NCBI GenBank assembly: GCA_946553025.1
Contig: CAMNRM010000048.1
Location: 1-40,663 of the forward strand
DNA from: an uncultured Clostridium sp.
GTDB lineage: Bacteria > Bacillota > Clostridia > Lachnospirales > Lachnospiraceae
Length of the DNA stretch: 40,663 nt
Reading direction: 5' to 3'
Program-made: the position numbers and the translations under genes
Shown here: positions 1 to 40,663 of the stretch, piece by piece
Layout of the letters: each line of letters opens with the position of its first letter
How positions within the stretch are numbered: position 1 is the first letter of the stretch
The notes under the pieces: generated by a model
What the model was told of the DNA's origin: nothing
Seen by the model: only the letters and a program-made list of their open reading frames with translations
Database searches by the model: none

Positions 1-139
1 TTTGCAAAACCTATACATTTTGCAAATCTTTTTTTATAAATAAATGTTTTATTTTTTCCTAAATTCTGTAAATTTAAGGTCGTTTTTCTGTTATTTTTAC
101 AATTTTCTCCAAATCCCCTGGAAACATAAGAGATAATTA

Positions 140-168
140 TTGACTTTTTATCGCCCTTCCAATATACT
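140..168 (+). promoter_or_regulatory. Strong sigma70-type promoter of the small peptide gene
   Basis: TTGACT (140-145) and TATACT (163-168) are separated by exactly 17 bp. Transcription would start near 175, giving a leader of about 100 nt before the 36-residue ORF at 274. Confidence 0.75.
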
Positions 169-273
169 ATACCCATGGTGCTGTTAAAGCGGTAGGACGG
201 TTGCCTTCTTCCAGAGAGTACAAGCTCTGTTTACATAAAGAGATTTGGAAATTAACGAAGGAGGAATTTGCGT

Positions 274-384
274 ATGATAATGGTTACACTTGAATCTATT
301 TATTACATCGTAGTTATCACAAGCATTCTTTGCGGCGCAGCTTACAAGCTGGGCTACGAGAACGGTAAAAACGCAAAAAAGTAA
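274..384 (+). CDS. Small single-span membrane peptide (36 aa), candidate type I toxin
   Basis: The ORF has a good ribosome-binding site (GAAGGAGG around 258-265). It encodes a 36-residue peptide with a hydrophobic stretch (about residues 9-24, containing YYIVVITSILCGAAY) followed by a short lysine-rich tail ending NGKNAKK. That is the usual build of small membrane-active type I toxins and holin-like toxin peptides. The stop codon lies inside the left arm of a perfect hairpin at 376-420, so coding region and terminator overlap. A convergent promoter on the minus strand (503-531) would make an antisense RNA over the 3' end. Assignment as a toxin is an inference from size, hydrophobicity and layout; I did not match it to a named family. 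Confidence 0.65.
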   Translation: MIMVTLESIYYIVVITSILCGAAYKLGYENGKNAKK

Positions 385-496
385 TCGTCCTGGGCCTGAG
401 AAACCTGATGATTACTTTTTTATAAAAATATTCAATTTCAGGGCAGCCGTCTTGCTCTACGGCAGCACCTCTTCAAAGAAAGCATTTTTCATTTCC
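373..496 (-). ncRNA. Putative antisense RNA (antitoxin) overlapping the 3' end of the peptide mRNA
   Basis: On the minus strand TTGACA (531-526) and TAGAAT (508-503) are spaced by exactly 17 bp, predicting a start near 496. The RNA would fold a local hairpin (GCCGT/ACGGC arms at 446-450 and 459-463). It would end at the shared hairpin near 373, overlapping the sense mRNA by about 50 nt. The RNA is inferred from promoter, hairpin and terminator; no expression data are available. Confidence 0.55.
376..420. terminator. Bidirectional terminator shared by peptide mRNA and antisense RNA
   Basis: Perfect 11-bp stem, AAAAAGTAATC (376-386) and GATTACTTTTT (410-420), with a 23-nt loop. The A-run on one side and T-run on the other make it a plausible intrinsic terminator on both strands. 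Confidence 0.75.
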
Positions 497-502
497 ATTC
501 TT

Positions 503-531
503 ATTCTACCCCATACATAAAAATTTGTCAA
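503..531 (-). promoter_or_regulatory. Promoter of the putative antisense RNA
   Basis: Near-consensus TTGACA / 17 bp / TAGAAT on the minus strand, pointing at the convergent small peptide gene. No coding gene with a ribosome-binding site lies downstream of it. Confidence 0.7.
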
Positions 532-656
532 CATCGACTTCTCGGCCGAATAGTTATTTTTCGATCGACTAGTTAATGTGTTTTTTAGACAAAATGTGAA
601 GCCTGTATAAATAGCCCTCCTGACAGGAGATGGATGTTAAACACAGAATCGACAAA

Positions 657-691
657 AGCCTGCCGTCTACATTTCCGTAGATCGACAGGCT
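657..691 (-). terminator. Hairpin terminator at the end of the minus-strand block
   Basis: AGCCTGCCGTCTAC pairs with GTAGATCGACAGGCT around a 6-nt loop, with one bulge and one mismatch. On the minus strand it is followed by TTTTG. It probably ended the ancestral surface-protein gene and now ends the 885-10112 operon. Confidence 0.55.
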
Positions 692-726
692 CTGTCCTTA
701 TGCAAGTCAGATTTTAGAGTATTGTC

Positions 727-849
727 TTAGTTTGCCGGAACCCATGCTCCGTCAGCACCTAAGTAATAGCCGTCAACATATGTACCGGATAATAATGCAC
801 CTGTTACATGTACACCGTCATAGAGCCAATCCTGCCCCTGATAAGTAAC
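727..849 (-). pseudogene. 3' remnant of a cell-wall-binding-repeat surface protein
   Basis: Minus-strand reading gives about 40 codons ending in a stop at 727-729. The encoded segment contains DGVHVTGALLSGTYVDGYYL and ends GADGAWVPAN. The aromatic/glycine pattern and the GxWVPAN-type ending resemble C-terminal cell-wall-binding repeats of secreted Clostridia proteins. An in-frame TAG lies just upstream and there is no start codon with a ribosome-binding site, so this is a truncated tail. It lies directly behind the sialidase-like gene, which suggests a deletion or insertion joined the two. Confidence 0.55.
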
Positions 850-884
850 CTACCAAAGGAACATTATAACTGTCTAATTCCAGT

Positions 885-2054
885 TTACCCCCTCTGACAA
901 GGCATATTCGGATCGCCTTCTGCTCCGGGAAGCATCTTTTCTCCCCTGATCCATGCTTCATCCACACACACATATTTCATGCAGCTGCGGCTTCCGTAAC
1001 TGTAGGCGGCGTGAATCTTCCCGTCTTTTGACTGCATCATCACCGGGTATTCATAGCGGCGGTTATTGATATCGTTAAACTCCCCGATAAAGCCTTCACC
1101 AAATTCAATTATCCGCTTAAAGGGCCAGGTTTTTCCGCCGTCGTCGGAAATCGCAAAGGTTACAGGGCAGCGCTGATCCGGCCATACGGTTTTTTCGGTA
1201 TTGTCATTATATTTCACCGAATTATAAATCACTGCTAGGCTGCCGCTCTGCAGCTTTATCGCTGAAATCGATGAATTATTGTTCGGCAGGCAGGTTTTTA
1301 CGGGTTTGCTCCAGGATTCCCCGTTATCTTCGCTGTTCGCAATGTAAATATTATCTGCAAACCGGCTTCTAAACAATGCCGTCAGTTTCCCTGGATCTGT
1401 TTCAATCAGATTTGCGTGCACCCGCCCTGCGCTGTCGGGAATCTCCACTTCCCTCCAGGTCTTTCCCTCGTCATCCGAAATCTGCACCACGGTAATATCG
1501 CTTCCGTTCCTTGTTTCGTCAGGAAAGCAGATCCAGTTTCCAAACACCCATCTTCCGCTCGATAAGATCTGGATTTTCTGTCGGCAGAAGGAACCGGGGC
1601 GGGAAAACATGGTTTCTGTAGGTCCCCAGGTATAGCCGTTATCTTTGGAAATTTTCCGGCGGATTTCTGCCGTATACTGTAAATTCCAGGTCGGGTTATT
1701 CTCCGGTGTCCGGGAAACCTGCGCGGTATACATCAGCCAAATTTCCCCGTTTGGTGCCTGAAAAAGCGAGGGGTTTTGTTCAGACCTCTCCGGGTCATCG
1801 GAAACGATCTTTTCCATGCCCCAGGCGCTCTCTCCTGCCTTTAATCTCGATACGGCTATGCTGATATCGGCATTTCCCTCATTGCTCCCCGCAAACCAGC
1901 AGGCCAAAAGATCACCGTTTTCCAGTTCCAGAAGATCCACCGCATGTACACTGTCATACTGATTGGGCAGCAAGGCTTCTATGGTATTTAAACAAACATT
2001 ATGGTACAATCTTCCGTCAGCATCCATCGGGTTTAATTCTACATATTTTCTCAT
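885..2054 (-). CDS. BNR-repeat (sialidase-like) beta-propeller protein
   Basis: 389 residues with four Asp-box motifs (SKDNGYTW, SDDEGKTW, SEDNGESW and SDDGGKTW), the signature of six-bladed sialidase-type propellers. The N-terminal part (HAVDLLELENGDLLACWFAG) fits the BNR_2 family rather than classical sialidases, and I see no FRIP motif there. There is no signal peptide, so the enzyme is probably cytoplasmic and acts on an imported oligosaccharide or glycoside. It is the last gene of the ABC transporter / sugar-acid operon. Sialidase activity is not established: BNR_2 propellers include uncharacterised hydrolases, and some related propellers are lyases. The last few residues (PCQRG) may be altered by the junction with the surface-protein remnant downstream. 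Confidence 0.8.
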   Translation of the reverse strand: MRKYVELNPMDADGRLYHNVCLNTIEALLPNQYDSVHAVDLLELENGDLLACWFAGSNEGNADISIAVSRLKAGESAWGMEKIVSDDPERSEQNPSLFQAPNGEIWLMYTAQVSRTPENNPTWNLQYTAEIRRKISKDNGYTWGPTETMFSRPGSFCRQKIQILSSGRWVFGNWICFPDETRNGSDITVVQISDDEGKTWREVEIPDSAGRVHANLIETDPGKLTALFRSRFADNIYIANSEDNGESWSKPVKTCLPNNNSSISAIKLQSGSLAVIYNSVKYNDNTEKTVWPDQRCPVTFAISDDGGKTWPFKRIIEFGEGFIGEFNDINNRRYEYPVMMQSKDGKIHAAYSYGSRSCMKYVCVDEAWIRGEKMLPGAEGDPNMPCQRG

Positions 2055-2111
2055 TCTTCATCCTCACTTTCAACCGGATATGTTTTCCGGTTAATGCCTG
2101 TCCATCCGCCA

Positions 2112-2990
2112 TTAACCTTTAACCGCACCAACCATGATTCCCTTCTTAAAGTACTTCTGTACGAAGGGATAAACCAGAACAATCGGAAGCATGGATACGA
2201 AAATCGCCGCCGCCTTTAAGTTCTGCTGATTTAAGGTAACACCGTTAATCATCACATTCTTAAATGCCGTACTGGTTCCGGCATCGGCGATAACCACATC
2301 TTTTAATACCTGCTGGATTACCTTTAAATTATCCGATTTCAGATAAATCTGCGGAAGCAAATACTGGTTCCAGATAGACACGGCATAGAAGGTTCCAATG
2401 GTTGCAAGAATTGTTTTGGACAAAGGGAAATACAGCCGGGTTAAAATCGTCCAGTCGTTCGCCCCGTCCACAACGGCGGCCTCATCCAGTTCTTTAGGAA
2501 TTCCCTCGATAAAGGTCTTGGTGATAATTAAAAACTGCGTATTAATCGCGCCGGGGATTATCATTACCCAGGGATTATCGATAAAGCCCAGCTTATTAAA
2601 TACAATGTACTGCGGAATAATACCGGCATCAAATACCCAGGTGATAATAAAGGCCCCCATCAGAAGATATCTGCCTTTTAATCGTTCACGGGACAAGGCA
2701 TAGGCGGTTACATACGTTACCAGCACGGCAACAACCGTCCCTCCAAAGGTATACAAAAAGGAGTTTTTCAGTCCTGTCCACACATGGAACTTGGTATTGC
2801 CCATAATATACTTAAACGCTTCAAGATTAAAGCCTTTAGGGAAAAAACTAACTTCACCGCGCTGTAAGTAAGTTCCGTTGCTGCAGGCCACAAAGAAAAC
2901 ATACAGGAAAGGATAGATACAGGCCAGAGCTACCAGCAGCAGAATGGTATTGTTAATGACGTCAAACACCGGGGCTTTTTTTCTTTTCAT
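2112..2990 (-). CDS. Carbohydrate ABC transporter permease (LplC/YtcP-like)
   Basis: 292 residues with about six membrane spans and the cytoplasmic EAA loop (ELDEAAVVDGANDWTILTRL, around residue 165). It belongs to the CUT1-type inner-membrane permeases. It pairs with the permease at 3008-3982 and the lipoprotein at 4003-5610. A ribosome-binding site (AAAGGAG) precedes the ATG. No ATPase gene lies in the cluster; CUT1 systems of Firmicutes often share one MsmK-type ATPase encoded elsewhere. The substrate is probably a sugar-acid-containing glycoside, judged only from the neighbouring catabolic genes. Confidence 0.9.
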   Translation of the reverse strand: MKRKKAPVFDVINNTILLLVALACIYPFLYVFFVACSNGTYLQRGEVSFFPKGFNLEAFKYIMGNTKFHVWTGLKNSFLYTFGGTVVAVLVTYVTAYALSRERLKGRYLLMGAFIITWVFDAGIIPQYIVFNKLGFIDNPWVMIIPGAINTQFLIITKTFIEGIPKELDEAAVVDGANDWTILTRLYFPLSKTILATIGTFYAVSIWNQYLLPQIYLKSDNLKVIQQVLKDVVIADAGTSTAFKNVMINGVTLNQQNLKAAAIFVSMLPIVLVYPFVQKYFKKGIMVGAVKG

Positions 2991-3007
2991 CGATCATTTC
3001 TCCTTTC

Positions 3008-3982
3008 CTAGAATAATCTTGTTTCTGCAAATTTATCGGCTACCTTATTGACAAAGCTGACCATAATAAATGCTATAACGGATTTTAAAATATTTACTGC
3101 AGTTCCGTAGCTGTAATCAGGGAAACCCTTCGACTCAAAGGCCATGCGGTAAACATAGGTCTGGATAACATCAGCGGTATCGTACACACTGCTGTTGTAC
3201 ATTAAGAGGATTCGATCCAGGTTTACAGTGAAGATATTTCCCACACTGATAATCAGCATTACAATAATGGATGTCGAGATACAAGGAAGCGTAATCTTTA
3301 AAATCTTATCCCACCGGGTTGCCCCGTCCACGTCCGCTGCCTCGTACAGGGAAGTATCTATATTCATCATGGCAGCAATGTAGATAATCGACGAATAACC
3401 AAAGGTCTGCCAGATTTCAAGAATCACATACAGCGGACGGAACCATCCCGGCTTTGCCATAAAGTTAATGGGTTCCCCTCCCATGCTGCGGATAAGGTTA
3501 TTGATGATTCCTGAACTTGGCGAAAGGATGGTGTACAGAATACTGACCATAACTGCCGCCGAAATAAAGTAGGGCAGAAAGCTTAACGACTGCACCGTTG
3601 ACCGAACCCATTTCTGACGGATTTCATTTAAAAACAGGGAAAAGATAATGGGAATCGGAAATACTACCACAATCGTAAGGATAGCAAGGATAATCGTATT
3701 TACGACAACCTTGGGAATATAGGGGTCAGCAAAGATTTTGGCGAAATTAGCCAATCCCACCCACGGGCTTTTAAATATTCCCTGAAAGGCGCTGAACTTT
3801 TCAAAAGCAATCACCATCCCACCCACGGGGCCTATTTTAAACAGGATAAGACTAAGAAGGCCGGGAAGCAGTAACAGATATAAAATCCAATCCTTCTTAA
3901 TATCCTTCATCAACCCCTGTAACGTACTTTTCTTTTTCTGCCCGGACGCCAAAGCTGTCCCTTCACTTTTCTTTCCTGCCAT
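3008..3982 (-). CDS. Carbohydrate ABC transporter permease (LplB-like)
   Basis: 324 residues with a lysine-rich cytoplasmic N-terminus (about 30 residues), about six transmembrane segments and an EAA loop (YEAADVDGATRWDKILKI). It is the LplB-type partner of the 2112-2990 permease; the two form the membrane channel of a CUT1-like importer. Start supported by AAGGAGAAGAAG just before ATG. It lies 20 bp downstream of the binding-protein gene and 17 bp upstream of the second permease, consistent with one transcript. Confidence 0.9.
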   Translation of the reverse strand: MAGKKSEGTALASGQKKKSTLQGLMKDIKKDWILYLLLLPGLLSLILFKIGPVGGMVIAFEKFSAFQGIFKSPWVGLANFAKIFADPYIPKVVVNTIILAILTIVVVFPIPIIFSLFLNEIRQKWVRSTVQSLSFLPYFISAAVMVSILYTILSPSSGIINNLIRSMGGEPINFMAKPGWFRPLYVILEIWQTFGYSSIIYIAAMMNIDTSLYEAADVDGATRWDKILKITLPCISTSIIVMLIISVGNIFTVNLDRILLMYNSSVYDTADVIQTYVYRMAFESKGFPDYSYGTAVNILKSVIAFIMVSFVNKVADKFAETRLF

Positions 3983-4002
3983 TCTTCTTCTCCTTTCAAG
4001 AG

Positions 4003-5610
4003 TTAATTTCCGAATGTTGCATGATAAGCCTCTAACTGGATTTCTTCAATTCTGGACAGCCCAAGACCATTCATTTCATCCTGAAAAGCTTTCCAGTTCT
4101 CTGCATTCAGTTCCTTGTTTCCGGTAACAAAGGATACAACACCCGCAATTTCTGCATCAAATACCGTGGCAACCAGATTAGAAAGCTCCTCTGTCTGTTC
4201 TACAGTATATTTGAGATTGTAGGACTCCATAATATTTTCTTCGGTGTTCAGCCTTCCTGCAGCCTCGGCAATCAGCGGAGAATTCCAGGCAAAGAATGCC
4301 TCATTATCCACAGGTTTGCACACGGTAAACCGGTCACTTAAGAAGGACCATCTCTTTTCGCCCTCCGGCTTTGCTTCTTCCGTGGAGTAATCAGCGATAA
4401 AGGTCTTAGAACCGTCGCTCTCCGTCTTAAAACTCTCTCCTTCCACACCGTAATTAGCTACGGTCATTCCTTCTTCGGTATAGAAATAGTCGATAAAGGT
4501 GAGGATGGTCTTTATCTTCTCTTCGCTGCACTGTGCATTCACTGCGGTAACACAGTCCTCTTTATATTTGCAGCAGCTTGTTCCCTTTAAAATATTTCCG
4601 TTTTCATCCTGGAACATATCCAGAACAGCCATCTGGTAATCCGGGTCTGCGTCCTTGCCGCCATTGACCATAAACCACTCGGCACGGTTATAATATTCAT
4701 AGGCAAAGGTTGCATTTCCGTTAATCATCGCGGCTTCCCAGTCACCCTCGGTTCTGGTGTTTGCCGCAAACTCAGGATTTATCAGCCCTTCATCATACCA
4801 GGTTTTCATCGTTTCCGCCATGGTATAGGCATTTTCATCCATAATGTCTAAAGAACCATCCTTCTGATGATCGATATAAATACCGTTGGATTCCTCTGCG
4901 GAAATATTGCTCGGACATCCAAACCATGCTGCAAAACGGATGGGATTTTCCCTGCCGTCTAACGGATAGTAATTGGGATTATCCGCGGAATAAAAGGCTT
5001 TCAGCGTGCGCATTGCTTCGGTAAAATCATTCACCGTCTTAATCGAAGCCGGATCTACCCCTGCTTTTTCCAGGTGATCGGCACGGTAGGCCACATAGTC
5101 GATAAAGATCGGCGATTCCTTTACCAAGCCGTAGATAGCCCCACTTTCATCCGTAACCAAAGCGGCATAGTCCGGGTTTTCATCAATATATTTCTGTAAA
5201 TTAGGAGCATACTTTTTAATGTAAGGTGCAAGATCGACAAACGCGCCCTGCGGCCCATAGACATTGGTCTGTGCCAGCTTTGTCATTACGGCATCGGGAA
5301 GGGTCTGGGAGATAATTCTCTGGTCAATTTCCGCATACACATCATTAAAATCATCCGGCCCCTCCACATATTCGACATGGATTCCCGTGTTTGCCTCGGC
5401 TGCGTCGTACCATTTCAGTTCTTTAATCCAGTTGACATAGGTGTTGCGCATAAACATCGTATAGCTGTTGGCATCTGTGCCGGAAGCTTCCCCGCCGGTC
5501 TGCTGTGCCGTATCTGTGCCTCCCTGCTGACCTGAACTTCCTCCGCACCCGGCAAGCATGGCTGTTGTCATTGCTGCAGTAAGAATTAGAGATAAAACTT
5601 TCTTTTTCAT
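4003..5610 (-). CDS. Extracellular solute-binding lipoprotein of the ABC importer (LplA-like)
   Basis: 535 residues. A signal peptide runs to a lipobox (MLAGCGG, Cys at residue 22), followed by a Gly/Ser/Gln/Thr-rich linker and a long family 1-type binding domain. The length of about 535 matches the large LplA-type binding proteins that accompany LplB/LplC permeases. It should be membrane-tethered on the outer face and deliver substrate to the two permeases encoded downstream. AGGAGG precedes the start. The substrate cannot be read from sequence; co-transcription with the kinase/PdxA/DapA genes points to a sugar acid or an oligosaccharide containing one. Confidence 0.9.
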   Translation of the reverse strand: MKKKVLSLILTAAMTTAMLAGCGGSSGQQGGTDTAQQTGGEASGTDANSYTMFMRNTYVNWIKELKWYDAAEANTGIHVEYVEGPDDFNDVYAEIDQRIISQTLPDAVMTKLAQTNVYGPQGAFVDLAPYIKKYAPNLQKYIDENPDYAALVTDESGAIYGLVKESPIFIDYVAYRADHLEKAGVDPASIKTVNDFTEAMRTLKAFYSADNPNYYPLDGRENPIRFAAWFGCPSNISAEESNGIYIDHQKDGSLDIMDENAYTMAETMKTWYDEGLINPEFAANTRTEGDWEAAMINGNATFAYEYYNRAEWFMVNGGKDADPDYQMAVLDMFQDENGNILKGTSCCKYKEDCVTAVNAQCSEEKIKTILTFIDYFYTEEGMTVANYGVEGESFKTESDGSKTFIADYSTEEAKPEGEKRWSFLSDRFTVCKPVDNEAFFAWNSPLIAEAAGRLNTEENIMESYNLKYTVEQTEELSNLVATVFDAEIAGVVSFVTGNKELNAENWKAFQDEMNGLGLSRIEEIQLEAYHATFGN

Positions 5611-5643
5611 ATTATTTCCTCCTATATTTTTATTAAATTTCCA

Positions 5644-6675
5644 TTACCTTTGTCTGCCGTTTGCAAAACTTACCGCATAGGAAATGGCATTAAGCAAACT
5701 AAGTTCATTGGCCTTTCCCGTTCCTGCCTGATCAAATGCCGTCCCATGATCCACGCTGGTTCGGATAATCGGAAGTCCCAGGGTGATGTTTACACCTTCC
5801 ACGGCATCCCACTTCTGTTCCTCCTGGTTATAGACAAAGCCTACCACCTTCAGCGGGATATGTCCCTGATCATGGTACATGGCAACCACGATATCATACC
5901 AGCCGCCCTGCGCCTTGGAAAAGACCGTATCGGCTGGAACAGGGCCGTCTGCATGGATTCCCTCTGCTTTTGCCGCTTCCACTGCCGGAAGAATCTCCTC
6001 GATTTCCTCTCTTCCAAACAGCCCGTTCTCCCCGCAGTGCGGATTCAGTCCGGCGACGCCGACCCTTGGACAATCTATCCCCATCGCCCTGCACGCCTGA
6101 TCAGCAATGCGGATAACCTCAAGAATCCTCTCTTTCTTTGCCCGGTCGCAGGCTTCCCGCAGGGATACATGAGTGGATACATGAACAACACGAAGATTTT
6201 TATGGGCAAGCATCATTGTATATTTATTGGTGTTTGTAAATTCAGCATAAATCTCTGTATGCCCGGAATAGTGGTGTCCTGCCAGGTTAATCGCTTCTTT
6301 ATTTAGGGCATTCGTCACAGTTGCGTCCACCTCTCCCGCCATGGCAAGTTCAATCACCTTTTTTACGTACTGAAAAGCAGCTTCCCCAGCCATCGCAGAA
6401 ACCTGTCCAATCGGCAACTTATCTGCGTCCACATATTTCATGTCAATGACATCGATACAGCCAGGAAGATATAAGCCATCGGACGGCTTTTCAATCACAT
6501 TCATCCGAAGTTCGGTTCTGCCGACCATCCGTGCGGCGTTCTTTAAGACACTGACATCTCCAATCACCAGGGGACGGCATTGTTCATAAACCGAATGCAG
6601 TGCCAAAACCTTTACGGTTATCTCCGGCCCAATTCCTGCCGGATCACCAAGAGTAATACCAATAATTGGTTTCAT
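5644..6675 (-). CDS. pdxA: PdxA-family 4-phospho-hydroxyacid dehydrogenase (probable PdxA2, sugar-acid catabolism)
   Basis: 343 residues starting at the ATG that reads MKPIIGITLGDPAGIGPE, which has GAAAGGAAAAAAGC upstream. A longer in-frame ORF overlaps dapA and is not needed. Visible family motifs include GDPAGIGPE, GHTEIYAE, GLNPHCGENG and MYHDQGHIPLK (metal-binding His/Asp). PdxA proteins oxidise 4-phosphohydroxy-threonine in vitamin B6 synthesis. PdxA2 paralogues next to DUF1537 kinases instead oxidise and decarboxylate 4-phospho-D-threonate or -erythronate to dihydroxyacetone phosphate. The neighbouring DUF1537 kinase and the transporter argue for the catabolic role; no other B6 gene is nearby. 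Confidence 0.88.
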   Translation of the reverse strand: MKPIIGITLGDPAGIGPEITVKVLALHSVYEQCRPLVIGDVSVLKNAARMVGRTELRMNVIEKPSDGLYLPGCIDVIDMKYVDADKLPIGQVSAMAGEAAFQYVKKVIELAMAGEVDATVTNALNKEAINLAGHHYSGHTEIYAEFTNTNKYTMMLAHKNLRVVHVSTHVSLREACDRAKKERILEVIRIADQACRAMGIDCPRVGVAGLNPHCGENGLFGREEIEEILPAVEAAKAEGIHADGPVPADTVFSKAQGGWYDIVVAMYHDQGHIPLKVVGFVYNQEEQKWDAVEGVNITLGLPIIRTSVDHGTAFDQAGTGKANELSLLNAISYAVSFANGRQR

Positions 6676-6688
6676 GCTTTTTTCCTTT

Positions 6689-7585
6689 CTACCGCATTCC
6701 CATTTCCCGGTTTTCGTCAAGTACACGCTGGATAGCCCTGATCCCTTCCGGCGGGATCTGGTTAAACGGTGCACGGCATTTTCCTACAGGATAACCTAAC
6801 ATGGCAACAGCAGTTTTTACGATAGTGTTCGGATTTCCATATTTAAAGCAGTTGCGGAAGGAACGAATAGAGTCCTGTGCCTTTCTTGCCCCTTCCAGAT
6901 CCCCCTGCATAAACCGCTCGTAAATTGCGGTCATCGTTTCTGGATAGACATTTGCACAGCCAGCGATTCCCCCGCTTCCTCCGGCAAGCAGGTTCCAGTA
7001 AATCAGAGAATCATTGCCGGAGAGAACAACAAAGTCTTTCTTTTTCCTGGTTCTCTCCAGATATTGAAGCATGTTGTCAAAGTTTCCGCTGGAATCCTTT
7101 ACCCCTGCGATATTTTCAACCGCAGACAGCCGCTCCACCAGCGCCGGGGAAAGGCTGTTTCCCGTTCTTGCAGGAATATTATACAGCACTACGGGAATGC
7201 TTACGGCTTTGGCTACCGCGCAGTAATGCTCATACAGTTCTTCATCCGATGCCTTGGCAAACCAGGGCGTAATCACGGAAAGAACATCTACTCCCAGCGA
7301 TTCTGCCATCTGCGACATTCGTATCGTATCCCTGGTTCCGACGCAGCCACTCCCCGCATATACCGGAACCCTGCCCGCATTCTCTTCAATCACTGCGGAA
7401 AGAACCTCTTCTTTCTCCTTTTCGTTTAAGATATAACTTTCCCCATTCGTTCCAAAGGGGAACAGACCGTGTACCCCGGCTTGAATCAGGCGGTTCACCT
7501 GATTTTTTAATTCAGGCACATTGATTGACTCATCCTCATGCATTGGGGTAATCATGGGAGGTATAATTCCTTTTAATACCGTCAT
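6689..7585 (-). CDS. dapA: DapA/NanA-superfamily class I aldolase
   Basis: 298 residues, the typical length. GTNGE (45-49), the catalytic Tyr in YNIPARTG (Tyr135) and the Schiff-base Lys in GVKDSSG (Lys163) are present. The family covers dihydrodipicolinate synthase, N-acetylneuraminate lyase and 2-keto-3-deoxy sugar-acid aldolases. GTNGE instead of the classical dihydrodipicolinate-synthase GTTGE, plus the catabolic operon, favour an aldolase that releases pyruvate from a keto-deoxy acid. Lysine biosynthesis is less likely but not excluded. It is 13 bp upstream of pdxA, with AAAGGAAAAAAGC before the start. Confidence 0.85.
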   Translation of the reverse strand: MTVLKGIIPPMITPMHEDESINVPELKNQVNRLIQAGVHGLFPFGTNGESYILNEKEKEEVLSAVIEENAGRVPVYAGSGCVGTRDTIRMSQMAESLGVDVLSVITPWFAKASDEELYEHYCAVAKAVSIPVVLYNIPARTGNSLSPALVERLSAVENIAGVKDSSGNFDNMLQYLERTRKKKDFVVLSGNDSLIYWNLLAGGSGGIAGCANVYPETMTAIYERFMQGDLEGARKAQDSIRSFRNCFKYGNPNTIVKTAVAMLGYPVGKCRAPFNQIPPEGIRAIQRVLDENREMGMR

Positions 7586-7661
7586 TGCTTTTTTCCTTTC
7601 CCTTTAATTTACCGAAGTAAACCATAGTTACATCGTTGCTGTAAACGTGTGAACAGTAATT

Positions 7662-10112
7662 CTACATTACTTCCAGATACAGGCGGCGTGCATCCTCATA
7701 AGTAATTTCTTTTTTATTGTTATTTAAAAGACGCTTAACTTCCAGACCGGCGCTCACCAGTTCTTCCAAATCTTTCGTTCCAATCCCAAACGCTGAAAGT
7801 GAGGACGGAATTTCCAGACGCTGGATAATTTCTTCCATCCGACGCAAGAGCCAATCTGCTTTTTCTTCGTCGGTTATCGGTGGCCTTGACCCTTCTTCCC
7901 TGCCAGCCTGCGGATAATTCATTCCATCACTGGTCACTGCTTCATAGAGTTTAGCAAACTCCTGAATGCAGACGGGCTGATTAAACCGCATAACCGGAAG
8001 CAGAAGCATGGCATTGGAAACCCCATGGGGGATGTGATACTTTCCGCCCAGCGGATAAGACAGTGCATGAACGGCTGTGGTTCCCGAAGAGGAGATAGCT
8101 GCCCCGGCGTAAAATGCGGCAATAAGCATATTGGTCCTGGCATCCTCGGCATCGGGGTTTTCACACGCCGGCAAAATATTGTTAAAAATCAGTTTTGCGG
8201 CTTCTTTTGCAAATAAATTGCTGAATGGATTGGCTTTCTTCGAGGTAAAACACTCCACCGCATGGGCCATGGCATCAATTCCTGTCGAAGCGGCAATTTT
8301 TTTCGGCAGACGCGCAAGAAGGCTTCCGTCCAGAATAACAAAGTCCGGGATCATCTCCGGATTGACAATACCGACCTTAAGTTCCTTTTCCGGCACAGCG
8401 ACAATACTGTTCATCGTAGCTTCTGATCCGGTTCCCGCAGTTGTGGGAATCATCAACGTTTTTACGGTCTTTTTTCCAAGCCCCGGCTGTTCTAAAAGCT
8501 TCCTCACCGTTACCGATCCATCCGCGGCAATCGAAGCCAGCTTTGCAATATCCATTACGCTTCCGCCGCCAACCGCCACGATAAGATCGGCTTTAGTCTG
8601 CCGAAATGCTTCAATAATATTCTGCGCCTCGTCACAGCTTGGCTCTGCCGGAAGATCCGTAAGAACAACGACTTCCAGCCCGGCCTGTTTTATCTGCTCC
8701 ATGGGAACTTCCAAAAGCCCTGCCTGTTCTATCCCCTTATCGGTAAATACCGCAGCCTTTCTATAGTTTCCCTCAACAATCTCCCTGATCCTGCCAAGTG
8801 CTCCTTTTCCGCTGTATACAGCCTTTGGCATGGAAAGAGCATACTGATCCAGCATCTTTCTTCCTCCCTCTTTTACCAGCTTTTCAACTTGCATTAAAAG
8901 TTCCGGCTCTCCAAAGCCGCCGGATTTGGAGATAATCCATTGTTCCTTTCCCTCAGTCATTATCGAAGAAAGAACTGTCCCCTGCTCCAGTTCCCGGTAA
9001 ATGGTGATCTCCCCGCATTGCATTTCTGTGATAAATCCTGCCAGCGTATCTCCTCCGATAATCATCAACGTGGCTTCCAGCCCCATTTCCAGAAGCCGCT
9101 TGAGCACATCACCCAAGGTTTTGGAAATCGTCACCCTCGCTTGTTCCAGCGGGATATTTTTCTGCCTTCGGTATTGGGCAACCTTTTCCATATCCGAAAT
9201 CCCGGTTTCAATAACACAGGTAATTCCAGATTCACAGTCTTTTTTTACCTGACCAAGCCACGTTTTTCCTTCCTGTGATGCCAGATATCCCGGGTTAAGC
9301 TGCTGAACCGGCGTCATGGTGATCCGCTTCATCCCTTTCTTTTCTGCGTACTCAATCTGTCCCCTGGTTATCTCGTTAATGCTTCCGCAGATAATCAGCA
9401 TCCTGTCGGTAATTACAGGAACCTCTACCTTCTGTGCCTCCAGCTTTAAGAAATCGCCGAGAACCGAGGCAAAGCCCGCACATCCTGCCATAACGCCAAG
9501 GCGATTCTGCTTCATTAAATCCTGCGTGATTGCCTTAATCTGCGCCTCGCTGGATGCGTCAAAAATGCCGATTTCTTTTTCTTCACCCCGGATATAACAG
9601 CGGCTTTCTTTATATTCTGCCGTTTTTACTGACACTCCACGGAACAAATCTGCCACATTGGGCGATACTACGGGTTCAAAAGGATCGCGTCCAAACGCAC
9701 TCTGGTGAATCGGAATCCCCTCTACATAGTGCACTCCGCCCACAGTGATCCGATCCATAGCCGGTAATGCCGGAATAAAGGTAAGATACTGTTCCCCGCT
9801 GGCCATAAGCGCAGCTTCCAGTTCCTTTCCGATATTTCCCCGAAGCCCGGAATCCGTTTTTTTGTAAATATAGGGGATTCCCGCATCCTTTGCCCGGTGA
9901 ACCAGTTCCCATACCCTATGGTAGGCTTCACTTCCGTCCAGATGCCTTGTCTGTGCATCAATCACCAGCACCTGTGCCTGAAGCTCTTTTAATGCCTCCT
10001 TATTCTCCGGAAGATAACTGAGAACCTTCGTCGTCATCCCTTTTCCGGCAAACTGCACTCCGGTATCAAGTGCTCCTGTAAAATCATCTGAAATTACAAG
10101 AAGTTTGATCAT
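7662..10112 (-). CDS. Fusion: DUF1537 four-carbon acid sugar kinase + iron-type alcohol dehydrogenase
   Basis: 816 residues. Residues 1-419 are a complete DUF1537 (OtnK/DtnK-type) kinase: SDDFTGALDTG near the N-terminus, KKTDSGLRGNIGKE around 85-100, and GGDTLAGFITE before the junction. Residues 420-816 are a complete group III Fe-ADH: GGGSVMDIAK, TAGTGSEAT, and the metal-site region GIDAMAHAVE and HALSYPLGGKYHIPHG. The join at Met420 is preceded by an internal Shine-Dalgarno (AGGGAGG, then 7 nt, then ATG), so a separate dehydrogenase could also be made. The kinase half would phosphorylate a C4 sugar acid for PdxA; the dehydrogenase may handle an aldehyde or hydroxyacid of the same route. The start has GGAGGTG upstream. 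First gene of the operon. Confidence 0.88.
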   Translation of the reverse strand: MIKLLVISDDFTGALDTGVQFAGKGMTTKVLSYLPENKEALKELQAQVLVIDAQTRHLDGSEAYHRVWELVHRAKDAGIPYIYKKTDSGLRGNIGKELEAALMASGEQYLTFIPALPAMDRITVGGVHYVEGIPIHQSAFGRDPFEPVVSPNVADLFRGVSVKTAEYKESRCYIRGEEKEIGIFDASSEAQIKAITQDLMKQNRLGVMAGCAGFASVLGDFLKLEAQKVEVPVITDRMLIICGSINEITRGQIEYAEKKGMKRITMTPVQQLNPGYLASQEGKTWLGQVKKDCESGITCVIETGISDMEKVAQYRRQKNIPLEQARVTISKTLGDVLKRLLEMGLEATLMIIGGDTLAGFITEMQCGEITIYRELEQGTVLSSIMTEGKEQWIISKSGGFGEPELLMQVEKLVKEGGRKMLDQYALSMPKAVYSGKGALGRIREIVEGNYRKAAVFTDKGIEQAGLLEVPMEQIKQAGLEVVVLTDLPAEPSCDEAQNIIEAFRQTKADLIVAVGGGSVMDIAKLASIAADGSVTVRKLLEQPGLGKKTVKTLMIPTTAGTGSEATMNSIVAVPEKELKVGIVNPEMIPDFVILDGSLLARLPKKIAASTGIDAMAHAVECFTSKKANPFSNLFAKEAAKLIFNNILPACENPDAEDARTNMLIAAFYAGAAISSSGTTAVHALSYPLGGKYHIPHGVSNAMLLLPVMRFNQPVCIQEFAKLYEAVTSDGMNYPQAGREEGSRPPITDEEKADWLLRRMEEIIQRLEIPSSLSAFGIGTKDLEELVSAGLEVKRLLNNNKKEITYEDARRLYLEVM

Positions 10113-10189
10113 GTCGTCTTATCACCTCCACTTGTTTCATTTTTAAACTACAGGTTGCAAAACTTCTTTTTCTCCCTTTCGTTTGTTTA

Positions 10190-10218
10190 ATAATACCAGT
10201 AAATTGTTTAATATTCAA
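10190..10218 (-). promoter_or_regulatory. Promoter of the sugar-acid operon
   Basis: On the minus strand TTGAAT (10218-10213), 17 bp, TATTAT (10195-10190), with a predicted start near 10183. No convincing sigma54 -24/-12 element is visible. Two regulator-type dyads lie upstream, centred about 62 and 121 bp before the start. Confidence 0.6.
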
Positions 10219-10236
10219 GAAAATATTCATTTTATT

Positions 10237-10253
10237 TGTTCTAATTTGAAACA
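10237..10253. promoter_or_regulatory. Operator-like dyad 1 (operon promoter)
   Basis: TGTTCTAATTTGAAACA, an imperfect palindrome of form TGTTYYA-N3-TRRAACA. It matches the dyad at 10296-10312 at 15 of 17 positions and related sites upstream of the regulator gene. Its centre is near -62 relative to the predicted start, a typical activator position. Confidence 0.55.
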
Positions 10254-10295
10254 TATATGGATTTTTATGATAAGTACTAAATAAATTTATAGTTC

Positions 10296-10312
10296 TGTTC
10301 TATATTGAAACA
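10296..10312. promoter_or_regulatory. Operator-like dyad 2 (operon promoter)
   Basis: TGTTCTATATTGAAACA, centre 59 bp from dyad 1 and in the same orientation. It abuts the terminator of the regulator gene. Confidence 0.5.
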
Positions 10313-10366
10313 AAAAACCTTTGTCCTTCTTCAAAAACGACAACCGTTTTATGAAAAAAACAAAGG
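10312..10366 (-). terminator. Terminator of the PrpR-like regulator gene
   Basis: On the minus strand CCTTTG (10366-10361) pairs with CAAAGG (10323-10318) and is followed by six Ts. An inner 6-bp stem AAAACG/CGTTTT lies within. Located just after the regulator stop codon. Confidence 0.5.
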
Positions 10367-10375
10367 CTGTATTGA

Positions 10376-12175
10376 TTAGATTCCTTCATTCAGATAACGC
10401 CACAAGGTTGTTCGTCCGATCCCGAGCCGTTTGGCTGCCAAAGTCTGGTTATTGCCGCACTGTGACAGTACAACTTTAACTATCTCCCGGGTCATTTCGC
10501 TCAGTGTACGGTCATAGTCAAACATCGCTGATGTTGTGGGAACATACTGCCGCTTTTCTTTTTCTATTGTCTGGTAAACTGTATCATACTGGACGTAGGC
10601 TGTCGAAGTAAGCATGGCAAGCTCGGCAAGCACCCTTTTCAACTGAAGAAAGTTATCAGGCCACTGGTAGGTGGTTAAAAGCATCAGCGCTTCCGGGGTA
10701 AAGCCTACAATCTGCCTAGACAGTTCCACATTCAGGGTATTTAGGTACAGATTGGAAGCATTTTGAATATCGTCAGCCAGTTCTCTTAACGGCGGCATAT
10801 AGATTGTCGTACAACTCAGATAATCAATAAAATTTTTTGACGGGTCCTCCTCATCGGAATCTAAGGTCTGGGAGCAGGATATTAAAATACGGTTTCTCTT
10901 GTAAGCATTTGTATCAACCAAAAGGGAGAGGATCTGGTTCTGCCGGCTTTTGGAAAGCGCCTGAATATTGCCAATAAAAATCGTATTATTCTGGTCATTA
11001 AACGGCGAATTATAGTTGCTTACCATATAATTCCAGGTACGATCGTTAATCACCTGACAGTCAATCGTCACATAGGGGTATTTTTTCAGGGAACTTTCCA
11101 GATAAAGTTTTGCCGCCATCTGATTTTTACCCGATCCCCGCTCGCCAAGAATCATCACCGGCATCGTATTCTGATTGAGCAACTTAATCTTTTCTTCCAT
11201 CATCCTTGCACTGGATGTAAGGGAATAAAAGCTGCTGGAATACATGGCGGAAATCTCCGTATAAGAAGAAAAGCGGATGCCGTGCTTTCCTCCGCCTACC
11301 GGGAAGGGGTTTTGTTCCAGACAAAAGATAAAACAGGCTTCCCCAAGAAACTCTGTTTCTTCCGCCCAAATCGAATACAGTTCGCGGTCAATCCGGTAAA
11401 ATGCCTTTGCCGGGACAGGCCGCGCATCCTGCATAAGCTGGCGCAGATAGGCTGTAACGGAGGCAAGATTTTCTTTATTATAAGTAGAAAACACCACCAC
11501 ACCGTTTTTTTTCATAATCATCGTTCCTGTAGCCTTAATCTGCAATGCCTCGGCAAGCAGACGGCTCTTTGCCCGGATTTCCTCGATGGCCCGGCACATA
11601 TGGATGGAAGATTCAACTGCACTTTCAATCCCCTCCAAACCGGATAAAATAAGAATCGGCTCCAAACCGGCTTCACGGGTCACGGTTTCGGTAATTACAT
11701 CACATAAAATAAAGTTAATCCCTTCTTTTTTTAATCTCTGCAAAACCTCGTCCAGTTCCGCGGGATGGTGAATGGTAATAATATTCATCTGATAATTCAT
11801 CATTTCACAGAGAATGTGCGCCGGCTGGGTAATATTGGGATAGCCTACAATAGCATAGGGTTCCGTCATATTTTCCAACAATAAAATGGCCCGTAAGATA
11901 TCATTAACCGATATAGGAATTTCAACAACAGGGATCGACACTGCCTCTTCAATCATCTTGGCGGTCCCTCCGCGGGATAAAATCAAGTCAAACCCCTCTT
12001 GCATGTGCTGCAGGGCAAGCTGTACCCCATCCTCCAGGTTTCCGGTGTAGGCGGTGAGTTCTATTTCCTCATATTTCTTTGCCGTAGTCAGCATGGCATT
12101 GCGCAGATTCGGATAGGGGGCAATACCCAATATCCTGTACTTTTTTTCTCTTTTCTTCTCCAATATCTTTTCCAT
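10376..12175 (-). CDS. PrpR-N / AAA / Fis-type transcriptional regulator
   Basis: 599 residues. The N-terminal PrpR-type sensor domain (about 12-185, LSRGGTAKMIEE region) is followed by a PAS-like region and a sigma54-activator-type AAA domain with an altered Walker A (GERGSGKNQ). A Fis-type helix-turn-helix sits at the very C-terminus (NNQTLAAKRLGIGRTTLWRY). The GAFTGA loop needed to contact sigma54 is not visible; the corresponding region reads YNSPFNDQNN. The protein therefore probably acts at sigma70 promoters, as TyrR does. It faces the same way as the operon below and likely controls it through the repeated TGTTYYA-N3-TRRAACA dyads, also present in front of its own gene. The effector is unknown. 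Confidence 0.85.
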   Translation of the reverse strand: MEKILEKKREKKYRILGIAPYPNLRNAMLTTAKKYEEIELTAYTGNLEDGVQLALQHMQEGFDLILSRGGTAKMIEEAVSIPVVEIPISVNDILRAILLLENMTEPYAIVGYPNITQPAHILCEMMNYQMNIITIHHPAELDEVLQRLKKEGINFILCDVITETVTREAGLEPILILSGLEGIESAVESSIHMCRAIEEIRAKSRLLAEALQIKATGTMIMKKNGVVVFSTYNKENLASVTAYLRQLMQDARPVPAKAFYRIDRELYSIWAEETEFLGEACFIFCLEQNPFPVGGGKHGIRFSSYTEISAMYSSSFYSLTSSARMMEEKIKLLNQNTMPVMILGERGSGKNQMAAKLYLESSLKKYPYVTIDCQVINDRTWNYMVSNYNSPFNDQNNTIFIGNIQALSKSRQNQILSLLVDTNAYKRNRILISCSQTLDSDEEDPSKNFIDYLSCTTIYMPPLRELADDIQNASNLYLNTLNVELSRQIVGFTPEALMLLTTYQWPDNFLQLKRVLAELAMLTSTAYVQYDTVYQTIEKEKRQYVPTTSAMFDYDRTLSEMTREIVKVVLSQCGNNQTLAAKRLGIGRTTLWRYLNEGI

Positions 12176-12275
12176 CCCTTTTTCCGTCCTTTCTTTTTTG
12201 CTGGCTCTTGCTTTTTGCTTTCTGTCTTCTTGTTTTTACATTTCAACTCCATACGTATAAACAGCACCGCAAAAT

Positions 12276-12292
12276 TGTTTCATTATGAAAAT
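12276..12292. promoter_or_regulatory. Operator-like dyad 3 (regulator upstream region)
   Basis: TGTTTCATTATGAAAAT fits TGTTYYA-N3-TRRAACA apart from the last half-site bases. It lies about 100 bp upstream of the regulator start. Confidence 0.4.
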
Positions 12293-12324
12293 ATATTAGC
12301 ATATATCAAACTATTATGCAATAA

Positions 12325-12341
12325 AGTTTCAAAAAAGAACA
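12325..12341. promoter_or_regulatory. Operator-like dyad 4 (regulator upstream region)
   Basis: AGTTTCAAAAAAGAACA matches the reverse complement of dyad 1 at 14 of 17 positions. The rest of the 12176-12494 gap is AT-rich and holds the exchanger promoter; I see no gene in it. Confidence 0.45.
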
Positions 12342-12360
12342 TTTTCCCCTCTGCTTTTCA

Positions 12361-12389
12361 TTGAAACCTTGGTCAAAAAATAGTATTCT
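12361..12389 (+). promoter_or_regulatory. Probable promoter of the Na+/Ca2+ exchanger gene
   Basis: TTGAAA (12361-12366), 17 bp, TATTCT (12384-12389), about 105 bp before the start codon. A direct repeat of ACCTGTC follows (from 12393 and 12412). Confidence 0.4.
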
Positions 12390-12494
12390 TTAACCTGTCA
12401 GGACAAAAATTACCTGTCCAGGTTCTGTACATAGAATCTGCCGCGGACATGCCGGATATTTTCCAACCAAATATTACAAAAGGAGAAGAAAAAG

Positions 12495-13520
12495 ATGCTG
12501 ATTTCTGTTTTATTGTTTGTTTTAGGGCTGGTTTGCCTGATTAAGGGCGGGGACTGGTTTGTAGACGGTTCCACAGGAATTGCCCGAAAATTCCGTCTGC
12601 CGGAACTTCTTATCGGGGCAACCATCGTTTCTATCGGTACTACGCTGCCGGAAGTTATGGTTTCCACCACTTCGGCGCTGACCGGACATGGTGAAATTGC
12701 CTATGGCAATGCCATCGGCTCCATTATCTGCAATACTGCTCTGATTGCCGCCATAACCATTACCGTAAAGCCAACGACAGTCAAAAAATGGGCTTTGCAG
12801 ACACCGGTATTCTTTTTCTTTATTTCTGCTGTATTTTATGCTGGTGTTGCCTATCTTACAGGATATTTCAGCCGAACGGTCGGGCTTATCCTTCTATCCA
12901 TTTTTATTTTCCACATGACACTTGCTGTTATGCAGATGAAAAACAAGCCATTGGGCGAAACCTATAAAGAAGTGAAAGCAGGCGATAAAAAGAAGAAACA
13001 GCGCAATAGTAATGACGAAAATCCAGAGGATGAAGCAGAGCAGGAAGGAGATTTTAAACATAATATCATCTGCCTAGTTATCGGTGCCGTGCTTATTGCC
13101 ATAGGAGCCAATCTTCTGGTCGAAAACGGAACCCTTATTGCCCAGGAACTCGGCGTGCCGGAGTCGGTAATTGCACTGACCTTTGTCGCTCTGGGTACTT
13201 CCCTGCCGGAACTGGTAACTGCCATCACCTCTCTTTTAAAAGGTCACGGTGCCCTTTCCCTGGGAAATATTATTGGTGCCAATATCTTTAACCTGGTTCT
13301 TGTCAGCGGTGTGGCTGTCACCCTGGCTCCCTTCAGTGTGCCGCAAAATTCCACGCTCTTTGGCTATAATGCATCCCTGGTGCTGGATATTCCGGTGATG
13401 TTTGCCGTTATGGCGCTGATGACGGTTCCAGCCCTTATCCATGGGAAACTTTTCCGGGCACAGGGCATTATCCTTCTGCTGATTTATGCACTATTTTGTA
13501 TTATTCAGTTTACGCTGTAA
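12495..13520 (+). CDS. Calcium/sodium antiporter (CaCA family, YrbG-like)
   Basis: 341 residues with the two inverted alpha-repeats of the CaCA superfamily. The first contains GATIVSIGTTLPEVMVS and GNAIGSIICN; the second contains ALTFVALGTSLPELVTA and GNIIGANIFN. The acidic residues of the TLPE/SLPE motifs form the ion-binding site. Between the halves is a charged cytoplasmic loop (about 155-185, rich in Lys, Glu and Asn). It is predicted to exchange Na+ (or H+) for Ca2+ across the membrane. AGGAGAAGAAAAAG precedes the start. It begins the plus-strand block divergent from the regulator; no functional link to the sugar-acid operon is evident. Confidence 0.92.
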   Translation: MLISVLLFVLGLVCLIKGGDWFVDGSTGIARKFRLPELLIGATIVSIGTTLPEVMVSTTSALTGHGEIAYGNAIGSIICNTALIAAITITVKPTTVKKWALQTPVFFFFISAVFYAGVAYLTGYFSRTVGLILLSIFIFHMTLAVMQMKNKPLGETYKEVKAGDKKKKQRNSNDENPEDEAEQEGDFKHNIICLVIGAVLIAIGANLLVENGTLIAQELGVPESVIALTFVALGTSLPELVTAITSLLKGHGALSLGNIIGANIFNLVLVSGVAVTLAPFSVPQNSTLFGYNASLVLDIPVMFAVMALMTVPALIHGKLFRAQGIILLLIYALFCIIQFTL

Positions 13521-13575
13521 GTGCAGATATCTTTTGTGGATACTTTTTAACGAAAATAAAGGAGGAATTAATCCG

Positions 13576-14031
13576 ATGATTATTGACCATATTGAAAATA
13601 TAGCCGACTATGCGCCTTTACTGCCCGGTTTAACCCATGGCATGAATAAGATACGCAGCCTTACCGAACCAATTCCGGGGCGTTATACATTTGACGGAGG
13701 ATTTTTTATAGTTCAAAAAGGCACAACACATCCGATAGACGAGGGAAGTTTTGAATCTCACCGGAAATATATTGATGTGCAGATTATTCTAGAAGGGAGC
13801 GAGGAACTGGCCTGGGAGGATATCCGAAATCTTAACGTAATTATCCCTTATGATGAGCAAAAAGACGTACAGCGCCTTACCGGAAGGCATGAGCATGTGA
13901 TAAAAATTACAGAAAGGATGTTTTACGCTGTATTCCCCCAGGACGGACACCAGGCCGTTTCCCACACGAAGGAAGTACAGCATTTTACGAAAATTGTCAT
14001 GAAACTTCCCGTTCCATTTTCCTGTCTTTAA
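13576..14031 (+). CDS. YhcH/YjgK/YiaL (EbgC-like, DUF386) family protein
   Basis: 151 residues starting at MIIDHIENIADY, preceded by AAAGGAGG; a longer in-frame ORF beginning inside the exchanger gene lacks this signal. The motif block HRKYIDVQIILEGSEEL and the C-terminal FPQDGHQAV with conserved His residues are typical of this cupin-like metal-binding family. In E. coli yhcH sits in the sialic-acid operon and relatives act on sugars as anomerase-like enzymes. It lies 55 bp after the exchanger gene. Presence near a DapA/NanA-type aldolase and a sialidase-like protein is suggestive, but it is on the other side of the regulator. Confidence 0.85.
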   Translation: MIIDHIENIADYAPLLPGLTHGMNKIRSLTEPIPGRYTFDGGFFIVQKGTTHPIDEGSFESHRKYIDVQIILEGSEELAWEDIRNLNVIIPYDEQKDVQRLTGRHEHVIKITERMFYAVFPQDGHQAVSHTKEVQHFTKIVMKLPVPFSCL

Positions 14032-14105
14032 GCAGGAATCCTTGTTACTGTTCATATAGGATAAATAATCTCTCGTTTACGATCGCCAAAATCCCATTTT
14101 TGTGC

Positions 14106-14111
14106 TATACT
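14106..14111 (+). promoter_or_regulatory. Extended -10 promoter element for the glycosyltransferase gene
   Basis: TGTGCTATACT carries an extended -10 (TGC directly before TATACT). No good -35 is seen. It lies 80 bp before the chosen start. Confidence 0.35.
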
Positions 14112-14191
14112 ACTGTTATTGTTCTCATCAACGAAACTTACCCCTTTTGTCATCCCTTATCACAGCTTATAAAACCCAGGAGGATGTCCCT

Positions 14192-16333
14192 ATGCACGAC
14201 CAGGATTTGATTTCCATTGTTGTACCGGTTTATAATACTGAACCTGTTCTTCCCCGCTGTATCCGCTCGCTCCGCCAGCAGAGTTACCAAAATCTGGAAA
14301 TCATTTTGGTGGACGACGGTTCTTCCGATCATTCTCTGGATATCTGCACCCAGGCGGCACAGGCCGATTCCCGGATTAAGGTGATTCATCAGGAAAACGG
14401 CGGTGTAGCCAGTGCCCGGAATGCGGGGATGGATGCCATGACCGGGCAATGGCTTCTGCTGATTGACGGCGATGACTACATTCATCCTGATATGGCCCGT
14501 GATTTGCTCTGTGCCGCGAAAAAAAATCATGCCCAGACGGCAATCTGCGGCTTTTCCCATGTCTATCCCGACAACCGCCCTGCCCCGGTATTTCAGCTTC
14601 ATCAAGCCTGGAGCGGCGACCGTCATGCTTTTGCCGAAGAAATGCTTCTTCCTCTTTACCGGAACCTTCTTCTTCGCACCCAGAGCAATAAGCTGTTTTC
14701 CGCAGAGATTATTCAGCAAAACCACCTGCGCTACCCCGGAGATTTCTCTATCAATGAAGATATCTGGTTCTGTACCCGCTATCTGACCTTCTGCGAGCGA
14801 ATGGCCTGCATCCCGGGAAGCTACCTCTACTACTGGCAGAATGCCCGGGGAAACAGCCAAATCAGCCGCTATCACCCCGAAGGCGTGGAAAGCTGCTTCC
14901 TGCTGCTTTCGGCTATGCGTAAATTTTTAGAATCCGCAGATGCCACCAAAAAAACCCGGATGGAAATGGAAAATGAAATGCTCTTCCACATCTGCGGCTT
15001 TGCCGGGCACAGTTATTACCGCACATTAAAGAAAAACCGAGAATGCCTGAAAGAAATCCGCCAGCTTGCAGAGCGCAGGGAAATGAAAGAACTCCTTGCT
15101 AACATTCAGCCCAAGGGGTTAAAAAACCGGGTAGCAAAACTCCTGCTCTCCCACGGGCAATGCCGCCTGTATCACTGGCTCTGCCTTATCCTGTACGGAA
15201 AGCAGAGAAGAGCGTTAAAAAAAGCTGCATCCGACGATAAAAAAGCAATGTCCAGCATTAAAGAAGCAGAAAAAGAAAAGAAAAAGGAGCAGAAATTGAA
15301 GAAAACCACAAACCAGGAAGCCCATCCTTCCAAAATCTATCATCCCTACTATAACCCCTCCGAAGAAATCATGGTCAGCATCAGCTGTGTGGCCTACAAT
15401 CACGGCCCTTACATTGCCCAGTCCTTAGACAGCTACCTGATGCAGAAAACAAATTTTAATTTTGAAATCCTGGTCTATGACGATGTATCAACCGATAACA
15501 CCCGGGAAATTATCCGTGACTATGCCAGGAGATACCCCGATATCATTAAGCCCTATTTCCCGGATGAAAACCAGTATTCCCAGGGAAAATACAATGTCGA
15601 AGGTTTTTTCAACTACCCCAGGGCAAAGGGAAAATATTCGGCAATGTGCGACGGCGACGATTACTGGACGGATGAAAACAAACTGCAGTTACAGGTCGAT
15701 TATATGGAAGCCCACCCGGAATGTGCCATGTGCCTGCACGCCGCCCGGATTGAAACCGCGCAAAAGGCTGTTCAGTTAATGGAGATTCGCCCCTATAAAA
15801 AAAGCTGCATTATCCCCACCGAAAAGGTTATTGACAAAATGTTCAATTACCCCACGGCTTCCCTGATGTTTAAAACAGAATACACCTGGGATTTACAGGA
15901 TTACTACTATACCAGCCCGGTAGGCGATATCCCGATTCAGCTTCATATGGCAGCAAAGGGCACGGTTTATTATATTGACCGGAAAATGTCTGTCTACCGC
16001 CAGGGCGTAACCACCTCCTGGAGCGCATTGATGAAGGAAGGAAATTATAAGCAAAACCTGATTGACCATCACAATGCAATGAAGGAAATGTACCGGGCCT
16101 TTTCCAGAGAAACCGACGGGAAATACGATGCCGCCATCGAACGCGCCTGCCGCCGGATGGACTTTCTCACCCTGTTAAATGTCAAGGAATACGATAAAGC
16201 CCTGCTCCCCGGCTACCGCTGCTTCTACCGTGAACTTCCCCTGCGCACGCGGCTGCTTATCCGTTTTGAGGTAACTGCCCCCGATCTGTTTACGCTGGTG
16301 CGCCGAATAGTGTTTGGGAAAGAGAGAATATAA
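14192..16333 (+). CDS. Two-domain family 2 glycosyltransferase
   Basis: 713 residues from the ATG reading MHDQDLISIVVPVYN, which has AGGAGG about 12 nt upstream. The first GT-A domain occupies about 1-325 (VDDGSSD near 40, DGDDY near 91). A Lys/Glu-rich, probably coiled linker runs about 345-385. A second GT-A domain runs from about 394 (VSISCVAYNHGPYIAQSLDS) with DDVSTDN and DGDDYWTDENK near 487. Both keep the DxD-type metal motif, so both may be active and add two sugars in succession. The next gene is a polysaccharide flippase, so the product is likely a cell-surface glycan. Acceptor and donor sugars cannot be inferred. Confidence 0.88.
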   Translation: MHDQDLISIVVPVYNTEPVLPRCIRSLRQQSYQNLEIILVDDGSSDHSLDICTQAAQADSRIKVIHQENGGVASARNAGMDAMTGQWLLLIDGDDYIHPDMARDLLCAAKKNHAQTAICGFSHVYPDNRPAPVFQLHQAWSGDRHAFAEEMLLPLYRNLLLRTQSNKLFSAEIIQQNHLRYPGDFSINEDIWFCTRYLTFCERMACIPGSYLYYWQNARGNSQISRYHPEGVESCFLLLSAMRKFLESADATKKTRMEMENEMLFHICGFAGHSYYRTLKKNRECLKEIRQLAERREMKELLANIQPKGLKNRVAKLLLSHGQCRLYHWLCLILYGKQRRALKKAASDDKKAMSSIKEAEKEKKKEQKLKKTTNQEAHPSKIYHPYYNPSEEIMVSISCVAYNHGPYIAQSLDSYLMQKTNFNFEILVYDDVSTDNTREIIRDYARRYPDIIKPYFPDENQYSQGKYNVEGFFNYPRAKGKYSAMCDGDDYWTDENKLQLQVDYMEAHPECAMCLHAARIETAQKAVQLMEIRPYKKSCIIPTEKVIDKMFNYPTASLMFKTEYTWDLQDYYYTSPVGDIPIQLHMAAKGTVYYIDRKMSVYRQGVTTSWSALMKEGNYKQNLIDHHNAMKEMYRAFSRETDGKYDAAIERACRRMDFLTLLNVKEYDKALLPGYRCFYRELPLRTRLLIRFEVTAPDLFTLVRRIVFGKERI

Positions 16334-16421
16334 ACCAGCTCGCGTATCGACAAAATTTAAAAACCAGAAAAAACAGCAAACAAAAAGCAAAAAGCAGATT
16401 TTGGAAAGGATACAATCATTC

Positions 16422-17867
16422 ATGGCGGACGAAACAAAGAATAAAGTTTTAAACGGCTTATTTTGGAAGGTTATGGAAAACGGCGGTTCTCAGGGAATAC
16501 AGTTTGTTATCTCCATTCTCCTGGCCCGGCTGCTCTCCCCGGAAGAATACGGCGTAATCAACCTGGTGCTTATCTTCGTCACGATTGCCAATGTCGTTGT
16601 CCAGAACGGCTTTGGCACGGCGTTAATTCAAAAACAGCAGGCCGATGAGCGCGACTACTCATCCGTATTTTTTGTAAACCTTGTGACCGCTGCCGTGATT
16701 TACACCCTGCTCTTTCACGGTGCTCCCGTTATCTCCCGCTTTTATGCCAACCCGGAACTTACCGCGATTATCCGCGTGCTTTCCCTCGTCCTCTTTCCCG
16801 GAGCAATGATTTCCGTACAGACCGCCTGGATTTCCCGCCAAATGCAGTTTAAGGGGCTTTGTATCTCCACGGTAGCCGCTGCCATCGTTTCCGGTGCGGC
16901 GGGCGTAGCTATGGCTGGCGCTGGTTTTGGCGTGTGGGCACTTGCGGGACAGCAGATTTTTTACTATTTCACCCTGGCTCTGGTTTTATTTTTCACCATT
17001 CCCTGGCGACCGAAGCGGATATTTGCCCTGGATCGGGTAAACTCCATGTTTCAGTTTGGCTGGAAACTGCTCTGCGCCTCCCTAATCGACACCCTGTTTA
17101 TGAACCTCTACGGCCTTGTCGTGGGAAAAATCTATGACGATAATACCTTAGGTGTCTACAGCCGCGGCGAACAGTTCCCCAAGTTAATTGTCACTAACCT
17201 CGGGACAGCCATCCAGTCCGTGATGCTCCCCGCCCTCTCCGCCCACCAGACCCACCCCGAACAGGTGCGCCACATGCTGCAGCGGGCAATCAAGATCAGC
17301 GTCTTTCTGGTCTTTCCCATGATGGCAGGGCTTGCCGCCTCGGCGGACAACCTGGTTTTAGTTCTCCTTGGGCCAAAATGGATGTCCTGCGTCCCCTTCC
17401 TCCAGATTTCCTGCCTTGCCTATGCCGTCTGGCCCATGGATATCGCCAACCTCCAGGCATTAAACGCCATGGGAAGAAGCGATGTCTTTTTAAAGCTGGA
17501 AATCCTTAAGAAAATGGTCGGCGTGCTGATTCTCCTTCTCAGCCTGCACTGCGGCCCGCTCACCTTTATCGCGTGGAAGGCGTGCGGGGACTTTATCTGC
17601 ACCTTTATCAATGCATGGCCCAACCAGCGGCTTTTAAGCTATTCCATCGGAAAACTCTGGAAGGACATCCTCCCTGCACTGCTTGCATCAGCTGCCATGG
17701 GAATAAGCGTCTTTATCGCCGGAAACTTCCTTCCTGCGGGAATCCCGGGCCTTGCCGGGCAGGTTGTCCTGGGCATCCTCCTTTATCTTGGCATTTCCTG
17801 GGGAGGGAAGATGGAAAGCTTTTCGTATCTGATGGGGATTCTTCAGGAAAAAATCAAAAAAAGTTAG
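16422..17867 (+). CDS. MOP-superfamily polysaccharide flippase (Wzx/RfbX-like)
   Basis: 481 residues from ATG 16422 (MADETKNKVLNGLFWKVMEN), with GGAAAGGA 11 nt upstream. A longer reading from a TTG at 16314 overlaps the glycosyltransferase gene and has no better signal. The protein is strongly hydrophobic with about 12-14 membrane spans and the N-terminal pattern GLFWKVMENGGSQGIQFVIS followed by ARLLSPEEYG, typical of polysaccharide exporters. It should flip a lipid-linked oligosaccharide built by transferases such as its upstream neighbour. The gene ends at a strong hairpin. Confidence 0.9.
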   Translation: MADETKNKVLNGLFWKVMENGGSQGIQFVISILLARLLSPEEYGVINLVLIFVTIANVVVQNGFGTALIQKQQADERDYSSVFFVNLVTAAVIYTLLFHGAPVISRFYANPELTAIIRVLSLVLFPGAMISVQTAWISRQMQFKGLCISTVAAAIVSGAAGVAMAGAGFGVWALAGQQIFYYFTLALVLFFTIPWRPKRIFALDRVNSMFQFGWKLLCASLIDTLFMNLYGLVVGKIYDDNTLGVYSRGEQFPKLIVTNLGTAIQSVMLPALSAHQTHPEQVRHMLQRAIKISVFLVFPMMAGLAASADNLVLVLLGPKWMSCVPFLQISCLAYAVWPMDIANLQALNAMGRSDVFLKLEILKKMVGVLILLLSLHCGPLTFIAWKACGDFICTFINAWPNQRLLSYSIGKLWKDILPALLASAAMGISVFIAGNFLPAGIPGLAGQVVLGILLYLGISWGGKMESFSYLMGILQEKIKKS

Positions 17868-17901
17868 CGTGTGCCTGGAAAATATTCAGACACGCGCTAA
17901 C
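17863..17901. terminator. Bidirectional terminator between convergent genes
   Basis: GTTAGCGTGTGCCTG pairs with CAGACACGCGCTAAC around a 9-nt loop, with A-runs on the left and right flanks. It separates the flippase gene (+) from the DegT-like gene (-). Confidence 0.75.
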
Positions 17902-17915
17902 AAAAAATCTGTTTT

Positions 17916-18926
17916 TCACCCCTCCAATATCCTCAGCAAACACCCCAAAATCTCCTCCATATCCTCCCTGTTATAGCGCTGATCTACGGGAAGGGGAAGA
18001 ATATTTTCTGTCATCTGCCGTTCTAGGGGACTTGCCTGAGCCAGCGAACAGACCTCCGGCCAGAGCATGGGAATATAAATCTGCTGCGCAATCAGCCTCC
18101 GGCGAATTTCCTTCCCGGAAATCTTATCCCCGTTAAACCAAAAAGGATAGGCATAAGCGCCCTGAATTGCCGACGGAAGATTTAAAACATTTTTCTCCTT
18201 TAACTGCCTGTGCAGAAATGCAAAGTTCTCTGTCCGCTGCCCGCACACACGCAGGTAATCCACCGCACGAAGCAGATTGTGGGTAAGCTTAGACATTCGC
18301 TTTACGGGTTCATTGGCAAAAAAATCATTATTCTGTGCATACTCCTGATAAAACGGCGAAGCCCCTGCCTCAAACCGCCCTAAAAGAAAATGCATCCGTT
18401 CAAAGGAAACATCCTGCGGCAGAGTTTCATAAACTTGCTGCACGTCTTCCCTTTCTTTCCCTTCTCCCAAGACCAGATAAGCCCCGTCCGGCACGCCAAA
18501 AAACTTCCGGCAGCTGTATAAAACATTCATCCCTTTTATCGGCCTCTGGAAAAAAGCATGGGTATAGTCAACGATGAGCCGCGGATACTGCTGCATCAGC
18601 GCCTGCATATCCCCGTCATCGAACACCCCGTAAAAGTTCACCAGACAAACCCAGTCATTCCCTGCGTGTTCTTTTGACAGACAGGGACGAAAATCCTTAT
18701 CTACCGAATAATACTCCCATAAAATTCCCTCTGCCGCACATGCCTCCCGCACCGTATCACAGCAAAACGCAGGCAGATAAATTTTCCGAATTTCCTTCCA
18801 TCGAATAAACAGCCGAAGTGCTGCCCTTCCGCTGTTTAATGCCCATGCCCGCGGGTAGTATTCCTCCCCCGAATATTCATCCAGTTCAATATAACCGCCA
18901 TATTCTTTTTGTTTCATTTTCCCCAT
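17916..18926 (-). CDS. DegT/DnrJ-like PLP-fold protein
   Basis: 336 residues from the ATG preceded by AGGGAAAGGAAC; an upstream ATG at 18977 has no ribosome-binding site. The N-terminal pattern ALNSGRAALRLFIRW, the IYLPAFCCDTV strand and YSCRKFFGVPDGAYLV resemble sugar aminotransferases of the DegT fold. Lys in RKFFG sits where the PLP lysine is expected, and IVDYTHAFF supplies a PLP-ring Asp. Overall similarity to classical DegT proteins looks weak, so the reaction is uncertain; a role in making an amino-sugar for the surface glycan is a guess from the neighbouring glycosyltransferase and flippase. Confidence 0.6.
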   Translation of the reverse strand: MGKMKQKEYGGYIELDEYSGEEYYPRAWALNSGRAALRLFIRWKEIRKIYLPAFCCDTVREACAAEGILWEYYSVDKDFRPCLSKEHAGNDWVCLVNFYGVFDDGDMQALMQQYPRLIVDYTHAFFQRPIKGMNVLYSCRKFFGVPDGAYLVLGEGKEREDVQQVYETLPQDVSFERMHFLLGRFEAGASPFYQEYAQNNDFFANEPVKRMSKLTHNLLRAVDYLRVCGQRTENFAFLHRQLKEKNVLNLPSAIQGAYAYPFWFNGDKISGKEIRRRLIAQQIYIPMLWPEVCSLAQASPLERQMTENILPLPVDQRYNREDMEEILGCLLRILEG

Positions 18927-19111
18927 TGTTCCTTTCCCTATCCTCTGCCGTTTTATTGTTCCCTTCATTCTGTGCACGCTTCACAGCCGGTCATACCCTT
19001 TGGCTGCAAACAGGTATACTCCATCATAACACACAAAAAAGCAGATATAAAGCCCTGATTCTGACCTTATATCTGCAATATTTTATTACTGTTCACATAA
19101 CAACATATTTT

Positions 19112-20779
19112 TTAATAGAACAACCGATTCACCGCACTAAAGATCCCCCGCACGGAAGCCCTGGTGATGTTGGAGCTGATGCCCACACCGTAGGTTGCCT
19201 TCCCGGAAACCATATCAACCAGGTGAATATAGGAAACCGCCTGCGCACCGGAACCGGAACTTAACGCATGTTCGCTGTAGTCCATAACCCGGATCTGAAT
19301 GCCCAGCTGATCCTCCAGACCTCTCTGTACCGCATCAATCGGGCCGTTTCCTACGCCCTCAAAGGTCTTTTCCATGCCATGGTCGGTATAAGTAACCTTC
19401 GCAAGCGTTGCAAAGTCGCCGTTGCCCGTATCGGCGTCGGAAATCCGGCACTTTCTGAAATGCATCGGTTCCTTCCGATCCAGATAATGCTTCTTAAATT
19501 CATCCATAATCTGTTCAGGCGCAACCTCGCCCTGCTTTTCGGAAATCTTCTGAATAATATCCGCAAACTCCTTATGCATTCCCTTAGGAAGCTTAAAGCC
19601 GTAGAAGGTATCCATAACAAAGGCCACGCCGCCCTTGCCGGACTGGCTGTTAATCCGTACAACCGGCTCATACTGCCGCCCGATATCAGCCGGGTCAATA
19701 GGCAGGTAGGGAACCTCCCAGTACTCGCCCTTTCTCTCCTTAAGCGCCTGCATCCCCTTATTAATCGCATCCTGGTGCGACCCGGAAAATGCCGTAAATA
19801 CCAGCTTTCCTGCATAAGGATGACGCGGGTGAATATCCATCTTCGTGCATCTCTCGTAGACATCCACCAGTTCCTTAACATTCTCCAGATTTAATTCCGG
19901 GTTAAGGCCCTGGGAGAACATATTATAGGCCAGGGTCGTGATATCCACATTTCCCGTGCGCTCCCCATTGCCAAAAAGGGTTCCTTCCACACGGTCCGCT
20001 CCGGCTAAGAGTGCCAGTTCGGTCGCTGCAATTCCGGTCCCCCGGTCATTGTGCGGATGAACGGATAAAATAATACTTTCCCTGTCCTTAAAATGCCTGT
20101 GCATCCACTCAATCTGATCCGCATAGACATTAGGCGTATTCATCTCTACCGTGGAGGGCAGGTTAATAATAATCTTCTTATCCTTCGACGCTCCCCAGGT
20201 ATCCTGAACCGCCGTGCAGATATCCAGGGCAAAATCCAATTCCGTCCCGGTAAAACTTTCCGGGGAATACTCCAATAAGATTTCACCGTCAAACTCCGCC
20301 GCATAGCGCTGCACCAGTTTCGTTCCGATAATGGCAATCTCCTTAATCTCCTCCATATCCTTATGGAAAACCACATCCCGCTGCAGGGTTGAAGTCGAAT
20401 TATAAATGTGCACGATCGCCTTCTTAATTCCTTTTAACGCCTCAAACGTCCGCTTAATCAAATGCTCACGGCACTGCACCAGCACCTGAACCACCACATC
20501 ATCGGGAATTAACTGCCGGTCAACAAGTTGCCGCAGAAAGTCAAACTCAATCTGGGAAGCCGCCGGAAATCCCACTTCAATCTCCTTAAAGCCCAGCTTC
20601 ACCAAAAGATTAAACATCTCAATCTTTTCTTCCACCACCATCGGCTCAACCAGAGCCTGGTTTCCGTCGCGCAGATCCACGCTGCACCATACCGGTGCTT
20701 TCTTAATTTCATTATTCGGCCAGGTTCTCTCCGGAAAATCTACCACAGGAACCCGTTTATAATGCTGATAATTTAACAT
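19112..20779 (-). CDS. leuA: 2-isopropylmalate synthase (LeuA2-type)
   Basis: 555 residues from MLNYQHYKRVPVVDFPER, with GGAGG nine nt upstream. It condenses acetyl-CoA and 2-oxoisovalerate, the first committed step to leucine. Seen motifs: CSVDLRDGNQAL (metal Asp and catalytic Arg), SVHPHNDRGTG (metal His pair) and GNGERTGNVD. The C-terminal roughly 150 residues form the LeuA dimer / leucine-feedback domain. Length and the KKAPVWCSVDLRDGNQ start match the long LeuA2 subtype found in Actinobacteria and some Clostridia. It stands alone, without leuBCD, and has a leader of about 245 nt. Confidence 0.95.
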   Translation of the reverse strand: MLNYQHYKRVPVVDFPERTWPNNEIKKAPVWCSVDLRDGNQALVEPMVVEEKIEMFNLLVKLGFKEIEVGFPAASQIEFDFLRQLVDRQLIPDDVVVQVLVQCREHLIKRTFEALKGIKKAIVHIYNSTSTLQRDVVFHKDMEEIKEIAIIGTKLVQRYAAEFDGEILLEYSPESFTGTELDFALDICTAVQDTWGASKDKKIIINLPSTVEMNTPNVYADQIEWMHRHFKDRESIILSVHPHNDRGTGIAATELALLAGADRVEGTLFGNGERTGNVDITTLAYNMFSQGLNPELNLENVKELVDVYERCTKMDIHPRHPYAGKLVFTAFSGSHQDAINKGMQALKERKGEYWEVPYLPIDPADIGRQYEPVVRINSQSGKGGVAFVMDTFYGFKLPKGMHKEFADIIQKISEKQGEVAPEQIMDEFKKHYLDRKEPMHFRKCRISDADTGNGDFATLAKVTYTDHGMEKTFEGVGNGPIDAVQRGLEDQLGIQIRVMDYSEHALSSGSGAQAVSYIHLVDMVSGKATYGVGISSNITRASVRGIFSAVNRLFY

Positions 20780-20861
20780 GATTTTTCCTCCATCTGTTCT
20801 TTGTCCGTATATTTTCATAACAGTCAGCTGATTTTCATTCTGTCTTTTTCCTTGCGCCCCG

Positions 20862-20948
20862 TCAGAGGGCCTGGAGTCGATAAATCACGCCGTAATGCTT
20901 AACAATGAACAGGGTGGAGGTTACAGGTCTAACCCCATCCTTCATCAT
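20862..20948 (-). CDS. Possible 28-aa leader peptide upstream of leuA
   Basis: A 28-codon ORF (MMKDGVRPVTSTLFIVKHYG, then ending RLQAL) lies inside the leuA leader. Its GAAAGGG sits almost on top of the ATG, a poor spacing. It contains only three Leu codons, two of them near the end. It could be a leader ORF or chance. A GCCCT/GGGGC hairpin overlaps its stop. I see no T-box sequence in 20780-21025. Confidence 0.2.
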   Translation of the reverse strand: MMKDGVRPVTSTLFIVKHYGVIYRLQAL

Positions 20949-21031
20949 CCCTTTCTGTATTTTCCCACAAAATCCTCTTCAGCAACTGCCCCTAATCCGC
21001 CAGTCCCCGTCGTTTTTCGCAGGATTAGTTT

Positions 21032-21060
21032 ATTATAGCACAGAGGAAAATTCATGGCAA
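21032..21060 (-). promoter_or_regulatory. leuA promoter
   Basis: On the minus strand TTGCCA (21060-21055), 17 bp, TATAAT (21037-21032). Predicted start near 21025, leaving about 245 nt of leader. Directly upstream is a 10-bp tandem repeat, A-rich on the transcribed-direction strand and able to act as an UP element. Confidence 0.65.
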
Positions 21061-21072
21061 TATTTTTTTACA

Positions 21073-21102
21073 TGCTTATTTTTGCTTATTTTTGCTTATT
21101 TT
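21073..21102. repeat. 10-bp tandem repeat (GCTTATTTTT, about 2.8 copies)
   Basis: Two perfect copies and one near copy of GCTTATTTTT between the DUF4143 gene's end and the leuA promoter. Confidence 0.7.
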
Positions 21103-21117
21103 ACTTACCTTTTTCTC

Positions 21118-22404
21118 TTACAGGCAGCAGATTCCATATAATGGAAGATTGACCATCCATTCCTCTTTCCGATAGTTTGCCATAGATGTTCGGACAGCAT
21201 AAGGCGGCTGGTATTTTTCACAATACGCCCTCAGGCTTTTTGCCTGAAGATTTTCTTCTGCCTTCACCTCCACAGGAACTACTGCACCATCCTTCTGCAC
21301 CATAAAATCAATTTTCGAATGGGATGATGGTGAAAAATAATAAGGAGTGTATGAGGTTTCTGCCACAATCTGCTGAAGTACATATTGCTCTGTCAATGCA
21401 CCTTTAAATTCCCGAAACAAATCATTCCCTTCCAAAATCGAACGGGCATCCAACTCGCTCATGGCACCCAAAAGACCTACATCCAAAAGAAAAATTTTAA
21501 ATGCCGCAAAATCAATATATGCCTTTAACGGCACTGCCGGATTGCTTACACGATACACCTTGGTAATTAGTCCACAATCCAAAAGCCATTCAATCGCAAG
21601 TTCAAAATCCTTTGCTCTTGCCCCCTGCCGAATCTGACCAAAGAAAAACTTCTTATTCTCTTTTGCCAACTGCAGCGGTATGGAATTCCATACCAGGCGA
21701 ATCCTTGCCAGTTCCTGCCTTGGTGTATGTTTGCTGAAATCATTCTCATAGAGCTTGAGCAATCGGTTTTGAATTTCCCTGACCACATAAATATCTCCAT
21801 TTTCAGCATAATCATTCACAGCTTCAGGCATTCCCCCGATGTAGTAATAAAGCTTCAGCCAATGAATATATTTTTCCGAAAATACATTCATTACTTTAAA
21901 ATTCCCGGCCTCAATCTCCCCGGCAAGTTTATCCTCCCCCATTGCCTTTAAAAATTCAACATAAGAAAGAGGATGTACTTCCAGAAGTTCAATTTTACCT
22001 ACCGGAAAAGACACCCCTTCATGAATTGACACCCCCAGCAGTGATCCCGCAGCAATCACTGCATATTCCGGGGCATTTTCACAAAAATATTTTAATGAAG
22101 AAATTGCCCGGGGCGACTCCTGAATTTCATCAAAAATGATCAGTGTTTCTTCCGGTTCCAGCCTCACCCCGGTTTCAATATTAATCATCTGAAGAATCCG
22201 CCGAATTTCATAATCTTCATCAAAAATCCGACAAATCTTTCCCCCGCTGTCAAAATTAAGATAAGCCACATTCTTAAAATACTGCCGCCCAAACTCTTTC
22301 ATCAGCCAGGTTTTCCCTACCTGCCTTGCCCCTTTTAAAAGCAAGGGTTTACGATTTCGCTTTTCCTTCCAGCAAATCAGATCTGCCATCACCGTTCTTT
22401 GCAT
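21118..22404 (-). CDS. AAA ATPase with DUF4143 domain
   Basis: 428 residues. Walker A is GARQVGKTWL near residue 25 and Walker B is LIIFDEIQES near 88 (AAA_14 domain). The C-terminal DUF4143 region contains a PD-(D/E)XK-like pattern (KIDFMVQKDGAVVPVEVKAE). The family is widespread and accessory in gut bacteria and archaea; its cellular role is not known, though nuclease-like or toxin-antitoxin-like roles are suggested by the fold. Start supported by AGAAGGAGAAG. The gene is monocistronic and preceded by three phased repeats that overlap its promoter. Confidence 0.9.
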   Translation of the reverse strand: MQRTVMADLICWKEKRNRKPLLLKGARQVGKTWLMKEFGRQYFKNVAYLNFDSGGKICRIFDEDYEIRRILQMINIETGVRLEPEETLIIFDEIQESPRAISSLKYFCENAPEYAVIAAGSLLGVSIHEGVSFPVGKIELLEVHPLSYVEFLKAMGEDKLAGEIEAGNFKVMNVFSEKYIHWLKLYYYIGGMPEAVNDYAENGDIYVVREIQNRLLKLYENDFSKHTPRQELARIRLVWNSIPLQLAKENKKFFFGQIRQGARAKDFELAIEWLLDCGLITKVYRVSNPAVPLKAYIDFAAFKIFLLDVGLLGAMSELDARSILEGNDLFREFKGALTEQYVLQQIVAETSYTPYYFSPSSHSKIDFMVQKDGAVVPVEVKAEENLQAKSLRAYCEKYQPPYAVRTSMANYRKEEWMVNLPLYGICCL

Positions 22405-22455
22405 ATACTCTTCTCCTTCTTCCTATTTGTCAAGAAAACACATCCTTAATCTACA

Positions 22456-22532
22456 TTTTTTGAAGGAATATATGCATATTATATACACTTTTTTGAAGGA
22501 CTTTCAAGACCATATTGCATTTTTTTGAAGGA
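22456..22532 (-). promoter_or_regulatory. DUF4143 gene promoter with three phased 12-bp repeats
   Basis: TTTTTTGAAGGA occurs at 22456-22467, 22489-22500 and 22521-22532, with periods of 33 and 32 bp (three helical turns). On the minus strand a promoter TTGAAA / 18 bp / TATAAT lies across the middle copy. This fits an operator array on one DNA face. Confidence 0.5.
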
Positions 22533-22572
22533 AATACTTAATTTCCCTATTCTGCCTGCGGGCGCATAAAGG

Positions 22573-23928
22573 TTATCCCGCAAAATGCCCCTGCGCTCCC
22601 ATCACCGCAATTACCTGATCCACGCAGGTTTCACAGAGTTCATGGGAAGGCGCTTCTACCATAACGCGGACTACCGGCTCGGTTCCCGACTGGCGCAGAA
22701 GGATTCTTCCGTCGTCGCCAAGCTTTTCGGCAACCTTTGCCACCTCGGCCTGAACCGCCTCATCGTCCTGCGCCGCCTTTTTATCCTTCACCCGGACATT
22801 TTTAAGTACCTGCGGATAAATCTCTACTTCCGAAGCCAGCTTATCTAAGGTCTGCTTCTTCTCCAAAATCACTTCCATCACCTTTAAGGAGGTTAAAATC
22901 CCGTCCCCGGTCGTGGCGTGCTTGCTGAAAATAATATGCCCTGACTGCTCGCCGCCCAGCCCGTGACCGTTCTGTGCCATATTTTCATAGACATACTTAT
23001 CGCCCACCGCCGTCTTTTCATAGCGGATTCCTGCGCGGTCAAACGCCTTGTACAGGCCGAAATTCGACATAATTGTCGTAACCACCGTATTGTGCGGCAG
23101 AGTTCCCTGTTCCTTCATGTACTTGCCGCAGATGTACATAATCACATCGCCGTCCACCAGGTTTCCCTTCGCGTCCACGGCCAGGCAGCGATCGGCGTCG
23201 CCGTCATAGGCAAAGCCCACGTCACAGCCCATATCCACAACATATTTCTGGAGATGTTCAATATGGGTCGAACCGCAGTCCGTATTAATATTTACACCGT
23301 TTGGCTCCATATTGATCACATGGGTTTCCGCTCCTAAGGCGTCAAAAACATTTTTGGCAATGGCGGAGGCGCTTCCGTTTGCACAGTCCAGGGCAACCTT
23401 CATATTTTTAAAGGAGCGCGTGGCAACCGAAATCAGATAGCCGATATAGCGGTTTCTCCCCGCTGCAAAATCGGTCGTTCTTCCGATATGATCTTTTTTT
23501 GCCAAAGGAATCTGTCCGATTTTCCCGTCCAGGTATTCTTCAATCTTTTCAATCACGCTTTCCTCAAGCTTTTCCCCGTTCCCGTTAATCACTTTAATGC
23601 CGTTGTCATAGTAAGGATTATGGCTGGCGGAAATCATAATGCCGCAGTCTAACCCCTCCGTGCGCACAACATAGGAAACACTCGGGGTTGTGGTAACATG
23701 CAGCAGAAATACATCCGCCCCGGACGCTGTAAGACCGGCAACCAGCGCATATTCAAACATATAGCTGCTTCTGCGCGTATCCTTTCCAATCACCACCCGG
23801 CACCGGGTATCCTCATGCTGCTGTCCGTAGTACCAGCCTAAAAAACGACCAACCTGAAATGCATGTTCTACGGTTAAATTGACATTTGCCTCACCACGGA
23901 AGCCGTCGGTTCCAAAATACTTGCCCAT
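22573..23928 (-). CDS. glmM: Phosphoglucosamine mutase
   Basis: 451 residues, the normal length. It converts glucosamine-6-phosphate to glucosamine-1-phosphate for UDP-GlcNAc and peptidoglycan synthesis in the cytoplasm. Seen: FGTDGFRG at the N-terminus, the phosphoserine loop ISASHNP (Ser102), the Mg-binding loop DGDADRC, the sugar-binding GGEQSGH and the phosphate-binding RQSGTEPVVRV near the C-terminus. AGGGAGGAAAAGC precedes the ATG. Not in an operon with cdaA/ybbR as in many Firmicutes; it has its own promoter 130 bp upstream. Confidence 0.96.
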   Translation of the reverse strand: MGKYFGTDGFRGEANVNLTVEHAFQVGRFLGWYYGQQHEDTRCRVVIGKDTRRSSYMFEYALVAGLTASGADVFLLHVTTTPSVSYVVRTEGLDCGIMISASHNPYYDNGIKVINGNGEKLEESVIEKIEEYLDGKIGQIPLAKKDHIGRTTDFAAGRNRYIGYLISVATRSFKNMKVALDCANGSASAIAKNVFDALGAETHVINMEPNGVNINTDCGSTHIEHLQKYVVDMGCDVGFAYDGDADRCLAVDAKGNLVDGDVIMYICGKYMKEQGTLPHNTVVTTIMSNFGLYKAFDRAGIRYEKTAVGDKYVYENMAQNGHGLGGEQSGHIIFSKHATTGDGILTSLKVMEVILEKKQTLDKLASEVEIYPQVLKNVRVKDKKAAQDDEAVQAEVAKVAEKLGDDGRILLRQSGTEPVVRVMVEAPSHELCETCVDQVIAVMGAQGHFAG

Positions 23929-24056
23929 TGCTTTTCCTCCCTTATTTGCGGTTAGTTTCTTCTTTATTTATAGTTTATGATTTCCTGTCTTTACCGTTCA
24001 CGAATACAAAATATACGGTTTGATCAACTGCACTCTATTCTGCGATAAACAGGGTC

Positions 24057-24085
24057 ATTTTACCAGCGTAAAGCGGGAATGTCAA
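24057..24085 (-). promoter_or_regulatory. glmM promoter
   Basis: TTGACA (24085-24080), 17 bp, TAAAAT (24062-24057) on the minus strand, giving a leader of about 120 nt. I see no glmS-type ribozyme. Confidence 0.65.
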
Positions 24086-24172
24086 GGTAAAACCGGGATT
24101 TCTAAGAATCTACAGCAAATCTTCATAAATCCATAAAAAATTTTTGCTTATACCGTTGTCCGCGGGATTTCT

Positions 24173-24348
24173 GATTACAGTTCACGGGGCTGCTGCGGCG
24201 GGGGCATATTCCGTCGTCACCGCGCTCTCGCTCCGCAAAAGAACACAGCGGACGCTAAACTCGAAAAGACCTCGTTAAGCGCCGGTGTTTTTTGAGGGGA
24301 TTCCTCACGGAACATGCCCCCGCCTACGCAGCCCCATGAACAGTAACC
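24173..24348. mobile_element. 176-bp palindromic (MITE/REP-like) element
   Basis: The outer 42 bp at each end are inverted repeats (24173-24214 and 24307-24348) matching at 35 of 42 positions, with the shared core GGCGGGGGCAT. An inner inverted repeat (around 24251-24283) lets the whole element fold as one long hairpin. No ORF or transposase inside. It is far more GC-rich than its flanks and lies between divergent promoters. Confidence 0.65.
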
Positions 24349-24385
24349 AGAAAAAAGGCAGGGAAAAAACGCCATTACTTTTTCA

Positions 24386-24414
24386 TTGACGGCTTAGATC
24401 TCCTATGCTATAAT
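24386..24414 (+). promoter_or_regulatory. Strong promoter of the FMN-binding lipoprotein gene
   Basis: TTGACG (24386-24391), 17 bp, TATAAT (24409-24414), with an extended -10 (TGC directly before TATAAT). Predicted high basal expression. Confidence 0.75.
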
Positions 24415-24477
24415 GTCAAAGCAAGGCAGTTTTGCCAAAAATTTAACAAAACACAATGCAAAACAGGGAGGACTACC

Positions 24478-25857
24478 ATGAAAAAATTTGCAGCTGCAAC
24501 TCTTTGTGTATGCCTGGGCGCATCCTTAACGGCATGCGGCGGCGGTCAGAGCGCAGCACCGGCAACACAGGCAGCCGAAACTACTGCGGCAGAAACTACA
24601 GCAGCAGAAACCACAACCGAGGCAGCCAGCGGTGAAACATTAACCGGTTCCGCTGAGGGCTTTGGCGGAGAAGTTACAGTTACCTTGACCATGGACGGCG
24701 ATAAGGTAACGGCCTGCTCGATTAAGGGCGACGATGAAACCCCGGATATCGGCGGAAAGGCATTTGCGGATCTGGAAAAGCAGATTGTTGAGGCAAATGG
24801 TATAGAGATCGACGGTGTTTCCGGTGCAACCGTTACCAGCAATGCCGTAAAGGAAGCGGCAGCACAGGCGTTGGGCCTGGAAATTGAAGAAACCGAAGCA
24901 GAAGTTAAGGAAACTGAAACTGCGGCTCCGGCTGCAATCGTAGAGATTGACGGCGGATTACAGATCGGACAGGCTTATGCAGCAGCACACGGAACCAAGT
25001 GCTTTACCCAGGCGGTTGCTGTCGTTCAGGATGATGTGATTATTGCGGCTTACTTAGATGAATACCAGTTTATCGACAGCAGTGAAGATGTAACCGGCGT
25101 TCCGAACAGTGACAGTGATTTTGCGGAAGGCTATGCCGAAGGACAGGTTCTCTGCTCCAAGCGTGAAAATGCTGAGTATTACAGCGCATTGATGGCGGAT
25201 CATGGCGGCTCTACCGTTGCCATCGATACAAACTTTGATGCAATTCAGAGTTTTGCTGTAGGAAAGACGATTGACGAACTGACAAAGACAGCTGAAGGCG
25301 ACGGCGCTGTCGATGCGGTTTCCGGTGCTACCCTTGTGGATACTGCAGGCTATCTGAATGCCATTGCCGAGGCTGCAAAGGCAGCAAAGAATACGCAGGC
25401 TGTGGAATTTACCGGGGATTCCAGTGCATTAAAGCTGAACGTTATCAACGGCGCAGCGCATGGAACCAAGTGCTTTACCACCGCAGCTGCATTAACGGAT
25501 GGCGACACGATTGTATTAAGCTATATTGATGAGTTCCAGTTTATTGACAGCAGCGCGGATGTAACCGGCGTACCGAACAGCGATACGGATTTCGCAGAAG
25601 GTTATGCAGAAGGAAAGGTTCTTTGCTCTAAGCGTGTCAACACAGACTATTACAGCAAGAACATGGCAGAGAAAGGCGGATCTACCATTGCTATCGATGC
25701 CAACTATGACGCGATTCAGAATCATATTAATGGAATGAATATCAAGGATGCAGCCGATCTTGCCGGCGGAGAAAATCCGGTTGATGCTATCTCCGGTGCA
25801 ACTTTAGCTGATACTGCCGGATATTTGAATGTGGTAATTGAGGCGGCGAAGAAATAA
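24478..25857 (+). CDS. Lipoprotein with three FMN-binding-type modules
   Basis: 459 residues. A signal peptide ends in a lipobox (LTAC, Cys20), followed by an Ala/Glu/Thr-rich linker (about 28-50). Module 1 (about 52-132) is a classical FMN_bind domain ending DGVSGATVTS (Thr118). Two further modules (about 160-300 and 322-459) are clearly related to each other, sharing AHGTKCFT, FIDSS-DVTGVPNSD-DFAEGYAEG, VLCSKR and DAVSGATL / DAISGATL (Thr285, Thr442). All three match the Dxx(S/T)GAT pattern to which ApbE attaches FMN. Likely a membrane-tethered flavin electron carrier or reductase partner. The repeated Cys pairs are unusual. GGGAGG precedes the start. Confidence 0.88.
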   Translation: MKKFAAATLCVCLGASLTACGGGQSAAPATQAAETTAAETTAAETTTEAASGETLTGSAEGFGGEVTVTLTMDGDKVTACSIKGDDETPDIGGKAFADLEKQIVEANGIEIDGVSGATVTSNAVKEAAAQALGLEIEETEAEVKETETAAPAAIVEIDGGLQIGQAYAAAHGTKCFTQAVAVVQDDVIIAAYLDEYQFIDSSEDVTGVPNSDSDFAEGYAEGQVLCSKRENAEYYSALMADHGGSTVAIDTNFDAIQSFAVGKTIDELTKTAEGDGAVDAVSGATLVDTAGYLNAIAEAAKAAKNTQAVEFTGDSSALKLNVINGAAHGTKCFTTAAALTDGDTIVLSYIDEFQFIDSSADVTGVPNSDTDFAEGYAEGKVLCSKRVNTDYYSKNMAEKGGSTIAIDANYDAIQNHINGMNIKDAADLAGGENPVDAISGATLADTAGYLNVVIEAAKK

Positions 25858-25908
25858 TTGCGGCAAGTTAAAAGCAGTTTATCAAAAAAGTAGATAACTA
25901 ACATTTAT

Positions 25909-25976
25909 AAAAATAACTCTTTCTTTATGGGAAATGGATGATATTCCAGGCATCCCATTAAGGAAGAGTTATTTTT
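25909..25976. terminator. Bidirectional terminator between convergent genes
   Basis: AAAAATAACTCTTTCTT pairs with AAGGAAGAGTTATTTTT (one mismatch), with further pairing TATGGG/TCCCAT inside. It serves the FMN lipoprotein gene (+) and the rfb genes (-). Confidence 0.8.
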
Positions 25977-25998
25977 CATTTTATTTTTTTACTTTGTT

Positions 25999-26844
25999 TT
26001 AGACCAGGATTTCTTTCAGATAGCGCTTAAGTGCATCCTGCCAGCCAGGAAGCAGGGAAAAACCGTTTTCGGTCAGTTTGCTCTTATCCATTCGGCTGTT
26101 GGAGGGGCGCTTGGCTTTTGCGGGGAAGGCATCGCTGCTTACCGGCGTAACCTTGACATCCATTTTTGCCTCGTTAAAAATCTGGCAGGCAAATTCATAC
26201 CAGCTGCACAGTCCTTCGTTGGTTGCATGATAGATGCCGTATTTGTCGGTTTGAATCATATCGACGACCAGGACAGCCAAATCGGCAGTATACGTTGGTG
26301 ACCCAATCTGATCATCGACGACACTGACTGCGCCTTTTTCTTTGCCTAAGCGGAGCATTGTCTTGATAAAGTTTTTTCCGTTTACGCCGAAAACCCAGGC
26401 AATGCGGAGGATGAAATACTTTTCCAGGGAATTTTCCACGGCAAGTTCGCCTTCGTATTTGGTCTGACCATAGACGTTTAACGGGCTGCGCTCGTCGTCG
26501 GTTTTCCAGGGGCGATCGCCCTTTCCGTTAAACACATAGTCTGTGCTGAAATACATCATTTTTATGTTGAGTTCACGGCAGACTTTTACGATGTTTTCTG
26601 TTCCCCCCGCATTGATTTTCCAGCAGAGTTCTACATTATCTTCTGCTGCATCGACAGCGGTATAGGCGGCACAGTGAATTACGGCGTCAACCTTTGCTTC
26701 TTTAATTACTTTCTCGCAAGCCCCTGCATCGGTGATGTCCATTTCCTCAATATCCACACCGATTGCCGTAATCCCGCGCTTTTCACATTCTTTTACCACA
26801 TCATGACCCAACTGTCCTTTAACACCGGTCACTAAAAGTTTCAT
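25999..26844 (-). CDS. rfbD: dTDP-4-dehydrorhamnose reductase
   Basis: 281 residues, a short-chain reductase. N-terminal Rossmann motif GVKGQLGHDV, FSTDYVFNG, catalytic YGQTKYEGE (YxxxK), and substrate-site QIGSPTYTADLA. It performs the last step of dTDP-L-rhamnose synthesis, reducing the 4-keto group with NAD(P)H. Last of three rhamnose genes on this strand, 78 bp downstream of rfbB. The spacer carries one copy of the dispersed TTACTGTTCA motif. Confidence 0.94.
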   Translation of the reverse strand: MKLLVTGVKGQLGHDVVKECEKRGITAIGVDIEEMDITDAGACEKVIKEAKVDAVIHCAAYTAVDAAEDNVELCWKINAGGTENIVKVCRELNIKMMYFSTDYVFNGKGDRPWKTDDERSPLNVYGQTKYEGELAVENSLEKYFILRIAWVFGVNGKNFIKTMLRLGKEKGAVSVVDDQIGSPTYTADLAVLVVDMIQTDKYGIYHATNEGLCSWYEFACQIFNEAKMDVKVTPVSSDAFPAKAKRPSNSRMDKSKLTENGFSLLPGWQDALKRYLKEILV

Positions 26845-26922
26845 TTTGATATTCCTTTGTTACTGTTCATAGGTTCACAGCAACATTCCTTTCTGTCTTT
26901 TTATATTAAAACATCCTGCGGC

Positions 26923-27945
26923 CTACAGACGATTTCCGTACATTTTATCAAAGTACCTGCTGTATTCGCCGCTTAAGATATTCTTCCACCATTCCTGGTT
27001 GTCAAGATACCACTGGATGGTCTGCTGGATTCCGGTGTCGAAATTATACTGGGGCTTCCAGCCAAGTTCGGTTTCCAGTTTGGTCGGGTCAATGGCGTAT
27101 CGGCGGTCGTGTCCGGGGCGGTCTTTCACAAAGCGGATCAGCGATTCCGGCTTGTCTAAGGCCCGAAGAATGGTTTTTACGACCTCCAGGTTTGTCCTCT
27201 CATTGTGTCCGCCGATATTGTAAACCTCGCCCTCTCTTCCGTTTCGGATAATTAAGTCAATCGCCTTGCAGTGATCGGATACGTGCAGCCAGTCGCGTAC
27301 ATTTTCTCCGGTTCCATACACAGGAAGTTCCTCATCGGCCAGGGCGCGGCTGATAATCAGGGGAATAAGCTTCTCCGGGAAATGATAGGGGCCGTAGTTA
27401 TTCGAGCACCGCGAAACGGTTACAGGAAGTCCATAGGTCCGATGATAGGCCAGGACGAATAAATCGGCGCTTGCTTTCGCTGAAGAATACGGGCTGGAGG
27501 TGTGCAGCGGCGTGGTTTCGGTAAAGAATAAATCCGGTCGGTCAAGCGGGAGATCCCCGTAGACTTCATCAGTGGAAACCTGGTGCATCCGCTTAATTCC
27601 AAACTTATTGCAGGCGTCTAAAAGCGTTGTCGTTCCCATCACATTGGTGCGGACAAAAATCTCCGGGTCCGTGATCGAGCGATCGACATGGCTCTCTGCG
27701 GCAAAATTTACCACCATATCCGGCTTTTCCTGTTCAAATAACGAGAAGATAAACTCCCGATCGGCAATGTCACCCCGGATAAAACGATAGTTTGCCTTAT
27801 CTTCCACCGGCTTTAAATTTTCCAGATTTCCTGCATAGGTCAGGAGATCCAGATTAATAATTTCATCCTCTGGATAGGTATTCACCATGTACTGCACAAA
27901 ATTGCTTCCGATAAATCCGGCCCCGCCGGTAACAATAATCTTCAT
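26923..27945 (-). CDS. rfbB: dTDP-glucose 4,6-dehydratase
   Basis: 340 residues, the usual length. NAD-binding TGGAGFIGSNF at the N-terminus, QVSTDEVYGDLP (catalytic Thr-Asp-Glu), YSSAKASAD (YxxxK) and RCSNNYGPYHFPEKLIP are all typical. It converts dTDP-glucose to dTDP-4-keto-6-deoxyglucose, the second step of the rhamnose route. Its gene lies 54 bp downstream of rfbA. Confidence 0.96.
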   Translation of the reverse strand: MKIIVTGGAGFIGSNFVQYMVNTYPEDEIINLDLLTYAGNLENLKPVEDKANYRFIRGDIADREFIFSLFEQEKPDMVVNFAAESHVDRSITDPEIFVRTNVMGTTTLLDACNKFGIKRMHQVSTDEVYGDLPLDRPDLFFTETTPLHTSSPYSSAKASADLFVLAYHRTYGLPVTVSRCSNNYGPYHFPEKLIPLIISRALADEELPVYGTGENVRDWLHVSDHCKAIDLIIRNGREGEVYNIGGHNERTNLEVVKTILRALDKPESLIRFVKDRPGHDRRYAIDPTKLETELGWKPQYNFDTGIQQTIQWYLDNQEWWKNILSGEYSRYFDKMYGNRL

Positions 27946-27999
27946 ATCCTTAAAAAACCCTCCTTATCCTTCATCTTCAAAGGCTTAAAAAAATCCTCT

Positions 28000-28908
28000 T
28001 TATCCTTCAAATTCAAATGTTTCATGCAAATTATCCACATATTTCCCGTCAAGTACATCCTTTAAATATTTTCCATACTGGTTCTTTTTCAGAATTTCAT
28101 AAGTTTCCATCACCTTTTCCCTGGAAATCCACCCGTTCATATAGCCGATTTCCTCCAGGCAGGCAATCTTCCTGTGCTGGTGCTGCTCCACGGTCTTGAC
28201 AAAATTCGTCGCATCCACCAGAGATTCATGGGTTCCCGTGTCCAGCCAGGTAAAGCCCTGCCCCAGAACCATCACATCCAGCTCGTCATTTTCCAGATAA
28301 ATCCGGTTTAAATCGGTGATCTCCAGTTCCCCTCTTGCCGACGGCTTTAAGTTCTTTGCGTACTCCACCACCCGGTTATCATAGAAATACAGCCCGGTCA
28401 CGCAATAATTTGACTTGGGCTTTGCCGGCTTTTCTTCGATGGAAACCGCCTTTCCTTCCTTATCAAACTCCACAATGCCAAACCGCTCCGGGTCATCCAC
28501 GTAGTAGCCGAATACGGTAGCCCCGGATTTTTTCTTTGCCGCCGCCCGCAGACGCTTCTTTAAGCCGTGTCCATGGAAGATATTATCTCCCAAAATCATG
28601 GCAACCGAATCATTTCCTATAAATTCCTCACCGATAATAAACGCCTGCGCCAGACCGTCCGGGCTTGGCTGCACGGCATAGGATAAGCGGATGCCGAACG
28701 GGCTTCCGTCACCTAAAAGCGCCTCAAACCTCGGCGTGTCATCCGGTGTGGAGATAATTAAAATATCCTGGATTCCTGCATTCATTAACACGGAAAGCGG
28801 ATAATAAATCATCGGCTTGTCATAAATCGGCAGAAGCTGCTTGGATGTTACCTTGGTCAATGGATACAGCCTTGTTCCGCTTCCTCCGGCTAAAATAATT
28901 CCTTTCAT
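28000..28908 (-). CDS. rfbA: Glucose-1-phosphate thymidylyltransferase
   Basis: 302 residues from [18 protein letters not shown], which has GGAAGGAG seven nt upstream; an ATG six codons earlier overlaps that site and is rejected. It makes dTDP-glucose from dTTP and glucose-1-phosphate. Seen: nucleotide-binding [36 protein letters not shown] and the downstream [11 protein letters not shown]. First gene of the rfbA-rfbB-rfbD set. The epimerase rfbC, usually adjacent, is absent here. Confidence 0.96.
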
Positions 28909-28975
28909 GTTTTCTCCTTCCTGCATTCAAACGCAAACCTTCTCGCAAACCTTCTACTTGTTTCATTCTGGTTCT

Positions 28976-29006
28976 ATCATAAGGGATGACGTAAGGTAAG
29001 TGTCAA
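28976..29006 (-). promoter_or_regulatory. Possible rfbA promoter
   Basis: TTGACA (29006-29001) and TATGAT (28981-28976) on the minus strand, but 19 bp apart, which is long. A tandem 12-mer CGCAAACCTTCT lies nearby in the leader. Confidence 0.3.
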
Positions 29007-29032
29007 GGGGAATTCTTTCAAAAAATAAAAGA

Positions 29033-29078
29033 AATGCCAAAAATAGCCTTTATAAAGGTTATTTTTGACATTGGCATT
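29033..29078. terminator. Long hairpin in the rfbA / MerR-methyltransferase gap
   Basis: The centre AAAAATAGCC...GGTTATTTTT around CTTTATAAAG is palindromic, and outer arms AATGCCAA / TTGGCATT extend it. Likely a terminator able to work on both strands. The 28909-29353 gap also holds a 22-bp perfect dyad (29104-29125) over a TATAAT and a second hairpin at 29294-29334. Confidence 0.55.
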
Positions 29079-29130
29079 ATCTTGTCTGGTATTTTCAGTC
29101 AACTTGCTTTATAATAATAAAGCAATCTGC

Positions 29131-29301
29131 ATGGATGGATATTCGTTATCCGTTCAGTACAAACTCCACTCAGGCTGTTTTCTTATTGCAGCGGGCCGCG
29201 GATTCTTTACCTGGACTCCAACGTCCGAAACCTGGAAAATCATCCGCGAAAACACGTCGCGTTCTTATTTCGGCCAGGTGAAAACAGTCTACGGCAGCTA
29301 A
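29131..29301 (+). CDS. Possible 56-aa small protein (low confidence)
   Basis: ATG at 29131 opens a 56-codon frame (MDGYSLSVQYKLHSG to the end QVKTVYGS). It lies behind a TATAAT embedded in an 8-bp-armed dyad (TTGCTTTA / TAAAGCAA). Its stop lies inside the left arm of a perfect 11-bp hairpin (29294-29304 / 29324-29334), the same layout as the small peptide at 274. There is no clear ribosome-binding site and I do not recognise the protein, so it may be chance. Confidence 0.25.
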   Translation: MDGYSLSVQYKLHSGCFLIAAGRGFFTWTPTSETWKIIRENTSRSYFGQVKTVYGS

Positions 29302-29334
29302 AGATTTTGGGTGAATGCCCGTTTCTTTAGCTGC
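29294..29334. terminator. 11-bp perfect hairpin downstream of the MerR-methyltransferase gene
   Basis: GCAGCTAAAGA (29294-29304) and TCTTTAGCTGC (29324-29334). It is about 20 bp from the stop of the minus-strand methyltransferase gene and could end that transcript or one from the left; the T-run is weak on both sides. Confidence 0.45.
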
Positions 29335-29353
29335 TCTCCTTTTACTTTGCTGC

Positions 29354-30547
29354 TCATCTGCATCGGAATACCCCCGCATCCTTTGTAATATGGAATTCTT
29401 TTTTCTTTTCCAGTTTTTTCTGGATAAATTCCTTAAATTCATCGTATCTCCCCTGCAGATACTCTCTCTGGTTCCCATGACAGGATAAAATATAGTCGAT
29501 CATCGGCTGTGCCTGATTAACCAAAAGTTCATCCTGGTAGCGCACAAGTTCAACCTGTTTAAAATACGGATTTAAGATCGACTCTCCGTTTTCCAGTCCG
29601 AAAACATCGCTTAACGGCATCTCGGACAGGCAGATTCTCTCGTCAAATTCTTTAGCCAGGGCAGAAATTTCCTGCATATGGCGGCTTCCGTAGGTACTGC
29701 AGATAAAGATTCCCTCCGGACAAAGCACACGCCGCACTTCCGAAAGTGCCAGCGACAGATCGCGCAGATAAAACAGCACATGATTTGCCGTTACCCGGTG
29801 AAATAAGGCATCGGCAAAGGGAATCTGATGCGCGTCAAACACCTCGTAGGAAAATACGGGTTTTCGCAAACCGCCGTCGCCCTCCAAAAGATTTCTTGCA
29901 TCCTGCATCATCCCGGCAGAAATATCCGAAAGAATAATCTGTACCTCTTTGGGAAGCATGTTTAAATTTTCCTTCCACAGTTCCCCGTTTCCGGCTCCTA
30001 ATTCCAGCACCCGCATATCCTGTTTCAGGGCAAGCTGACGGTAGAGCCAGGTAAACCAGCCCTCGGTATTCTGCCCGTACTTTCGGTGCAGACTGATGCG
30101 GACGCTGGTATTCGCCCCCGTCCGGTACTGTTCAGCCAGGCTTTTTTCCATATCCGTCAGATGAATTAAGCGGAGAATCATCTTCCAGTCCACTTCATCC
30201 GTCCGCCCAATCATCTGGGAAGTTTCCGTTAATGCCCGCTCCACCACCAGCAGGTTTTCAATCTTTTTCTGCACCAGGTCAAGCTGCAGATTAAGAGAAC
30301 GGCGGACATAGTCCTTATCGGTATCATTCATGGAAATTTCCTGTATCTCGTCTAAGGAAAAGCCCAGATACTTCAGGGTCAGGATTTTCTGCAGCTTTGC
30401 AAAATCCCCGTCCGTGTACAGACGATAGCCGGATTCACTCAAATGGGACGGTTTTAAGATCCCCTGTTTATCATAATAACGTATCGTCCGCACCGATACC
30501 CCTGCTTTTTTTGCAAATTCTCCCGTGGTATATATCTTTTTATCCAT
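29354..30547 (-). CDS. MerR-type regulator fused to a SAM-dependent methyltransferase
   Basis: 397 residues. The N-terminal MerR winged helix occupies about 4-75 (YTTGEFAKKAGVSVRTIRYY, GYRLYTDGDFAKL), followed by a helical dimerisation region to about 125. A class I methyltransferase domain follows (motif I VLELGAGNGEL at about 180-190, FHRVTANHVLFYL around motif IV-V). MerR proteins usually carry a small-molecule sensor at the C-terminus; here an enzyme-like domain takes that place. It might sense a SAM-modifiable compound or modify a drug. Its end lies next to a hairpin; it begins six bp after the prfA stop on the same strand. Confidence 0.88.
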   Translation of the reverse strand: MDKKIYTTGEFAKKAGVSVRTIRYYDKQGILKPSHLSESGYRLYTDGDFAKLQKILTLKYLGFSLDEIQEISMNDTDKDYVRRSLNLQLDLVQKKIENLLVVERALTETSQMIGRTDEVDWKMILRLIHLTDMEKSLAEQYRTGANTSVRISLHRKYGQNTEGWFTWLYRQLALKQDMRVLELGAGNGELWKENLNMLPKEVQIILSDISAGMMQDARNLLEGDGGLRKPVFSYEVFDAHQIPFADALFHRVTANHVLFYLRDLSLALSEVRRVLCPEGIFICSTYGSRHMQEISALAKEFDERICLSEMPLSDVFGLENGESILNPYFKQVELVRYQDELLVNQAQPMIDYILSCHGNQREYLQGRYDEFKEFIQKKLEKKKEFHITKDAGVFRCR

Positions 30548-30553
30548 TTTATC

Positions 30554-31630
30554 TTAGTTTTGCTCCTCTAACCGGCTTAAACGCTTTGCCTGATCGGCAG
30601 TAATTAACCCGTCCAGAAGTTCCTGGATATCCCCGTTCATAATGGAATCAATTTTATATAAAGTAAGCTTAATCCGATGATCCGTCACACGTCCCTGGGG
30701 GAAATTATAGGTGCGGATCTTTTCCGAACGATCGCCCGTGCCAATCTGGCTGCGGCGCTCGTCGGCCTCTGCATTCTGCCGCTTTTCCAGTTCCATATCG
30801 TAAAGCTTTGAGCGCAGAAGGCGGAAAGCCTTTTCCTTATTCTGCAGCTGGGATTTCTCGGTCTGGCTGTAGATAACGATTCCCGTGGGAATATGGGTGA
30901 GGCGCACGGCGGAATCCGTCGTATTTACACACTGGCCGCCGTTTCCCGAAGCCCGCATAACATCAATGCGGATATCCTTATCGTCAATAACCACATCAAA
31001 CTCCTCTGCCTCCGGCATAACCGCCACGGTTGCCGTAGACGTATGAATCCTTCCGCCGGACTCCGTTTCCGGAACGCGCTGTACACGGTGCACGCCGCTT
31101 TCATACTTCATCTTCGAGTATGCACCTTTACCGATAATCATTGCAACCACTTCTTTAAAACCGCCGATCCCGCTCTCATTGACACTGACCAGTTCCACCT
31201 TCCAGCGCTGGCTGTCGGCATAGTTGACATACATCCGGTAAAGTTCGGCGGCAAATAATGCTGCCTCCTCTCCTCCCGCCCCGGCACGGATTTCCAGAAT
31301 AATATTTTTTTCGTCATTCGGGTCTTTGGGCAGAAGTAAAAGCTTCAGTTCATGTTCCAGCTCCTCGATGCGTTTCTTTGCGTCGGAAAGTTCCTCCTTG
31401 GCAAGTTCACGCATTTCCTCGTCATTTTCTTCTTCAAGGATCTGTAAGCTGTCCTCTACGGTCTGTCTGGCGTCCTTATAGGCTTTATAGGTTTCTACCA
31501 GAGGGGTCAGATCCGCCTGCTCCTTCATCAGCCGCTGAAAACGCTTGGGATCGTCCGTCACGCCCGGGCTTGCCAGTTCCTGCATTAACTCTTCAAAATG
31601 AATAAGAATATCATCTAAACGGTCAAACAT
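30554..31630 (-). CDS. prfA: Peptide chain release factor 1
   Basis: 358 residues from [16 protein letters not shown], with TTGGAGGAAATT upstream; an ATG seven codons earlier is rejected. It recognises UAA and UAG stops. The codon-recognition tripeptide region reads [14 protein letters not shown] (PxT type of RF1) and the peptidyl-hydrolysis GGQ lies in [16 protein letters not shown]. The following Gln would be methylated by PrmC, encoded directly upstream, and the two genes are about 25 bp apart. Confidence 0.96.
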
Positions 31631-31654
31631 AATTTCCTCCAATCTGTGCACAGT

Positions 31655-32587
31655 TTACTTCTTCCAAACCGCCGCTGCCACACGATCCTTTCCGGCGGCG
31701 TCTTTCACGATACGGACATCGGAAAATCCGGCTTCCTCTAAGATTTCTTTCACGGCCTCCCCCTGGTCATAACCGATTTCCAGGTATACCGACGCCCCAT
31801 CCTTCAGGTACGGCCTGCCCTCCGCCGCGATCCTCCGGTAAAACACCAGACCGTCTTCGCTCCCGTCTAATGCCATCCTCGGTTCATAATCACGCACTTC
31901 GGGTTCTAAGCCTTCAATAACATCCGTGGGAATGTAGGGCGGATTGGACACGAAAAGATCGTATCTTGTTTCATGTAATTTCGCGTTTTCCGATACAGCC
32001 GGCACATCATCTTCCTGGAGATCGTTCCTTCCCAATGCGGCAAACAAATCCCCTTCCAGAAACTCCACCTTTTCCTGCATTTCCCCCAATAATAACTGCT
32101 TCTTATTTTTTTCAGCGACTTTTAATGCTTCTTTTGATAAATCTATCGCATGAATTTTTCCATATTTTCCCATAAGCGCCAGACTGAGAGCGATGCAGCC
32201 GGAACCGGTGCAGAGATCAAGCACCGCCTCATTATTTCCCGGATGCTCTTTCAGCACCAGTTCAACTAAGGTTTCCGTATCCTGGCGGGGAATCAGTACA
32301 TGGCGGTTGACGTAAAAGGTAAATCCCATAAACTCCTGTGTCCCTAAGATCTGCTGCAGCGGAATCCGCTTTCCCCGCTGGGCAATCATCCCGCGGTAAC
32401 GGGCAGTCATCTCTTCAATCTCCGGATTTTGGGGAAGCTCCCGGCTTCGGTTCATCAGAAAATGCACCATATCCGTGCGGAATGCTTCTAATAAAAGATA
32501 TTTGGCATCAAGCTCCGGTTCCGGACTCCCCTTGCGCTTTAGCTGCTCCCGGCCATACGTTAAAAGTGTCTGCAATGTCTGTTTCAT
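31655..32587 (-). CDS. prmC: Release factor glutamine N5-methyltransferase
   Basis: 310 residues from MKQTLQTLLTYGREQL; the ATG overlaps the stop of the DUF1385 gene (ATGA), so translation is likely coupled. N-terminal helical domain to about 90, then a SAM-binding Rossmann domain with VLDLCTGSGCIALSLAL and the substrate-glutamine motif SNPPYIP. It methylates the Gln of the GGQ motif in release factors, including PrfA encoded downstream. Confidence 0.95.
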   Translation of the reverse strand: MKQTLQTLLTYGREQLKRKGSPEPELDAKYLLLEAFRTDMVHFLMNRSRELPQNPEIEEMTARYRGMIAQRGKRIPLQQILGTQEFMGFTFYVNRHVLIPRQDTETLVELVLKEHPGNNEAVLDLCTGSGCIALSLALMGKYGKIHAIDLSKEALKVAEKNKKQLLLGEMQEKVEFLEGDLFAALGRNDLQEDDVPAVSENAKLHETRYDLFVSNPPYIPTDVIEGLEPEVRDYEPRMALDGSEDGLVFYRRIAAEGRPYLKDGASVYLEIGYDQGEAVKEILEEAGFSDVRIVKDAAGKDRVAAAVWKK

Positions 32588-33528
32588 CCCTGCTGCCCCT
32601 CGGGAAAATTCTCCGCCAGATACGCTCTCCAATCAAACACCGTTTCCACGGCGCGGATGGCTACCTCAATCATCTTATCGTCGGGTTCTTTCGTAGTTAA
32701 ATTCTGCATCCACAGACCGGGGCGGCTTAAGATATCGACAATCTTAGCGTCGCTCCTTCCGGCAAGGCGCAGAAATTCATAAGATACCCCCGCAATCACC
32801 GGCACCAGCACAATCCGGCTGAGAATCCTAAGCCACAGCGTATCGACCCGGACAACCATAAAAAACAAAATGCTGATCACCATAACAATTAAAAGAAAGC
32901 TTGTACCGCAGCGCTTATGCTGCTTGGAACTTTTGCGCACATTGTCCACGGTAAGTTCCATGCCGTGCTCGATGCAGTTGATGCATTTATGCTCCGCGCC
33001 GTGATACATAAAGGTTCGGCGGATATCTTCCATGCGGGAAACCAGTTTGATATACGTAATAAAAATGGCAATACGGATAATTCCCTCAATCACAGCCATC
33101 ACCGTTTCCGAGGTAATCACCTTCCGGAAAACACCGGCAATCACCAGAGGCAGCACCATAAAAATCCCGATAGCCATAACCACCGAAAAAACCATAACCA
33201 GGCTCATCAGCACGCCTTCCAGCTTTTCCCCAAAAACCTTATCCAGCCACAGTTCAAACTTGCCGGGCTGCACATCCTCATCATCTTCAAAAAAGCTTGC
33301 CGACCAGGTAAGCGTCTTCATGCCCAGAATCATCGAATCGGCAAAGCTGAATACCCCCCGCACAAAAGGAAGGGAAAACAGCTTCACCCGCTCCGTCAGG
33401 CTGACATAGGTTTCCTTTTCTACTTCAATCTCACCGTTTGGCTTGCGGACAGCCGTGGCATATTCATCTTTATTCTTCATCATAATCCCTTCAATAACCG
33501 CCTGCCCGCCAATTCCCGAATACTTCAT
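32584..33528 (-). CDS. DUF1385 family membrane protein (YqhQ-like)
   Basis: 314 residues. The conserved start GGQAVIEGIMMKNKDEYA and the motif FMYHGAEHKCINCIEHG with paired Cys/His are hallmarks of DUF1385. About four to six membrane spans lie in 105-260. The function is not established. The gene is embedded between rpmE and prmC, a conserved order in Clostridia, and overlaps prmC by four bp. GGAGGAAGAAGATG precedes the start. Confidence 0.92.
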   Translation of the reverse strand: MKYSGIGGQAVIEGIMMKNKDEYATAVRKPNGEIEVEKETYVSLTERVKLFSLPFVRGVFSFADSMILGMKTLTWSASFFEDDEDVQPGKFELWLDKVFGEKLEGVLMSLVMVFSVVMAIGIFMVLPLVIAGVFRKVITSETVMAVIEGIIRIAIFITYIKLVSRMEDIRRTFMYHGAEHKCINCIEHGMELTVDNVRKSSKQHKRCGTSFLLIVMVISILFFMVVRVDTLWLRILSRIVLVPVIAGVSYEFLRLAGRSDAKIVDILSRPGLWMQNLTTKEPDDKMIEVAIRAVETVFDWRAYLAENFPEGQQG

Positions 33529-33620
33529 CTTCTTCCTCCTTCAAGGAAAAAAAGCGTCCTCTTCCCTACGCTGCACACGTAAAAGAGCACGCTTTATCTA
33601 CAATCCCTATCCTAATTTCC

Positions 33621-33827
33621 CTAATTTGCATTAATGCCATACTTACGGTTAAACTTATCAATACGTCCGCGGGCTGCAGCGGTCTTCTGCTGTCCGGTAT
33701 AGAATGAATGGCACTTGGAGCAGACTTCTACGTGAATATCGCTCTTTGTCGAACCGGTTACGAACTCATTTCCGCAGTTGCAAACAACTTTTGCCTGATA
33801 GTAAGTTGGATGGATTCCCTCTCTCAT
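33621..33827 (-). CDS. rpmE: 50S ribosomal protein L31 (zinc-type)
   Basis: 68 residues from [20 protein letters not shown], with GCGAGGTGAAAATC in front. CNCGNE and [11 protein letters not shown] provide the four zinc cysteines of the C+ type, so this is the zinc-replete paralogue. An upstream in-frame ATG at 33872 has no ribosome-binding site. It has its own promoter between rho and rpmE. Confidence 0.97.
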
Positions 33828-33852
33828 GATTTTCACCTCGCTCTTATTATTT

Positions 33853-33867
33853 GCGGTTTCCGACCGC
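33853..33867 (-). promoter_or_regulatory. Small hairpin in the rpmE leader
   Basis: GCGGTCGGAAACCGC on the minus strand forms a 5-bp GC stem about 15 nt before the ribosome-binding site. It could serve leader-based control by L31, which is a guess. Confidence 0.3.
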
Positions 33868-33899
33868 ATCAATCTCTGTATTTCTACAACAGCCTAACA

Positions 33900-33928
33900 A
33901 GTATACCATAGAGATTTGTAAAATGCAA
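33900..33928 (-). promoter_or_regulatory. rpmE promoter
   Basis: TTGCAT (33928-33923), 17 bp, TATACT (33905-33900) with an extended -10 (TGG before it) on the minus strand. About 65 nt of leader. Confidence 0.7.
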
Positions 33929-33997
33929 CGGTTTTATGGGATAACTTTGTGATAAACTTGCTGATAAACTTGCTTTTGATGAAATTGATGCATTCGT

Positions 33998-36193
33998 TTA
34001 CAGATATCTTCTTCGCCGGATTTCCGCAACCAGTTCCTGATTATTGCGTGTTTTGGCAAATAAATCCATCAGCTTTTCCACGGACTCTTCCGGCTTCATC
34101 GCATTCGTCGCCCTGCGGATAATCTCCATCGCTTCCGATTCCTCACGGCTTAAAAGCAGGTCATCCCTTCGGGTTCCGGACTTTAAAATATCAATCGCAG
34201 GGAAAATCCGGCGCTCGGAAAGCTTCCGATCCAGCACCAGTTCCATATTTCCGGTTCCTTTAAATTCCTCGTAAATCACATCATCCATGCGGCTTCCGGT
34301 ATCAATCAGCGCCGTAGCCAAAATCGTCAGACTTCCGCCCTCGCGCATATTCCGGGCCGCACCGAAAAACCTCTTGGGCATGTGCAGGGCTGCCGGGTCA
34401 AGACCTCCGGAAAGGGTACGTCCGCTGGGCGGCACAACCAGATTATAAGCCCTTGCCAGACGGGTAATGCTGTCCAAAAGAATCGTCACATCCCGCCCGT
34501 GTTCCACCAGTCTTCTTGCCCGCTCAATCACCATCTCCGAAACCCGCTTGTGGCGCTCGGGAAGTTCGTCAAAGGTCGAATAAATCACCTCCACATTGCT
34601 GCCCACAATCGCTTCCTTAATATCGGTAACTTCCTCCGGACGCTCGTCAATCAAAAGAATAATCAGATGCATATCCGGCTGGTTTGCCGTAATCGCCTTG
34701 GCAACCTGCTTTAATAATGTAGTCTTTCCTGCTTTCGGCGGAGAAACAATCATACCTCTCTGGCCTTTTCCGATAGGTGCCATCAAATCCAGCACCCGCA
34801 TAGCCATCGTACTCCTCCCGGAAGTTTCCATATGAATCCGCTCATCAGGGAAAATGGGCGTTAAATCCTCAAAATTCGGCCGTTTCTCCGCAACCCCCGC
34901 GGGATAGCCGTTAATGCTGGTCACATAAAGCAATGCTGCAAACTTTTCCGCTGCCGTCTTCACCCTGCGGTTTCCCCGGATAATATCCCCGGTTTTCATA
35001 TTAAAGCGGCGGATCTGGGACGGTGCCACATAGACATCATTATCCCCGGGAAGGAAATTTTCACATCGAATAAAGCCAAAACCATCCGGCATAACTTCCA
35101 GGATACCATTAGCCTCCATGCCGCTGTCTAAGTCTAAGATTTCTTCCTGATTAATATCCACCGGACGGATATCCTGACCGTGCGCATAATCCTGCCCCCT
35201 GCCGCCCGAATTTGCCGTCCCATCCTGATTGCGGCCATTATCCTGACCGGAACCGCTGTCCTGATTTCTTAAATTATCCTGGCTGCGGGAATTATCCTGA
35301 TTTCTTGTATAGTCCTGACTGCGATTGTCCTGATTGCGGCCATTGTCCTGATTTCTCGAATAATCCTGACTGCGGCCATTGTCCTGATTTCTCGTATAGT
35401 CCTGGCTGCGGGAATTGTCCTGATTTCTTGTATAGTCCTGGCTGCGATTGTCCTGATTGCGGCCATTATCCTGATTTCTTGTATAGTCCTGGCTGCGGCC
35501 ATTGTCCTGGTTTCTTGCATAGTCCTGACTGCGGCCATTATCCTGATTTCTCGAATAATCCTGGCTACGGGAATTGTCCTGGTTTCTTGCATAGTCCTGG
35601 TTACGATTATCCTGGTTTCTTGCGTAGTCCTGGTTACGGCTGTTATCCTGGCCGCGGCCGCGGTTCTGGTAATTATTCTGGTTTTCATAGCGGGTAACTA
35701 CTCTTCTGCCTTTTCCGTCCTGCCGGTTCCGGTTCATGCGTCCCCCGTCGTTTCTGTCCGTATTTCGGTCATTGCGGAAATTCTCTTTTCCGGTTTCTCT
35801 GCGCATCTCTGTCTGCTGTGCTTCCATCCTCTGCCCATCCGTTCTCTGTCGTTCTGCCCTCTGCTGTTCGGGTTTTTCTTCTTCTATATTTTGCGGGAAT
35901 CTTTTTGGCGGCTCTGCGTTTTCCTGCTCCATATTTTTCCGGGACTGATTTTCTTCGTCAGGCTTATCTTCTGCTGCTGTCTGCACAACTTTAGCTTCGT
36001 CGCTCTTTTTTGCAGCTTCCTGACCTGATAAACCTTCCGGCAGTTTTTCGGATGCGTTTTCCTGCTGTTCTGCAATCTGGCACAATAAATCAATCAGTTC
36101 TGCTTTTCGCAGGGTGCTGAAGCCCTTTAATTTCTGGGCTTTTGCCAATTCTTTTAACTCACTTAACGGAAGTGTATTTAATTTTTCACGCAT
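33998..36193 (-). CDS. rho: Transcription termination factor Rho with a long Asn/Gln/Asp/Arg-rich repeat insertion
   Basis: 731 residues against about 420 for E. coli Rho. The order is: Rho_N helix-extended-loop domain (1-45), acidic/Gln-rich linker (46-135), Arg/Asn-rich low-complexity segment (136-340) with a 12-residue repeat such as [12 protein letters not shown] (about 181-325), cold-shock RNA-binding domain (about 360-430, [19 protein letters not shown]), and RecA-type ATPase. Walker A is [10 protein letters not shown] near 486, followed by [12 protein letters not shown] and [14 protein letters not shown]. All motor motifs are intact. The insertion resembles disordered or prion-like segments that drive phase separation in some gut-bacterial and clostridial Rho proteins. 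AAGGAGTAAAT precedes the start. Confidence 0.96.
35219..35653 (-). repeat. Tandem 36-bp coding repeat inside rho
   Basis: About 12 imperfect copies of a unit encoding (R)[10 protein letters not shown](S/T/A), including a perfect or near-perfect longer-period repetition (residues 233-256 versus 269-296). It is likely prone to slippage and length variation between strains. Confidence 0.85.
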
Positions 36194-36343
36194 ATTTACT
36201 CCTTGTCTGTTTAAGCATTTACAGCCTATATGCTGTATCCAATCTCAATTTTAATCGCAATTCAATCTCAAATTCAATTTCTTACACTTTGTCATGGGGA
36301 TTTCTTTCAGATAGAGAATCATTTGGAAAAGTTTGCTGTCTTT

Positions 36344-36373
36344 ATTATACGCCTGCAACCGCGAAAATGTAAA
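36344..36373 (-). promoter_or_regulatory. rho promoter
   Basis: TTTACA (36373-36368), 18 bp, TATAAT (36349-36344) on the minus strand; leader about 145 nt. The rest of the 36194-36544 gap is AT-rich with the divergent esterase promoter. Confidence 0.55.
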
Positions 36374-36471
36374 GGACTTTTTCAATCGAACTTCTATCAA
36401 ATCCTGCTTTTGCCATAATTTTCACGATTTTCCAATAAAAAAAATTAAGAGCACCTCTAAAATAATGCAAT

Positions 36472-36500
36472 TTTACTTTTCTTTTTTGCTGTGCTACACT
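36472..36500 (+). promoter_or_regulatory. Promoter of the secreted hydrolase gene
   Basis: TTTACT (36472-36477), 17 bp, TACACT (36495-36500) with extended -10 TGC; about 40 nt before the AAAGGAGG ribosome-binding site. Confidence 0.55.
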
Positions 36501-36544
36501 GTCCATAGAACATTTTGCATAAAATTTTAAAGGAGGTATCTACG

Positions 36545-38623
36545 ATGACACGTAAAATAACCAAAAAGAGCGCCAAAAAAATAGCGGTTGTGCTGGCTGC
36601 TGCTGCGGCATTCAGTGCAGCTCCTGTTCTGCCCGCATCCTTAACCATCCAGGCCAATGCAGCTATCACCGAAGCCGGAGGCGCTCTTTTAACCATCCCG
36701 GCTACCGGCCCCGAATCCGCCGCGCAGCTTCCCTTCCACAACGCATTAAAAGATGCGAACGGATTTTTCACGGATTATTACCAGGTTGTCTATTCCGGCT
36801 ACTTTGATATCAGCATGAGTTATGACGATGTAGTCAACCGGGATCTTCGGATGTACATCCCCGAAAACTCCCGCTACAGCCAGCCAACCCTGTACCTGAT
36901 GGTTCCCGGCAATACCGACCCTTATCAGTTTATGGAAGACAGCGGATGGAAAACCGTTGCCGACAAAGAAAAAATCACCGTTTACCTCCTTATGCCGCAG
37001 AGAGTAAAAGACGCAGCCGGAAATACCCTGTCCTGGGGAAACTGGGAAGGTGAAAAAGAAGTCATGACCTATATTGCAAAGGCCATAGACACAGCCGGAC
37101 AGCGCCCGGGCATCCAGACGGTATCCTACTGCTTCTACGGTGTGGGCTATGGCGACGCCGCCGACTATATGACCAAATATACGATGCAGAATCCCACAAA
37201 GCTTGCAGGTGCCTTCTCTATCGGCTCTACCGGCCAGGGCGCGGAATTAATTGCCCAGATGCAGCAGAAGCCTTCTGCCGAAGAAGGCGTGATGACCAGC
37301 CAGGTATCTGTACCCTTCGGCCTTGTCACCGAAGCCGTAAATGCACAGACCGACGCATTAGTTGAATATTTTAAAGATGCAAATAAAACCGTGGAAACCG
37401 CTTCCGCCAAAGACGGCTTTATCTACTATGCCCCGGATGAAACTGCCGATACCCGCTATCCCGACAGCGAACCGGTAGCCGGAGTTTACTACCAGGCAGC
37501 CCCGGTTTCGGCCTGCATGAACGAAGCCTATGCCCAGAACCTTTTTGATATCTTTGAAACCGTGCGCCGCTATCCCGGTTATCTGAACACCGAACTGCGT
37601 GCCTATGAAGATGTCTATGACTATGCCAATAACAACTACGAATACTATACTTCAATGAGCGCACTGGGCCGCTGCACCTACGGCGGCGATATCCATACCG
37701 CATGGGACGGCGAATGGTACAACCGCGAATGGTGGCTCTATGTACCGGACAGCGCAAAAGAGCGGATGAACCGTGGAGAAAAGGTAGAAACCTTATTCCT
37801 GTTCATGGGTTCAAACGGCTACGGCGATGAAGTACCGCAGCGTACCGGCTGGGACTCCGTTGCCGATAAAGAAGGCTTTATCATCGTCAGCCCCTCCGGC
37901 CATGTCCGCCATCAGGGCAACTTCGGCAACTTTGACCGCAACGGCGTTGACGTATACCAGTACTGCACCAACTGGCGTCCGGAAAATGCGACGGAAATTA
38001 TTCCTAACGATTTGCTGATGATTGATGATATTTATTTATGGCTGTTTAACACATCACCTTACGCCGGAAACCTGGATATGTCCAGAGTCTATGCTTCCGG
38101 TCAGTCCGCAGGCGGAAAATTTGCCCATGCCGTTGCCAAATACCGCCCGCAGTACTTCGCCGCCTCCGCTCCGTCTTCCTGGGTTGACGCCGGAGAAGAT
38201 GCCGACACCAGCAGCGACGTAGCCATGGTTGTTATGATGGGACAGAAGGACAGCACCATCAAAGGCGCATTAAGCACCGAAGACGCCCAGAAGATGTTTA
38301 CTGCCTATAATGCCCGCTACGGCGGATTAAAAGACAGTGCAGGCCGCAGCGCATGGAGCGATTTCACCTTTATGCAGGAAACCGAAGGCGGAAAGTCTGT
38401 GTGCACGGAAAGCGAAGGAACATTTAATAAATACATCTTAAAAACCGCCGGCGGCGTTCCGATGTTTACCGGGCTTGAAGTCCAGGGATTAAGCCACGCT
38501 ACCGTTCCCACCGAATGTACCTTCGCCTGGGAAACCATGTCTAAGTTCAGCAAAGATCCGGCAACGAAGGCATTGTACTATAACGGAAGCATTGTAGATA
38601 CGCCGGTTAGTTCCGGGAAGTAA
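36545..38623 (+). CDS. Secreted tandem alpha/beta-hydrolase (PHB-depolymerase-like esterase)
   Basis: 692 residues from MTRKITKKSAKKIAVVLA, with AAAGGAGG upstream. The N-terminus is a signal peptide ending near QANA. There are two hydrolase-like halves with matching opening strands (RDLRMYIPENS and REWWLYVPDSA). In the first half the nucleophile elbow reads YGVGYGDAA, with Tyr202 in place of Ser, so it is probably inactive. The second half has ASGQSAGGKFAH (Ser521), MMGQKDST (Asp) and GLSHATVP (His), a complete triad. The second half resembles the depolymerase/feruloyl-esterase (LpqC-like) family, so an extracellular ester of a polysaccharide or polyester may be cut. Substrate unknown. Confidence 0.82.
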   Translation: MTRKITKKSAKKIAVVLAAAAAFSAAPVLPASLTIQANAAITEAGGALLTIPATGPESAAQLPFHNALKDANGFFTDYYQVVYSGYFDISMSYDDVVNRDLRMYIPENSRYSQPTLYLMVPGNTDPYQFMEDSGWKTVADKEKITVYLLMPQRVKDAAGNTLSWGNWEGEKEVMTYIAKAIDTAGQRPGIQTVSYCFYGVGYGDAADYMTKYTMQNPTKLAGAFSIGSTGQGAELIAQMQQKPSAEEGVMTSQVSVPFGLVTEAVNAQTDALVEYFKDANKTVETASAKDGFIYYAPDETADTRYPDSEPVAGVYYQAAPVSACMNEAYAQNLFDIFETVRRYPGYLNTELRAYEDVYDYANNNYEYYTSMSALGRCTYGGDIHTAWDGEWYNREWWLYVPDSAKERMNRGEKVETLFLFMGSNGYGDEVPQRTGWDSVADKEGFIIVSPSGHVRHQGNFGNFDRNGVDVYQYCTNWRPENATEIIPNDLLMIDDIYLWLFNTSPYAGNLDMSRVYASGQSAGGKFAHAVAKYRPQYFAASAPSSWVDAGEDADTSSDVAMVVMMGQKDSTIKGALSTEDAQKMFTAYNARYGGLKDSAGRSAWSDFTFMQETEGGKSVCTESEGTFNKYILKTAGGVPMFTGLEVQGLSHATVPTECTFAWETMSKFSKDPATKALYYNGSIVDTPVSSGK

Positions 38624-38660
38624 ATCGTTTTGAGAAGTAAATAGTTCCGAAAAGTAAATA
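38610..38660 (+). repeat. Three 17-bp tandem repeats spanning the hydrolase stop codon
   Basis: GTTCCGGGAAGTAAATC, GTTTTGAGAAGTAAATA and GTTCCGAAAAGTAAATA are immediately adjacent, and the stop codon (38621-38623) is inside the first copy. Confidence 0.7.
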
Positions 38661-38686
38661 TTAGGGTGAAAACCTGTAAATAACAA

Positions 38687-38721
38687 CCCCCTGCTTTTAG
38701 TGTATATCAGGAAGCAGGGGG
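38687..38721 (+). terminator. Terminator of the secreted hydrolase gene
   Basis: CCCCCTGCTT (38687-38696) and AAGCAGGGGG (38712-38721), a 10-bp perfect stem; followed by a T-poor tail (TGTAAATTTAATT). Confidence 0.65.
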
Positions 38722-38836
38722 TGTAAATTTAATTGACTGTATCCTTATTCTTTTGTCAAATTTCCAAATGCATATTTATACATACATTTCATCAAAACTC
38801 CAAAACACATTATCTCTTAGAACGCATTTTAGATAA

Positions 38837-39103
38837 CTATTCGTCATACTCAACATCCCCTTCCATATCCAGAGAACTATTGAATATTACTGATAGACTT
38901 TTTCCTTTTTTATTTATTTTATCATAAGATTCATCTAAACTTCTTCCTATAAACATTATTTTTCCTTCCGTAGAATAGTTTCCATTATCTCCAATTGTTT
39001 TAGCGTTATCCAAAACAATAAATGTATCATATATATTCGATAATTCTTCCGCCCGCACATCCATACCAACCTTTAAATCTTGAAACTGATATATTTTACT
39101 CAT
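38837..39103 (-). CDS. Hypothetical protein (88 aa)
   Basis: The ORF starts MSKIYQFQDLKVGMDVRAEE, with AAAGGAGAACTAT in front. It is acidic, with several hydrophobic beta-strand-like stretches (YDTFIVLDN, KIMFIGRS) and no membrane span or signal peptide. The pattern LKVGMDVRAEELSNIYDTFIVL could be a small OB-fold or SH3-like barrel, but I do not recognise a family. Base composition is more AT-rich than the core genes, consistent with an accessory region. It is the last of three small minus-strand genes. Confidence 0.6.
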   Translation of the reverse strand: MSKIYQFQDLKVGMDVRAEELSNIYDTFIVLDNAKTIGDNGNYSTEGKIMFIGRSLDESYDKINKKGKSLSVIFNSSLDMEGDVEYDE

Positions 39104-39141
39104 ATAGTTCTCCTTTCTTATAACTTATTTACAGTCATATA

Positions 39142-39209
39142 CTTTTGTCACTGCTTTCCCATCACTGTTTTCCTGTCATTGCTTTTCTGTCACTGTCTTC
39201 CTGTCACAG
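39142..39209. repeat. 14-bp tandem repeat, about five copies
   Basis: Successive units CTTTTGTCACTG, CTTTCCCATCACTG, TTTTCCTGTCATTG, CTTTTCTGTCACTG and TCTTCCTGTCACAG. Intergenic; non-coding in the direction of the flanking genes. Confidence 0.7.
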
Positions 39210-39226
39210 CATCCTTATCGACCGTT

Positions 39227-39394
39227 TCAGCCCGCTGCCTCGCCTTCCATAATGACATGATCCATGAGTTTTACCAATTCCAGAAAACTTCGGAAACTGA
39301 TGGTTTCTTTTTGTTCCAGCCAGCTCACCTGTCCCTGCCAGGTCGTATTTTCCTGACTGATAATATGCACAACGAACGTTTCTTTCCTGTTCAT
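39227..39394 (-). CDS. Small conserved-looking hypothetical protein (55 aa)
   Basis: ATG at 39394 is preceded by an excellent GGAGG. The protein begins MNRKETFVVHIISQENTTWQ and continues with GQVSWLEQKETISFRSFLEL, ending EGEAAG. The pattern (TFVVHI, TWQGQVSWLE, FRSFLELVKLMD) is a compact beta-beta-alpha layout seen in small uncharacterised Lachnospiraceae proteins, as far as I recall. Function unknown. Its neighbour upstream ends 26 bp away, so both are likely co-transcribed. Confidence 0.65.
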   Translation of the reverse strand: MNRKETFVVHIISQENTTWQGQVSWLEQKETISFRSFLELVKLMDHVIMEGEAAG

Positions 39395-39420
39395 TTAATC
39401 CTCCACTCTGTAATCTCCTT

Positions 39421-39690
39421 CTAACACAGACAACACGGCCTGCGATTTAATGCGCTCCTTCCACCCACCTTATCCATAGAAAACATCACCCTTGCCCGGC
39501 CTCCGGATTTCTTCCAGTTCTCTTCCAGCCGGGAAATCACCAGTTTTTCATCTGCCTTTCCTGCACCGGATTTCAGCAAAAAATAAATTAACTGCATCGT
39601 TTTTCCCTGGGGATTAACATCAAAAAGCATTTCATCTCCGGAAAAATATCCAACTTTTTTATTTTTTTCAGGTTTTTTTAAGATTTTCAA
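39421..39690 (-). CDS. Hypothetical protein (89 aa), Cys-rich C-terminus
   Basis: Starts MKILKKPEKNKKVGYFSGDE, with GAAGGA 12 nt upstream. It is basic (many Lys/Arg) and ends in RRPCCLC. The middle (QLIYFLLKSGAGKADEKLVI) may be helical. No family recognised. Together with the 55-aa and 88-aa genes it forms a small minus-strand set facing away from the AbiEi gene. Confidence 0.5.
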   Translation of the reverse strand: MKILKKPEKNKKVGYFSGDEMLFDVNPQGKTMQLIYFLLKSGAGKADEKLVISRLEENWKKSGGRARVMFSMDKVGGRSALNRRPCCLC

Positions 39691-39733
39691 TACTATCCTT
39701 CAAGCAAAATTAGGATAATGTTTCGTTTTATTC

Positions 39734-39762
39734 TTTACTTTCATACTAATTTCGTTTATAAT
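39734..39762 (+). promoter_or_regulatory. AbiEi promoter region
   Basis: TTTACT (39734-39739), 17 bp, TATAAT (39757-39762). A direct repeat TTTCGTTT (39721-39728 and 39750-39757) and the short inverted pair CTAAT/ATTAG overlap it. These are candidate autoregulatory sites, since AbiEi antitoxins are known to repress their own promoters. Confidence 0.55.
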
Positions 39763-39788
39763 ATTAGCACGAAAGGAATAATCATGCC

Positions 39789-40382
39789 ATGGATCAAATG
39801 AAACTACTTGACGAACTAATAAAAGAGCAAAACGGTATAATCCAGACATTTCAGGTTGTCAAAGCTGGAATTAATAAACCGTCTTTTTATGCCTATGTAA
39901 AAGAAAAAGGATTGGAACAGGTTGCAAATGGCATTTATATTTCACCAGATGCCTGGTTGGATACTTTGTATTTACTGCATCTTCGCTGCAGTCAGGCCAT
40001 ATTTTCCCATGAAACCGCCCTGTTTTTCCATAATTTAACCGATCAAGAACCTATAAAATATTCTATAACACTAAAGACCGGCTATAATCCTTCGCGTCTG
40101 CAAAAGGATGGATTTCAGGTTTATACGGTAAAAAAGGAGCTACATGAAATAGGCATGTTTACTGCACAAACACCTTTTGGTCACCTTGTTCCTGTTTATG
40201 ATATGGAACGTACAATCTGTGATCTTCTACGCAGCCGAAGAAATATAGAAATACAAGTACTTCAAGATGCCTTAAAACAATATACTAAACAAAAAACCAA
40301 GAAGCTACGTACACTTATGCAATATGCATCTCTATTCCATGTAGAAAAAATACTTCGATACTATTTAAAGGTACTGCTCTGA
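39789..40382 (+). CDS. AbiEi-type antitoxin (type IV toxin-antitoxin family)
   Basis: 197 residues. An N-terminal winged-helix region (about 1-60: IIQTFQVVKAGINKPSFYAY, GLEQVANGIYISPD) is followed by the conserved AbiEi pattern AIFSHETALFFHNLTDQEP and VYDMERTICDLLR. These regulators repress their operon and neutralise the AbiEii nucleotidyltransferase toxin. Here the stop overlaps the start of a toxin gene that breaks off after a few codons, so the antitoxin is now without a local partner. GAAAGGA lies 12 nt upstream of the chosen ATG; an ATG at 39784 is out of frame. Low GC suggests acquisition by transfer. Confidence 0.88.
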   Translation: MDQMKLLDELIKEQNGIIQTFQVVKAGINKPSFYAYVKEKGLEQVANGIYISPDAWLDTLYLLHLRCSQAIFSHETALFFHNLTDQEPIKYSITLKTGYNPSRLQKDGFQVYTVKKELHEIGMFTAQTPFGHLVPVYDMERTICDLLRSRRNIEIQVLQDALKQYTKQKTKKLRTLMQYASLFHVEKILRYYLKVLL

Positions 40383-40453
40383 TGATAAAAACAGCAAAAC
40401 AATTAATTGCATACAGCGTTTATATAATATCAGACTCTGAAACGCTCCAATAA
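40382..40453 (+). pseudogene. Truncated AbiEii toxin gene stub
   Basis: The ATG overlaps the AbiEi stop (TGATG), exactly as toxin and antitoxin genes are usually coupled. The first residues MIKTAKQL match the usual AbiEii opening (MIKTAKQLK). The frame then turns into unrelated sequence and stops after 23 residues. The rest of the toxin, including its nucleotidyltransferase motif, is missing. Confidence 0.6.
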
Positions 40454-40455
40454 AA

Positions 40456-40490
40456 ATACTGCCAATAACAAAATTTGTTACTGGCAGTAT
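40456..40490 (-). terminator. Terminator of the LPXTG surface-protein gene
   Basis: On the minus strand ATACTGCCAGTAAC pairs with GTTATTGGCAGTAT (one G-T pair) and is followed by TTTTT. It could also end the AbiEi transcript. Confidence 0.8.
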
Positions 40491-40514
40491 CCATTATTAA
40501 CTGCAAAATTTTCT

Positions 40515-40663
40515 TTATGCCCGCGCCTTCCTTACCCTGCGCCAGATCAGTCCAAAAATCAACAGTCCACTTGCAGCCATTAATGCTAATAACGGTGCAT
40601 AACTAATGGAACCATCTCCGGTTTTTGGCAGAAGACCAAGGGGAACTAAAACATCCTCGATTA
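40515..40663 (-). CDS. LPXTG cell-wall-anchored surface protein, C-terminal end (partial)
   Basis: Minus-strand reading into the window edge gives IEDVLVPLGLLPKTGDGS, then a hydrophobic span (YAPLLALMAASGLLIFGLIW) and a basic tail RRVRKARA. This LPKTG-hydrophobic-basic order is the standard sortase sorting signal. Sortase would cleave after Thr and link the protein to peptidoglycan. The body of the protein lies beyond position 40663, so its function cannot be stated. Confidence 0.85.
   Translation of the reverse strand, partial: IEDVLVPLGLLPKTGDGSISYAPLLALMAASGLLIFGLIWRRVRKARA

Follow-up and report, generated by a model that had tools for sequence, protein, structure and literature searches.

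We describe a candidate type I toxin–antitoxin cassette at positions 140–531 of a 40,663-nucleotide contig from an uncultured Clostridium sp. of the Lachnospiraceae (CAMNRM010000048.1; the whole stretch is the window here), and a family of related loci that appears to be widespread in the Lachnospiraceae. We place the probability of this reading at about 0.7. The relatives are best read as a type I family in which one RNA scaffold carries several unrelated hydrophobic peptides. Sequence comparison shows that the gene is under selection, that the leader structure is conserved, that a promoter faces the gene and that a helix coevolves, with wobbles pointing to the sense strand. Judged on this evidence, the cassette is real, conserved and unnamed in the libraries searched, with a putative function. 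Its features in the window are as follows.

140–168, + strand: promoter of the predicted toxin mRNA, TTGACT-17-TATACT, with a start expected near 175–177
177–266, + strand: structured leader of the predicted toxin mRNA, conserved in relatives and captured by covariance model R1, comprising a 5′ hairpin, a second hairpin at 212–229 (CAGAG/CTCTG) and a conserved TTTACATA at 230–237
177–205, + strand: 5′ element of the end-to-end helix, complementary to 441–469
204–211, + strand: leader anti-Shine–Dalgarno (anti-SD) sequence CCTTCTTC, pairing with 257–264 in the short-form fold
257–264, + strand: Shine–Dalgarno (SD) region GAAGGAGG, ending 9 nt before the ATG at 274
274–384, + strand: membrane peptide (putative toxin) of 36 residues, ATG 274 to TAA 384
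375–421, either strand: central hairpin with a 12-bp stem, terminator-like in both directions
372–496, − strand: predicted antisense (antitoxin) RNA of about 125 nt, delimited by its promoter and the hairpin
441–469, + strand (mRNA strand): 3′ element, GGGCAGCCG..CGGCAGCACC, complementary to the 5′ hairpin region of the predicted antisense RNA
503–531, − strand (−35 at 531): promoter of the predicted antitoxin RNA, TTGACA-17-TAGAAT, with a start expected near 496

A first-pass annotation, made from the letters alone, had proposed the two facing promoters, the 36-codon reading frame and its ribosome-binding site, and all are present where it placed them. Its perfect hairpin between A- and T-runs is also there, with a stem of 12 bp rather than the 11 bp given (375–386 with 410–421, around a 23-nt loop). 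The hairpin has a folding energy of −17.8 kcal/mol when read from the + strand (z −5.7; equalled by 0 of 200 shuffles) and of −15.5 kcal/mol from the − strand (z −3.7; equalled by 2 of 200), and the stop codon of the peptide (382–384) lies inside its 5′ arm, as had been noted. The facing promoter was said to have no gene of its own, and among frames of at least 25 codons none starts within the predicted antisense RNA. The structured leader, the anti-SD sequence, the 3′ element and five further copies in the genome had gone unmentioned.

Taken alone, the promoter pair in the window is not beyond chance: 3 kb of the window hold 7 promoter-like sites, with 6.2 ± 2.8 expected. The case therefore rests on relatives; judged against their sequences the locus is not a chance arrangement, because both the facing and the toxin promoters are conserved in them. 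Elsewhere in the window, 711–850 on the − strand is a C-terminal remnant (YVDGYYLGADGAWVPAN) without a full gene, which resembles what we take to be a cell-wall-binding repeat.

A protein search with the window peptide reached 8 of 397 family genomes, including its own, with nine places at E ≤ 0.01. One of the nine (L011) is spurious, as is a weaker match (L004, E 0.08): both lie inside long open frames, of 609 and 236 residues, that presumably encode a conjugation-type protein. L012, also among the nine, is a 3′ fragment left next to one genome's second copy; a match in the window's own genome (L002) has E 0.26. A DNA search of 100 family genomes added loci of the same layout with diverged peptides (L014, L015 and L021). 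Far more productive than the peptide search was the RNA leader model R1, built from ten aligned leaders (the window's and those of nine relatives). At E ≤ 0.001 it matched 72 of 299 family genomes (62 of the 245 of good quality) and, in a phylum-wide draw, 4 of 299, namely the window's own, two of the same family and one of another family. Within the genus, 3 of 11 genomes were matched: the window's own six times, one congener seven times and another once. Tandem leader copies spaced 370–480 bp within one genome occur at L108 (4097–4606), L118 (2735–3303) and G279 contig C1 (4464–4932).

Scanning contigs of named genomes for the 3′ element gave at least 119 stretches. Among the 80 listed, 55 also have a leader match at E ≤ 0.01 anywhere in the available sequence, and in several of those without one the element lies near the edge of the available DNA. 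Hosts with both leader and 3′ element include Blautia luti, Roseburia porci, Butyrivibrio hungatei and Coprococcus comes; outside the Lachnospiraceae by name, Anaerovibrio lipolyticus has both, and a Megasphaera sp. has a weak leader (24.9 bits). Nine viral contigs have the 3′ element and all nine have the leader, four of them with identical scores that may mark near copies. The window locus and its peptide had no match among plasmids and phages. One relative's locus matches one phage record and two Lachnospira eligens replicons; in the replicon examined, the gene table, which is incomplete, has no gene at the place of the cassette. A metagenome-assembled contig titled Bacteroidales (L157; JAMPFJ010000003.1) also carries the cassette, and its title is probably wrong.

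We analysed 82 loci (40 from searches, 40 of the additional places found with the leader model and two peptide hits). Six without a 3′ element, broken or cut (L026, L033, L073, L080, L099 and L100) were dropped, leaving 76. These are not independent: some share a genome or differ hardly at all, and leader similarity brought in most of them. By eye, L099 does have a diverged 3′ element. Promoters were scored in 75 loci, the swap test used 75 unique pairs, the leader alignment holds 69 sequences and 70 loci were folded. At the Rfam gathering score the window gave no match and 20 scanned loci gave one tRNA only; at a lax threshold, positions 100–560 of the window gave five matches, all far below gathering scores (best E 0.055). 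No paper was found with fragments of the family's peptides and DNA, in a search that took in few subscription papers and no supplementary tables. An earlier description may exist; the candidate structured RNAs of PMC8040213 could, for instance, include one.

The 36-codon peptide of the window is under purifying selection by sequence comparison: pN/pS within its subclass is 0.11–0.51 in all 15 pairs of six loci from six genomes, at pS values (0.50–1.02) near saturation. For 28 loci with 32-residue peptides the median pN/pS is 0.31 over 366 pairs, 95% of which fall below 1. This is the one unbiased measure on the peptides, because the script that chose reading frames favoured hydrophobic ones. 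With that bias, hydropathy is membrane-like (KD19 ≥ 1.6) in 73 of 76 peptides, and the window peptide reaches a KD19 maximum of 2.0. Lengths run from 25 to 48 residues (median 32), and the last ten residues of the 76 peptides have a mean net charge of +2.2. When sorted by profiles built from their own members, 67 of 76 fit a first profile, six a second (the five from which it was built, and L090) and two a third, and one (L039) fits none; similarity between the profiles is undetectable.

The comparison with holin-like toxin families that had been suggested for the peptide was run and reached no toxin or holin family in Pfam, NCBIfam or PHROGs. Neither the window peptide nor 15 relatives gave anything at cut-off in Pfam or NCBIfam, and six peptides gave E 0.07 or worse in PHROGs. 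Two Pfam candidates from relatives were rejected as falling short of the curated thresholds: a segment of complex I (20.2 bits, where 24.5 is required) and DUF1072 (17.8 bits, where 25 is required). Both Pfam and NCBIfam contain an Fst model, and neither the window peptide nor the 15 relatives matched it; nine aligned peptides have no proline and hence no PXXXG(C) motif of the Fst/Ldr type. No NCBIfam or Pfam match to TxpA or BsrG was obtained, in libraries that may lack a model for them.

Most peptides share a pattern around LGY..G that goes beyond mere hydrophobicity. A pattern of this type would suit a small regulatory membrane peptide, not a toxin, with the antisense RNA tuning its expression. 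We consider this unlikely: the dissimilar profiles on one scaffold share hydrophobicity and a basic tail, as membrane-disturbing toxins would, and the cassettes are multi-copy and patchy, present in 3 of 11 genomes of the genus.

The antisense side recurs in the relatives, where the first-pass annotation had suggested looking for it. In 55 of 75 loci a promoter scoring at least 10/12 faces the gene from no more than 75 nt upstream of the 3′ element, versus 4.5% of shuffles; a toxin promoter of the same score is present in 30 of 75, versus 2.6%. By sequence, then, the family has a conserved promoter for an overlapping antisense RNA. The exact −35 hexamer TTGACA occurs in 44 of 75 antisense versus 8 of 75 toxin promoters, as would suit an antitoxin RNA that is produced in excess. 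In eight copies, four of them in the window's genome (L056, L058, L059, L061, L064, L077, L079 and L089), the gap between the element and the best antisense promoter is 40–45 nt where 10–16 is usual, and the extra sequence resembles another small hairpin.

The stop codon is paired in the 5′ arm of the central hairpin in 68 of 76 loci, a count taken without a shuffled control. T-tracts of at least 5 T in 8 follow this hairpin in 69 of 76 loci for the antisense RNA and in 52 of 76 for the mRNA, and on the mRNA strand such a tract follows the 3′ element in 63 of 76, so the mRNA may end there. The window is an exception within the family: it has 7 T at the central hairpin, the better tract for the mRNA, and 3 T after the 3′ element. 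The suggestion that the two transcripts share a single terminator and overlap by about 50 nt is probably incomplete, given the T-tracts of the family and the pairing of the 3′ element with the mRNA 5′ end.

Both leader hairpins covary. Among 60 distinct rows 98.0% of cells are paired, with 35 double changes (0 of 500 shuffles); the rows are further loci, at most ten of which could have built the model, aligned by fitting to that model, and some share their genomes with loci of the 76-locus set. The pairing of the anti-SD with the SD is absent from the leader covariance model; RNAalifold detected it in the alignment of 69 leaders, 54 to 67 of which can form it, depending on the base pair. Six loci (L051, L063, L079, L083, L085 and L096) have about 50 nt extra in the loop of the second leader hairpin; the extra sequence is alike in four loci of different genomes, as if a small repeat element homes there.

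The 3′ element lies 45–65 nt past the stop codon in 73 of 76 loci, the exceptions being three with longer frames, and on the mRNA strand it nearly complements the first ~30 nt of the leader. Inverted repeats with 6 or more exactly matching nt link the two in 75 of 76 loci, versus 20% of shuffles. Cognate partners pair far better than swapped ones: over 75 unique pairs the energies are −40.6 and −32.4 kcal/mol (z −19.5; 0 of 10,000), and the same test per block gives z −13.7 and −14.7. Leader and antisense RNA in trans showed no coevolution (z −0.7; p 0.15 and 0.90 in a separate test), and on these tests their pairing was rejected as the coevolving interaction.

These results bear on a par-like version of the cassette, in which the central hairpin terminates both RNAs and direct repeats let the antisense RNA pair in trans with the leader and ribosome site as well, as in par of pAD1. 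A direct repeat (CGGTAG) is indeed shared by leader and 3′ element, the longest direct match reaching 6 nt or more in 46 of 76 loci versus 18% of shuffles, and the central hairpin is terminator-like in both directions, strongly so in the window. We nevertheless judge this version improbable, because the direct repeat at the SD region is at chance (8 of 76 loci versus 7.4%), leader and antisense RNA have no cognate preference, and the strong repeat is an inverted one.

Differences between the two copies of the inverted repeat lean towards one strand. Across the 76 loci, 202 leave a G·U pair on the sense strand and 16 on the other, with 15 transversions; two fixed positions supply much of the 202. 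By locus, 73 of 76 lean to the sense strand, one leans the opposite way and two are ties. The count is 105 to 18 (27 transversions) within the blocks alone, 64 to 15 (25 transversions; p = 2 × 10⁻⁸) as distinct events, and 20 to 9 (21 transversions) once only the position and kind of change are considered. From these comparisons a sense-strand helix is likely. In 15 loci, representing six variants, the leader's first nine letters are identical to the antisense copy, and leader-specific pairing could add to the wobble bias.

The wobbles also speak to a DNA-level role for the repeat, either as the ends of a small mobile cassette or as two operators through which one regulator acts on both promoters. 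Near-identical inverted repeats of ~25 nt flank the gene and vary together between loci, and there are several copies per genome, including tandem pairs, all of which such a role could explain. It is very unlikely in our view: the 202:16 excess of G·U-compatible differences on the mRNA strand is not predicted by DNA recognition, both conserved promoters lie outside the repeats, and the leader hairpins and anti-SD are conserved as RNA.

If the mRNA runs past the central hairpin it can, by sequence and folding, close end to end; in the window this would require readthrough of the hairpin with the better T-tract (7 T versus 3 T). In this long form at least 10 leader–element pairs are expected in 70 of 70 folded loci, counted without a shuffled control. 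The anti-SD is displaced, with expected anti-SD:SD pairs falling from 3.3 in the short form to 0.4 in the long (8.3 and 5.8 in the window). The mean unpaired fraction of the SD is 0.26 in the short form and 0.32 in the long; 9 of 70 loci are opener by more than 0.2 and none is more closed. A hok-like inert long form is not supported by these models, because folding does not show the SD to be masked in the long form.

For the type I cassette we tentatively propose the following mechanism. The toxin promoter would give a short mRNA for a single-pass membrane peptide that probably inhibits growth. The facing, usually stronger promoter would give an antisense RNA over the mRNA 3′ end, the stop codon and the central hairpin. 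While the mRNA is being made, the leader anti-SD would shut the ribosome site; once transcription has passed the central hairpin, a ~25-bp helix between the 3′ element and the first ~30 mRNA nucleotides would form and displace the anti-SD. By capturing the 3′ partner, the antisense RNA would let the anti-SD reclose, and the duplex would be marked for RNase III. We infer toxicity, both transcripts, readthrough and this order of events, as well as any effect of the helix, which may protect, activate or silence the mRNA. That this is a large Gram-positive type I family whose conserved RNA scaffold carries interchangeable unrelated peptides, and whose antitoxin steals the 3′ partner of a 5′–3′ helix so that the leader shuts its own ribosome site, seems to us possible at somewhat less than even odds. 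If true, control would work by competition for the far end of the messenger and not by masking its start.

Damaged loci can be set beside this proposal. In L008/L026 the peptide ATG is out of frame and the 3′ half is degraded, a double decay in keeping with a toxin that cannot be left without its antitoxin. L073 does not fit simply with such decay: its toxin frame is intact, followed after the stop by other sequence, with no 3′ element before the contig edge. An inserted stretch lies behind the leader of L080, which has no 3′ element. In L033 an unrelated frame that looks like a transposase start directly follows the leader and ribosome site, an apparent insertion between the SD and the toxin gene.

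If the reading is right, about a quarter of sampled genomes (72 of 299) in a dominant family of the human and ruminant gut carry peptide/antisense modules, unnamed in the protein and RNA libraries searched and in some cases on contigs labelled viral. The covariance model offers a means to find further cassettes, and the family provides a comparative set for the role of end-to-end folding of toxin mRNAs and for control of translation start by 3′-binding antisense RNAs.

Among known systems, long-distance pairing of the hok and aapA type is found here by sequence and folding, provided that the mRNA reaches the 3′ element. The antisense RNA IsoA pairs at the 5′ region of its target. The toxin mRNAs of aapA/IsoA and hok/Sok likewise have 5′–3′ long-distance pairing and metastable SD-closing hairpins, but in hok and aapA the long-distance pairing closes the SD, which folding does not show here (PMC6733600). 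hok and Sok pair at their 5′ regions (PMC6562991), whereas the antisense RNA here covers the mRNA 3′ end. In par of pAD1 (fst/RNA II), as here, promoters converge on a central bidirectional hairpin and a 5′ stem–loop sequesters the SD, and Fst is a 33-residue membrane peptide with a charged tail; the strong flanking repeats are inverted here and direct (DRa/DRb) in par (PMC7472228). The CD2517.1–RCd8 modules of Clostridioides difficile are also convergent type I systems of Clostridia with a long overlap, set apart by description, with toxins of 50–53 residues; the main text of that review does not mention Lachnospir, Blautia or Roseburia (PMC6563280).

The bsrG/SR4-like geometry and type I toxin/antisense class assigned at first pass are well supported by comparative sequence, with activity and transcripts putative. 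bsrG/SR4 and txpA/RatA of Bacillus subtilis likewise have convergent promoters, a 3′-overlapping antisense RNA and an SD closed by the leader (PMC6562991). For bsrG, SR4 binding to the mRNA 3′ end lengthens the SD-closing helix and RNase III cleaves, and the mechanism proposed here would be close to the action of SR4 on bsrG mRNA (PMC6562991). The peptides here have 25–48 residues, compared with 58 for YonT of B. subtilis (PMC5848175). What sets the present family apart from bsrG/SR4 and txpA/RatA, and would serve as its hallmark, is the coevolving ~25-bp end-to-end helix.
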